Shown piece by piece: positions 1 through 64,000 of a stretch of DNA of 64,000 nucleotides; positions within the stretch are counted from its first letter, which is position 1, and each line of letters opens with the position of its first letter. The DNA is taken from assembly GCA_964036195.1 (NCBI GenBank), contig OZ038451.1, positions 13,768,529 to 13,832,528 of the forward strand. The letters are read 5' to 3'. Origin of the DNA: Sphaerolaimus hirsutus. Its lineage: Eukaryota > Nematoda > Chromadorea > Monhysterida > Sphaerolaimidae. Both the position numbers and the translations under genes were made by a program. Under the pieces are notes generated by a model, which was given only the letters and a program-made list of their open reading frames with translations, had not been told where the DNA came from and ran no database searches.

Positions 1-256
1 CGGGGCCCCAACCCCAATGTCTGGTACACACGAAGGGGTTGGCGGCATGGCATATAAATTTATTTACGTGCGGTAGATCAAGTTTCCAAGTGCTCTTGCT
101 TGATCGCGAGGAAATACTTGCACCTTTTACGGTAGTCGCTGTAGCAACAACGTCAAAAAATATATTTATGATGCATGATGTGAATTGTGATGTGATTTTG
201 GTGCCAGGTATTTGCCACAAGCGCCAAAGCGTTTTTACCACAAGTGCCAATGGCAC

Positions 257-1374
257 TGCGCACACTAGTTTTCACACGAAGTTTCAAAAACCCATAAATG
301 AGCTTAAAACGTGTTCGAGTTTTCCACAATTAGTCATTTGTAATCTCCGTTGACTGTAGTTGACAGTAGGGTGTCAAATTTCCGTTTCCGTTTTCCATTT
401 CCGCAGGAAATTTTTGTTACCTTTCCGTTTTCCAGCAGCTGAAATTTTTTTACCTTTCCGTTTTCCGTTTTCCGGCAGCCTCAAAATTTTTACCTTTCCG
501 TTTTCCGGCAGCTGAAAATTTTTTACCTTTCCGTTTCCGTTTTTCCAGCCCATTTTTCTGTTTTCCGGCTGAAAATTTTTTTACCTTTCCATTTCCATTT
601 TTCCAGGCCATTTTTCCATTTTCTGGCTCGATTTTCAGTTTTCTGGCATTTTTTCATTATTTTTCCTATCTGTATTTATCTTTTTCCCCTATGGTGTTTT
701 TAACTACCAGGTTATTGTGTCATTCATAATTTTTATCTGTATCCAAATGTGTAAAAAACACAAAGTAATTTTGGACACGTACTTAGCAGTCCGCTGAGTA
801 TACCTTTTACTGTTCAGTTACATCAAAGTTCACTTTTGCTAAATTCTTATTGTTGTTGTGTATTTTTGCTACCTTTTGATGATTTTTTGTTGGTTCAGTT
901 AAGCTTGAACTACAAGTGAAGTTACTTGCATGATCCATAGTTGCAGAAATTTCAGCTACCACAATCAAAGCCAAACAGGCAAACTGGCATGCAGGTTTTC
1001 CTTCTGCAAATTTGCCCATTTCCATGCAAATTTCACTTTATTTTTTCCATTTCTGTGAAATTTCGCTTTCCCTTTTCCGTTTTCCGGCATTTCATTTTTC
1101 CGTTTTCCGGCCAATAAATTTTTTTTACCTTTCCGTTTTCCGTTTTCCGCTGAGTGAAGATTTTTTTACCTTTCCGTTTTCCGGCAGAAATTTTTGTTAC
1201 CTTTCCGTTTTCCGTTTTCCGTAAAGTGATAAAATTTTACCTTTCCGTTTTCCGTTTTCCGCAAAAAAACTTTTTTGACACCCTAGTTGACAGCCACCTC
1301 GTTGTAGAAAACTCAAATGCGTTCAAAGCTGATTTGTGAGTTTTAGAAATTTCGTGTGAAAATTAGTTTGCGCA
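257..1374. mobile_element. CACTAGTTT-type MITE split by a later insertion
   Basis: The left end (GCGCACACTAGTTTTCAC) and the right end (AAAATTAGTTTGCGCA) are inverted copies, and the bodies match the uninterrupted copy at about 61960-62150, including the words GAGTTTTCCACAA and AATCTCCGTTGAC. The element is broken by the hAT-like insertion at 367-1285. It is non-coding; the small ORFs inside are low-complexity translations. Confidence 0.7.
367..1285. mobile_element. hAT-like non-autonomous element, CCGTTTTCC subterminal repeats
   Basis: It starts TAGGGTGTCAAA and ends TTTTGACACCCTA. It is flanked by a perfect 8-bp duplication GTTGACAG (359-366 and 1286-1293). Both ends are filled with degenerate TTTCCGTTTTCCG repeats, and the middle (about 650-1020) is unique AT-rich sequence without a transposase. 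Terminus and duplication length fit hAT elements, whose transposases bind subterminal repeats. Related tracts lie at 23901-24467 and 29057-29298. Confidence 0.8.
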
Positions 1375-3089
1375 GCCACGTTGGTTTCAAAGGACTCTAG
1401 TAAAGCGCAAAAAGCGGCATGACACTTTTTAGAACTATAGCGCCAAGCGCAATGAGTACCCGCCACGCCAGTCCAATTCATAGTGCTCACTTTGAGGGGG
1501 GTATTTCGTGGAAATACGGTTGTATTTCGTGGAAATACGGTTTTAATTATCGCTAGAGATCACCAGACATTATTACAGCGTTTATGCATGCATCGATACC
1601 AATCGCATGTTTTTTTAGTGTAAATAAACACTGGACCTGACGATCGTCGTCGATGAAATCACTGTCGATGAAATCACTGTCGATGAAATCATGCAGGATT
1701 GAACGTTTGCGATTTGGGGATCGATGGAATGCACGTATTACGCCTGAACTGTATATAAGTGACATATAGTGATGTAAAAGGCGCCATGGCGCTTTTTGCT
1801 TTGGCGTTAGCGCGAAGCGCCAGCGCCATGTTTTATCATGTATGCGCAACATGACGAAAACCATCCATTTTGCCCACAATATCTGAATCTCTTTCTACAA
1901 CCAAATTTACAGCACAATGTCCACATCGTGTCATTTTGGTAGAATCTGAGAGGCCAAGATTGGACAGCACAAAATTTTACTACAAAACTGAAATATTTTC
2001 AAACATTATAGGCTCAGAATGATGAAAACCTGCCGGAGTATTTACCAATACTCAGATACTAGCAGGTTCAAACCTCATCGCAGCAGTTTCTCAATTTCAA
2101 GAAATTCACTTGAAACAATCGAAAAATTCGAGGCTCACAACGCTTGACTCCTAGCTTTCACTTCTGAACAGCTTTTTTCATATCAGGACTGGGGCGCAAA
2201 TGCTTCGACATCTCCACATACCCGTGACTGGGATCGTGGCCAAATTTCCCTATAGACACATTAGAATTGGGAAAAGGAAGAACATTTTCAGATGTATGTA
2301 CACACAAACTTTCCACAAAAATGGCCATATGAGACAACAAGTGGAAGCTGCAGCCAAACATCAAGTGTGTACGTTTTGGACGCACAGATGATATAAATAT
2401 CATGCTCATATTGAGCCATCAAAATAGTATAACCGGGGTAATGAATACAAATTCAAATAGGTAACTCAATTACATAATATGGCATAGTATATGATATATT
2501 CCTTTTGTGTATACAAAGGCATAAAATACACATGTGATGTTTGGCTGCAGTAATCAATGTGTGACATCACTTATAGTCATACTTATCCCAAGTTTTACCT
2601 TAAAAATAGAATCAGCGCAACATTTTTATCATTTGAAGTGCTTAGACACCAAAAAAGCACCATAAGGCCCCTTTTACACTGCACTTGTGTGAGGACAATC
2701 TATCTTGTGTGAGGACAATGACAAATCTATTTTTTAGCAAATTTTCATGAGTGTGACAACTGGTCAGCCTCGTTATTGGCGACAAGTAGCGACCCTTTTT
2801 TAACCATGCTCATTGTGACGACTAGACAAATATTTTACTTGTCATCACACTCGCGCAATGTGACGACCATTTTTTAAATTTTAAAGTTTGATTTTTATTT
2901 TATCATTTGATTTTACCCGATTTTTTAAATGAGCGTTAAATCATATTTCTTAGAAAAAAACTTGAAACTTTGCACTATTAGCTTGGTTTTTTTAATTTTC
3001 AAAAATATTGAACATTAAAATCGCCTTTGTGCATAGGAATGTTAGGCAATAACATATTTATGCACCAAACCTAATGTATTTTACAAAGA
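1375..3089. other. Gene-free spacer with transposon fragments
   Basis: No exon with a credible splice context was found. A short GGCGCC-rich segment at about 1769-1845 begins TAGTGATGTAAAAGGCGCC, like the element at 36916, but lacks a matching right end. From about 2665 the words TTTACACTGCACTTGTGTGAGGACAAT resemble the terminus of the fold-back element at 62844-63246. The rest is AT-rich and unremarkable. Confidence 0.5.
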
Positions 3090-6000
3090 TCACAAGTCAG
3101 TTCTAGGTTTACTCATGCTAGGACCACGTTTCAATTTTTTTCGCTGCTTTTTCTCCACGGACTTTGCAGGAGCAGTCGCATCAACCATTCTGTAGGGATT
3201 TACGTAGTCGTCATTGCGTTCAATCATGTTTAATTCCTGCGAGGTAACGAAAGTTATTGTAAATTCATAAGTGAATAAATTGGACACATCAAAATTGAAT
3301 GGTAGAGACAAATTTTCCCGTAAGATTTGAAAATAGACTGTGATAATGAGAATTTGCGACTCTGACAAACTAAAAGACTTTGGTTTTTAAGGATCGACGT
3401 CTTTGAGCTTCACAAACACAACGAAAACATCAAACTTAAGACATTACCCACCTGCGAGCACAAATGCACCAAGACCTTCATATCCTCAGGGTAGAATCCA
3501 GTATCATTGGCAAACTTAACAGCATCCTTCACAACGGCGGACAACTCGGGCTGCTTACCCAACAAGGTGTGCATGTGGTCGGGAATGCGCAGCGCCAATT
3601 CGCACAGGAGGCCGGCGTTCTCCAGGCACAGTGAGAGCTGCGCGGATTTTGAGGTAATTTACCGCATATCCTCGAAATACCCCCAGGGGGTTTATTTTTT
3701 TCATAGTGGAAATTTTGAGGCGGGTGAAACGACGGGGAGGGGGGTTATTATTTCGCCAGAGATTTTTTGAACTTCCAGTACTTGCAACACACGCAGACGT
3801 ATAAAAATGCAACAACAACCACCATGTAGTACATATAACAGTTTATAGACTGATTATTGAGATGTAGATGGTATAAAACCTGTTCTAACGGAACACAGTC
3901 ATTGTTTTTAACGTGTTTTTTTTCATATACGTTCTCCTTAAACTCAATTGGGTGGGGGTATTTCCAGGGGGGCTGTACACTCATAGTGACCTAGTTTTGA
4001 GGGGAAGGTATTTGTAGGGGGGGGGGGTAGTTCGAGAAAATATGGTATACACACACGCAGTACTTTATAGACAGGAAAAGTGCAAGGAAAAATACCTTTT
4101 CCCTGAACGCAGGGTCATCAGGGAGCTGATCGCCAGCCTTGAAACCGATCGCATCCAACGACGCGCGATTTTCTTTCAGATTCTGAGAGGATTTAGGTGT
4201 AAAAACAGGCAAATAACCCCTGGACATCAAGCACCCCTGGACAACAAACACCCCTGGACAACAGCATGCGCGCAGTGGGCCGCAATCACCCCTGGACAAC
4301 ACAGACACACACGCAGTGACCGTCCGCGCCCGCCAAGACGGCATCAAGATGCCACCAATGCGCAAGTAGCGCATGCGCTCGCACCTGACTGGAGCCATTT
4401 CTGCCGCGCGGCTGCGTCCACCCTCATGCATTGTTCACCGCCGCAGAGTGCTCACACTGATCGCTCACACCTCATTTCTCTGACTGGGTCAATTTATCGT
4501 TTATTGTGCTTGTTTTGCTGCACAAATACCCCCTTGACATGCAACCAGAACATTCACTTTGTCTTATAACTTATGGCTGAATTTAATTATTTATCCATAT
4601 ATTTCCATTGTGTTCCATTTAGATATACTCGGCAAACATTACACTTAGTATGGAGACCTACCATAATTCATCTGAATAATGAACCAAAATTATAGTTTTT
4701 TCATCACCAAAATTAAATTCAGCCATAAGTTATAAGACAAAGTGAATGTTCTGGTTGCATGTCAAGGGGGTATTTGTGCAGCAAAACAAGCACAATAAAC
4801 GATAAATTTACCCAGTCAGAGAAATGAGGTGTGAGCGATTAGTGTGAGCACCATGCGGTGGTGAACAATGCATGACAATGCACGATGGTGGACGCGGCCG
4901 CGCGGCAGAAATGGCTCCAGTCGGGTGCGAGCGCATGCGCTGCTCGCGCATTGGCGGCATCTTGGTGCAGTCTTGGCGGGCGCGGGCGGTCACTGCGCTC
5001 GTGTCTGCTGTTGTCAAGGGGTGATTGCGGCCCACTGCGCGCACGCTGTTGTCCAGGGGTGGTTGATGTCCACAGCTGCTGCGCCGTAAAAACATTGTAG
5101 GTACATGTGACAACGAAACAGAACAAACGTCGCGTATGGACCCAGTTATCTGTCTCAGGACGTCGTAACTTTTGTCGTAAGGGAAAGTTTGGAGGCGTTT
5201 TGCCGCTGCGCGCTGCTGCTCGTGCTTGATCGCTAGCGACTTTTGGTCTGAATATTTTTATTCATCATTAGATTAAGCCATTTCTCTGTACAACAGACAA
5301 AATTTTCACCAAGACTTTCCAGCACTTTTTATCTCCGAGAACACGTAAGCAAAACAGGGACACGGAAATATTTGTGCACAAAAAAACCCGATTGAAGACC
5401 CAACGGCACACCGCACACTCAAAATTTTCAAGGGCGGTTCAAACGTTTTTGAGTTCCGCCAAGGCAGAACTCCAAGGGCCGTTCGAACATTTTTATTTAG
5501 GAAAAATGTGGCATTTTTAGGACATTCGGATGAAATTCACACGAATCCGGATGAATTCGCACAGTTTTTGTCCATTTGCATATCATAACAAAACGTTTCA
5601 AAAACATTGGGACACTTTCAATTCCGCCCTTGACTTAAAAGATACGCCCTTTAGAGAAGGTTGTTATGAGAAACACATCTTATTTATCTTACCAAACATA
5701 TTTGTGAAAAAAAATTTATAGGTAGATCTAGGCTTCATCTTCAATATGAATAGAGAAATTTTTTTAGTAATATCCACTTGTTCAAACGAATATTGAAGTT
5801 CACTGTGTGGCCTATTTGTGTAAACCAAAACTGAATTCCACCCTCTAGAAAGTGTCCCAATGTTTTCTTGCCTAGATGGCGCACTGCACACTCAAAATTG
5901 TCAAGGGCGGTTCGGACGTTTTTGAGTTCCGCCATAGCGGAATTCCAAGGACGGTTCAGACATTTTGCACTTTCCTACCTGTCTGAAATAATTCCACCCA

Positions 6001-6363
6001 TGCACAATCCGGGGCAATTCCGCCATCGTGCAAAGTGTTCGAACGTTTCATGTGCGGAATTGAAATCGAGGGCAGTTCGAACGTTTTTAATTCCGCCCTT
6101 TTGAATTCTGCCCTTGAAATAGTGTTCGAACTGCAACTGAAAATTTGAGTGTGCCGTGCAACATTACTGACTCGAGAAAATCGTCAACGCTGACTCAAGA
6201 AAATCAACACATAACCAAACCAACACAATTTCACTGGATCAACTTCGCTCCTTATAGTCTCATCCTTCTTATTTTCCGCCGATGACTCAACTTCCGAATA
6301 GGCACCGATGTTGCGACAAAATGTGACCGCGACAATTAGAAACCAGTGTGGGCAAGCGTTCAT
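3090..6363 (-). CDS. CCDC134: CCDC134-like secreted/ER protein (complete, 5 exons)
   Basis: Exons, 5' to 3': 6363-6216, 5247-5129, 4182-4096, 3637-3452, 3236-3090. They join in frame to 228 residues, almost exactly the length of vertebrate CCDC134 (about 229). Exon 1 begins MNACPHWFLIVAVTF, a signal-peptide-like hydrophobic stretch. Exon 2 is a charged helix (IKHEQQRAAAKRL). Exon 3 has DQLPDDPAFREK, where the family has a similar DEKLKDA-type segment. Exon 4 has ENAGLLCELALRIP, like the family's ENTAFFGDVILRFP. Exon 5 has DDYVNPYRM and a basic tail ending PRTDL, comparable to the ER-retention-like end of vertebrate CCDC134. The known family is secreted or ER-resident and linked to folding and signalling; exact function here is inferred. 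Exon 1 was chosen because its phase-1 end fits exon 2 and it supplies the signal peptide; its donor (G|GTTATG) is weak. Confidence 0.82.
3657..4048. mobile_element. ACCGTATTTCCTCGAAATAC-type MITE in CCDC134 intron 3
   Basis: The left end reads TACCGCATATCCTCGAAATACCC and the right end GTTCGAGAAAATATGGTATA, inverted copies of the family seen at 10702, 49746 and 60952. G-tracts lie beside the right terminus. It fills most of the 458-bp intron (3638-4095). Confidence 0.65.
4219..5073. repeat. Long inverted repeat filling CCDC134 intron 2
   Basis: Two arms of about 360 bp (4219-4587 and 4711-5073) are inverted copies with small indels, separated by a loop of about 120 bp. Outer ends carry several CACCCCTGGACAAC units and inner ends AACTTATGGCTGAATTTAATT. 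The loop contains the word ACCTACCATAATTCATCTGAATAAT, also seen at 36650 and 52700, so it may be another inserted fragment. ORFs up to 175 codons on both strands are products of the arms. Confidence 0.8.
5405..6163. mobile_element. Fold-back element in CCDC134 intron 1
   Basis: It begins CACACCGCACACTCAAAATTTTC and ends AAAATTTGAGTGTGCCGTGC. Inside are repeated words AAGGGCGGTTC and GAGTTCCGCC, with an internal partial copy at 5875-5950. The termini belong to a loose group ending in GCACACTGAAATTT (17219, 26437, 29800, 44150). No coding capacity is evident. Confidence 0.6.
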
Positions 6364-6763
6364 GCCTTTACGGACGCGGTGAGGCATTCAAAATGTTCTA
6401 TTCATAGACTAAACATGTATGCATCACATAACTAATGGCTCCACGCACACTAGTTGACATCAGAAATTTACAAAGCTGATAAATTTGTATTAGACACATT
6501 TGAGTAGGTCGACTACTTTGACGAAGATCATTACAGTAAATTCGTGTTTTCACAACTGATTTTGGTATCAGCTTTGAAAATTTTATCGTGCGCACAGGAA
6601 CAATCATTTTAGTGAGAAAAACACATCGCATAACAATGAGTTAATTCCCTTTTGTCTAGTGATTTATTGACAACACCATATATTTATCATGTTGGACGAA
6701 ATACGGCCCATTCACAAATTATTTTTAGCACATCAGTAGAATCACATACTGGCTGGTCCAATA
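6364..6763. other. Spacer between CCDC134 and the PTP gene
   Basis: About 400 bp of AT-rich DNA between the start of CCDC134 and the stop codon of the PTP gene, both on the minus strand. It must hold the CCDC134 promoter and the PTP 3' UTR. I see no distinctive promoter element or clear polyadenylation signal. Confidence 0.4.
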
Positions 6764-9700
6764 TCACATGGCACACCCTTTCATCAGGGTCGCGTGAGCT
6801 GTCCAGAAATCCTGCGAAATATGGCAATTATTGACAAAAAGATGTCGTAATTTTCTACTCACTTTCTACTCATTTTCTACTCAGTTTTCTACTAATTTTC
6901 AGTAATCAAAGATTTCGACATTTTTCTTTTAAGACTCTCCCACCATGTAGAGCGACACGTTTCATACAGTTTAGAATTTTACAGGACATTGAAATCCGCG
7001 ACACTACAAGTACAAACCATTTACCCCAAACCCCGAAAACCATCGCACCTGTAGCATGGGGTTCTTCACATCCATGCCGTAGGCGAGCGTGATGAAGTCC
7101 AGCACCACCCTGTAGATGAACACGTACTGTTGTTCGTTCTGCACGCTGTGCAACCGCTGAGCGCGGATCTGCTTCACGCATTCGGCAACGTCCAGTTTGT
7201 TTTTGTCGCTGCGCTCCAACGCGCCTACCAGGGGGCACTCCCGGAGCCTGGAAAATGCCATGTAAAATGTGAAATGTCAAGCAAAGTGTCAAAAGTCATG
7301 TAAAATGACCGGTAAAATTGCAACCGAGTGGCCATTCTGCAAGGCATTTTACATAACTTTAGACACATTGTATGACATTTTCCATTCCACAGGACACTTT
7401 ACAGGCTCTGAAAGTGGCACCAGTAGGTCGACGGCGACAAAGGTGCCGGTGCGGCCGATGCCCGCCGAACAGTGCACCACGACCGGGTGCCCGTGCTTGG
7501 ACATCTTCGAGCGCAGCACCAGCATGCACTTCGAGTCGGGCGGCACGCCGCGGTCCGGCCAGTCCGCCCTGCGGTTTATGGCGCTCGATTCAATTTTGGA
7601 CGAACAAAAATTTAAGCAGTCCATGGGACTAGGGATGAAAAATAAACTGGACTTTTTTCAACGACGTGGTTTAAAAAAATTTAAACTTTGAAAAAAAACC
7701 CGGCCATCCATATATAGGACACTGTGGTACCTATCCGGATGTCCAATCCAATCCCAGACACTGTAAAATGCAAAACGTCATGCAAAGTGTCAAAAGTCAT
7801 GTGAAATCCCCATGTGAACGTTTTACATGACTATAGACATTTTGAATTTAACATTTGACATTTTACAGGGACCGGGAGTGCCTCATGACAACTGCCCGCA
7901 CACAACCTTTTTTCAAAATGTCAACAGACCAATGCGCGTGGTAGACCTGCCAGGGCTCGCGGTCGTAGCTGGCCGTCAACTTGATGCTCACCATGCGGCA
8001 GTGCGATTTCTCGCCCACTTTCTCGTGCCGCACGCCAGTGTTGCGCACCGTATACGGCCCGTATGTCACTGCGAGGGCACACGTGTGAGCACAAAGTAGA
8101 TAGTACTGACTGAGTCAATAGCGGCTGTAATTTTTGGCACAACTCCAATTTGGGAATTATCAAACGGCCCGTCAAAGTGGTAGTACAGTCTCAAGTTCGC
8201 GACAGTGATTACAGGGCGTTTGATCTTACTTACATTGTCAACATTTGAAACATTCCCTTTGAAAATGTGTCACTTCGTCTATCACTTGACAAATCAGTGC
8301 CAAAAGCAAATGGGCAACAACAAACACACAGGTCTGCCCCTTCTCGACGGGCCAATAGATCATGCACTTGTTCTTGTTCTTCTCCACCGGCTCGCACAGC
8401 ATCAGTATGAGCGGCGTGCGCGTCTGGTAGATCATGCGCCAGAAGTCCGCCGCTGCCGCCTCCGTCGGGCCCTGCGGACACTTGTCAGTGTAGAGAAGGG
8501 CAGCGCTGCTCAAAGTGTATTATGTATGACTGAGGCTCTCTGTGCATGTTTACCCGCTGTGCATGTAGACCCTAATTTTTACACAAAATCGCTCATTTTC
8601 ATACCATTTTATACATTTTCACCTTCAAAATCACTAGTTCATGTGTTTTATTGTCTATTTTCAGCTATTTCTTGTAGTATATGTGCTTATATACCCATTT
8701 TTAGTAATTTTTCACCTACTTTTAGCGATTTTTCTACCTTTTTTCCTCATTATGAAAAAGCCTATACAATGAACCCCCACGAACCCCCAAACCCCCTAAA
8801 TTTTTTTTTCTAGCTATCTATCCCTCCAGAGGAGCGAGTAGCCATCTATCCAACCCCCTGGAGGCTCAAAGTCTTGAATACTCCTGACATGCACAGCGGG
8901 TAAACATGCACAGAGGCACAGGCCCATTATGTATGTACACGCTGCGCGGCACTGAACGCAGCAGCAGCGGCTAAAAAGCCTTATGGACGCCACAACAACT
9001 TGGATCTTGTAGGAGTTGTTTCAAATGTAAACTATTGTAATCGCTTAGCAAAATGTGAAAACGAAATAGACGAAAACCAATGATACGCCACATACATACA
9101 TTACACACCGACAATGCATATGGGTTACCGAATACCGACAGTGCATATCAACGAAGACGCCAGGGAGCAGTCCCAGACCATGTAAAGTGTAAAAACCCTG
9201 GAAAGTGTAAAATCCCTGTAAATTGTCATGTGTCATGTAAAAGACCCTATAAAGTGTCGAACGTCACGTGAAAGACCCTGTAAAGTACCATGTGTTTTTA
9301 TGTCATGTGCCAAATCTCATCTTGTGTTATCGTATCCAACTCCTATGTTTTTGTATCCGATAAGATAATATGAGATTTGGATACCACAAAATATTATTCG
9401 GAAACACATGACACTTTACAGGGTTTTTACATGACACCTGACATTTTACACGGCCTTTTACACTTTACAGGGCACTGGCACATGAACAGCAGCCTGCCGA
9501 CCTGGGTGCAAATGAACTGGCGCGCCATCTTGGACCCGTCCACCCAGTTGGCGTGAATGTAGTCGCTGGTCTCGGCGCCGGGCGGCGGCTCGTTGTGCAG
9601 GTGCACCCTGGTTTCGTCGATGCACAGCACGTCCTGCGACGACGAGACAAGGTAGATCGTGGCCAGTTAGGCCGACTGCTGCTCAGCAACATTGACTATT

Positions 9701-10371
9701 TAGGATACATAAATGGCTGTAGGACGGACGACCTTTGAAGATATTCGACAGTGATGACGAAATTGCCAATGCAGCATTTAAAGGGTTTTTTGATAGTGCC
9801 TCCTTCCACGCTCGAGAAGGTAACACAACACGGCTCGTTTTGTTATATCCCCATTCGCCAAAAATTGAGGCGTATGAAATATCAGGGAGAACTGTCGTCA
9901 GGGGTTTAGTAGAGGAGGCCCCAATCCGCCAGCTATCTATCTATTCCGAAGGCCGCTCAGCTATCTATATATCACGGAGGCCAATTTTATGGCTACTATC
10001 CCCTGAACCCCCCCCCCTCAAATCGTCCAGTTATCTACCTATCTGGAGCGATTTTTGAGAAATTCTGCCTCGATTTTCACTCAAGCGATTTACTATCTAT
10101 ATGAACCCGCGCGGGTGTCCAAATCTACAAAACCCCTGACTGTCACACGTTTATCGTGGATACTTTGATATAGCTATAGCTGGCCATAAGTCCTACTTAC
10201 AGCATCGTCAGCGCTATTTTCGTCACCGATGATACGCTAACCTTGTATCTGTTCTTCCCTTCACCAGCACTCGTGAATGCCGTTACAGACAGCTGAGGCG
10301 GCAGAAATCTCCGAAGCAACCGAAATTCTTCCACAATGCCATGAACACCTTTCTGCAGAGTCTCCTCGTAC
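6764..10371 (-). CDS. Classical protein tyrosine phosphatase (5'-incomplete)
   Basis: Exons, 5' to 3': 10371-10242, 9633-9502, 8471-8330, 8068-7930, 7568-7421, 7228-7049, 6811-6764, joining in frame to about 305 residues. Motifs occur in family order: KNRYKDVLCIDETRV (substrate loop), SDYIHANWVDG, FICTQGPTEAAAADFWRMIY, MLCEPVEKNK, KCMIYWPVEKGQ, the WPDRGVP acid loop, the signature VVHCSAGIGRTGTF with catalytic Cys and Arg, and the Q-loop VQNEQQYVFIYR. All catalytic residues are present, so it should hydrolyse phosphotyrosine. The first exon begins in phase 2, so at least one N-terminal exon is missing; there is no sign of a second phosphatase domain. Exons 5 and 6 are separated only by an inserted TIR element (7229-7420). 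The IHANWV and FICTQGP variants resemble the expanded nematode PTPs, which is suggestive but not decisive. Confidence 0.88.
7229..7420 (-). mobile_element. Introner-like TIR element splitting a PTP exon
   Basis: Read on the minus strand, coding sequence GACCTACTGG is followed by TGCCACTTTCAGAGCCTGTAAAG, then about 190 bp ending TTTTCCAGGCTCCGGGAGTGCCCC, then CTGGTAGGCGCG. CTGG is duplicated. Exact removal restores LLVGALERS in the conserved PTP segment between the signature loop and the Q-loop. Using the internal GT-AG sites (CCT|GTAAAG with CCAG|GC) shifts the frame. The internal arms TGACACTTTGCATGACA mark the family. Confidence 0.75.
7743..7884 (-). mobile_element. Copy of the introner-like TIR family in a PTP intron
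   Basis: On the minus strand it runs from GGCACTCCCGGTCCCTGTAAAATG to CATTTTACAGTGTCTGGGATTGG. It contains the family words TGACACTTTGCATGACG and GTCATGTAAAA. It lies inside the intron 7569-7929, not in coding sequence. Confidence 0.65.
8531..8922. repeat. TGCATGTTTACCCGCTGTGCATG element with internal insertion
   Basis: Left (CTCTGTGCATGTTTACCCGC) and right (GCGGGTAAACATGCACAGAG) ends are inverted copies, related to the hairpin at 10467-10665. The interior (about 8570-8885) has the GATAGATAGC words and ACCCCC tract of the CAGGGGT hAT-like family in reverse orientation, with poorly preserved ends. It lies in the PTP intron 8472-9501. Confidence 0.55.
9164..9481. mobile_element. Introner-family TIR element, expanded copy, in a PTP intron
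   Basis: The ends are GGAGCAGTCCCAGACCATGTAAAG and CTTTACAGGGCACTGGCAC, inverted family termini. The body holds multiple short inverted repeats of GTAAAGTGT and TGACACTTTACAGGG. It is larger than the 140-190 bp copies and may be a nested pair. Confidence 0.55.
9899..10138. mobile_element. CAGGGGT-family hAT-like element
   Basis: It begins CAGGGGTTTAGTAG and ends CTACAAAACCCCTG, flanked by ACTGTCGT and ACTGTCAC, an 8-bp duplication with two mismatches. The interior carries the AGCTATCTATCTATTCC words and a C-tract. It lies in the PTP intron 9634-10241. Confidence 0.65.
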
Positions 10372-10466
10372 CTATGCAACGTGAATTTAATCGCCTCAAT
10401 TATATTTATAATCGTTAAAAGCAGTCAGGGTGAAAAATGTCCCAAAACAAACTATGTACCTACATA

Positions 10467-10665
10467 TGTTCGAAGGAGCCAGACTCGCTGTGCATTTTTA
10501 CCCGCTGTGCATTTTTCGCTGCCCGGTGTGCATTGTTGCCCGGTGTGCATGGAGGGGCGGCCACCATGCACACCGGGCAACAATGCACACCGGGCAGCGA
10601 AAAATGCACAGCGGGTAAAAATGCACAGCGGGTAAAAATGCACAGCGGCACAGGCTCGTTCGAAG
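10467..10665. repeat. Near-perfect hairpin of TGCATTTTTACCCGC units
   Basis: Two arms meet at a short centre (AGGGGCGGCC, about 10552). Each arm is a ladder of GTGCATTTTTACCCGCT and GCCCGGTGTGCATTGTT units, and the outer ends match the repeat at 8531-8922. Tandem, mirrored ORFs on both strands arise from these units and are not genes. Confidence 0.75.
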
Positions 10666-10701
10666 TAGCCATGAACAACAAAGTATAAACAATATCTACC
10701 G

Positions 10702-11150
10702 TATTTCCTCGAAATACCCCCCGGGGGGTGATTGTTTCATAGTGGTCCCGAGAGGGGGGGGGTTAAACGAGGGGGGGGGTATTTCGAGGGGGGGGGGTGA
10801 TTGTTTCACAAGAAAATTTTTGAAAACCAAGTACGAAATTGTCGTCTGAAACGTACGCAGACGTCGAAAAATGCAACAAAATCCGCCATTTATAAGGTTC
10901 TGTAGACTAATATTAGTATGTAGATGGTATGTACACTGTTCTAACGTGACACCGACATTGTTTTAACGTGTGTTCTGCAGTACACTGAACACAAACTACA
11001 GTTATTGTCATGTACGTTCCCTTTACACTCAATTTGGGGGGGGGGTATTTCGAGGGGGGGGGTGATTGTTTCATAGTGGTCTCGAGAGGGGGGGGGTCAA
11101 ACGAGGGGGGGGGTATTTCAAGGGGGGGGGTATTTCGAGGAAATACGGTA
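10702..11150. mobile_element. ACCGTATTTCCTCGAAATAC-type MITE with G-tracts
   Basis: Left ACCGTATTTCCTCGAAATAC and right GTATTTCGAGGAAATACGGT are perfect inverted termini beside TA dinucleotides, so the target may be TA. Runs of 7-9 G, each introduced by GTATTTC or GTGATTGTTTC, recur at both ends. The centre is unique AT-rich sequence. A degenerate relative follows at 11180-11360. Confidence 0.75.
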
Positions 11151-11417
11151 ATCGAAAAGTTCATCGGGATTATTTTTCGTCGGAATTTTCTTGAAGGGGG
11201 GCTTTTCAAGCGGGGGAATTATTCGAGTGGGTTACTATTTCGCTAAAAGCTTAAAGAATGTTTCTATGTATCAACCCGTCTCACGACATTGCTTTATTAA
11301 CAAAATAACATGCGGATTGTTTCCTCATTCGTCAACCAGGGGGAATTATTCAAAACAGCTAGCAACGCAGGAAACGGCGCCCCTGGCAAACACTATAATC
11401 ATTCAAACCTCAAACAG

Positions 11418-12217
11418 ACCACTCTTTGACTATGGGCGCATTCTCTGCATTCGCCAACTTGGAGCCCCGGCCGCGCGCACTGAATTTCGACACAATGTTC
11501 AACTGGCGCGTTATTTTCGCACCGACCCATGCGACCGGCGACGAATCGTTCGCCTCGGAGGTGCGCGCGCTGCGCCGCTTCCTGCAACGAGGGCGTAGTG
11601 GTGCTGGGACGGGCAGGTGCCAATCACAGAGCCTTTAAAATGTCAAATGCCATGTAAAATGACCTGGAAAATGGCAAACGTTCGTTTGACGTTTTCCAGT
11701 TGATTCTACAGGACTTTTGACACTTTGCATGACATTTTACACGGTCTGGGACGGCCCCCTAGAAGCCTTCACCCGGTTCCACAACGTAAGAATTTCAGTG
11801 TACCGAAATGAGGAGTCCGTCGACTACTGCACTGTTTCAAACTGTGTCGATTACTTTCAAACAGAACCAAATGCGAAAATAACCCTAAATCAGTCCTGAA
11901 CACCTCGGATGTTCTCACCACCCATTTTTCTAATGTGTTCTGGCACTCTGCCAAACGTAATTTCTGGCTGCCATTCATTTAAGGTATGCCATTCTATCAA
12001 AAAAATACGGTGCTTAAAAACTTACATGCGTGGCGGGTTTACATGCGCAACGGACACCTCCACAGGCTGGGCGGACTGCCTGGGCGACGCGCACCCATCC
12101 GGCCGCTCGGCGGTGGCGGTCGCATGCGACGGCGGCAAGTCGCGCCGCCTAGAGCCCGGCAACGGCATGCGGCAGCGGTCGCGGCAGCGGGGGGTGGAAA
12201 TTCGACTGGATCAGTAG
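11418..12217 (+). CDS. 3' exons of an unrecognised gene
   Basis: Two coding-like segments with strong G/C third-position bias: 11418-11594 (contains FDTMFNWRVIFAP and SEVRALRRFLQRG; acceptor AAACAG, donor C|GTAGTG) and 12066-12217 (contains WADCLGDAHPSGRSAVAV, ending EIRLDQ and stop; acceptor CTCCACAG). They join in phase 1 to give RFLQRGRWADCLGD. An alternative small exon ends at AACCGTAAG-like donor sequence near 11785. I recognise no family. It lies between two minus-strand genes, and its 5' exons were not found. A wider reading frame on the opposite strand at 11399-11623 has poorer codon bias. Confidence 0.38.
11618..11762. mobile_element. Introner-family TIR element
   Basis: It begins TGCCAATCACAGAGCCTTTAAAATG and ends CATTTTACACGGTCTGGGACGGCCC, with internal TGACACTTTGCATGACA. 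Its flanks (CAGG and CTAG) only partly match the CTGG duplications of the exonic copies. It sits within the intron inferred for the unrecognised gene at 11418-12217. Confidence 0.6.
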
Positions 12218-13345
12218 GCGGTGATGGGTCGCCGCCGGCCATTCTGGCCACTTTTGTGTGGACTTTGTGGGAAGGTTTGTGGGTTTTGAGTGTTGTTGGC
12301 TTGGGGGTGCGAGTTTCAGCGTTTTTTTTACCGGGTGATACAATTACAATTCCAAGGCGGAAGTATGGTAATATGTTTGTTAAACAACATGTTTTTTTCA
12401 GGGGTATTGAATTATTCAATCGAAGTGTTTGCTTTGCTGACGCGGATAGTTTGCCGTTTACTTTATCAACCATAAAATAGTGATTTTACATACTGAAGCA
12501 ATTTCGTCACAATACTCAATTGACAATTAATAATGACATGACACGACCAATACATAAAAAGGAAAAACGACATACTCAGATGCAAATATTTCGCACTGAC
12601 ATGACAAAACCGTTTGCAATAAATAAGAAAACCTATATTCTACCATGGAGTAAATTCTCAGCAAATGAAAGTCGCTGCGCATTCACATATTTTTCTCGAA
12701 GCCGATATCTCCAAAATGACGATTTTGAGTTTGCTATCCAATTTTTCAATAAGCTTCGGGTACGCGGGCGACTATATACATTTTGTCACAAAAAAATGGG
12801 ACACGTCGCTGCTGCAAACACTAGTTTAATGACGACATCTTGAAATTTTAGTAAACTCATAAACCAGCTGTGGACGCATATGAGTTGACCAAAATGGGTT
12901 TTTACAATCTGTGTCAACTGTAGTGGGAAAACAAATCATTATGGTAAACTCAAGTCTCTTGAAAACTGATTTTTGAGTTTACTAAACTTTTAGTCTACTG
13001 GCAGTAAACTAGTGCGTACAGGACCGTTAAAGAACACTAAAGCTACAGTAGTAGGCTCGAGCGCAACTGGGAACACAATATAATTCAACCATGCACATAA
13101 AAAATTGGGCTTAAATTTACTGTCTCAGAGAAATTCGTGCTAATAAAAAAAGATAACCATATCAATCACCAATAAAAATCAAAGGTTTGATTTTTTATCC
13201 AAAACGAATGTTGCTTGGGTACCCGTGCATGGAGACAAAAACGGTGCACAACACTAGTATACAAATATCTTGTAAATACTTTACTGTCGTATATCCATGG
13301 CACTAACGCCGCGCAAAAGTTTTCCTAAAGATTTTGATACCTGGG

Positions 13346-13606
13346 GCCAGATTTAATTCTCCCTACAGATTTATAGGGCAAGCCGCAACACCCGATAAAT
13401 TTTCAACGTTCAGCCAGGTCGACGCACATGCACTGAGAGCAAGGCGGTTTGTGAAATATACGAAATTTTTCCTTAACGCCGCCGATATTGCAATCTAACG
13501 TATTCTACTGAGATTTAGGCCCGGAAATAACGATATGGCGGAACGTTGAAAATTTCTCGGGCGTACTTTGCCGTACAAATCTGTAGGGAGAATTAAATCT
13601 GGTCAC
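13346..13606. mobile_element. CCAGATTTAATTCTCCCTAC fold-back MITE
   Basis: Left GGCCAGATTTAATTCTCCCT and right AGGGAGAATTAAATCTGG are inverted. The inner arms (CGATAAATTTTCAACGTTC and GAACGTTGAAAATTTCTCG) are also inverted, giving arms of about 75 bp around a 100-bp centre. Confidence 0.7.
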
Positions 13607-14097
13607 TGGCGTCACACGGCCTTCAACACTAGGCGCTCATTCAAAACTCTCCTTACTAAAATGCAAAAAAATCAATCCGTATCTGTGATCCTCACAGGCT
13701 GCAGATTCAGAAACACAGCCAAAAAATCAAAAAATTTCAAAAAATAGTTCACCAAACTACAGTGCTCAAGCGCAACTAAACAAAAAAACAAACCACAATA
13801 AGCACAAACAATTTCACATGAGGAAAATTGCTGGAAAAAGTGCTAGAAAATCAATCATCATTCACTTTCAGATAAATCGTAAACCTCTTTTGCGCTGAGA
13901 TGTGGCAAAAGTGACCAGAGATAAAAGGTTAAACATCCAGTAAATAAAATATGGTACCTAAGTTAAACCACCGTCCACAAACACTCGACTTCCCAATGGC
14001 TGAATACTTTTCACCAAAATTTGCTTATTTGGTTTCAAAGAAAAAAACAACAACAATTAGACACCTGAAAGGGAAACCGCAGTACGGAACCACTAAT

Positions 14098-14260
14098 GGC
14101 CCCACACACGCTAGTTGACATCGACACCAAATGTCAACTGGTTCCGTTCCCAATTCAAAGCTTGCGTTTGAACGTCGTTCGTCCACTCGTCAGCAAGCTT
14201 TGAATCGGGATCGGCACCGGTTGACATTTGGTGCCGATGTCAACTAGCGTGTGTGGGCCC
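14098..14260. mobile_element. 165-bp MITE with CTAGTTGACATCG termini
   Basis: Almost entirely inverted: GGCCCCACACACGCTAGTTG at the left and CAACTAGCGTGTGTGGGCCC at the right. The arms include CACCAAATGTCAACTGG and continue to near the centre. Other copies lie at 17971-18179, 57571-57726 and 58529-58693. It ends 33 bp beyond the STT3B stop codon. Confidence 0.8.
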
Positions 14261-14293
14261 AATATGTAATGGAACCCCCGATAAAAATGATGC

Positions 14294-17200
14294 CTATCTA
14301 CGAGTCTTGGGAACATTCTTCGGTGGACGCCCCTTGCGCACTTCCGGTTTCGACTGTATGAGTCCCTTCTTATTGATGCTCTGCGAACAAGAAAGGTACT
14401 TTGATAATTGGTGTCGCTTGAAAAAACGCGCAACAAAAATGTGTCGCCGCTGTATTCGCCTGATTCGTAAACCGACCTTATACGACCCTGAACTGGCGCT
14501 ACACACACGCTGAGTGTCAACTGGTTTTCGTGTCAATTCAGATTTGAGTTGACGGGTAGCACGACAAATTTCAATTACAGATGCAAATGTAGCCCCATGT
14601 CAAAAACCGGCAAAAAAACTATACCTTACCAAAACAACCCCCACCGACCTTTCTAAATGTGGACCTCCTTTTGGGTTTAATTTTCCTCTGCGTATACTTA
14701 ACAACAGGTCTATTATCCGGTTTCAGCACGCGATATACGCGCACCAACCAATGCTCGGTGGTATAAGCCTCTTCTAGATGCGTAAAATCGATGTTTTTGC
14801 GGCCGATTTCCACATTGCGTGTGCGATCGAAACCGGATGGGGTACGGTAGTCCATCTGTGTAAGAGTGGGGCAGTGTGAGTGAATGCGGTAAAAATTTTC
14901 AGCTATGGTTTTTTGGGATGAGCTATATATGATACAGCAGACGCTTCTATTTAGTTCGATTAATATCTTGAATAGGACTCGGACATGTGATTCAATGCAC
15001 TAATTGTAAAATGACAAGTTAACTTTCACATGTCCACTAAGATTAAGCTGTGTGTGCCGATTCCTAATAAAGCAAAATGTCAGGATATTTCAAGTTCTAA
15101 TCTCGGTCCCAGTGTGGAACTCGGCGTTTGAAAATACCAGTGAAATACCGATCCCGACAACTGAAGAATGACAAATTAACAGATTCTAAAAATATATTAA
15201 AAAAATGCAAATAAAAAGAACCAGCCCCGCTCCATATCAATTTTAAGAGACTGTTTCGCAAAAAAAATTGATCACACAGCGTACCTGAATTTCGCCAAAG
15301 CGGTAATAGGACATTTTATACATGAGTGAGTTCATGAAAATCTGCGATGCGGAAGAATCGACGCGGTATTCGCCGGATTCGGAAAAGTAGTCGGATTCCT
15401 GAATGTCAGGGAGAGATTGAAATTGTACACACAAATTCGGCAAGGAGCGCCGGGTCGGAATTAAATAAACCCGACAGTTTGTTCGATCAACCCGATTCAC
15501 TGTTTCTGAAAAAGTCGGTTGATACAAAGTTTTTCTGTTTGACATATTGGAAGATAAATAAAACGAAAACGTATAGGGCAGCGCAAAATTCCAGTTACGA
15601 TAACTCATGGCGCCCGAAATTGTCGGGCCGATTCAAAGTCGCACCCGACAGTGCAAAGAAAATCTAACCCTAATATCTTTCGGGTGTTCGCCTTCGGCGA
15701 TGCGCACCATCCACAAAAACTTATTGATGTCATCACCGCTGTAACCAATGTATCCGCCAAAAATCACTAGCACATAATCGACATCGAGCGCCCGCATGAT
15801 TTTGTAAGCTTCTGTTTCGTTACTGGACATTGCTTTACCGACCTGAAAACAGAACATGGTGATATATTTTGTTGAATATGGAGCGCAGGGTAGGGTTCAA
15901 ACGGGATTGACATTTCGGGATTGGAGTCACGGGATCGGAATTGGGTTTTGAAAAATTTCGGGATCGGGATTGGCTTTTTGGGGATTTCGGGATCGGGACC
16001 ACAAAGCAGCTAGCATAGACATTTTACAAGCGTGTTGCAAGATGTCAGTAAACATGTTCTAGCGCAAATTTTATTGTTTCAATTCAAATGACGCCCCTTT
16101 GCGATAAACACTCCCAGCAAAAAGCGCACCAATGCGATATGCGAGTTATTCCAAGTGTTGTTGTCGACCAGCGTAGTTCGATTAGCCATTCCCGCTATCT
16201 GATATCCGTAATCCCACCAAGACATGACCCTCGCCCGATCGTCCGTATTCCGTCGCAGCCAATAATACGCCTCTCGGAAGTCGTCCAAAATCACTCGCGA
16301 TCTAAAATACAGATAGAGAATAATTAGCCAGAGGCGTTCCGTCACGAAATCAACGAAATCGTAAAAGGTACTCAAAAACCGGTGGCAAATTCATGTACAC
16401 AACAAAAGCACCCCCTCAAACCAAACGGACCCATCACCACTGTAGCTAGCGAGCACGACGCTGGGGCTGCTGTAGGCGTTGCTCGTGACCCAGGTGCAGT
16501 GCACGGCGAACATGAGCAGCAGGACGAGCAGCGTGATGCCGACGATGGCGCGCGCATTCATGCCGATCGTGTCGTCCTCGGGCAGCGCGCCTGGGAGACA
16601 ATAGGAGACTGGTCACGGTGTGACTTGGTGACGTTTTACACAGTGGAAAATGGAAGAAAATAAAAGCTTTGACAGTAAAAATGCCACAAAATAATCGTCA
16701 AAGAATTACCAATGACAACTTGAAGTTGCACCCATGCGCCGAATTAATTACAAAATACGTACTAAAAATTTCAACTCTTTCGGTGGTTGCTTTTTCAAAA
16801 CACGTTTTTAAAGTAAAAAACGTTCGAAGGCCGGCAATCCCTACTCCGTACCGGTAGCATGGTACGGTAAACGTGGTGCGGTGCGCAATACGGTAAATTC
16901 CGCGACCCTATACAACCACCCCCCAATGTAAAAACCTGCAGTGGCGGCAGCCCCCTGCGACGGTGCGGCGCTGCCGCCGGTGGTGGTGCTGGGCGAGCCG
17001 ACGGACACGGGCCCGTTGATGCGCTGGCCCTTGCGCGACTTGGCCGCCTTGTCGTACAGCTGCCGGTTGCGCGCCTCCTTGTCCTCCTCGTCGCCCACCG
17101 TCGATTCGGACTCGCGCTTTTGCTTCTGCGGGGGGGGGGGGGGGGGGTTGGGGGAGTGGACATGGGGGTACTGTGGGGAATATTGTTTTGGATACCTATA

Positions 17201-20200
17201 TTGAGGACACCTTTCAAAGCGCACTGCACACTAAAAATTTTACTCGTGTATCCGAACGTTTTTTGGACACGGAATTACAAATGAAAAAGTGAGAAATCTA
17301 CGTAACTGAACCCTGTTTGAAAAAAGGTCACACCTTACATGCTATATAAATCGCTTCAAACATTTTGTGGAGGCCTTTTTCTTACAAATAAATTTATCAC
17401 AAATTGTAAGCATTGTCTCATAGTAAATATTTACATTTAAATGTATTTTGGATATTTTTAGAAAATCGACATGGTAACACATATCAGACGTTAAACTGTA
17501 CCGAAATATTTTAATATAATAATATGTGCAAATAACAGTTCCGCGATGACGGTACCAAAACGATCAAAAATTGTGACCAAAAATTGTGACCAAAAATTTC
17601 AGCGTGCCGTGCACATATTCGACGGATTGTCAATATTACTTTCTCGACAATTTGAACCCGGCAAGTTAAAACCATAGCTATCCACGAAGCACCAATCCAA
17701 AAAAACAAACACACCTTCTTGCCCGCAGTTCCATGGGGCTTGGTCTGCGGCTGGTCGACGGTCTCGTCGTAGATGTACAGCGAGTAGGTGTGCGAGAAGG
17801 CGATGCCCGACAGGATGCACACCACGGGCGTGAGCGTCAGGATCAGGCGCACCATCACGCCGGCGAAGTACACCGCCGTTACCGCGTACAGGATCACTGA
17901 GGGGGTTTTGATGAAGGTGAATAGATCAAGGGCGCACTGAAAAAAAAGGCGTAAGGCGCGGGTAATATAAGGTCCACACTAGTTGACACATGTCTGTCAA
18001 CTGGTCTATGTCAACTAAGATTTCGGCTTCACGTTGTCGCAGAGCGATCCCCAAATGCAGATGTTGAAAAATAAGTATTACGGCAAATTCATTGGAAAAT
18101 CGCTCTATGACACGTTAAGCCAAAATCTAGTTGACACAGACAGACCACTTGACACACATGTGTCAACTAGTGTGTGGGCCAACATAGACAAAATCAAAAC
18201 CAACCAAAGACCCTCTCATCAGTCACTTCCTTCACGCAGTACCACAATCCGACAGGAAAAATGGCTGCCAAAATATGCAGGTCAAAGAAAATACCCACCC
18301 AGGTAGTCGGCTGGTGCTCAGAGACACTTGCAATGATTGGAATGTGGATTTTAGCGTAGCCCGTGTCCCATAGTGAATAGAACCGACCGGACCAGGGGGC
18401 AATGTAGCCTACGATTGATACGAGTAAAGGTGGTGCACTGTTTTTGGAACACCAATTATGTGGTTAAATCAATACAATTTCGAGCCGCCATATAGGGTTC
18501 AAACGATATCACTTTTCGATATCGATATTCGATATTCGATATTTTTTCAAAATTTTCGATATCGATATTCGATATTTTTTCAAAATTTTCGATATCGATA
18601 TTCGATACGATATGGACCCTCGATATCGATATTCGATATTCGATACTAAAAAATGGTCGATATTCGATATCGATATTTCGATATTTTCGATATTTAGCTT
18701 TTGGTATAGCAAGGCATATTTCAAGCAGCATATTGTATTTTCATATGGTTGCAAACATGGTTGATAATATCTTTACTGAAAAGTTCAATTGATTTTAACA
18801 AGGTTTACAATGGTCAGAATGAGAAAATCGAAGAAAAAACATGATGAATCAAATTGTATCAGACAAACAAAAATTGGTAGATATTACAATTCATACTTAT
18901 AACCCAATTGTTTAAGGGCATGTTGCAAAAACGCAGCATATCAGCATTTTCTGGCGTCAAATTTGAGGTAAGTAGTTCAGTAGGTATGTGGCCAAACCAA
19001 ATACAAGAAATGTGGAGTATGCACTCCAACAAAGATGACATTAAATACTTTACTTTTTCTCATCAACTTAGATACTATAAGCAAATCAAATTAATCACAA
19101 ATATCTCAAAACAAAAATAATAACTTAATTAAGGACATTATACACGTTCGATATATCGAAAATATGGTCGATATTCGATATCGATATTCGATATTTTTTC
19201 AAAATTTTCGATATCGATATTTGATATTTGATATTTTTTCAAAATTTTCGATATCGATATTCGATATTCGATATTAAAAAATGGTCGATATCCGATATTC
19301 GATATTCGATACGATATATCGTTTGAACCCTACCGCCATATCATAGACAATATCTCTGAAGTTACTGATTACCCGATTAAATGTGCTCAATGCTCGGCAG
19401 TTATTGGCCAGAGCAAAATTTCAGAGAAAAACAAACAGAGAAAACATACAGTACTGACGGTACAATTTACAATGAAATCTACCATATCCCATCTGAATGA
19501 ATGAACCGACATTTATGAACCGACAACGGTGACTTTGGTGTTCAATTTTTCACGTAGCCTTATTCATCAAAATATGGTAGCATTGATTCTGAAGCGTTCT
19601 GCCCGTCAAACATAAACGTGACGGTCTATAAAATTTCGCACCAGAATTAGTGAATCGAACTGACCTGCATAAGTCAATCCGACTATAGCGAAGAAACCGC
19701 CAATAGACACGACGAAAATGCTGGTGAAGAAAAGGTAGCGAAATTCGCGACGCGACAGAAAGCCGCTCACATATTTCAGGAAGAAGTATGCTTGAAGCAG
19801 GCCGAAAACACCTGTGTATTAGGAATTTTCCTTCATTTCGCGGTTTAGAATTTTCCAAAATTGCCATGCGGCCGCGCCAGCCAAATTAATTTTCGTAACC
19901 TGGCCAATAGCAGGCTACCAACAGCATCTAGCAACTAGGGGTGGCCAAAAAATGTCTTTAACGACCCTGTTTAAAAAACATTTGAAAAAAAACGTTTCTT
20001 TTTAAATAAAACGGGTTTTTTAAAGCTCCCAAATATGGTTAGCAACACTCTAGCAACACACACAAACTACAACCCACCAGCTGCAGCCATATGTTCACTG
20101 GTGCGAATTGGCTGGAAGCCAACAAACGGCACTTGCATGGCGCACAGTTGTCCGACCACGTAGAAGGTTGTGTAGGCGACGTAGAGTCGCTGCGTGGCGC

Positions 20201-21888
20201 GGCCCATCAGCAGCAGAACGAGCGCGTGCAGCGGCACAAGGTTGATTATGAACACGTAGCCGCCCCACGCTGACACCTGTGAGGGGGTTGGTTGGCGCGG
20301 CATCAGACAGGGATCTTGAATACTTTTCAAATCACAGAGGTTGATTATTGTTGCTTTAAGGCCACTTCATCGCATCTAATATAATTTAAAACGACTTAAA
20401 TATATTTAAAAAATCAGGAAGATCAATAAAGTTAATTTTTGAAAAAGGCCACTACTGGATGGTTCTAAGACACTAAAAACACAGTCGCTAAGCTATTTGT
20501 ATTCACCACTTTCACAACCTAATTCTCCGTCAAACTTTTCCCGGGTAGTCAGGTGGGTGGAATAGTGATGCGAGCCCGAAAATTATAAGAACTCACCATA
20601 TAAAAGTAGCTGAGGGCAGTGGAAACAGCCCAAAATACACTGCCCGTTTTAACCGACTTCACCCACAGGTAATATGTGAATTGAAGGGCAAAAATAGCAA
20701 TGCCCTCATTGTCATAGGAGCCCGCCACCGACCGCGAAATGTAGCCAGGGACTGCGGGGGAGGGAAGCATTCATATTTACACATTAGGGTTGAAACGATC
20801 ATCGAATTTTTACAAATTTAAAATAATAATAAAACTAATGAATATGAACATAATATCAGGTTATTACTTTGAATACAAGATATAGAGCAAACTCTCATAT
20901 AGAACAGGAATAACGATTGCAAGGAAAAATTGTCAAAAATAAGCATAAATAGTGAAGACGGTTCGCCCCCAATCCACTTATAGATGGTGGTGCCTAATGC
21001 AATTGAAATCAGACAAGTCACAAGAAAACCAACCAATCGATATGAAGCATGCCGCAAAGAGACCGGCGCCGGCGGACCACAGCTCGCGCGTCAGCAGAAA
21101 TGTAGCAATAGCAGTCAGTCCGCTGGAAAAAGAGTGCAACGTTAGATGGCAAAAAAGCGATGGCATTCTTGTCATTTTATCAATGGTTTTTCAGAAACTC
21201 ATTATAAATTGTCACTGGATAAATAAATACTTAAAGCAACTAAAAAAACCTGAATAGAGGCGCGAGAAAGACACATATTTCCCGAATATGAATCGGGATA
21301 TTCAGTAGTCGCAGTACATAGTGCAGGGCTCCGGATGTTACCATTAAGCCGGGATATACCTGTGCGCCAAAAATTTCGATGTGGGTAAAAAAAAATCGAT
21401 TTTATTGAAATTTAATAAATTAGGCGTCAAAAACGAAACACACCGTTCCACCAACAATCCTTCCCAACGGATACCAGGCACGTTCGTCGAACCAATTCAA
21501 GAAGTTATAATAGCCATTTTCAGCCATGTAATGCGTGGCACGATAATTGAACCACGGGTCAAACTCATGAATGATGCTTTCAAAGCGAATAACTGCGAAT
21601 AACCGGCTAGCAAAACCCACTAGCCACGCAACTGACAGGATCGTGAATGTCAGAAGACTGGTCCACCCTGTACATTGCGTATCGCGTCAAAAACGAGCTA
21701 AAATTGTTGAAAAAATCAAAATTGGAACAGTGCCAACCAGTGGGGTTGGTAAGCAGCTTGTGCATTTCCGTTTCATCCGCGGTCTCGTCGATGGGATCGA
21801 TATTCGACAAAGCCGAAGTGAGTGCGACATCGCCGGCGCAGCTGTCCTCTTTTGACGAAGAAGATCTATTCCGCTTGTGCGACGCCAT
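14294..21888 (-). CDS. STT3B: STT3B-type oligosaccharyltransferase catalytic subunit (complete, 16 exons)
   Basis: Exons: 21888-21738, 21667-21444, 21359-21250, 21122-21034, 20751-20597, 20276-20078, 19811-19665, 18408-18205, 17896-17715, 17125-16936, 16590-16431, 16301-16130, 15842-15669, 15398-15285, 14855-14625, 14380-14294. Every junction keeps phase, giving 862 residues (human STT3B about 826). It transfers the lipid-linked oligosaccharide to Asn in N-X-S/T sequons in the ER membrane. Visible motifs: [10 protein letters not shown] (first acidic motif), [25 protein letters not shown], the signature [19 protein letters not shown], and [11 protein letters not shown] (DK motif). Many hydrophobic segments fit about 13 transmembrane helices. 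Residues match STT3B rather than STT3A ([23 protein letters not shown]). The N-terminus is Ser-rich and the basic C-terminus ends [10 protein letters not shown]. The final junction (AAG|GTATAG) is the weakest. Introns carry several MITEs and one hAT-like element. Confidence 0.96.
15891..15999. repeat. GGGATCGGGATTGG tract beginning TAGGGTTCAAACG
   Basis: A short array of GGGATCGGGATTGG-like units in the STT3B intron 15843-16129. It starts TAGGGTTCAAACGGGATTG, the same left terminus as the CGATAT element at 18493, but no matching right end follows. It looks like a one-ended or internally deleted hAT-like copy; the same motif recurs at 25676-26210 and 60415-60560. Confidence 0.5.
17219..17615. 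mobile_element. Fold-back element in STT3B intron (GCACACTAAAAATTT ends)
   Basis: Left GCGCACTGCACACTAAAAATTT and right AAATTTCAGCGTGCCGTGCAC are inverted, like the elements at 5405 and 26437. It occupies most of the intron 17126-17714, the rest being a run of G next to the acceptor side. Confidence 0.55.
17971..18179. mobile_element. CTAGTTGACA-type MITE in STT3B intron
   Basis: The termini GGTCCACACTAGTTGACACA and GTGTCAACTAGTGTGTGGGCC are inverted, with internal repeats of GTTGACACA. It accounts for most of the 308-bp intron 17897-18204. Confidence 0.7.
18493..19332. mobile_element. hAT-like element with CGATATCGATATTCGAT arrays
   Basis: It begins TAGGGTTCAAACGATATC and ends ATATCGTTTGAACCCTA, with a perfect 8-bp duplication CCGCCATA (18485-18492 and 19333-19340). 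About 200 bp at each end consists of CGATATCGATATTCGATATTTTTTC units; the 450-bp centre is unique and AT-rich. It lies in the STT3B intron 18409-19664. No transposase is encoded. Confidence 0.85.
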
Positions 21889-22432
21889 TTCCGGATTCGA
21901 GGATGGGAGCCGGGAAATTTTTCTTTTTTTTCAATTCTCACGGCAACGTGGCCTTTTCGGTGCAAAAGACATCCATTGAGTAGACAGCTTAATAAGAAAT
22001 ACAGCTTTTTCGTTCTCCCACTTCCCGATAGGCTCCCGGGAGTAGCTAATAGCTTTTCTACATGTGTGACATGTGTAGGCTACAACAACAATACCAAGCT
22101 AGCCGTTTCAATTAAGATATTTCTACACGAGTCCTTCACTTCATCTCTACTGTCGAACGAAGTGGCACAGTACCCTCCTTTGCAGTTGCTGTCTGTCGTA
22201 TGCAGATTCCGTTCTGCTTATGCAACTGCACCTTTTTCTGGCAAAAACCCAAATGCGCGGAATCACGATATTTTGGCCAATCAGCAATAAACGGTGGTTG
22301 CGAAACATTTTAGTATTCATTTATCGCCACGCCACACTTATCACTTTCGAAGTGGCAATACGGGAGGAATTCGTCTTGTTTGGAATACTTGCCTTTTGTT
22401 ATGTACACGAAACCTCAGTTATCCCTAGACAT

Positions 22433-22956
22433 CAGGGGTATCTTGAATTTTGACCCTCCGAGTGGTTGGATAGATAGCAAATCGCTCCTCCGGAGGGATA
22501 GATAGCTGAAAAATTTTCTGGGGGGGGGTTGGGGGGGGGTTTGGGGGGGGGTTGTGGTGGTTCGATATATAGGCTTTTTCGGGGCATAGAAGGAAGAAAA
22601 GGGAGAAAAATCGCTAAAAGTAGGTGTAAAATAGCTCAAAATGGGTATACAAGAGCATATAGTACTTAAAATAGCTGAAAATAGGCAGTTAGACGCATGA
22701 ACCAGTGATTTTGGAGGTGAAAATCTATATATAGGTATGAAAAATAGCGATTTTGAGCGAAAATTGGGGTATAGTTTCTGAAAAATCGCTCCAGATAGGT
22801 AGATAGCTGAGCGATTTGGGGGGGGTTTATGGGGTAGTAGCCCAAAATTTTGCCTCCGGGATAGATAGATAGCTGAGCGGCCTCCGGGATAGATAGATAG
22901 CTGGGCGGTTTGGGGGGGGGTAACCCCCCCCCAACCCCCCCCATTCGAGACCCCTG
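22433..22956. mobile_element. CAGGGGT-family hAT-like element
   Basis: It begins CAGGGGTATCTTGAATTTTG and ends CATTCGAGACCCCTG, flanked by the perfect 8-bp duplication CTAGACAT (22425-22432, 22957-22964). Subterminal words GGATAGATAGC, GATAGATAGCTG and CTCCTCCGGAGGG recur at both ends beside runs of 7-9 G. The interior is non-coding. Confidence 0.88.
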
Positions 22957-23900
22957 CTAGACATCACCAAAATGTGAGTCATTTTCTAATACCACTCACG
23001 TTCTAAATCCCAACGCTAAGGAAATAGTCAACATTTTTATCAGCTTAAAAGCCATTGAAATGCAGCCAGTTCGAACATGTGGCACATTTTTTGCTGTTTC
23101 TTTTATCCGGTACATTCCTTTAGCTGCTCTTTATTGGTGATACTCTTATCTGTTCCAGAATTATTGGGGCAGTGTATTTTGAAGACACTTTTTGCTGAAA
23201 ATTGGAATAATTAAAATATAGACATGATATATGTTGCAACTATCCCATTTTTTATATTTTATATAGGTATTCCGAAAAATTTGACAATGACATAAAAGAT
23301 CATAAAATTGTTTGAATTATGAGTTACATTTGATTAATTTGTGATTCAATTTTGCTAAACCCCAAACATAAGGGGGCTACGCACACTGAAACCGAATATT
23401 TCGGCATACACACGTTTACATCTGCCGAATCTGAACTAAAAAAATGCTGTTCGGACGGTTTTAGACCAGCATTTTTGGGTCCAGACATTCAGCAACCGTA
23501 CGAATTCGGACAAATTCGGACGGATTTAGATGATTTGCCAGCATTTTTGGTCATATGCTGAGTTTCACATTTCAGCATCTTGTGAAAAAATTGTATCCGG
23601 ACACTTTCATTTCAGCAAACCAGTTCAGCATTTGGCAGAAAATCTACTGCTGTGAAATGATCCAGATCTCATCTAGTTTTTCATACATCTTCATGAAACA
23701 TTTTTTATGAACATGTATGAACATGATCTTCAAAAATGAAGACCATAAATTTTTTTTAAAAACTGCTCATTCTTGAGATATTGTAGTTCAGCACAGTTCA
23801 AGAGTGTGTTAACAGAAAAAATGTACAAACCATTTTGGGAATTTGGGCAATGTGTGTACATGAGCGAATAGTAATGATAAACATTGGAACAGTGCAAGCC

Positions 23901-24467
23901 TAGGGTTTCAAAAAAATTTTGTTATGGAAAACGGAAACGAAAATTTTTTTGCACTTGCCAGAAAACGGAAATGGAAATAAAATTTCAGCAACAAGGAAAA
24001 CAAGGCCGGAAAACTGGAAATGGAAAAATGAAATTTTGCCAGAAAACAAAAAAAATTGTGGAAATTTCCTGGAAATGCTAAAAATTGCTGAAATTTTGAT
24101 GGAAAATGAAAAAAAAGTCACATAATTGAAAACCTGCATGCATGTTTACCAGTTTGGCTGAAACAGAAAACAGACAATTGAGCCAGAAAAAGGGGAATAT
24201 GAGGCTGAAAAACTGAAAATTGAGCCTGAAAACAGAAAAAAGGCGGAAAAACTGAAAATTCAGCTGGAAAACGGAAAAAGGCAGAAAAACTGAAAATTTA
24301 GCCAGAAAAGGGAAAATTAGCCAGAAAAACAGGAACGGAAATGGAAAAAAAATTTGTAGTCGGAAAACGGAACGGAAAATGGAAAAATTAATTCAGTTAC
24401 CGGAAAACGGAATGGAAAACGGAAAAAATTTGCCTGCAGAAAACGGAAACGGTAATTTGACACCCTA
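23901..24467. mobile_element. hAT-like element, GGAAAACGG repeats (reverse orientation)
   Basis: It begins TAGGGTTTCAAAAAAA and ends AATTTGACACCCTA, filled with GGAAAACGGAA and GCCAGAAAA units, the reverse complement of the motif in the element at 367-1285. The flanks TGCAAGCC and AGCGTGCC match at only 5 of 8 positions, so the duplication is eroded or absent. Confidence 0.6.
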
Positions 24468-24719
24468 AGCGTGCCTGCAAACCAGATTGTTAAAAGTAAT
24501 CAATGTTTTCAAAGTTAATGTAAAATATTCATTTTTGGTCACTCCAGAGTGCAGAAAACGTATAGTAGAATTTTTTACTTTTATTTCCATGGGAAAATGT
24601 AAAAGTAAGTATTTTTGAAAATGATGACCACAATTTTCACTAGAAGTCACCCTTAACCCCAATTTTCATCCTTTTTGCCACTGCACACATGGTTGTGCAT
24701 ACACTGTAGCGTCTGCCAA

Positions 24720-24990
24720 GCGGGGTTGGTTTTAGTAAAATTATTTTTACTGAAACTGTAGTAAAATTGTATAAAAATTCTATTTTATTTTTATTTTTTC
24801 TTCAATTTTCCATTTTATTTTTATTTTTTTCTTCAATTTTCCATTTTATTATTATTTTATTATTATTTTTTATTCTTTGTGACCAGGATTAGTTTTTGTG
24901 AAATTCTTTTTACTAAAATTGTAGTAAAATTGTATAAAAATTGTATTTTATTTTTATTTTTTTCTGAGATTTTGCCAACCCTGCTGCCAA
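24720..24990. repeat. TTTTATTTTTATTTTTTCTTC low-complexity array
   Basis: An AT-rich array with repeated ATTTTATTTTTATTTTT and TTTTACTGAAA/GTAGTAAAATTG units between GGGTTGGTTTTAG and GCCAACCCTGC. The GGGTTGG/CCAACCC bracket looks like degenerate hAT-like termini, but no 8-bp duplication is recognisable. Confidence 0.4.
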
Positions 24991-25047
24991 GTATAACCAA
25001 TAATTATCCAAAATTTAGTTGACACAATTTTTGATGTCAACTAGTGT

Positions 25048-25534
25048 CAGGGGTATTCTAGTTTTCGGCCCTCCAGGGGGTTGGATAGATAGCAAATCAC
25101 TCCTCCGGAGGGATAGATAGCTGAAAATTTTTCTGGGGGGTTCGCGGGGGCTCAATATATAGGCATAGAAGGGAGGAAAAGGAGAAAAATTGCTGAAAGT
25201 AGGTGAAAAATGGCTAAAAATAGGTATATAAGGACATATAGTACTAAAAATAGCTCAAAATAGGCAGTTAGATGCACAAACTAGTGATTTTGGAGGTGAA
25301 AATCTATATATAGGTATGAAAAATAGCAATTTTGAGCGAAAATTGGGGTATAGTTTCCCAAAAATTGCTCCAGATAGGTAGATAGCTGGCCGATTTGGGG
25401 GGGGGGGTTTAGGGGATAGTAGCCCAAAATTTTGCCTCCGGGATAGATAGATAGCTGAGCGGCCTCTGGAATAGATAGATAGCTGGGCGATTTGGGGGGA
25501 GGGAACCCCCCCCCCACCCCCTTTCCTACCCCTG
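25048..25534. mobile_element. CAGGGGT-family hAT-like element
   Basis: It begins CAGGGGTATTCTAG and ends CCTACCCCTG, flanked by the perfect 8-bp duplication ACTAGTGT (25040-25047, 25535-25542). It has the same GATAGATAGCTG words, G-tracts and TTTTGGAGGTGAAAATC interior as the copies at 22433, 35257 and 55054. Confidence 0.88.
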
Positions 25535-25675
25535 ACTAGTGTGTGTGACAAGATATAATTGATGACAATTTTTGATGTCAACTTTATGACAAGATATAAT
25601 TAGTTACATTCTCTGTACAGCATCAACTTCGGTCAATAGACAATAGTGATTATGTATATTGGATAGGGTTGGCAC

Positions 25676-26210
25676 TAGGGTCCAAACGGAATCCCGATCC
25701 CGAAACATTTCAGGATTTGGTGGTCCTGATCCCGATCCTGAAACCTCAATCCCGATCCCGAAACATTTCAGGATTTGGTGGTCCTGATCCCGATCCTGAA
25801 ACCTCAATCCCGATCCCGAAATCTCAAAAGCCAATCCCGATCACGATCCAGAAACTTTCAAAATCACAATCCCGATCCCGAAAAAAATTAATACAATCCT
25901 GATCCCGATCCCAGAAAATTTGGTCAACCTCATTAAATGCCCTTTTTGCATTAATAAATGTTAACCAATGTCCACTTTATGCCGCTTTTCTGGCATCCAG
26001 ACGTGTTTTTGAGCCTGTTTTGTGAAAACATTGGCAAAAAAACGTGTATATTAGAATGTTTTCAAAAATGCCAATACCGATCCCGAAAAATGCCAATCCC
26101 AATCCCGAAAGGTCAATCCCGATCCCAAAATCACAAAAACCAATCCTGATCCCAATCCCAAAAGGTCAATCCCGATCCCGATCCTGAGATCTCAAAAACC
26201 AATCCTCGTT
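25676..26210. repeat. AATCCCGATCCCGAAA array
   Basis: It begins TAGGGTCCAAACGGAATCCC and consists of diverged CAATCCCGATCCCGAAA units, including two nearly identical 60-bp tandem copies at about 25690-25810. It is preceded at 25664 by another TAGGGTTGG, so a second terminus may lie outside. No clean right terminus is visible. Confidence 0.5.
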
Positions 26211-26436
26211 TATCTTTGCATTTCAGCATTTGAGATTTTATCCTATTGCTGAATGTTTCCGCATGAAAAAAATGTACGGATGTTTCCGCATGATGAATTG
26301 ACAAACTGCCTAATTTTCAAGCATCTGGACGATTTTTGGTTTGGTAACTTTTTTTCTATTCAGCATTGAGTTCTGCATTTGTCAAAAACGTGTGTATGCC
26401 GAAATATTCGGTTTCAGTGTGCGCGACCCCAATGCC

Positions 26437-26696
26437 GCACCGCACACTGAAATTTTGCGTTCAGCGTTCGAACGTTTTTGCACGCTGAACTACAAACGCT
26501 GAAATCAAAATCTAAAGAACGCAACGTTTTTGAAGCGTAAAAATTTTGGAATTTGCAATATTTCGCGCAATTTACATGCGAGTAGAATTTTTTACGCTTC
26601 AAAAATGTTGTGTTCTTTAGATATTGATTTCAGCGTTTGTAGTTCAGCATGCAAAAACGTTCAAACGCTGAACGCAAAATTCCAGTGTGCGGTGCG
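26437..26696. mobile_element. Perfect fold-back MITE (GCACCGCACACTG)
   Basis: The arms of about 115 bp are almost exact inverted copies: GCACCGCACACTGAAATTTT at the left and CAGTGTGCGGTGC at the right, with GTTCAAACGCTGAACGC and GAACGCAACGTTTTTGAAGC in the arms. The centre is about 30 bp. It abuts the right end of the 3-kb element at 23380-26424. Confidence 0.8.
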
Positions 26697-26874
26697 CCGA
26701 TTAAGCAAGATAAATGTATTAAAAAAACTTGAATGGCAAATTATAGAAGTAATATGTGACTTCTTCGTAAACAATTGTATTTGACATACTGAATTTCATT
26801 AAGCTGTATTTGTACCAGAATGCTAAACATTTACATGCTAATAAAACACGTGTTATGTCGTGTGTAGGGTTGGA

Positions 26875-27520
26875 AAAAAACGTTTTTTTATCTCGATGTT
26901 TTTTTAAAAAAACGTTAAAAAAGCTCCCAGATATGACCTAGTGTCAACATATATAGGTATATCAGACACTGGCAATACTCTGTGATGTTAAATATGACCA
27001 TATAATGCCTGTGGAGCCATGGGATAGCATTATAAGTGGTGATTTGTGTCAAAAATATCCATTTTTCGTCGACATATCGTTCGTATATCGCCTTATAGTC
27101 AAATGTTCGTGACTTCAGGTAAAGTTTGGCACAGAATAGTGATGGAACAAGGTTATAAAAGGAGGTTGTTACTTTGGGAGTGAAGTTACACACTGTGGAG
27201 GTACATGGAAGCACATTACCTCAATATTATATACTAGAACAACATATGATGGCTTATTCACCCATGATAGCACATAGAAATGGATACTTTGATACTAAAA
27301 ATGCCACAAAACTAATGAAAACAACCACCAATGTTAATTTGTGTGTGAAATTGCGCGCTTGCGTGCAAAATTTTTGCAAAATACCTAGTGCTTAGTACTA
27401 AAAATTTTGGCCGATGTTTTATAAAAAAAACATTTCGGACGTCATAAAACACATTTCAGACGTTTTAAAAAAAAACAACGTTTCAAAACAAAAGTTTAAA
27501 AAAAACATCGGCCAACCCTA
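26875..27520. mobile_element. hAT-like element, AAAACGTTTT subterminal motif, conserved core
   Basis: It begins TAGGGTTGGAAAAAAACG and ends GGCCAACCCTA. The flanks GTCGTGTG and GTCATGTG match at 7 of 8 positions. The subterminal sequence is built of AAAAAACGTTTTT-like words. The centre shares blocks with the elements at 33046, 41668 and 51289, for example AATGCCACAAAAC and AAAATACCTAGTGC, and ATATAGGTATATCAGACA with 51289. Confidence 0.82.
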
Positions 27521-27963
27521 GTCATGTGTATGATGACTATTCATCACCGCAGTAGTTGGCCCAAAAATTGCATTGTCCCAATAATTTTGGAGCTTACCAT
27601 GTCAATAAATTGCCGAATTGTGGATACTGGACAACCTCACTGTTTGTAAAGATTTTTTTTTAAAGGCAGCTGGGTTTGCCAGTAGTGTTGGAAATTTGAT
27701 TTGATTAATTGGGTAGTTTTTTACAGTTTAGAATTGAAAAATGTAAGGTGACATTTGATTTTTTCAACCAATTTTTTATTTTTAGAAATCTGATTTTTTT
27801 AAATCTGCATTTTGAGGTTTCAAACTGATCTTTCTAAAGAAAAAATCTAAAGCCAAATTTTTTAGTAGTTATCACCTAGGCAAATATTTCACAATTTTGC
27901 AGTTATGCAATTTCACATACCAAATGACAATGGTGGTTGTTTTTGTCGTTAACAGCTGATAAG

Positions 27964-28895
27964 TAGTGATGTTAAAGGCACCGGGAAAAATGGCACCGCA
28001 CCGCACCGGCACCTTTGCCAACGCATGAAAAGGGCACCTGGCACCCTGGGGCACCGGCCAGAAAATGGCACCGCACCGCACCGGCACCGGTGCCTTTTGG
28101 AAAAAATGGCACCGGCACCGAAGGGCACCGGCGGGTTGCCGGTGCTAGCACCGAAAGGCACCGCACCGGGCTGGAATTTCTGAAGTAAATATCGGGCAGT
28201 TTCTCAGTGGTCTCACCTTTGGAAGTGCATATTTCCATGAATTTTCAACCGATTTTGATGGTTGAGCACTTAAAATGATCAGAATGATGTGGCAATCACT
28301 TTTATGAAGCAATTACAATGATTACAAATGAAATATAAAATATTTTATTCATTACACTGCAATGTCCATAGCCACTATTGTCTACTGACAGCTGTACAGA
28401 GAATGGTAATATCTCTGTCATAAACTGACAACAAATTTTGAACAAACAAGTAAGATAAATATAAAATATAAAAATGATTTAAAATTCAACAAAATTTTAG
28501 ATTCGCTCATCATATCACGTATCGGGTATAATGGATTTCACAGTAGGTATATTTATTTGATGGGAGGTTTACAAAATAGGCAAAAATGGTTGGGTAAATA
28601 TATCGCTGTTTTTTGAAATATGATAAAGCACATACTATGGACAAAATTGCACAGCAGATGAAGCCTTGGCCGGTGCCTTTCCCGGTGCCTTTTACTTGGC
28701 CCTGGTGCTAGCACCTTTGGCACCGGCAAAAAAATGGCACCGCACCGCACCGGCACCGGTGCTATTCTGAAAAAAATGGCACCGGCACCGGCATGGCACC
28801 CCTGAAGATTGCAATGGCACCGCACCAGCACCGGTGCTGGTGCCCTTCGGTGCCCAGCACCGGGGCACCGGTGCCCCGGTGCCTTTACATCACTA
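27964..28895. mobile_element. hAT-like element with GGCACCGGTGCC arrays
   Basis: It begins TAGTGATGTTAAAGGCACC and ends GGTGCCTTTACATCACTA, with the perfect 8-bp duplication CTGATAAG (27956-27963, 28896-28903). About 200 bp at each end is a dense array of GGCACCGG/CCGGTGCC and ATGGCACCGCACC words; the centre is AT-rich. It is inserted within an older element that shows the AATGCCACAAAAC-type core in its flanks (27870-27955, 29000-29060). Confidence 0.85.
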
Positions 28896-29056
28896 CTGAT
28901 AAGCATTGATATATGCAACAAATTGACATAAAATGGTTTTAGATTAAATCACTGCATGTGGCAGCTGCTATCCCATGACTCTGAAGCCATTCAATGTCTG
29001 TTTGTCACTAAAAATGCATCAAAACCAATGAAAACCACCCCACCACCAATGGTAAT

Positions 29057-29298
29057 GTGCATGTAAGCTTGCATTTCAGCAAATTTTTTCAACTTCCAGT
29101 AAAATTTCAGCAAATCTTATCCATTTTCCAGCAAAATTTCAGCAAATTTTTCCGTTTCCGTGCAAATTTTATTTTTCCGTTTCCGGTTTTCCGACCGCTG
29201 AAAATTTTTTACCCGTTTCCGTTTTTCGCCAAGTGCAAATTTTTTCCGTTTTCCGGCTGCTGAAATTTCTTCCGTTTTCCATAAAAAATTTTTTTGAC
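29057..29298. repeat. CCGTTTTCC tract, one-ended
   Basis: It is composed of TTTCCGTTTTCCG and TTTCAGCAAA units and ends TTTTTTGACACCCTA like the element at 367-1285, but has no TAGGG left end. Probably a truncated copy. Confidence 0.5.
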
Positions 29299-30245
29299 AC
29301 CCTACCTATGCCACACGTAGTGATTTAAGCTAAAAAATCCATTTTATGTCAATTTGTTGCATATATCAATGTTAAGGGCACCGGAAAATATGTTACCTTA
29401 CCGCTCCTCCTTTACATAGGAACCGGACATAGGTTCGTCGTGGGATCTGTGGATAATTGTAACGTAATTTGGATGGGTTCTATGGTGTGGAAGTTGTAAT
29501 CACTACAGATAAAACTGCTAAGCAACGTTATAGTTTGACTCATGCCGATGGTATGTGTTTATCGTCTGACTAGCTGGCATTTACACTCGAGCAGCGTTTT
29601 CTTTTGGAATATTTGTAGTCTGAAACGTTTTGTTTGGCAGTGGGGCATTTGGAAAATTCTTATTTGAGTTTTTTTAAAGAATTTTAGTGCGGATTCCATT
29701 TCTCACTGCTGAATTATGGATATCTGTTGTTGTTGTTTTGATTTTTCATTCTTTTATTTTTTGTTTTTTCTCGATTTCTTATTGCAAACATGTCGTAGCG
29801 CACCACACCACACTGAAATTTTGAGTTATTTTTCGAACTTTTATCGTGGGGCTGTTTTTGCAACCAAAAATTAGAATTTTTTAAAGATACGATTAAGCGT
29901 CCAAAAACGTTCAAACGCGTCATTCGAAATTACTGTGTGGTGCGCAAAAATGTACGTGTGTTTGTGTTAAATATGATTTTGTTCGATTTTAAATAACTGT
30001 ATAGTAAATTTCTAGTAGTCTGCTTTAGTAAATCCATCTGGTACAGTCGGCATATCAATGGTCGTTGTTGTCGATGCGTGGAAAATACTCAAGAGAATGC
30101 GTTTCAATGCTCCGTGCTTTTCAACTTGCCGCGTAGATGCTTCATGAAAAACCAATAAAATGTCTCTACTCGATTTTATCCTTTTCAGGTCAAATTTTAT
30201 TTTTCTAGCAGAAATTTTCAAAAATTTACAATTACGGCAAACGAA

Positions 30246-33200
30246 ATGCCTGCGCGCATTGCAACTAGTAGCGCGGATGGCTACGAGCCGCGTTCTTACA
30301 ACAAGGCGCCAATTAGGGGCCCTGGTGATAAATTGTGGTGCTATGTGGTGGGTATTCAGGATGATTGGCGCCAGGTCGGCCTGATGCCCGTCGCTGATAT
30401 GGATAATTGTTGGTTTCAAGGCGTATCCAGAGGGGGGCTGCAGCCACTGCTGCTTACCAGTACCAAGTACCACTGCTTTTGATGTTAAATATAGCCATAG
30501 AATGGCAATGGCGCCATGGGATAGCATTATAAGTGTTTATTTCTGTCAAAAATATCTATCTTTATGTTGACTCGTTACGCATATCGCCTTTTGTGAAACG
30601 TTGATGACTTCAAGTTAAGTTCGGCATGGAATAGTGCTTACATAAGCCTAAGAGAAGGCTAATAAATAGTTCATGCACATGCATAAACAGAGGGAATTGC
30701 AACAGAGCGTGAACCATTGTGACCGTGTGCAAACTATTTGATTTGTGTGCACAATTGAAAAATTGTAAAATCGCGGTCAGTTCGAACGATTTTGGATAAG
30801 ACCGCTTTTTTAGTTACAACTTTGAATTATGACAAAAAAAACGTTCGAATTCATATTACCAATTTTGAGTGTCGGTATGCCTCTGGCACCGTGCCAACAA
30901 ACTGCCCCATTTCCAGTCAGACGCGTGGGCGATCTGCTAGACGCGCACACGAAAGAAAAAATGGCCATTGGTTCGATGCTGAAGGGCGCCGCCTGCGCGT
31001 TACTGTGCGAAGATGAAGAGACGTACGAAACTTTCGACAGGACGGTAGTCAGTTTTATTAAAACATCTGGGAATTTTTAAAAAACGGTTTTGTTAAAAAA
31101 TCGTTTTTTTTCATCCCTATTTTGATAGATAGATTGCTGGCCGATTGGGGGTGCCCCCAGCCCCTGATTGGTGACCTCTGTTTATCGGATAATCTTAAGT
31201 CTTGATTTTTATGTACCCTTTTCAACGGATTTGTGAAGCAATTTCCAAAAAAAAATTTTCGAAAAATTATGGTGCCAACGTGCATGCGCTAAACCGTACT
31301 CAGATCATCTCCACACCCAGCCGCACTGGAGAAGGTTTCTCTGTGTGGTTTGTGGACCAAGGCATTGGCGAGACCAACGTGCCCGCCGCCAGGCTGTACG
31401 AACTTGGCTGCGACGGCCTGTACACGCTGCCGCCACTCGCCTTCTTTGGCTGTTTGCTTGGTCCGTTACTTGGCGCTTGTGTCTTGCCTTTTGTAATTAG
31501 CCTTTTTTGATTTAGATGGATAGATTTTAGGGCTCGTTCCTTCATTTGTGCACTGGACGTTCCAGTTTGCCTTTAAGCTTCGGCACATCATTATTTATTA
31601 TTTAAGGCAATATTTATACTTACCCTCTTGCAGATGGGCCGGTGTCGCCGCCGAGCGCGGCTGACGCGCAGGCGAATATGCAAGGGATCACTTATCACGT
31701 GCAGATCGTGTCAGTGGACACCAGCGCCGAACCGCACGAACATCAATTCCGGTTGCTCGAGGTTCAGTCTGCAGCAGATGTCCAGCGATGCTCCAGCTCT
31801 CCGTTGATGGTTAGCTGAGCCGAGCTCCGACATTAGATGTCCAAGTGGTGAAAATAGAGAAAAAAGTTGTAGTGGAAAAATACAAATGCAAAACAAGTGA
31901 ATAATGCATTCTGACTTTTTGTGAACATGTTCAATTTTCCGCTTTTTTTCTTATCCACTTAGGATGTTTAGATTTTCTGGAAAAATGCTTTTTTTAACAA
32001 AACGGGTTGTTGAAAAACGTTTCTTTATTTCTTGTCTACCATAATTCTTCTAGAGTCGATCACACCGGGAAATACGTCTCAAACAAACCATTTCACCCTA
32101 AAAGCTCTCTGACGCCTAATTTCATCCAGAATTTCGCAGCCGTTGGATAGACCGGTGGCGGGGGACCATCGCCCGCAGTCGGCCTGCAGCAACGTGTCCA
32201 CGGTGACGGCGCAGAGCAGCCCCAGGGACAACGTGTTGGACACGCACACGGCGCACGGCTGGCAAGACCTCGGTTAGACGCTGGGATAATTTGGATGCGA
32301 TGCTTATTGGATCAATTGAAATCGTGTGCCCTGTCATGGTCTATTATTTCGAATCATAAAGTGACATTTTCTCTCTGTTTACATTTGACCATTTTAAAAT
32401 GCACTTCAAATAGTGTCGTGAAACATTTGATATTTAAATTAGGGATGGCCGGCGTTTTTTTCGAGAAAAAAAGAACGGTTTTAAAAATGGGTGATAATTG
32501 ATTGAGGTGGCATAATTGAAAAACATCATCGATTTGAAAAAATGCAGCAAACGAGGAGATGCGAGTGCACAGCATTCATCCCGAAACGGGCATCGTGGTG
32601 CTTCAACCAACCAGAGCGGACCACAGCCACATTCAGGTAATCGTACACAGTCGCTTGGCGTCAAATTCATTGTTCAGTGAAGTGTTTTTTATGCGAATGT
32701 TTCCAAGCGCTCTAAGCGCCTTTCCAACCGCGAATTGGCCCTAATCTTCCACAAATTTACCATCGATGGCGCCGCAATTTTCTGGCGCTTTTTTCATCCC
32801 CAAAACAACCAAAATTAAAACAGGTGAATTTGTGCTGGCGCGATCGCACCTGGCTAAACGGCGGTCCAATGTGCGCTTCCATAGAAAAGGGCGACATTGG
32901 GAGATTTTTCTCAGTTGGAGATGTGTACACGGTCAGTTTTCATGTTTTCTTTCTGTCATGAAATCATTGATACGGTTCCAAACTAAATCTTCAAGGTTTT
33001 TTGACACTTCCGATATTCTACAGAAAAGAAGTGTGTGGCCGTATCTAGGGATGGCCAGCGCTTTTTTTCAAGCGCTTTTTTTTAAAAAAAAGTGCAAGGG
33101 TCCCAGCGCTTTTAAAAAAAAAAAGCGCTGGCAAAAATTGTTGTACTTGTGCACTAGGTATTTTGTAATTTTTTCGCGCGCGAGCGCGCAATTTCACATG

Positions 33201-36200
33201 CAAATTGCCATTGGTGGTTGTTTTCATTGGTTTTGTGGCATTTTTAGTGCCATTGCTTATATTCCTCCATGGTATCATGTAATAATAAGTTGTGATATGT
33301 CAGTCTAGTATAAAATATCCAGCCAATGTGCTCCCACATACTTCTACAGAGTGTAACATCACTGTCATGCATTAGTCTTCTCTTACAACGTTATTTAAGC
33401 ACTACTCCATGCCTATCTTCACTAGAAGTCATGAAACATACACAAACAGTGATATACATAACGAGTCAACATAAAATTGGATTTTTGTGGCAGAAATTAG
33501 GACTTATAATGCTATCTCATGATTACACAGCCATTCTATGGCTATATATCATCACAAGTACTACCACTTGTCTGATATACCTGTATATATTGACTCAAAA
33601 CCCTATTTGGGAACTTTTTAGGTACCGTCTTGACATTTTTTGAAAAAAAGCGAAAAAAGCGCGTTTTTAAAAAAAAGCGCTTTTTTTAAAAAAAGCGGGG
33701 TTGTTAAAAAAAAGCGCTTTTTTCCATCCCTAGCCGTATCCCCACTTAGTGCTTTTCATCCCCAAATTACAATTTCTCATGTTTGAACCGAAGTTGATTT
33801 CATTGTCGTATTTACCATTACCTAACCAACTTCGGTTCGTTACAATTCCCCTTGAAATTCAGGGTTCGGCTTGCGTCATCCCATTAGAACTCGGCGAGGA
33901 CAATTACACAGCTTTACACATCGCGTCCAAACCAATTGGGAAAGAGGCTACAGGTTCAAGTTTGGTCCACGCAAAAGTTACGAAAGTTACGTCGAGGTCG
34001 GTGACTTTGAAATCAGATTTTGGCAATGCGAGCACACGATCCTTTGAGGAGATTGAGGCTGGGATTCAGGCTTTTCCCTCTGCTGAACTGCGGGAACTTG
34101 GTCCGTTTTTCGCTTTTTTATTTTTTTCTCGTGTTTCGTTTTCCCCCGAGATAAGGATCGTTCGCTCTCAGGTGGCGACCTGACGAAACTGGTTCGAACA
34201 AATCAGACTGTGCTGTGCCGTATCGAATCTTCCCGCTGCGATTTTGTGGCCACTGTGGTTGCGCCGTTTGCCGCGAAAACGACTGAAGGTACTTGATATA
34301 TGTTTTATAAATACTTGATTCTTAAAGTTTTATCCGAGTTAATGTCTAATACGAAATGTATTATATCATTGCCAAAATTAAACTGAAGGGAATAATTGGA
34401 TAACCCTGTCAACATTTCCCTACAAAAATAATTATGTATAAAATAACATTAAAATAAAATAAGTAACAAAAGTAAAAAAGCACGCTATACTGATTTCCAG
34501 GGCTCATCACTCGCACCACGGTGGATGGTAATTTTCACATCGATTTGCGCTACGAATACGACACGGACATAAATTGCTGGCAGGCTGCCAAGACGTCCGA
34601 ACTGCGTGGCAACGCCATGCCCCGGGCTATCCTGTGCCCTCTGCGCGACGTAGATTGCGGGCATCTAAAGCCTAATGATTGGTGGGTTTGGTGGCTAAAC
34701 GGTTCACAGTTGCTTGGCTTTTTGTACACACAAAATATTTTTGTCTATAAATTTGCATGTCAAGTTGGAGTGAAGTTTCTTACAGTGTGTATTTCGGCAT
34801 CTGAAAAATACTAGATAACCCGGTTCGGCACCGCCATTCCATTTCAAACAAACACCAAATTCGTTCGTTTCTACACCATTAAATTCAAAACTGACTCGCA
34901 GCGTCGGTTGTTTCGTCTCGGTGACATTCTGCATGGCGCCGCCGTCGGAGCACATGGCGACGGACAACAGTAGCGGCAGCCAACAACCACTGCTGTGCGT
35001 AAAGTGGAAGGTTATACATGCAAAAGTGGATCCTATGAAGGCGCCTGTTAAAACGCACCCTTTCACTGGGTTAGTTTTCACCCTTTCACTGGGATGCTTT
35101 TGATAAATTTTTTTAATTTTGTTTGGTAAGCCTCGCAGTATCTATGCTGAGGACTTCCAGTGGGGTTTGGGGGGTAACCCCCGAATCCCCAGCTATCTAT
35201 TTATCCCGGATGCAAATTCTTTGGCTACTGTCCCCTGAACTCCTTTCCCCCCAAATCAGGGGTATCTTGACTTTCGACCCTCTGAGTGGTTGGATAGATA
35301 GCAAATCGCTCCTCCGGAGGGATAGATAGCTGAAAATTTTTCTGGGGGGGTTGTCGTGGTTCGATATATAGGCCTTTCGGGGCATAGAAGGGAGAAAAAT
35401 CGCTAAAAGTTCAAAATGGCTCAAAAATGGTATACCAGAGCATTTAGTACTAAAAATAGCTGAAAAGAGGCAAATAGGAACCAGAACTTTGATTTTGGAT
35501 GGAAGTGGAAATCTATAAAAAGGTATGAAAAATAGCGATTTTGAACGAAAATTGTGGTATAGTTTCTCAAAAATCGCTCCAGATAGGTAGATAGCTGGGC
35601 GATTTGGGGGGGGGGGGTTAAGGGGCTAGTAGCCCAAAATTTTGCCTCCGGGATAGATAGATATCTGAGCGGCCTCCGGGATAGATAGATAGCTGGGCGG
35701 TTTGGGGGGGGGGTAACCCCCCCCCCAACCCCCCCCCCCCCAACCCCCCCCCCCAACCTCCCCCCCCCCCATTCGAGACCCCTGCCCCAAATCTCGGATC
35801 AAAATCTAGGATACCTCTGTATCTACGAACCCCCGTCAATTTTGCAGGGTAAATCTGCGCCACGAAACTAGTTATGCTGGGCGGCACGCACATCCCGGGC
35901 CAAACGATACGATTGAATCGTCGATCGGCGCGGCCAAATGCAAACGTGTCGATACAGAGACCAGCGATGCGGCTGATAGTCAGTGTTTTTTATAATTAAT
36001 GTGTAGGATTCAAACAGGGCTGTTTTTTCGAGCTTGCAATTTCGACGCACTGGTTTTCAATTGCGAAAATTGTGAAGGGTTATCAAAAATTTACACCAAA
36101 AATCAAAATATGGATATGTGGTATGGAGAATTTGATCGAGTCTTCTTTCGACATTAATGGTGAATACGGTTTTTGTTGTTGGGATCGGGACGGAAAATCC

Positions 36201-39200
36201 GAAAATTTAGTCATAGCCTGTATCACGTCCAGATCCCGGTTTTATCCATATTGATAAGTCAGCATCTTTATTGGTTGTGGAAGCTTTGATCTTTACACAC
36301 TGGCTATTTATTGCGTGTATCATATTATTGCGTATATTGTGCTATTCATTGGTTGCATGTCGTGCTACTGTTATTTGAAATAGTTATTTAATTCAACGTT
36401 TTACTGTATTTATGTATTTATGTTTAAATGCAGCGCCCGAAGACCTGCCTGCACTGGAGCCTTTGAAGTCGGTGCAAAATAAGGATGCCGACAATGAATT
36501 CAATATGGCCATTGTTGAGAGTTTGAAGAATCCATCGGAAAAGCCGATTGACGATGAAACGTTGGCAAAGATCTATAGCATGGAGCAGGTTGGTCACTTT
36601 TCAATTTTTATATTTATTTAAACTCGTCGGACATCACACTTTGTATGGTAACCTACCATAACCCATCTGAATAATTAATCAAAAATTATACAGTTTTTTC
36701 CATTATAACTATGGAATAATTAATTACGAAATTTACCACAGATTTTATTACGTAGGATTATGCGCATTCTTTGCGGTTCGCCGGGTTTGCTGGAATTCTG
36801 GGTATATATCAGCAGGGTTCAGTCGAAATTCTTGGCACCATATTAGGTGCTAAAACAAATAATGCTGCTCTCAATTGTCTAATTGGCAAATCGGTCTACA
36901 TTTTTACCTCCCCACTAGTGATGGAATGGCGCCAAAGGGCGCCGCGCCATGGCGCCATTGGCGCTTGGCGCCCTTTGTCTGTGGCACCCTTGGCGCTTGG
37001 CGCCCTTTTCCCGTGGCGCCCTGCCCTGACTTGGCGCCAAAATAGCGCCAGCAGGGTTTCAAGGTGAGTGCTGCGTATATGACAAAAATTAAAGAGCGTT
37101 TCCGTGAATAATCGAAATTCACGTAAAAATGGATGAACGGATGCGAGTGGATGAAAATCTTTTGTTCAATGGTTCATCCGACGCGTCTGATGGCTAAGAA
37201 GCTGATAATGATCGACCGCTGAATTTATACATTTGATCCATACATTTGCAAACTTGTATTTATATGTATTGATTCAAATCGTCACAATTCCATTTTCATC
37301 CACTTCAAGTAAACATCCATTTGAAAAATCTATTTGAAGTGAATGCATTGTTTTATCAAATAACATTCCCACAATTTGAATGGCGCCATGGCGCTTTTGG
37401 CGCTTGGCGTCCACTTTCTCAATGGCGCCATTGGCGCCTGGCGCCCTCTTTTCTGGCGCTTTTCCATCACTACTCCCCGTCCCCACCACTCTCATTTTAA
37501 ATTACCCCTGTCCTCCCCACTAGCACACACTGGAACAGGCGCCCGCGGGCGATGTGGGTGGCATGACGGAGGAAGAGCAGCTGGCGGCCGCGCTGCGCAT
37601 CAGCGAGATTGCGGAAGAGAAGCGACGCCTAGAGGTGCATTGCACTTAGCATTGAAAAAAATCGTCAATTTTTAGAAAACATAATTAAATATAATCTCAG
37701 AAAATCTCGTAAGAAAAAATATATAATTTAATCTCTCTCAAAATACCTTGTAAAAATAAAATAAAATATAAATACCAGAATTTGATAGATTTTCTGATAC
37801 CGTAAATGCTCTAATAATACAACAGGTCTCCAATAATACGACATCTCCAATAGTGCGACAGTTTTGGGCACGTTGTGTGAAAATAATCCGACACTCTCCA
37901 ATAATACGACACTCTTCAATAGTGCGACACCCGAGAAAAAAAATAAAAAACAGCGTAACGATGTCGCAATCTGCGGAAGCCGTGGATTCCGCGCTTTTGG
38001 ACAATTGTTTTGTTAATGTTGATGTTTAATGGCGATTTAATGGGCGATTGTTGATGTTTATTGCTTTACTATCTCATGCTCACGTTTGAGTTATGTGGAC
38101 AATGAAGTTGTTGATTTGATGAAAACAATAATGCGACACTCTCTAATAATGCGACATCTCCAATAGTACGACACCTAAAAATGTGCTTAAAAAAATAGTA
38201 CGACTGTCGTATTATTAGAGCATTTACAGTATTTATAAAAATCTCAGAAAATCTCTCAAAAAGAAAATAAGGGCTTGGCACCAAACGAATAAATGACCGA
38301 ATTCAATTAGTTAGGATATCTGGAAGGCGCTGAGTGTGATAATGTGTACCTAATTATATATTTCAATTTTCAAACGTTCCAAATGAAGGGTGTGCTTCTA
38401 AAAGTACCGATCTACAAATTTTTCAAATTTGAGTTAGGACCATTTTTGGGGTCCCCATAAACATGCGCTTCAAAAAAATATATAATGGGGGGGGTGAAAT
38501 TCAATTTTGAGATATGGGGGGTCGAAAAAAAACAAAAAAAATCGCAAAATACGGTTTTTGAAATTTTAAAAGTACCGATCTACAAGCTTTTTCAGCTTTT
38601 GTGTCTTTAAAAGTACCGATCTGCACATTATTTTTTGTGCTTCTAAAAGTACCGATGTCAGATCGGCGTCTGATTCAGCAAAAACTCATTCTGTGCTTTT
38701 TTATTATGGGTAAAAGTACCGATCTACAGCTGTCTGATTTTGTGCTTTGAAAAATACCGATCTACATGCTATTACCAATTTGTTCCTTTAAAATGTACTG
38801 TACTACAAAAATATAATTCACTAAATTTTATATAGCTAGTGTTATGTGTATAATCAATGATTATACCCATGCATGTAGATACCCAACAATATGGCCGACT
38901 TACCCATACCCAAAATTCCCATACCCAATACCATACTCCAAACTTTCAATTGCGATTATCTCAAAATCGATTTTTTGTAGATCGGTACTTTTAGAAGCAC
39001 ACCCTTCAAATTGTCCCTCCATTCGCTCAGATGGAAAAAGAGACTGAAGAAATTGAGCGAGCGTTGCTGGAATCCCAACAAATGTGCACTGGAAATGCGA
39101 CCCAGACATGGAACCCAATAGACATGTCTGGCGGTGACCACTTCCACTACTCTGATTTCCAATCTCCCCGTGATTCTGAGGGGCGAGGAGCTGTGTTGAT

Positions 39201-40985
39201 GTCCAGCAGTACTCTGGCTGGCGATTTGAACCAGGCCGCCGCTGCCGATGTCATGTTGATTGATTTCGAGCCGCCCGGCAGTCTGGTTGGTGTTTGATAC
39301 TGTGATGGGTTTTTATTCACATTTTGATGGGATATTTTGTTCGTTATTTTTTCTTTTATTATTTTCGTTGTTTTTCTCTGGTCAATGATGTTTTGAAAAT
39401 GCTTGTGTTTCTCATGATCGGGTTTACGTAATTGATTTTTTACACTGACAGCACAAAAGTCCAATTTTCCAGCTCTAATAGTTGCCGTCAAATTAGTTAT
39501 CGATACGTTATCGGGTGTGGTCTTATCCAGCGTTTTTTCTCCTTTCGACAGTTTCAGGATGATGCCTTTTTGAAAACCAGCGCGGTATCGCACTAGTTCA
39601 CTTACTCAGCTAGTGGTGAAATAGTATGCAGTTCTCGGAATTCTGAAATTCGGAAATCGATAGAAAAATGAACACTTCCTAGACTTCACCGAACCCCAAA
39701 CACATTTCTTGACTCGAACCTGATCGAAATTCATTCACCTATCATCCACATTCCATTTAATTCTCACCCGACTGATGTATTTAAATGACAATTCTGCCCC
39801 TCTCTTCAGTCCCAGCCGTCGAGCATCGGCCACAGCTCGAACACCACCACGAAGACGGCCAAGCAGCACACGCACCTGCACGATCTTATGTCGCTTGATT
39901 TCACGCAGACTGCACAAACTTCATCTGAGTGCAACAAAATGGAGCAAAGTCAGGGGTTTTGCGCAATTTTAGATAATTTGGAAGATGCGCTTGAGGGCGC
40001 GCAGAAACCGGTGAGTTCTTTGTTTATGTGACATCGGTCGGTGAACACTTTTAAGCTGCCTTTGCTAATCGTGGCTCCTTATGAATGGATCTGTGGAGCA
40101 TTTTTAAGTGAATGACGAGACACCAACTCTCCAAATGAAATTTCAGTTTCAAAAAACGTTGTCGCTTCTCTCAACCTCCCAACCTCTATGCAGACGCCCA
40201 CGGTCCCAGCGTCCTGTACAGCTACGGCGAGCCAATCAGCACCCTCCATTGGGGAGGAGTCTGTTTCAACCGCACACTCAGATCACACAAAAAGCGCATC
40301 GATCGATGAAAGGATTAAATTCGAACAGTTGCAAAGTGAAATGGCGTTGAAATTTGGCAAAGGTTGGGTGGATAAATTGAAACAGAAGTTGGAGGATGAG
40401 ATTAATGAGGTTGCTTGTTATGAGAGGGTGAGTAATGCGAATTTTGTAGACCGTTGAAAACATTTGCAAAACAAATTTGCGTAATCATAGCTAGTGATGG
40501 CAGGTGATTTTTTAACTGATTTTTCTACATAACTTTTACTTTGTTTTTTTTTTACACATACCGCGTAGAAGCTGATTTAAATCAAGGCGTTTAAAAAAAC
40601 GGATATTTTCCGAACCAGAACCAAAGCTGTGTAACGGATAATTATCAAAACGTCCGGTTTCTTATGGCGTGCATCTACGGTGCATCTGCAGGAAAAACAA
40701 ATATGTGATTTTTTAATCGGATGTGTATTGTTTCGCAGTTATGATATTACACACCTGCTTTTGCACATGTAAAAAGACAACCTTGCTCGCATACATTATT
40801 TCACGCAGCTACTCAACGGGCTCTATGCCGTCTCGAACATTTTGCCGAAGAACATGGAAAAAACGCGGGAATTTGGATTGATTTTCAAACTGGCAATTTC
40901 GGTGGCAACGCAGAGCGGCGGCAAAAATATACAATTTGCTGCGGATCCGATGGGGAAAATGGCGATAAAATTGGTGAATGCTTGA
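30246..40985 (+). CDS. Multi-Tudor-like protein with ubiquitin-interacting motifs (17 exons)
   Basis: Exons: 30246-30351, 30917-31044, 31304-31460, 31634-31761, 32152-32272, 32548-32636, 32824-32931, 33863-34100, 34172-34288, 34501-34681, 35848-35978, 36434-36588, 37524-37634, 39031-39285, 39810-40010, 40194-40427, 40809-40985. All phases agree; about 878 residues. The N-terminal half has Tudor-like units: CALLCEDEETYETF with FSVWFVDQGIGETNVPAARL, then MRVHSIHPETGIVVLQ, SVTLKSDFGNASTRSFEEI and GNFHIDLRYEYDTD. The second half has three UIM-like helices (DNEFNMAIVESLK, EEEQLAAALRISEI, EEIERALLESQQ) and acidic-hydrophobic motifs LIDFE (clathrin-box match) and LMSLDF. Tudor domains bind methylated Arg/Lys and UIMs bind ubiquitin; the combined role is unknown. 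The first exon and the final stop (the last exon could splice at TTG|GTGAAT) are the least certain. The link from exon 10 to 11 rests on phase (TG|G, Trp) and coding bias. Confidence 0.7.
33046..33732. mobile_element. hAT-like element, AAAGCGCTTT subterminal motif
   Basis: It begins TAGGGATGGCCAGCGC and ends TTTTTTCCATCCCTA with the perfect 8-bp duplication GCCGTATC (33038-33045, 33733-33740). Both ends are arrays of AAAAAAGCGCTTTTTT words. The core, in reverse orientation, carries GGTATTTTGTAATTTTTTCG and GTTTTGTGGCATTTTTAGTG, matching the elements at 26875, 41668 and 51289. It lies in the Tudor/UIM gene intron 32932-33862. Confidence 0.88.
35257..35784. mobile_element. CAGGGGT-family hAT-like element
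   Basis: It begins CAGGGGTATCTTGACTTTCG and ends CATTCGAGACCCCTG, with the perfect 8-bp duplication CCCCAAAT (35249-35256, 35785-35792). Very long C/G runs (ten or more) lie near the right end. It is in the Tudor/UIM gene intron 34682-35847. A fragment of the same family lies just upstream at 35160-35245. Confidence 0.88.
36916..37472. mobile_element. hAT-like element with GGCGCCATTGGCGC arrays
   Basis: It begins TAGTGATGGAATGGCGCC and ends GGCGCTTTTCCATCACTA. The flanks CTCCCCAC and CTCCCCGT match at 6 of 8 positions. Both ends consist of GGCGCC palindromic words (TTGGCGCTTGGCGCCC, ATGGCGCCATTGGCGCC) around an AT-rich centre. It lies in the Tudor/UIM gene intron 36589-37523. Confidence 0.82.
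37635..39030. other. Intron with AATAATGCGACA and AAAGTACCGATCTACA repeats
   Basis: Between exons 13 and 14 of the Tudor/UIM gene. About 37800-38240 holds mirrored TCCAATAATGCGACAC/GTCGTATTATTAGAGCATTT words bracketed by CTAATAATAC and GTATTATTAGAGC. About 38380-39005 holds at least seven copies of AAAAGTACCGATCTACA, ending in the inverse TGTAGATCGGTACTTTTAG beside CACACCCTTCA. Both look like further elements with motif-rich ends; target duplications are not clear. Confidence 0.5.
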
Positions 40986-41667
40986 GTTGAGATTGAACTG
41001 CATGTACATATATACAAAAAAAGTAAATCCTCGAATTAGTCCTCCTTTAGTTACCGAATATCAAATTAATCATCCCTGTTTTTTTAGTAACGGAAAATAC
41101 CCCCCCCCCCGTAAAAATATTATGAAAAGTAACGCCTCGGCGGAGTTATTTGAGGATTTTGACTATACTTGGCGAACCTAATGCTTAACATTTTGCAGAT
41201 TGGAACAGTCCAGTACAGTAAAAACAAAGTATACTGTAACAAACTCATCACAATGCAAAATTAAAACTGAAAATTATATGCGTAATAGAATTGGCTGTGT
41301 TCCATTTTATTCATTCGCGTAATTTAAAAAAATCTGCATGCTAATGGTGTGTTGCCTCTGCATACAATTTCTGTAATGACAAGTATTGTTTGAAGATATT
41401 CATCAATAATAATAGTAGATCCCAACAACGAGGTATTTTTGTTGCGAATTTTTTTTGTGATGAAAGGTCGATAAGTTTTCAATTGGAAGGCAGCCAGCCT
41501 AAGATATAAATATGCACTAGTGTACAGTATCAAGTCCGCCGAGTATATTGCCCATATGCGTTTTGAAATTTATCGGGCTACTCGTTTCTTTTTCATCGTG
41601 TTTGGTATTTGTTGTTCTTCGATTTGGTTGATTAATGTTGAATCTGTCTTTAAATAGGTTGTTTGTC

Positions 41668-42330
41668 TAGGGTTGGAAAAAAATCGATTTTTTAACGACC
41701 CTGATTTTTTTTATAAAACTCGCTGGGGTCAAAATTAGTCCCATTTTTCTCGAAAATCGCCTCTGAGGGTAATAAAAATGATGTACCTAATTGATAGGCA
41801 GTGCACAGTTATTCTTTCTGTGGTAAAAAAGTACTGTAGAGCAGTGGAAAAGCATGAAATTAAGTTATTTTTTGAAGTTAAAAATTAATAAAATTGTTAT
41901 ATTTGCTGCGTCTGTAAAATGTCATCAACCATTTGCAATTTTGTTTGCAGAATTTGCATGCTGAGAACACAATAAAAATCATCTTTGAAGTGAACATGGA
42001 TGCATTTCCATTCATGTTTGATATGAAAACACATAGTAAAACAGTGTATACTTCCCCCCCCCCCAATGATTCACAGCCTACCTTACATGCTTAAAAGCAC
42101 ACAGAAATGGGTTCGTCACACCAAATTGCTTGTAAAAGCCATGAAAACAGCAACGGGTGGATTGCTTGCATGAAACTGCGCGCATGCACGCAAAATGTTT
42201 GCATTTTACCTAGTGCATGAGTACCAAATTTTTACCCCAGCGATTTTTTTTAAATCGGCGCAGGGGCTGCGATTTTTTTTTAAATAGGATATTTAAAAAA
42301 ATCGCTTAAAAAAATCGCTTGCCAACCCTA
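41668..42330. mobile_element. hAT-like element, AAATCGATTT subterminal motif
   Basis: It begins TAGGGTTGGAAAAAAATCG and ends TTGCCAACCCTA; the flanks TGTTTGTC and TGTTTTTC match at 7 of 8. Subterminal words are AAAAATCGATTTTT and AAAAAAATCGCTT. The core shares CATGAAAACAGC and TTTACCTAGTGCATGAGTAC with the elements at 26875 and 51289. Confidence 0.82.
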
Positions 42331-42665
42331 TGTTTTTCTTTGATCTTTTGTTTCTGAGATTGGATGAAATCATTGAATTTATTGTGCTTTTATTTCGTCA
42401 CCACACTCCACAGTCTAAGCGCATTTCCTTTCTGTATTCTCTCAATTATGTGGTTTTTAAAAATGGTTAAGAATATCCCGTAATTACCAGCCATCCCGAA
42501 AGTGTATGTTTTATGAAATCTGTGCGGTTTTGCTTTAATTAGGATGTTTCAGGTTCGGATTTTTTGCAGTGTTTCTCCGTAATTTGGCCGAAATGTTTAG
42601 ATAAAGCGTGCAACAGTTAAACGTGGTAGTAAATATGAGTAAATTCTGCCGCTAGAAAGAACTCA

Positions 42666-43112
42666 GGGGACACTCCCAAACACTGAAATGTCATATGTCA
42701 TGCAAAGTGTCAAACGTTATGTAAAATGTAATGATAGAAGTCAAACGACCTGGTGGCAGTCCCAAGCCCTGTAAAGTGTAAAGTAGTGTCAAATGTAAAG
42801 TCAAATGCAAAGTAAAGTGTCAATTGTCATGCAAAGTTCAGTAATAAAATATTTTCTTTTTTGTTTTGATTGACACTTTACTTTGCATTTGACTTTACAT
42901 TTGACACTTTACACTGTACAGGGCTTGGGACTGCCACCTGGGGCAGTCCCGACCCCTGTCAAGTGAAAACTGTTGATCAAAACAAAAAGTTTATTACTGA
43001 ACCTTGCATGACAATTGACACCTTGCCTGACAGTTTGCATGACAAATTGACAAATTTGTGTGGCGTTTGACACTTGACTTCGTACTTTACTGGGCCTGGG
43101 ACTGGCACCTTA
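42666..43112. mobile_element. Cluster of introner-family TIR elements
   Basis: At least two adjacent copies. One runs from TGGCAGTCCCAAGCCCTGTAAAG (42752) to GTACAGGGCTTGGGACTGCCA (42937) between CCTGG duplications. The next starts GGCAGTCCCGACCCCTGTCAAG and ends near GGGCCTGGGACTGGCACC (43108). The first contains arms of GTCAAATGTAAAGTCAAATG. An older partial terminus (GGACACTCCCAAACACTG) is at 42668. They lie upstream of the CPEB start. Confidence 0.7.
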
Positions 43113-43545
43113 AAATGTACATTTTATATGGGTCTTTCTTCCTTACAGGGTTTGGGAGTAACACCGGATTGTAATGCTGAATTCATGCCGTCTGTTAATT
43201 TACGTGCACTTTGACCACTCGATTTTTACTTTCGCTGCTTTTTGCGTGCCTCCAGCGTATCCTGGACACATCTCGGCTTTCGTTGACATCCGGCCTCGAA
43301 CCGGAATTTCGCAAGAAAGCGAATATCTCGATGAGGTAAGAAATCGAGGAAACAGCTTGGATTGTTTATTGGCGTGCTGCCAAGCTACTAAAAGTAGCGC
43401 TGGCATTCTTCCAAATTCGTCGTAAGCATTCCGTTATGCCGAATGGAAAATTCAAACTGCGGGCAACCCTGAAATTAAAGGCAGATCGATGCTAAACTCA
43501 AAATTTGAAAAATAAAAGATAAAACGACGCGATTACGGAGACGGA

Positions 43546-46500
43546 ATGTCGTCGAACGGAATGGCTGAAGCGACGCGCGACATGTCCGCCGTGGTCTCCG
43601 AGCGCACCACCGCCAGCAGCGGAAACGGGGGTCGGTGAATTTTTAATTTTTTTGGTGATTTGGTGAATTTCGCTCGCTGCCCGGTCGTTTTTGTGAGCTT
43701 TGGCAGCGGTCCAAGGCTGCTAGTCTTTCAGTTTTGAGGTCGGGCGCTATATTATTTGCGCGCGAAAAATAATGCGGCGGAAAAGTAGCTGTGACCTTCG
43801 AATTTTTGGACACGTGCCAATTACAGATGCTTGCTGTTATATGCTCTCGACGACTGAACAAGAGCAGTTACAGACGCAACAAGAAAACCTGTCAGTAACT
43901 CCATGCAAACCAGAGGTGGACAACGGGCCTGGCGGCATTGTGGATTTGGAAAGGATCGCCGATGTTTCAGGTGGGAATGCAAAGATTTTTTGGGTAGAAG
44001 GTGTTGCTCGAGCTCCGTTATTCTCACTTACCGCATTGTAACTGTTCGGGCAGCAGGTAGATCTACCTAATAGCGACGAATCGGTTTTCCCGAAAAAATC
44101 CTTATGATTGTATCTTTGACAAAAATCGCCGCCCTGTACACTGAAATTGGTTGAGCATTCTGCGTTTTTTCCGCACTGCAGCAATTGTACTTCAAAAATA
44201 ACTGTCTTCGGAATTAAGCGACACCCATACAGAAGAAATTTCAAAAAAATTGTAATCATTATCACAAATTGCATTCAGCCATGATTTATTCGCACTTCAA
44301 ACGCTGTGCGTTCGATAGATTTTTATAAAAGAATTAATACTTCCGCATGGAAATACGTTCAAATGCGCGACGCGCCAGTAAATTCCAGTTTACGGTGCGT
44401 CATTAACTCCACTCTTGGCAGCTTTCCAAGTCCAGCCCTTCAATTTCAATTCTGCTCGCAGCGCACGGCGGCACTTGCGCCTCGCCCGCAGTGGGTTCGC
44501 CCATCACCAAAAACAGACCGACGCAGCGCGACTTATTCTCCACAAAGTTGGGGGGTGCCGCGCGCAATTTGGCCATGGGCAACGAAGGACAAAACGTCGC
44601 CGTGTCGTCGGAGCAGCACGATCCGCTGCCGCTGCCCGCGCGCACTTTCGATCGCATGATTTTGGCGCTGGCCGACTGTTTTTCCAGCACGCCACCGGAG
44701 GGGCAAAAGGTTTGTCGCGTTTTTGTTGGTGCGCAGAGTGGCGCCACGCACGTTGGACGTCAACTAAATTTTGGCGAATTACGTGATTTCAACTTTCCTG
44801 TCTGGTAGAGCATAGGTAGTTAATTTTTCATCATGACACAGATGCAAATGGGTTATGGTAAATTCGCATAGTCAGCGTGATGTACCCCGAGTATACCTAC
44901 CGTATTACCTCTAATTATCCCCCTCGAATTACCCCCCGCTTCAAATTTGACTGGCGAAATAATGGAACCCCATGCGGATATTTCGGGGTAATACGGTAAT
45001 TATTTATTCTTCTGCAGAAAATTCTGAAGTCGTTTGCGCTGGTTCATTTCGACTGTCCGGACCCATCTGATGACTTGCTTGGCATGTGCTTCAGGAGCTT
45101 TGATCAGGAGACACAAAAGGTCGGTCGGATTTTTATGGGGTACTGAATGCTGATACCTTACCGGTATCTATCTGCTACCGGTACCGGTGTCGGTCGTCTT
45201 ACCTTTACTTTTTTCCTACAATTTCTATATACATTTTTGTCGTACAGAAAGTGTTGCATGCGTTTTTCTCCGTATACGCGAACGAGGGCCAACCCTGGAC
45301 TGCCAACGGGCAACCGCTGTCACCCGCGGATGTACTCCGCCACTTTATTACCGGTTCGCTTTTTTGTTTACCGTAATCTATCCGATTTTTAACCATGGAG
45401 TTATTGTTCCGCCAGGCATCGACTTTTCCCACTCAGTGGAATGGGATATTTTTTCATCAAAAATTTTCACCATCATTCGCTGTCGATTTTACTTCATATC
45501 AATCGCACTATTTTTGCGCACCTGTACTTCACACATTTTTTGCATTCCCTTTCCTTTGTGCTTTACGCGTGGTGCACACGGCACAAGTCTGGATCCTTTT
45601 ATTATCAGATCTGGCCACTCGCCGCGGCTCCGTGGACTCGACCAACGCTGCGATCGATTCTCGTGAGCGTGCCAGCACCGTGAGTCACTGTCGTTATGGT
45701 TCGGAATTTATGAACTTCTTGATGCCGATATCTATTTGTGGAAATGCTCGGTATTTTGTATGACATAAATTATGGATATAACATGACGAAATTAGGTATT
45801 TGAAGTAAATTGAGAATGTCGCTGAACTTCCCGATAGAATATATCGTCCAATATAACGAAATTTTGCACATGAAAGTTATTCACGTGTCACTTCATTCAT
45901 CCAGCTGGCTCCCCGCGCTCCCTGGTCGCCAGCTACGGCTGTCGGCTCGGCCAGGCTGTCCATCTCGGCGCCGCACATGTTCCACCCCGGCGTGGCCGGC
46001 TGGCACGTGCCCGGGGCAGAGCGGCGCTACTCGAACTCACCCGCTTCTGGCACGTTGCCAAGAAATTCACACGCACCGCCTTCTGGGCGACCGCTGGTCG
46101 CTATTGTGCCACCAAAGTCGGTTTTGATTTTGCTTTTGTTTTTGCGAATTGGTTTTATCTGTGAGAATATTGCTGCCGGTGAATGTTCGTTGGGCTAAAA
46201 TAGAGTAGATATTTATAAGTGAATTTACAGTGAAATCAATATATTTAAATGTAGGTTAAGCAGGAATTAGAGCTCAGCGTCGATTCGACGTGAAATGATG
46301 ACGTGAAATGATGTCGTGAAATTAATTACACAAGTGTGGATCATGCTACGGGTCTACAATTTTCTAAGGATAATATATGAATCAATACCTCAATCGTGTC
46401 CAATACTGAGTGTTATCAGCCACAACTAGAGCGAATTGAAAAATTCAATTTTTATCATTCCACGTCATCATTTTACGTCAGGGAACAACTTGACATTTCA

Positions 46501-49500
46501 CGTCAGACTATTGCAAGCAATAGTCTGACGTGAAATGTCAAGTTGTTCCCTGACACTGTGACGTGAAATGATGATGACGTGGAATGATAAAAATTGAATT
46601 TTTCAATTCGCTCTAGTTGTGGCTGATAACACTCAGTATTGGACACGATTAAGGTATTGATTCATATATTATCCTTAGAAAATTGTAGACCCGTAGCATG
46701 ATCCACACTTGTGTAATTAATTTCACGACATCATTTCACGTCATCATTTCACGTCGAATCGACGCTGAGCTCTAATTCCCGCTTTAAATATGCGCTAGTT
46801 TTCAATTCCATCAAAATATTTTTCAATTTGCACATCTTTCATTTATATTTTACATCGGGTTTTCTCCAGGCCTTTGCCCATTGGACGTGCGCGCACCCGT
46901 TACTCGCGCAAGGTTTTCGTCGGCGGCACACCCTGGGACGTTGTTGAGGGTTCGTACAAATTCCTGTTAATTTCGATTTTGATTTGATGTTGAAACGAAC
47001 TGGGAACTGTACCTGAATATCGATCACTTTCGCGTCTATCGATCAGGATCGACACTATAAGTTGGGAATTGTGGACAAATATTCAAAGACAAAACTTATC
47101 ACAGACAAAACTTCGATCACAGACTCGCTAATAGTGGCGTTCAGTCCGTTCGGCTCGGCGCACGTGGAATGGCCCAAGGACAGGCCGGGCGTGGCGCACC
47201 GCCGCGGCACCGGCGCCAGCACGGCCGGCGACGCCAAGACCGGCTACGTGTACGTGCTATTCGAGTTGGAGCAGGCGGTCGAGCGACTGGTGCACACGTG
47301 CAGCCCCGACCACAGCGGCAGGATGTGGCTAGATTTGGAGTTGACCAGGGAGAATGGCATCAGAAGTAGGAGGAATGTGAGTTGCGGAAATTGAACGGTA
47401 AAATTTTGAAAGTAATCGATAAACTAAGTTTTTAAAATGGTTATTCACGGTACTGTATGTTTAATTTAATTAATGGTAATCACTGCGTTAAATTCTGCAA
47501 CTTCAGTTATGATAGTCATTTGCGATCCCGAAAATGTTCTCTTCGCACACCAGATCAGTCATGTCTTTTTTTGGTTGATACACATCTATTATTCGTTTTC
47601 AAAGCCTTCGGCAGCACGACCTTCGGCCTTCAAAGCACGATCGGATCCTTTATGTAGAATATCGATGTCGGAAAAAATGTAAATATAACCGAATTGAAAG
47701 CCCTATCCTCTGAGCGAACCCTGGCATATTTATTCGACGTACCTAATTTCATTCTTTATGCTCATATTCACTTCTGCAGGTGGAGATAATCCCGTGGGTG
47801 CAAAACGACGCCCATTGGTGCGTAGCCGGACACGCTGTGAGTAACCGGACATTTTACAACCAAATCCAAGCCAAAACTAATCCTCACTCAATCTTTTCCA
47901 GGATTCCGTGTGCGGCGAGCCGGACAGCCGCAAGACGGTGTTCGTGGGCGGGCTGCACGGCCGCATCAGCGCCTACATGCTCGCCCACGCCATGGACCAA
48001 CTGTTCGGCTGCGTGGTGGCTTCTGTGATCGATCTGGATCGGCATAAGTATCCCATTGGTAATGTCCACGGGTATTTTGATGTTCAGAATATTTGGCTTC
48101 AGAATATAAGTTTGACATAAGATATGACATAAATTTTCCCAATGACAGCATATCCTATAATTGAGGATGGTCGATAATTTTCAAAAAGAAAATAAGATAT
48201 TGGATGCCGACACTCTGTATGTAGCGATGCACGACCTTGGCATTTCTATGTACTTACTGTATCTACTTGAATAATTCTCCTAGGATTTATTTTTTCATCA
48301 GACATTTTTAAGGGGGGAACTATTTAAGGGAGGAATTATTATTTCGTCAAGATTTTCAACTCAACTGAATTCACAAAATATGCTTTTTTGATACAATACT
48401 GTGTAATTTTGTGTAAATCGGGCACAACAAATTTATCAAATCATTCAAGGAGAGCTAAACCGCGAACCCCCAACGGAGGCCAAATACTAGCCACTAAAAA
48501 TAATGATATTCGACTCAAAATTGACCCTCCACAGGCTCGGGCCGCGTAATCTTCTCCAGCGAGCGCGCGCAGCGGGCGGCCATCGGCGCGCAGTTCGTCT
48601 ACGTGTCGGACCACGCGCTGCGCGACTTGGCCACGTTCAGCAAGACCATCCAGGTGGAGCAGTACCTGTCGCCGCAGTCGCCGTGCTCCGTGTGCCACAG
48701 CAACTCGCCCACGGTCGTGTTCTGCAGGCACCCCGGCTGCGCAGAGTACCTGTGCGACTCGCATTGGAGGGTTAGCTCCAGGGGTATCCATGATTTTGAC
48801 CCTCCGGGGGGTTGGGTAAATATAAACTCACTGCTTCGGAGGGATAACGGCTTAATATTTTTCGCTGAGGGAACTCGCGGGGGTCTTATTGGGGGTATAC
48901 AAGGCAGAAAGGGGAAAAATCGCCAAAAATGGGAAAAAGTATTCAAAATAGGTGTATAAACATCTGTACAGCCGAAAATAGCGATTTTGGTGGTGAAAAT
49001 TGGCAAAATTTTGCTATTTTATTATAAAAATTCGGGAAAAATAGCTTAGATTGTTTTTCCTTGCGCGTTCAATTTTCTGTGCCATCTCACTCAATTATCA
49101 CTATCGACCATTCATATACAGTTGACAATTAGGCAATTCAATATCATCCCCCCTTCCAGGAGCGTCACGCGTGCATGAGCGATGAGGAACGAGCTAGCCA
49201 TCGCAAGGTGCAGCGACGTTCGGCGCACGGCAACCGCCTGGCCGCCTCGTCGGGCGACTGGGCCGTGTGGCAGCACAACTCGGCGCCGCCCACCGCCAAC
49301 TTCCTGCCGCCCGCCGCGCGCTCCTTCGACCTGGTGCCAGTCCCGGACCCTGTAGAATGCCCTGAAAAATGACAAATGTCATGCAAAGTGTCAAAACTCA
49401 TGAAAAATGCCCGGTAAAATGGCAAACGTACGTTTGCCATTTTACCGGACATTTTCCATGAGTTTTGACATCTTGCATGACATTGACATTTTACACGGCG

Positions 49501-50870
49501 TTTTACAGGGTCCGGGACCGCCCGCTGGACGCTGAGCCGGCAGACGCGCGCGCGCGTCCGTCGCAGATGATAAAGCGCAATAGCTGCTGCCCAGAATTGG
49601 TAGGTTTTGTGTGGGTCTGTAGGATTTTGGTTGGCTCCAACTATTTATAACTGTAAATAGTTTGTGCGTCGCTCCGCTATTGTACGCTACTCTACGATTG
49701 CAGTTTTCTGGCGTTTATCTATTTAGAATGGTATTTACCTACCTACCGTATTTCCTCGAAATACCCCCAGGGGGTTTACTTTTTCAGAGTGGAAATTTTA
49801 AGGGAGTATTTCGAGGGGGGTTTATTATTTCGTCAGAAATTTTCGTGAATTTAGTAGTAAACAATACGTTGAAAAATGTCCTAAACCGGTAAACAATGTG
49901 ACGAAATAGGGTATATTTAGGCATATATTAACGTATATTATCTACTTACACTATGTATATGTGTAGCTGCGGTGCAAAGGGGGGGGGGGTATTTCGAGGA
50001 AATACGGTATTTGTGTATCAAAACAAAACGATGAAAATATATCTTTCGCCTGTCTTCGATGATTTACCAATGGGGTTTTTCCCTATCGATTCAACTCTGC
50101 ATACCCCCCCCCCCCCCCTAACAAGGCGCACTCGCCGGCGCCCTCGACGACCACGACAAACCTGCTCAACGAGCTGCTGTGCAGCGCGGCCAAGATGGCA
50201 GCGGCGGGCGTGGGGTGCGGTGGCCCGCTGCCGCCCAGCTGCCCGCCGCCGTCGCCAGCCGTCCCGCCGGTGGGTGGGACTTTTTTTTGTATTTTTCAGT
50301 ACTGTGACCAAAGGACGAAGCACGTACGGGGGGGGCTCCCTAGGCATGTAATCCCGTTGCGGGCGTCTCCAATGGGAGGGGCTGACACCCCTCAAATAGG
50401 TCGGCTATCTATCCTGGAGGCCCGCCCAGCTATCTATATATTTATCACTAGGCAAATTTAGGGGAGGGGGGCTTATACTCTGTCGGACCCGATTTGATTT
50501 CGATATACAGCAGTTTCTGTATTTTTCGTCGCATTCATTAATCGGGCTGTCGGGCCAATTACATTTCACGCCGCAAAACTACCGTATTACCTCAAATTAC
50601 CCCCCCCCCCTTGAATTAACCCCCTCCCCTCGAAATACCCCCACCGAAATGATGTACATTGCGTATGCAATGTACATGATGTATTTTTTACTGCTAATTT
50701 GCATTGCAGCTACGCATAGACTAGTTTGTGTATCTTCTCAGATGGGCCACGCGCCGCCGCCGTGCGACTGGGCGCTGCCGCCGCTGGCGCAGCGCTGCGG
50801 CCGGCCCCAGCAAATGACCAACACTGGCCGCGGTGGTTTCGGCCCAAACGCCCCCGTGTCATACTTTTAA
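43546..50870 (+). CDS. CPEB: CPEB RNA-binding translational regulator (complete, 16 coding segments)
   Basis: Segments: 43546-43630, 43827-43970, 44492-44709, 45018-45119, 45248-45353, 45609-45679, 45905-46116, 46870-46949, 47105-47376, 47780-47836, 47902-48058, 48535-48770, 49160-49333, 49528-49599, 50126-50269, 50742-50870; all in phase, 752 residues. CPEBs bind U-rich 3' UTR elements and control poly(A) length and translation. RRM1: RKVFVGGTPWDVV, FSPFGSAHVEWPK, KTGYVYVLFELEQAV. Linker: EIIPWVQND. RRM2: RKTVFVGGLHGRISAYMLA, LFGCVVASVIDLDRHKYPIG, SGRVIFSSERAQ. ZZ domain: CSVCHSNSPTVVFCRHPGC, then YLCDSHWRERHAC, with Zn-binding Cys and His. The N-terminal half is low-complexity, rich in Ser and Pro. 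Unusually, about 140 residues follow the ZZ domain. Segments 13 and 14 are separated only by a TIR element. The start codon is chosen as the first ATG of the phase-compatible first exon. Confidence 0.93.
46264..46779. repeat. 516-bp near-perfect palindrome in a CPEB intron
   Basis: Two arms of about 250-260 bp meet with almost no spacer at about 46516 (CTATTGCAAGCAATAG). Arms carry GACGTGAAATGATGACGTG repeats, CCACAACTAGAGCGAATTG and outer ends GGAATTAGAGCTCAGCGTCG. The arms differ by only a few bases and one short indel. It lies in the intron 46117-46869. Confidence 0.9.
49334..49527 (+). mobile_element. Introner-like TIR element splitting a CPEB exon
   Basis: Coding CGACCTGG is followed by TGCCAGTCCCGGACCCTGTAG, then the body (arms GCAAACGTACGTTTGCC and TGTCATGCAAAGTGTC), then TTTTACAGGGTCCGGGACCG CCCG, then CTGGACGCTGAG. 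CTGG is duplicated. Exact excision keeps the open frame through two further exons to a stop at 50870. Splicing at the internal CCT|GTAGAA and TTACAG|GG sites gives a stop within nine codons. Confidence 0.78.
49746..50012. mobile_element. ACCGTATTTCCTCGAAATAC-type MITE in CPEB intron
   Basis: Perfect inverted termini TACCGTATTTCCTCGAAATA and TATTTCGAGGAAATACGGTA, with adjacent G-tracts. It is one of at least four copies (3657, 10702, 60952); shorter relatives with ACCGTATTACC ends are at 44913-44999 and 50579-50650. Confidence 0.75.
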
Positions 50871-51288
50871 ATGGCCGATTTGTCCCTTTTGAGTTGTGTC
50901 GCGGATAGATTTGATAGATGTTGGTTTTTTGTGCTGTGTTTTGGACGAGTTTTTCTTTTTTGTTGTTTTTTTGTTTGTACGGTGTGGCGTTGCATTTCTG
51001 TTTGTTTCACCCGTGCCTATCCGCTGATTGAATATCTTTCGAATATTGCACAGATTGTTTGTGTGTGTTTTTTGTTTGATGGTTTTCCGGGGCCGCATAT
51101 GATTTTTGTTTGTTCGTTGAGTTTTTACACGCCCCATTTTCGATGTGTTTTAGTTTGTTTCATTATTCGATGATCTACGTGTGTGTGCGTGTGTTTAATT
51201 TAGAGTGTTGTTAATGTTTTTCTATACAAATTGAGTTTGACTGCGGCAACGCGCATTTACTTTCCATGATGATTTGATGTGCAACACC

Positions 51289-51964
51289 TAGGGATGGAAA
51301 AAAGCGCTTTTTTAACGGCCCCGCTTTTTAAAAAAAAATTAAAAATTTAAATTGAAAAAACGCGCTTTTGTCGCTTTTTTTCAAAAAATGTTGAGACGTT
51401 CCCTACAAACCTCCCAAATATGGTTCTGTATCAATATATACAGGTATATCAGACAAGTGGCAGTACTTGCGATGATATATAGCCATATAATCGCTGTGTA
51501 GTCATTGGATAACATGATCAGTGGTGATTTCTGCCAAAAAAAATTACTTTTTATGTTGACTCATTATGTATATCGCAGTTTGTGAATGTTTCATGACTTC
51601 GAGTGAAGTTATCATGAAATAGTGCTTATAAATAAGGCTATAAGAGAAGGCTAATACATTGAGACTAATGTCCCCCACTGTTGAAGTATTTGGGAGCACA
51701 TTGGCTGAATATTCTATACTACACTAACATATCACAACTTATTATTACATGATAGCATGCAGGGATAGAAGCAAAGACACTAAAAATGCCACAAAACCGA
51801 TGAAAACAGCCACCAGTGGTAATTTGCATGTGAAATTTTGCGCTTGCGCACAAAAAAATAGCAAAATACCTAGTGCATAAGTACAAACATTTTTGCCAGC
51901 GCTTTTTTTAAAAAAAGCGCTAGGACCCAAGCGCTTTTTAAAAAAAAAAAGCTTGCCATCCCTA
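51289..51964. mobile_element. hAT-like element, AAAGCGCTTT subterminal motif
   Basis: It begins TAGGGATGGAAAAAAGCGC and ends GCTTGCCATCCCTA with the perfect 8-bp duplication GCAACACC (51281-51288, 51965-51972). Ends are AAAAAAGCGCTTTTT words. The core has ATACAGGTATATCAGACA, AATGCCACAAAACCGATG and AAAATACCTAGTGC, shared with 26875, 33046 (inverted) and 41668. Confidence 0.88.
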
Positions 51965-52659
51965 GCAACACCCAGTATGCGATAAGTTTACGCTATGTAC
52001 CGTATTGCCTTATAAAATAGTTCCCCCGGGTTGATTGCAAGTTATTATACATCGTTGAACTGTTTTATAACATTACACAAAAAGACTGGGTACTGTTTTT
52101 TTTGTGGCGTCGATCTTGCAAACTAAATTGGGGGAGTTCAATAACTTTTCACTGCTTTAATTGACACTGGGGAGTTATTCAAGGTGGTTACCATTGTTGC
52201 AATGCGGTGCTTATGAATAAGCGCGATGTGTTCACTTTTAGCGGAGATGCCCCATATAATAAGTTGGCAGCCGGCCAAAAATTATTTTGGAATTACTATT
52301 AATAAAATAGGTATATGGACGGAAATAGTTAAAATTGGCAGACTTTTAGCGATTTTGAGCATCTTGTTGCGCTTTCAGTCTCGTTCTTATAATACGCAAC
52401 CGGTAGCTTGGACGGGGGCCAACTTATCATCGTGGCCCGATCCATTTTAGTGGCAGTTATTTCTGTTTTCTCGGCATGAATTTATTTCGGTGGAAATTTG
52501 TGTTCTTATTATCTAATCCTTTTTATCTGTTATGTTACCTCATTTTTGTTTCACCGATTTCTATCCACTCGGATGCTAAGATCTCATTAGTCCATTTTAA
52601 AATAAGAGTTTGTTAAAATTATCGTTTCAACAATATTCAGATGATTTATTTAGATTCAG

Positions 52660-52860
52660 GTATACTCGACGGACAGCACACCTAGTATGAAAACCTACCA
52701 TAATTTTATGAATAAAATCTTGTAATAGATTTCGTAATTAATTTTTCCATAGTAGAAACGAAATATTTTATGATAAAAACTCCTGTATAATTTTTGGTTC
52801 ATTATTCAGATGGGTTATGGTAGGTTTTCATACTGAGTGTGATGTCCGCCGCGTATACGT
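52660..52860. mobile_element. GTATACTCGACGGAC fold-back MITE
   Basis: Left GGTATACTCGACGGACAGCA and right TGATGTCCGCCGCGTATACG are inverted; inner arms TATGAAAACCTACCATAA and TTATGGTAGGTTTTCATA are perfect. Fragments of the same family occur at 4630-4680, 36630-36700, 41505 and 44860. Confidence 0.75.
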
Positions 52861-52994
52861 AGGATTTGTTGCGAATAATTATTAATTCGATGAGGGTTTA
52901 AGTATTCTATATTGTATAATACATCATGTTTCCTCAGGCAGTTATCAGTTTTTGTAGTTTTGAAAAAAAAATGAAAATGGCGGGCAAAGGTTTG

Positions 52995-53130
52995 TCGCTT
53001 TGTCAGTTCCGCACCCTCTAAAGGGTCAAATGTCATGCAAAATGTCAATCAAAATTAAAAGGAAAAATTTACTACTTAACTTTTGACGTTTTGCGTGACA
53101 TGTGCCACATAACAGGGTGCGGGACTGCTC
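52995..53130. mobile_element. Introner-family relative
   Basis: It runs from GTCAGTTCCGCACCCTCTAAAGG to AACAGGGTGCGGGACTGCTC, with ATGTCATGCAAAATGTC near the left and GACGTTTTGCGTGACATG near the right. A degenerate relative lies at about 59565-59655. Confidence 0.55.
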
Positions 53131-53405
53131 GATTTTCCAAGTAACTTGTCTCATGGCCTCGTAGTGGTTACTCGCGAGTGTTTTTCTGACCTGTGGTCAA
53201 CTGAAACCACGTATCTGAACACTTTATTTTCCGGCGCAATTGAATATTCTCGGCGCCGTGCACCAATCTGAATTCCTCTGATTATTCAGCTGCTCTTTCC
53301 GCTCGCAGAGTTCACTAAAAAACAGCGCAGGAACCGCTCACTTTACTGTTGTTGGCAGCGTGCCAATGCACGATTGCGCGAGAATGAAATAGCGATTTAT
53401 TTCAG

Positions 53406-56400
53406 CTGCGGCCGGCCTGTGATCGTTCGCTCGGCCCTGATGAAGCGTTGAAAGGGTGCTGGCCGGAGCCGCGCAGCATGCAGAGTTTGGTCGAGTGCGA
53501 GCAAAATTCCGATGATGAGAGGACCATCGCTTCGTCCAGCCTGGACAAGTTTGTTCTTGCGGGTGTTTGTCGCTTGGGAGTTGTGGGTGGGTTTTCGTCA
53601 CTACGAATTTGCGGTACTAGTTTTAACGTTTTTGCACCTTGTTTGGGCGCGGGATGAAAGTCTGGTTTAGGTTTGCCAATTCCTTTGAAATATCCGCGTT
53701 TGGTGGCGATTTTTTTCTTCAAAATTTACGAGTTTCAAAATACCATTTTCGCTGTAGGTGTGTGCTCTGTCCAATTCAACTAGGACACCGATTACTATAC
53801 TGCCAAAGCGGTATGTGGTGCGGGTGAACTACCGTCACCCGTTGTTTGTCAACCGTCCAGTTTTGTGCAAAAGATCAAACCACCCACGCAGTGTGTGCGG
53901 CGCTGGCGCGCCCGCAGTTTCGTCTGCGTCGGCGGCGCCAATGCCGCCGTGCAGCACGACGAGGTCGGACACCAACCCGAGCCTGTTCTCGGCCGACTGC
54001 AGCTTGTCGCTGGCCTCGTTCGACATGGCCGGCCTGAAGCAGGCGATCAGATCGGTTCGTCTGCTGTTTCAACTTGCAAAAAAAGTTTCTGAAGTCGTAG
54101 ATATCAATAGAAGATTTGCGTTTAGAGGTCGCTGTTTACATGGGTCATATATAACGTGTAGTTTCGACCTAGGTAAATATCATTTATATTTTATCGGTTG
54201 GGGAACTCTTATCCCCGCACTGGGACAAAGTCTTTGGGAATTGGCTGCCTTCCAACTAAATGTAAAACTTATTTAAGTGCCAGTGGTGCCTCGCGGCAAC
54301 CCGGAGCGCTTCACCGAAAACGATTTGAAGCCACGAAGCGAAAACCAAGTTTTTTTCAAACAATCGAAAATTACAAAAAGTAAAAAGTCAAAACCTCAAA
54401 AACACATTGGCCCTCGGCGGGTCAAAGGTGGTCGGCGGGGGTCTCCAAGGGTTACCCTATCCGGGAGGCCCTTAAAAAACCCTAGGCCTGGGGCTGTGAT
54501 ATTTCTTCGATATCAGCAATATTTAACGACGACATGTTGTCACTCAATACTGAATAATCCTAAACCACAAATCCCCATTTCTCGTTTCACCACAACCCCA
54601 CAAAGGACATCAACTTCTCGCAGATCTCGTCCTCCGCAGTAGTCGATCCGAGCGGGTCGCACGCGTTCACCTCGGGCAACCTGCCGCCGCAGCAGCAGCA
54701 GCTGGCGTCCACGTCGCAGCCGTGCGCCAGCCGCCGGCGGATGAGACGGCCCCAGCGGACGTACAGCCATCATCATTGTCAGAGCGGCGGTTCGCTGGCG
54801 GCCGCCGGCGGCAGACTGCACGGGTTGAAGCGGCCGCAGCACAGGGCTGCTGACGACATCAATTTGCATTTGACTTTGAAGTAAGTTGATTTGATGTGTG
54901 TGTGTGTTGTTGATTTTATTTGGGGGGGGGGGGGGTTCGCCCTGTGTACGGTGAGATGCCGCGTCTGAACTTTTTATGGACTCTTGATTTGCGATACGGT
55001 AGATTGGTTCGGTTTGCTAATCCAGGGGTGTTACAATCGGACATTCAGTCAAGCAGGGGTATCTTGAATTTAGACTTTTATTTAGTTGTCTTTTATCCAA
55101 TTTAGTTGGATAGATAGCAAATTGCTCCTCCGGAGGGATAGATAGCTGAAAAATTTTCTGGGGGGGGGGGGTTGTGGTGGTTCGATATATAGGCTTTTTC
55201 GGGGCATAGAAGGAAGAAAAGGGAGAAAAATCGCTAAAAGTAGGTGTAAAATAGCTCAAAATGGGTATACAAGAGCATATAGTACCTAAAATAGCTGAAA
55301 ATAGGCAGTTTGTCACATGAACTGGTGATTTTGGAGGTGAAAATCTATATATAGGTATGAAAAATAGCGATTTTGAGCGAAAATTGGGGTATAGTTTGTG
55401 AAAAATCGATCTAGATAGGTAGATAGCTGGGCGATTGGGGGGGGGGGTTTAGGGGGTAGTAGCCCAAAATTTTGCCTCCGGGATAGATAGATAGCTGGGG
55501 GTTACCCCCCCCCCTCCCAACCCCCCCCCATTCGAGACCCCTGCAGTCAAGAAACGATTTCTAGAATATGGAAATCGGTAGTTACTCTTTGGCTGAAACT
55601 TTGCAGATCTAGTTCGAGGCGACCCGCGCCGTATACGGTGCGGCAGTCGACTGCGAGAGCGATGGCTGCCGTTTTAAAACAGAGAAGTTCGCATTTAGCA
55701 CTCGTTCATTGTTTCTGTTTGATTCTGACGAAACGACGAAACATTCGATTATACAACGAAACGTAATTTTGGCAACGTTCCAGATGCGGCCCCAATGCGA
55801 CGGCCGCTTTCCGCCAACGCATCCGTGGCTTTGTGCCATTCCGCGTCGTTCGACCGCCTGCGGCATTATAATCGCGCGTCGACTTCGAAAAATCTACCCG
55901 AAAATTATTCCGGCTGCAGTTCAGGGCAAACTTCGCGATTTGCCGGCGATCGAGACGCTGAAAATTGCGCCGCGTCGCAGCCGAGCGCGAGTAAAGGCAA
56001 ATCTAGTTCATTGAACTGTCTGCATGAAATGTTAGTTCGGCTGGTTATAGTTAAGGATAGGGATGTCTGGGGTTTTTTCATTAAAAAAACAGTTGTTTTT
56101 CCAAACCTTAGGGACGGTCCTTGCTTTTTCAGACATATTTTTTAAATCAAATGGCAAGCTTTTGCTATAAATTTGTTGCAAGCAGGCATTTCGGGTGGGT
56201 TGTCTTCATTGCTTTTGGTCCTATAAAAAAAACTATTTTAATTTATTTAAACCAATAAAAAAGAAACTATTTTAAAAAAACCATCAGCTTAAAAACCTCG
56301 CAGTTCCCCCAGTACACCCACGAAGCGGCTGAGCAGCGGGGGCGCGGTGCAGCCCGACTCGGACTCGGACACGTTACACAGGTCGGCGTCGCAGCGCCAC

Positions 56401-59400
56401 AGCGGCGACCGGCACCTGAACTTGACCGATCTGGAGGTCACCGAGTTGGTCGGCAAGGGACATTTTGGAGAGGTTTATGAAGTGTGTCCCGTTCTTTGTG
56501 CAAGATTTTCCGCTTTTCTGATGTGGTTGATAAAAATGGTATTTGGTTTTAGGTGCGCCATCGTTCCACTGGTGAATTGCTGACTTTGAAACGCTACGTC
56601 GAGCTACACGGGGAGCACACGCGCGCTTTTCTACTCGAGGCGGTTAGTTCTGTTTGCTTTTGGGGCCTTTTTTACCGTTTACCGCAGCCACCGCTATGTA
56701 CAAATATTTACCGTACTGTTTACCGGTCATGTGTACCGGTGAGAATTTTGAGAAACTGTTTGCAAAAGAATCTTGCGCGAGCGTTCAGTTTCACACGCAG
56801 AGTGTGTTTGTTTTCGTGAGTTTTGTCGCGTATCTAGCGCAGTCCACGTATCTGTAAACAAGCATGTAAATATAAATAAGACATAATATTTATTGACATT
56901 GTGACTGCATACTTTATTCTGCTAAAAGGTACAACATAACTTCAAAGGTTGATTCATCATTACCATTTTCGTCTGGCTTTTTTGAATGTGGGCTTATTAT
57001 GGGGTAATTTTTCATCAGTAATGCGGACGGTCGTCATTTAAAAAAAAAAGTTTTTTAACTCGAGCATCAGGACCCGTTGTTTATTAAAAAATGCAAGTCA
57101 GGTGACTAGGTTCACTCATAACCATATTGGGAAGATTTTTTAAAAAAACGTTGTTTTTAAAACGGGGTCGTTAAAAACGTTTTTCTTCCCATTTCGTAGT
57201 CTTGCTAACTCGATAACTTGTTACACACGAGCATAGCTCGTCTTTACTGGCGACACTTGCAGACTTGCCATTTGCGCGCGGCTATATGCATGCGTAGCAG
57301 TATCCCCTAGCTTCATGTATGGGTGCAGCTCAGACGTGGCAACTGTGGGATAGGTTGAGGAGGCGACTAAATTCAAATTCTCATGCGCAAGCTCTGTGCG
57401 TGGATTAACTTGAGCATGCCAGTTTTTAAGTGTGGGCACGTGGGCTTTTTTGATCCACACGTCTTCACATTGACGACGTTACCCAAAATTAAATTCGAGC
57501 TCTTGCATACAAATTACCGATAACTTGTCAATTTCAATTTCAAACATGGTCTAAAGTTTGTCACCCGTCTAAATGGTCCCCCACACGCTAGTTGACATCG
57601 ACACCAAATGTCAACTGGTTCCATTCCAATTCAAAGCTAGCGTTTTAACGTCGATCATCGGCTCGTCAGCAACCTTAGAATCGGGATCAGCACCAGATGG
57701 CATTTGGTGTCAATTCTCGCCGTCATTTGGGATCGCCGCACTTCATTTCTCTCATCTAGCGGCCGAAAGGGTCATTTCGCGTCGCCTGCTGCGTATCCTA
57801 TTGGTACGATCCAGCCGCCAGAACCGACGGTCACGTTTGTCTTTGTCGGCGCGGCCGCGATGCAGTGGCGCCAGTTCATTCGCCCGCGTCCCTCGAAGAA
57901 CACGCATTGGGATTGCGTGATTGCCGCTCTACTGCTGATTGTAGGAATGGGAACCGAGCCCGACCCGGTGCGACCCGACCCGATGTTGAATTTGGGTTGT
58001 GAACAGAGTTCAAATGGGACCGCGGTCTCGGTACATGGTTCGGCGAAAAGTCGGGACTGTGCGGTCCCCGTCCCAGTCCCGACACCCCGGTCCCGAGCCC
58101 GACAATAACAAAATGACTGATCCCGGTCCGAAAAACTGGTCCCGTTTGAACCCTAGTTGTGAACCTACTGAGTTAACTCCAATTACTATTTGAAACCCGA
58201 GTCGGAACCGGTTCCTCAATTCGGGTCCCGTTGCAAACTCTGTTTTAGCGCGGCGCGGCTTTATTTTTAGCCGGTCGCATTCGCCTCGTCGCGGATGCGC
58301 GCTGTGCGTTTGACCGGCGCCAGCGTTTGCATACTGAATGATTTCGAGTCAGCGGAGGTATGGGCGTGCGCCATTGACTAAACTTGGGAAATTTGATAAC
58401 GGATCATGTGCCGCCTAGTTTACTTAGCTCTCACCTGCGGCTGCCGCGCGCGCGGCGCCGTAATGACCCGGCGCACACTAGTTTTTACGGGAAATTTCGA
58501 AAACTCCAAAAGTTGAGTTTTCCACAATGGCCCTACGCACGCTAGTTGACATCGACACCAAATGTCAACTGGTGCCGATCCCGATTCAAAGTTTGCTGTC
58601 TAGTGGACGAACGACGTTCAAACGCAAACTTTCAATAAGGAACGGAACCAGTTGACATTTCGTGTATATGTCAATTAGCGTGCGTGGGGCCACTGAGTCA
58701 TTTTTAATCTCCGTCAACCATAGTAGAAAACTCAAATGCGTTCTATGCTGATTTGTGAGTTTTCGGAATTTCGCGTGCAAACTAGTGTGCGCGGGCGCAA
58801 TGGTTGGGCGAGCGCACGCAGCCTGTTTTAGCTTCTTAACCGCGGCTAATCACGGGGCACCTGCTGCTCGCTCGTGGGCTCGTTTTCCTTGTTTTCATTC
58901 ACTTTCGCCCCGGGAAGGGGGCGGGGCGGTTTATTGCCTCTGGCTGCTAGCACGGCAGCATTTTAGACCCGGTTTTATGCGTTCCCGTGATCCTATTACC
59001 CTGCGTGCGCACTGGCTTGGAATGGGATGCAATGTTGGCAAGGGGGATGCGTTTTTGGTTGGGTGGTTAGCTGATGTTAAAAATGACATGATTTTGAACG
59101 CTGATTGCACACAATGTTGCCTCGTGCCAGCGCCAGCCTTCAAATTTATACTCGAAATGTGGAAAATTAAGAGTGCAAGAAACTTCTAGAAGACCCTGGA
59201 TATCCTTATTGGTTGTTTATAGTGTTTTTAGATTGATATTCTCAAGCAGAAATAGCAAGCACTGAAACAAGTGCTGCCGCTGCCGCGCTACATCAGTTGC
59301 AGTGCAGCGGAACTAAAAAAAATAGAAGGGGGAAGTGGCTGTGTGCTGTGATGCGTTGTTGATTAATTCTTTTCGTGTGTGATTGAGAAGGTTGCCTGTT

Positions 59401-62400
59401 TGCTTCGGAACAGCTTAACGCTTGGGCAATCTCTGAGATTTGCACATGCAAACAGGACTTTGAAGTGACCTGGGATTTTTGGAACATGTCATTTGTCACC
59501 GTCAGCGCAAAACCTTCTGTTTCCACCGTTCAGCATACTATTTGTCATTATTGTCAATTGACAGAAAATGTGAAAGTACAGTAATAAACTACATATTTTC
59601 TTTTAATTGACGTTTTACGTGACATTTGACATTAACTCAGCAGGATGCGGGCTACTCCATCTGGACTCTGTATCGAGATCACGTTTGCAACCTACTACAC
59701 TGTTGTCACAAAAACAATACAAAGCAATTATTTTGCCCTGATTTGACATGCTTTTGAAATAGTGTTAAATTGCCTGTTTCCTGGCCTCGTCTTGACAGAC
59801 AACCTTGTTTCCAACTGCTTCCCGCATTCTGCGGGGGCATGATGCAAGTTTCATTTTCATGTCATGTACTCCCAGTTCCTGTGCAATTATCTTCTTTTAG
59901 TTCCTTTGAGCGAGTCAATTACAGACATTTTGCTAGTAGACCGAGGCAATTGGGGATTTCGTTGCATGCCAATGAGCCGTGAGGGAAAATTGATTAGCCC
60001 GTCAAGTTTTTTTTCTGTCCCTATCAGTGGTTACTGACCTTATGGATACTCTGTCATATTTGAAATGGCCTATTCGGCATCTCGCCCGTCCACCTCAACA
60101 ACACAGAATCGGGTAGCCCGAGAAAAGTCGGGCAAAATAAACCTGCGTTCTTTCTTGGTTCTCGTGAACGGGTAAGTGCGTAAATATGGGGTGGGGTGGG
60201 CGTTTTCTGCTCGGGTGTCTTTCAGCCGCAGCTGAGTCACCGGGGCCGGTCGCAGCTGCTCTGCGCAGTGCATTCAAAGCGAACGGGCGCAGCGGAGATG
60301 CATGGATCGCTTTGTGCGCATGCGCGTTCCAGCCGCCCGCGCCCGGCAGTCGCATGTGATGATTGCGACACCGCCGCCGGGGGTTTCAACCATTCGCGTG
60401 GAGATCGTGTAGGTGGGGTTCAATCGGGATCGACTTTTTGGGATCGGGATTGGCTTTTGGGATCGGGATTGGCTTTTCAAATTTGCCGGATCGGCATTGG
60501 GGCTTCGGGATCGGGTTCGTAAGACCCCGAAAATTATCGGAATTCCGTTTGGACCCTACGTATGGGAGATGCGGTCTCTAGCATTCTCTGCGGATATCGA
60601 GTATTTTGACTAGCTGTTTGTTTTAACTGCTTGTATCGCGCCTGATATTAGAGTATTAAAATTTTTATTGAATCTTGGTAACGAATGGTATTTACTACTG
60701 TTCCGACGCAAGTGTCGCTGCTGCCCCGACGGCACAAGCCAGGCAGCCTTGCAACACCGCGATGCATGCATTCTACGTAGTCCGAGAGCATTTTATTTAT
60801 TTTTTTTTGATGTGTGTAGGGGTTGTCTGCTGATTGTGGAACCTATAGTTTCGTTTGGTTGCGTTTTGTGCTTCGTTCTGTGACAGCATCGTGGGGGGGC
60901 ATGGATAAACTAGCCCACTGAGTCCCGCTTTCACTGGACTTTTATAAATGTACCGCATTCCCTCGAAATACCCCCAGGGGGTGATTTTTATGCCAGCAAA
61001 TTTTGAGGGGGGTATTACATATTGTGTCAGACATATTATTTATATTCATATTATTTTCGCTAAGGATCGTAGTAAAGAATAAAATTTAATTTACATTGGT
61101 TATAAATCTGGCCAAACGGGATATATTTTTTGGACATATTTTATATGCAAATTGGTAGCGATTAATACATCATATACCTTAGATAAATTATTATGCACAT
61201 ATACATTATTCCAGACGGGGGTGTGTTGAGGGGGGTATTTTTCCACAGCTCGCTCCGATTTGTTGGTATTTGGAGGGCGGGTCAATCCAAGGGGGAATAC
61301 GGTAAACTTTACTCGCTCATGACGATTCATGGCGCTATAGATTTCATTTTAGAAGCGACAGCACGGCAACGAAGGAAATTGAAAAGTCTCGCGATAAAAT
61401 CTCGGTCAAACTGATGAAAACGGTACAGTTAATGAAAGAATTTAGATAGTGCACTCGGTTAAAAACTCCACAAAATCCTAGTGGGTTCGATTTGCAACTT
61501 AAATAATGTAAGAACATGAATGTTTAATAACGCATTATGGCAGCGCCAACTGAAAAGCAACAACGTGAAACTATTACCCCCAAAAATGAGCACAGAAATG
61601 TCAAACGTCACTACCCAATGCAATCTCACACTCCACATCTACCCCCCCATTCCGCAGCAGAAACTGTCGTCTCTGTGGCACGCGAACGTGCAGCGCGTCC
61701 TGTCGGCGTCGTTCGACGACCAGGGCCGGCTGCACGTTGTCGCCGAGCGCATTGGTGGCGCCGTGGGAAGTTTGCGCGCGGTTATGGCCGCTGAGTGGAT
61801 CGCCGCCGCTGGCAGACAGGTTTTCGTGGCCAGTGAAGTGGCTCAGGGATTGGTTGGTGATGGGTTGAGTGGTTTTGGTGTGTGGGAGTGTGTGAGTTGT
61901 GTCGGCCGTTTTTGCGGTTGACCGCGAAACTTGACAGAAATTTTGTGTGCTCTGTTGTGCCTGCGCATACTTTTCACACGAAATTTTGAAAACTCACGAA
62001 TCCACTTAGAACGCATTTGAGTTTTCTGCGATGAGATGGCCGTCAACTACAGTTGACGGAGATTAAAAATGACTCATTGTGGAAAACTCAAACACGTCCA
62101 AAGCTCATGGTTTTCGAAATTTTGTGTAAAAACTAGTGTGCGCAGAGCCAATGAAGCGTATTTAAAAAATATAAATTTAAGCTAATTTGTTTTTCCAATT
62201 TAACGCTACACACGTCACACACTAGTTGACAATGACACCAAATGTTAACTAGTTGCGATCCCTATTCAAAGCTTGCTGAAGAGCAACACTGGGCATTTTT
62301 GTAAATACACGCATCTGCTTCATGCTGGCTTTGTGCATTACATTACAACGTTTTTTAATAATGCGGGCAATAAATCAATCATAATCCGTCAAATTTTTGT

Positions 62401-63784
62401 TGCAAGATTAGAACTTTGGTTGAATTTACTCCGGATTTGTGTCACTGTGTAGGGACTTCGAATGAAAAACTCGTAACTGTCTGCTACTACAGGCGTACTT
62501 GCACTCGATGGGGCTGGTGCACCGCGATTTGAACAGCAGCAACGTGATCATTCGCGAGGTTGGTTTGCGTGTCGTCTCATCTGAGTTAGTCTTCCCATTA
62601 TCGACAATCTCTCAATATAATGCAGGGACGTATCCAGAATTCTTGAGCGGGGGGGGGGGCTGCTTGTTTACGGGGGCGGGCTCAGCCCCCCCCCCTAAAT
62701 TTTTTCCCTATATGGGGACGGAAAGGCGTTTTGGCGCTAGCGCCATACAAAGGCGCCACGCCACGGCGCTATTGGCGTAGGCGCCAGCGCCAGGAGCCGC
62801 TTTATATGTATGTAAAAATGCATACATATGCAGCGAAATTCGTAAAGCTGCGTTTACACTGCGACTTGTGCCGACAATTTTAAAAAGTGAAAAAGTTCCA
62901 TAATTTTGGATTAAAGTTCCATATATGCAAGAAAATGCAGTGAAGCATACTCACTAGTTAAGTGCACTCACATGCCAATTTGCAGATAAATCGTCCATGT
63001 CGTTCCAGAGTTATAAGCATTTCAAAAAAAATTTCCTTGTCGGTTCGCTTTTTTGGAAATATTTTTAAAAATGCTTATAACTCTGGAACGACATGGACGA
63101 TTTATCTGCAAATTGGCATGTGGGTGCACTTAACTAGTGAGTATACTTCACTGCATTTTCTCGCAGATATGGAACGTTTTTCCAAAATTATGGAACTTTT
63201 TCACTTTTCGAATTGTCGGCACAAGTCGCAGTGTAAACGCAGCTTAAACAATGTGTTTATTTCCGAGGATATTGGTTCGCAGGGGCCGATCCGTTGGAAA
63301 TACAATGCATGAGGAAGAAATTGCGCGCTGCGCGCAAAATTTTTAAGAAACATCGGAAAAATATATAGGGCAATATGCATTCGCCGGGACTTTTTGGGTT
63401 TCACCCCGGGAAGGGGGGGGGCTGCAGCCCCCCCCCCGCCCTCCCCCTGGATACGTCCTTGATATAATGGGACTCCCTATATTGTCGCAGCCGTCCTGCT
63501 CCGCGGTGATCGTCGACGTGGGCCTGCCGCGGTGCGCCGTTGAAGGGGCAGCTTCACACGCGTACTGGCTCGCGCCCGAGGTGCTCTCCTCCCCCGGCGA
63601 CACGACTGCGCCCTTTGATCGCGCCGCCGACCTGTTCTCCTACGGCATCCTGGCGCTCGAGGTGGTCACCCGGTGCGGCGACCCCTCCGCCGACTGGCTG
63701 TGCCGCACCGCCGACGGATGCGTCGACTTGGACAGATTCGAGACGGCGCACGCGCACCGCGCGCACACGGACCAACTGCGGCAG
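53406..63784 (+). CDS. LIMK/TESK-family protein kinase (both ends open)
   Basis: Exons: 53406-53562, 53784-53810, 53918-54054, 54624-54880, 55607-55686 (tentative), 55784-56030, 56304-56481, 56553-56642, 61658-61852, 62493-62558, 63491-63784; in phase, at least 576 residues. The first 300 or so are Ser/Pro/His/Arg-rich with no LIM or PDZ domain visible. Kinase domain: LVGKGHFGEVYEVRHRSTGE (glycine loop), LLTLKRYVE (ATP Lys), FLLEA (helix C Glu), LHVVAERIGG (hinge), YLHSMGLVHRDLNSSN (catalytic loop), VIVDVGLPR in place of DFG, a very short activation segment, AYWLAPEVL, then DLFSYGILALEV. LIM kinases and TESKs phosphorylate cofilin; HRDLNSSN is closer to LIMK. The 5-kb intron 56643-61657 is full of transposons. 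The last exon ends CAG|GTGTGC, so the C-terminal lobe continues beyond the window. Confidence 0.78.
55054..55543. mobile_element. CAGGGGT-family hAT-like element
   Basis: It begins CAGGGGTATCTTGAATTTAG and ends CATTCGAGACCCCTG with the perfect 8-bp duplication CAGTCAAG (55046-55053, 55544-55551). It lies in the kinase gene intron 54881-55606. Confidence 0.88.
57571..57726. mobile_element. CTAGTTGACATCG MITE, right end eroded
   Basis: The left end GGTCCCCCACACGCTAGTTG and body CACCAAATGTCAACTGG match 14098-14260. The right arm (ATTTGGTGTCAATTCTCG) is diverged and the terminus is missing. Confidence 0.55.
58475..58790. mobile_element. MITE within a MITE
   Basis: The outer element (GCGCACACTAGTTTTTACG to GCAAACTAGTGTGCGCG) is of the type at 257-1374. 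At 58529-58693 it is interrupted by a complete CTAGTTGACATCG MITE (GGCCCTACGCACGCTAGTTG to CAATTAGCGTGCGTGGGGCC) like the one at 14098. Confidence 0.75.
60952..61304. mobile_element. ACCGTATT-type MITE in the kinase gene intron
   Basis: The left end is TACCGCATTCCCTCGAAATA and the right end GGGGGAATACGGTA, with internal GGGGGTATTACATATTGTG and GGGGGGTATTTTTCC words of the family. Confidence 0.6.
61960..62150. mobile_element. Uninterrupted CACTAGTTT-type MITE
   Basis: A clean reference copy of the family interrupted at 257-1374 and 58475-58790. Arms include CGAAATTTTGAAAACTCACG, GCATTTGAGTTTTC and the centre GTCAACTACAGTTGAC; the right end is AAAAACTAGTGTGCGCA. Confidence 0.7.
62623..63461. 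mobile_element. hAT-like element CAGGGACGTATCC filling a kinase intron
   Basis: It begins CAGGGACGTATCCAGAATTC and ends CCCCCTGGATACGTCCTTG, with the perfect 8-bp duplication ATATAATG (62615-62622, 63462-63469). Runs of G/C lie at both ends, and a GGCGCC-rich patch at 62735-62795. It makes up 839 of the 932 bp of the intron 62559-63490. Confidence 0.85.
62844..63246. mobile_element. Fold-back element nested in the 62623 element
   Basis: The arms of about 180 bp are nearly identical inverted copies: TAAAGCTGCGTTTACACTGC at the left and GCAGTGTAAACGCAGCTTA at the right. Inner arms GCTTATAACTCTGGAACGAC and GTCGTTCCAGAGTTATAAGC are perfect. The spacer is about 45 bp. A degenerate terminus of the family is at about 2665. 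Confidence 0.85.
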
Positions 63785-64000
63785 GTGTGCATTGTTGTTG
63801 AAACATATTTACGCTTGCTCGAAAATTACGTATACTCGAGTATACGTTTGTTTTCTCCGAAAAACTAAATATGTTTACGTTTCCTCAGAAAAAAATACCG
63901 GTACTCATCTTTACGAGTACTTTTTGAAAGTACACGAGTACCGAAAGCGTATTTTAAGGGTCATTTACAGCTGAAAGATAGCACTGAAATGAAAAAGTTC
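63785..64000 (+). other. Start of the next kinase-gene intron
   Basis: It follows the donor CAG|GTGTGC. A GTATACTCGAGTATACG palindrome and GTACTC/GAGTAC words give it the look of another motif-rich element end, but the window stops before it can be judged. Confidence 0.35.

Follow-up and report, generated by a model that had tools for sequence, protein, structure and literature searches.

The window, a stretch of 64,000 nucleotides from the nematode Sphaerolaimus hirsutus, contains a CPEB gene with a coding exon interrupted by a foldback element, and a protein tyrosine phosphatase gene in which an exon carries another full-length copy from that family, along with several diverged relatives (Table 1). 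The CPEB element described in the first-pass annotation is real but not unique.

Table 1. Element copies in the window and the exons around them
Positions	Strand	Feature
7048..7228	-	Phosphatase coding sequence 3' of the element, with the Q-loop
7229..7420	-	Second family copy: predicted 192-nt GT-TG intron in the protein tyrosine phosphatase exon, just after HCSAGIGRTGTFVAVDLL; CTG duplicated
7421..7568	-	Phosphatase exon 5' of the element, with WPD loop and P-loop
11617..11762	+	Diverged relative, CAG/GTGCC...CCCCTAG/AAG; a GT-AG intron only if its flanks are plus-strand coding
42753..42940	+	Diverged relative between two CTG copies, the second at 42938-42940
49160..49333	+	CPEB exon 5' of the element, with the last part of the ZZ domain and the first of the tail
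49331..49333	+	Target duplication CTG, first copy (second 49525-49527)
49334..49527	+	Foldback element (49334-49524) and second CTG copy (49525-49527), together the predicted GT-TG intron
49528..49599	+	CPEB tail exon following the element; its exact-excision frame ranks first of six, with a slightly negative score
50126..50269	+	Predicted CPEB tail exon with a GT-AG intron on either side
50742..50870	+	Predicted final CPEB exon, including the stop codon

The CPEB element and the tail of the protein

The arms of the CPEB element are 89% identical over 180 aligned positions and its DNA fold is strong (z = -19.4, with none of 200 shuffles equally stable), and the terminal-inverted-repeat element first reported in this exon is indeed present. 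It had also been stated that its removal rejoins FDL to DAEPAD and that the GT and AG inside the inverted ends give an early stop; taking out the 194 nt does keep the frame, and the stop is found with the internal pair (GT at 49352, AG at 49508).

The tail has no conserved counterpart: the alignments among 106 listed proteins cover at most 71% of the query, a limit that falls about where the ZZ domain ends, and the 12 CPEB homologues that were inspected have tails of varied length and sequence. No homologue among the 106 aligns to the tail, and tail homology was rejected as an argument. The coding nature of the tail would rest on frame and codon use. In the next and the last exon the predicted frame ranks first among all six, and in the middle one first among the three on the plus strand; its scores are -0.10, -0.33 and -0.18 bits per codon, all slightly negative, where the best frames of three non-coding controls score -0.53, -0.55 and -0.79 and the phosphatase scores +0.47.

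At this locus only, the protein might instead end within the element, where read-through meets a stop at the 13th codon, and the frame downstream would have arisen by chance. The unaligned, varied tails and the negative codon scores agree with such an ending, while the ranks of the frame and the intron-like behaviour of other copies of the family speak against it, and we consider it unlikely but not negligible. CPEB is a weak case, with its unconserved tail and an in-frame GT-AG escape, and the proposed removal of its element as a non-GT-AG intron finds its backing in copies that lie in conserved exons elsewhere in the genome. The CPEB element, too, is probably an introner.

A foldback family with a CWG target

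The CPEB element is one member copy of a foldback family of about 192 bp in a 348-Mb genome, where a first look gave 4309 candidates, of which 40 were scored. The majority sequence is 192 bp long and its terminal inverted repeats span nearly the entire length, the arms being 98% alike over the first 90 positions and the tips unequal (GTGCC...TGCCCC); as RNA it folds with z = -24.9, and the minimum-energy structure has four unpaired bases at each tip. Copies differ from this sequence by about 2-16%. Across twenty 10-kb stretches of contigs C1 and C3 there are six paired element ends (four at L041, the others at L047 and L060), and these stretches and the window together have 41 single ends, against 4 in the reversed sequence. 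Rfam gives no match at gathering scores, and the end motif is absent from the viral contigs in which it was looked for. Some sampled copies sit in duplicated segments (L009/L022, L006/L017).

The target is CWG. In a genome-wide pattern search, CAG or CTG immediately precedes 1829 of 2182 exact left-end matches (84%; CAG 1019, CTG 810), and backwards-pattern controls give 0. Copies were selected for fetching by their resemblance to the CPEB one. Of the 38 outside the window, 37 have CWG on the left and 37 on the right (31 of the latter when no shift of up to 2 is permitted), and 28 have the same CAG or CTG on both sides; this sample omits L007, which is the place of L004 in reverse, and one of the 40 scored places, on contig C108. 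The duplication at CPEB, first described as CTGG, is accordingly the 3-bp CTG, the 4-bp version being rejected on these copies; the fourth G is common to both sides because the element starts with G and the exon continues with G. Left and right targets in all 39 copies are CAG/CAG in 17, CTG/CTG in 12, CTG/CAG in 6, CAG/CTG in 2, and CCG/CAG and CTG/CGG in one each. CTG copies are not purged, being no less diverged from the majority sequence in this sample than CAG copies: the medians are 0.047 for CTG/CTG (n = 13; 0.042 without the two window copies) and 0.037 for CAG/CAG (n = 17).

The family thus combines terminal inverted repeats and a target duplication, as DNA-transposon-type introners do, and its CWG duplication is that of the PHIS/NuwaI transposons. 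Because the element ends are unequal, the intron is taken as the element plus the second target copy, and a CAG target therefore gives a GT-AG intron and a CTG target a GT-TG intron; this register within CTG(G) is a choice and not a measurement. The relative at 11617 was rejected as proof of a GT-AG product, its frame needing one base to be skipped and giving no Pfam match, and the elements at 42 kb, 9 kb, 7.7 kb and 53 kb were excluded from the subfamily count as too diverged.

Predicted exact removal in conserved genes

Similar copies interrupt coding exons at unrelated sites, and exact removal restores a conserved domain, with no gap at the junction, in RBBP5, an hnRNP-Q-like RRM, a receptor guanylyl cyclase, a flavin monooxygenase and the tyrosine phosphatase of the window. 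The joined products match at E = 1e-36 for RBBP5 (targets CTG/CGG), 3e-16 for the RRM (1.2e-19 when a second, CTG/CTG copy is also removed), 8e-9 for the ANP receptor guanylyl cyclase and 1.8e-23 for the monooxygenase, the last two having a gap further on. Compared with one solved homologue each, no GT-AG pair reaches the score of exact excision in RBBP5 (0 of 120; margin 8.1 bits), the RRM (0 of 112; 11.2 bits) or the cyclase (0 of 105; 11.9 bits); FLYWCH, the monooxygenase and the second element of the RRM gene fall outside this comparison. In the monooxygenase an in-frame AG lies in the exon, 9 nt downstream. Exact excision as GT-TG has no equal GT-AG option at the RRM and the cyclase, and in RBBP5, where the right target copy is CGG, the predicted intron ends in GG and not TG.

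Candidate transcripts of the phosphatase were scored against a profile of 120 relatives, because a home-made spliced aligner used with single homologues gave unreliable boundaries for this gene and for CPEB. Exact excision ranks first against 216 GT-AG pairs (237.2 versus 234.2 bits; 184.2 with the element retained), a margin of only 3 bits over the best canonical pair. It leaves a spacing of 37 between the P-loop and the Q, a distance that is 35-38 in 98 of the 107 relatives measured (of 120) and 40 in none.

Ordinary GT-AG sites nearby could instead be used, with the protein altered by a few residues. In the phosphatase, GT 7397 with AG 7209 adds one residue (234.2 bits), GT 7402 with AG 7214 also one (233.8 bits) and GT 7420 with AG 7238 adds CPL (233.7 bits). 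At CPEB, the earlier statement that the intron can never be GT-AG is right for exact excision and fails for GT 49334 with the exonic AG 49536, which is in frame and loses DAE. Against these pairs, the acceptors 49536, 7214 and 7238 score -2.0, -5.9 and -4.5, lower than any of 22 ordinary acceptors (minimum 0.4, leave-one-out), while acceptor 7209 scores 3.8 and has a donor of -1.8, under 21 of the 22 ordinary donors. No pair at RBBP5, the RRM or the cyclase comes within 8 bits of exact excision, and splicing at such nearby sites is very improbable as an account of the family.

The 22 ordinary introns of the window kept for this check are all GT-AG, unlike the pattern in Fritillaria, where ordinary introns are also off GT-AG. 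Two of the 14 STT3 introns, in a poorly conserved stretch and with uncertain ends, were left out; the spliced aligner gave them as GC-AG with one homologue and as GT-AG and GC-CC with the other. By the acceptor matrix of the window, an internal acceptor outscores the terminal CTG both in the phosphatase (TTTTCCAG, 6.0 versus 0.3) and in CPEB (TTTTACAG, 7.1 versus 4.2), and its use would shift the frame. The relevant part of a study of human genes describes TG acceptors only as alternatives near an AG (PMC2374985).

The genes might instead be dead or allelic, the insertions lying in pseudogenes or being recent ones on one assembled haplotype, and duplicated segments do hold some of the sampled copies. 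Such dead or allelic genes fit poorly with the phosphatase, where the exons are intact around a copy with arms 73% alike and 16% from the majority sequence, and with RBBP5, the RRM and the cyclase, in which conserved domains flank elements 4-5% from it; this account is extremely improbable.

Domain or structure matches that span the junction are found in eight sense cases, the phosphatase and L005, L012, L013, L028, L029, L034 and L037 outside the window, and in one antisense case. Placement in exons rests on this minority of copies, as 28 of 35 sense-joined ORFs have no Pfam match at or above the cut-off. The sense scan omits L009 and L017, near-duplicates of L022 and L006, and L038, and the reverse scan covered the ORFs of 21 of the 38 copies. 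Uncounted are the matches below the Pfam cut-off at L022 (PAN), L003 (VWD), L008, L027, antisense L030 and L018 (TPR repeats flanking the junction), and a PDZ above it at L021 that begins two residues past the junction. By codon score alone, the best ORF is sense in 29 of 39 copies and antisense in 10. ORF length across junctions is uninformative, 114 of 195 control points, which were not GC-matched, also having at least 60 codons.

Removal might also take place in DNA, by a precise transposase-type somatic excision like that of germline-limited internal sequences, leaving one target copy. The restoration is exact whatever the acceptor dinucleotide, which fits an orientation-blind process, and a paper title refers to the precise repair of sites of mPing excision (PMC4561436). 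The antisense copy, L038, in a DNAJC2-like SANT domain, fits it as well: exact excision would make it GG-AG, an outcome not expected of GT-AG splicing. The GT-AG alternative at this copy brings 6 extra residues and a loss of 6.2 bits. Excision of DNA is at odds with the presence of the elements in the assembly, with insertions that are not fresh, as the divergence of the copies indicates, and with unequal, intron-like ends (GT at 5', C-rich at 3') for which it has no need. Sense matches outnumber antisense 8 to 1 (scan of 35 sense ORFs and 21 antisense), and mismatched targets lean in the direction expected under selection for an AG acceptor (CTG/CAG 6, CAG/CTG 2; not significant, p = 0.29); both counts were dropped as proof, the numbers being too small. 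DNA excision is highly improbable.

A probable introner with an AG or TG acceptor

The structure, target and copy number of the family are observed, as is the need of several conserved proteins for its exact removal. The family is very probably an introner: a DNA transposon, short and non-autonomous, that turns into a spliceosomal intron when it inserts in an exon, with the removal presumably taking place in RNA. The element would contribute an initial GT and, at its other end, a C-rich CCCC, and the acceptor would come from the duplicated target. Because CAG and CTG are reverse complements, a sense insertion would yield CAG/GT...CCCCCAG/, which is canonical, or CTG/GT...CCCCCTG/, depending on the strand read, with GT-TG as the putative register within the duplicated CTG(G).

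The hairpin may help in two ways, hiding the internal acceptor that lies 19 nt upstream and drawing the ends together. More tentatively, and with somewhat less than even confidence, the 3' boundary could be set by hairpin and position and not by AG: the foldback would bury the internal AG, the GU and the C-rich tips would be single-stranded at its base, and the spliceosome would join across the base at AG, TG or, in RBBP5, GG. If so, each sense CWG insertion would amount to a naturally paired comparison of AG and TG acceptors, at hundreds of places in one animal genome. In any case one family appears to have given conserved animal genes new introns, some with canonical and some with non-canonical acceptors; both kinds come from the same element because the target is CAG when read on one strand and CTG when read on its complement, and the family offers a comparison of AG and TG within one genome, all else alike. 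This touches on the origin of new introns and on how strictly the spliceosome needs a 3' AG, and gene finders that require GT-AG would break such genes.

Among known systems, as far as the consulted parts of the reports describe them, Fritillaria, first named as the parallel, was a fair lead, and Micromonas and Amoebophrya are closer. Fritillaria borealis (PMC13326754), a larvacean, is an animal with many non-GT-AG introns, for which introner transposons with weak splice sites are discussed, but 95% of its introns are off GT/AG and its U2AF is duplicated, whereas the ordinary introns checked here are canonical. The IE-B and IE-D introns of the green alga Micromonas (PMC3879977) are repeated and have GT-TG splice sites; they have 25 and 6 members, certain IE-B are 100 to 6,494 nt long and some have a long ORF, whereas the present family is about 192 bp long, has at least hundreds of copies, is a near-perfect foldback and takes AG or TG acceptors by target. 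In Amoebophrya (PMC7789003), a dinoflagellate parasite, introner elements have hairpin-forming inverted repeats, short direct repeats over exon borders and non-canonical ends, but more than 60% of introns are non-canonical and a family-specific inverted-repeat motif is not detectable, whereas here one defined family is responsible. The introners of Gozashti et al. 2022 (PMC9860276), in whose main text the word nematode does not occur, are non-autonomous elements with terminal inverted repeats and target duplications, which carry one splice site and recruit the other from the target; the splice-site variants quoted are rare GC and GA 5' sites, and in the present family it is the recruited 3' site that is TG where the target is CTG. 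The NuwaI group of PHIS (PIF/Harbinger-related) transposons (PMC4482050), mainly in animals, shares the 5'-CWG-3' target duplication; most autonomous candidates have a DDE transposase and a Myb/SANT protein, and they are not described there as introns. Introners are already known, and so are GT-TG introners in Micromonas; the host and the mixed AG/TG outcome look new.

The foldback family and its target triplet

The CPEB-exon element is a 191-bp foldback flanked by a CTG triplet on each side, and its arms are 89% alike with strong self-pairing. A search of the assembly (348,482,957 bases, 762 contigs) with this element gives 4309 first-look candidates, of which 40, selected by resemblance to the CPEB copy, were scored and 39 were fetched with flanks. 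The ends of the fetched copies are nearly always CWG, GTGCCAGTCCC ... GGGACTGCCCC, CWG. When the right end is permitted a shift of at most 2, the left/right target pairs of the 39 copies are CAG/CAG (17), CTG/CTG (12), CTG/CAG (6), CAG/CTG (2), CCG/CAG (1) and CTG/CGG (1). Genome-wide there are 2182 exact matches to the left-end motif, preceded by CAG in 1019 cases and by CTG in 810; the reversed left-end pattern, used as control, gives 0 each time, and about 3% is expected for two triplets of 64.

The majority sequence of the 40 copies has 192 bp, with arms 98% alike across the first 90 positions and unequal tips: one end reads GTGCC, and the opposite end reads as the complement of TGCCCC. 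Copies lie about 2-16% from it, and median divergence is 0.047 for CTG copies (0.042 without the two window copies) and 0.037 for CAG copies. CTG copies are diverged no less than CAG copies, so there is no sign of purging within the sample. Two pairs of near-identical genomic segments, L009/L022 and L006/L017, carry the element at the same site in both members and were apparently duplicated after insertion; in one of these pairs, one member has CCG as left target.

Features and their positions
Feature	Position	Observation
Window	C2:13768529-13832528	
CPEB-exon element	window 49334-49527	
Phosphatase-exon copy	window 7232-7420, minus strand	closest window relative of the CPEB-exon element
Diverged relative	window 9164-9484	just within 5' end of an ordinary GT-AG phosphatase intron
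GC-rich plus-strand frame	window 11432-11616	coding-like codon use; apparent frame change near 11583
Diverged relative	window 11617	fits CAG/GT...TAG; candidate GT-AG intron only
Clustered diverged relatives	window 42667-43164	one apparently nested in another, one directly adjoining
CPEB introns	window 49740-50010, 50580-50700	further CCCC/GGGG-rich repeats, recurring TACCGTATTTCCTCGAAATACCCCC-like motif
L037, copy in RBBP5	G000:C6:19794169-19796359	right target CGG; exact removal requires GT-GG intron
L038, antisense copy in DNAJC2-like SANT domain	G000:C3:28944621-28946814	exact removal requires GG-AG intron; GT-AG option adds six residues

The frame change in the GC-rich frame may reflect an indel in the assembly or an exon end that went unrecognised.

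Interrupted exons in the window

The STT3B protein of the window, assembled by eye, has as its closest match a transcript at 78% identity and pairs with it (99/96) in a midpoint-rooted tree of 27 rows, where this pair is sister to a clade of ten rows comprising Plectus and further nematodes and all 12 rows are united at 100/100. The host is therefore most likely an early-branching nematode, the less likely alternative being a close outgroup, such as Nematomorpha, that the 27 rows do not sample. Ordinary introns in three genes (STT3, CPEB and phosphatase), with ends set by homology or frame, are GT-AG in 22 of 22, a set that leaves out two STT3 introns with uncertain ends. TG precedes GT in nine of these 22 donors, so CTG followed by GT is an ordinary donor in the host.

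The first-pass annotation proposed that the CPEB element is removed as a non-GT-AG intron. Exact removal, which deletes the element and one target triplet, is likely there, though the case is weak and draws on the frame, the codon scores and the way the family behaves. Codon scores of the tail downstream favour the predicted frame, yet are slightly negative, and none of the listed homologues shows a conserved counterpart of the tail.

The phosphatase copy interrupts a tyrosine phosphatase exon a little past the P-loop, between exon parts matching Pfam positions 140-195 and 198-233, and exact removal yields a single domain (186.5 bits). Against a profile built from 120 relatives, exact removal ranks top (237.2 bits) when scored with 216 canonical GT-AG pairs, the best of which reach 234.2, 233.8 and 233.7 bits; the transcript retaining the element scores 184.2. 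P-loop-to-Q spacing, measurable in 107 of the 120 relatives, is 35-38 in 98; exact removal gives 37, while the +3 alternative gives 40, which is seen in no measured relative.

Conserved exons, GT-AG alternatives and a possible mechanism

Flanks were joined at the target and reading frames scanned, and sense ORFs from 35 of the 38 non-window copies were compared with Pfam. No domain was matched for most of the copies fetched, and a junction-spanning match at or above cut-off is found in six of the 35: flavin monooxygenase (L012), RRM (L029), kinase-like domain (L034), glycosyltransferase 92 (L013), FLYWCH (L028) and glycosyl hydrolase 63 (L005). Antisense ORFs give one in 21, a Myb/SANT domain (L038), and RBBP5 was added by comparison with solved structures (E 1e-36). 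Alignments of RBBP5, RRM, ANP-receptor cyclase, the DNAJC2 SANT domain and monooxygenase are gapless at the junction; those of cyclase and monooxygenase have a gap beyond it. The RRM locus, whose top match is an RRM protein followed by hnRNP Q, carries a second CTG/CTG element 93 bases downstream in the same coding stretch, and deletion of both elements gives a longer gapless match (72.7 vs 61.5 bits).

The right triplet is CTG in monooxygenase, both RRM elements, cyclase, FLYWCH and the window phosphatase, CGG in RBBP5, and CAG in glycosyltransferase 92 and glycosyl hydrolase 63. At the hydrolase junction, CTCTG/...CAG/GGAG, exact removal restores a conserved W (66.9 vs 55.0 bits); with left CTG and right CAG, the predicted intron is therefore canonical.

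Splicing at nearby GT-AG sites was compared for RBBP5, the first RRM element, cyclase and SANT. Exact excision is matched by none of the 120 pairs at RBBP5, 112 at RRM and 105 at cyclase, the best trailing by 8.1, 11.2 and 11.9 bits, respectively. At the antisense SANT copy none of 132 pairs equals it, and the pair adding six residues trails by 6.2 bits.

As predicted from genomic sequence, the element probably supplies the GT, and the duplicated target the last two intron bases. In 12 of the 15 copies whose right triplet is CTG or CGG, the nearest upstream AG stops 19 nt short of the junction, and in the other three 9 nt short, distances within the 28-nt limit given for human TG-AG tandems (PMC2374985). 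A hairpin may conceal this frame-shifting AG and may draw the two intron tips together, a proposal made because the AG is fully paired in modelled folds of the isolated CPEB and phosphatase copies, and the GUGC and CCCC tips are unpaired in the modelled fold of the majority sequence, which has an 88-bp stem. When these two actual copies are folded with flanks, their tips are predicted to be partly paired.

Comparison with known introners

In the parts consulted of the open-access literature, neither a nematode introner nor an introner family mixing AG and TG acceptors was found. C. elegans is reportedly able to splice Tc1 from pre-mRNA (Rushforth and Anderson 1996). The sections available of a survey of nematode introns mention introners just as occurring elsewhere (PMC9169325). 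DNA-transposon introners, which carry one splice site and recruit the other, are established (PMC9860276). Among known systems, published work reports GT-TG ends for the Micromonas introners IE-B and IE-D (PMC3879977), hairpins, direct repeats and non-canonical ends for Amoebophrya introners (PMC7789003), and CWG duplications as the mark of NuwaI transposons (PMC4482050).
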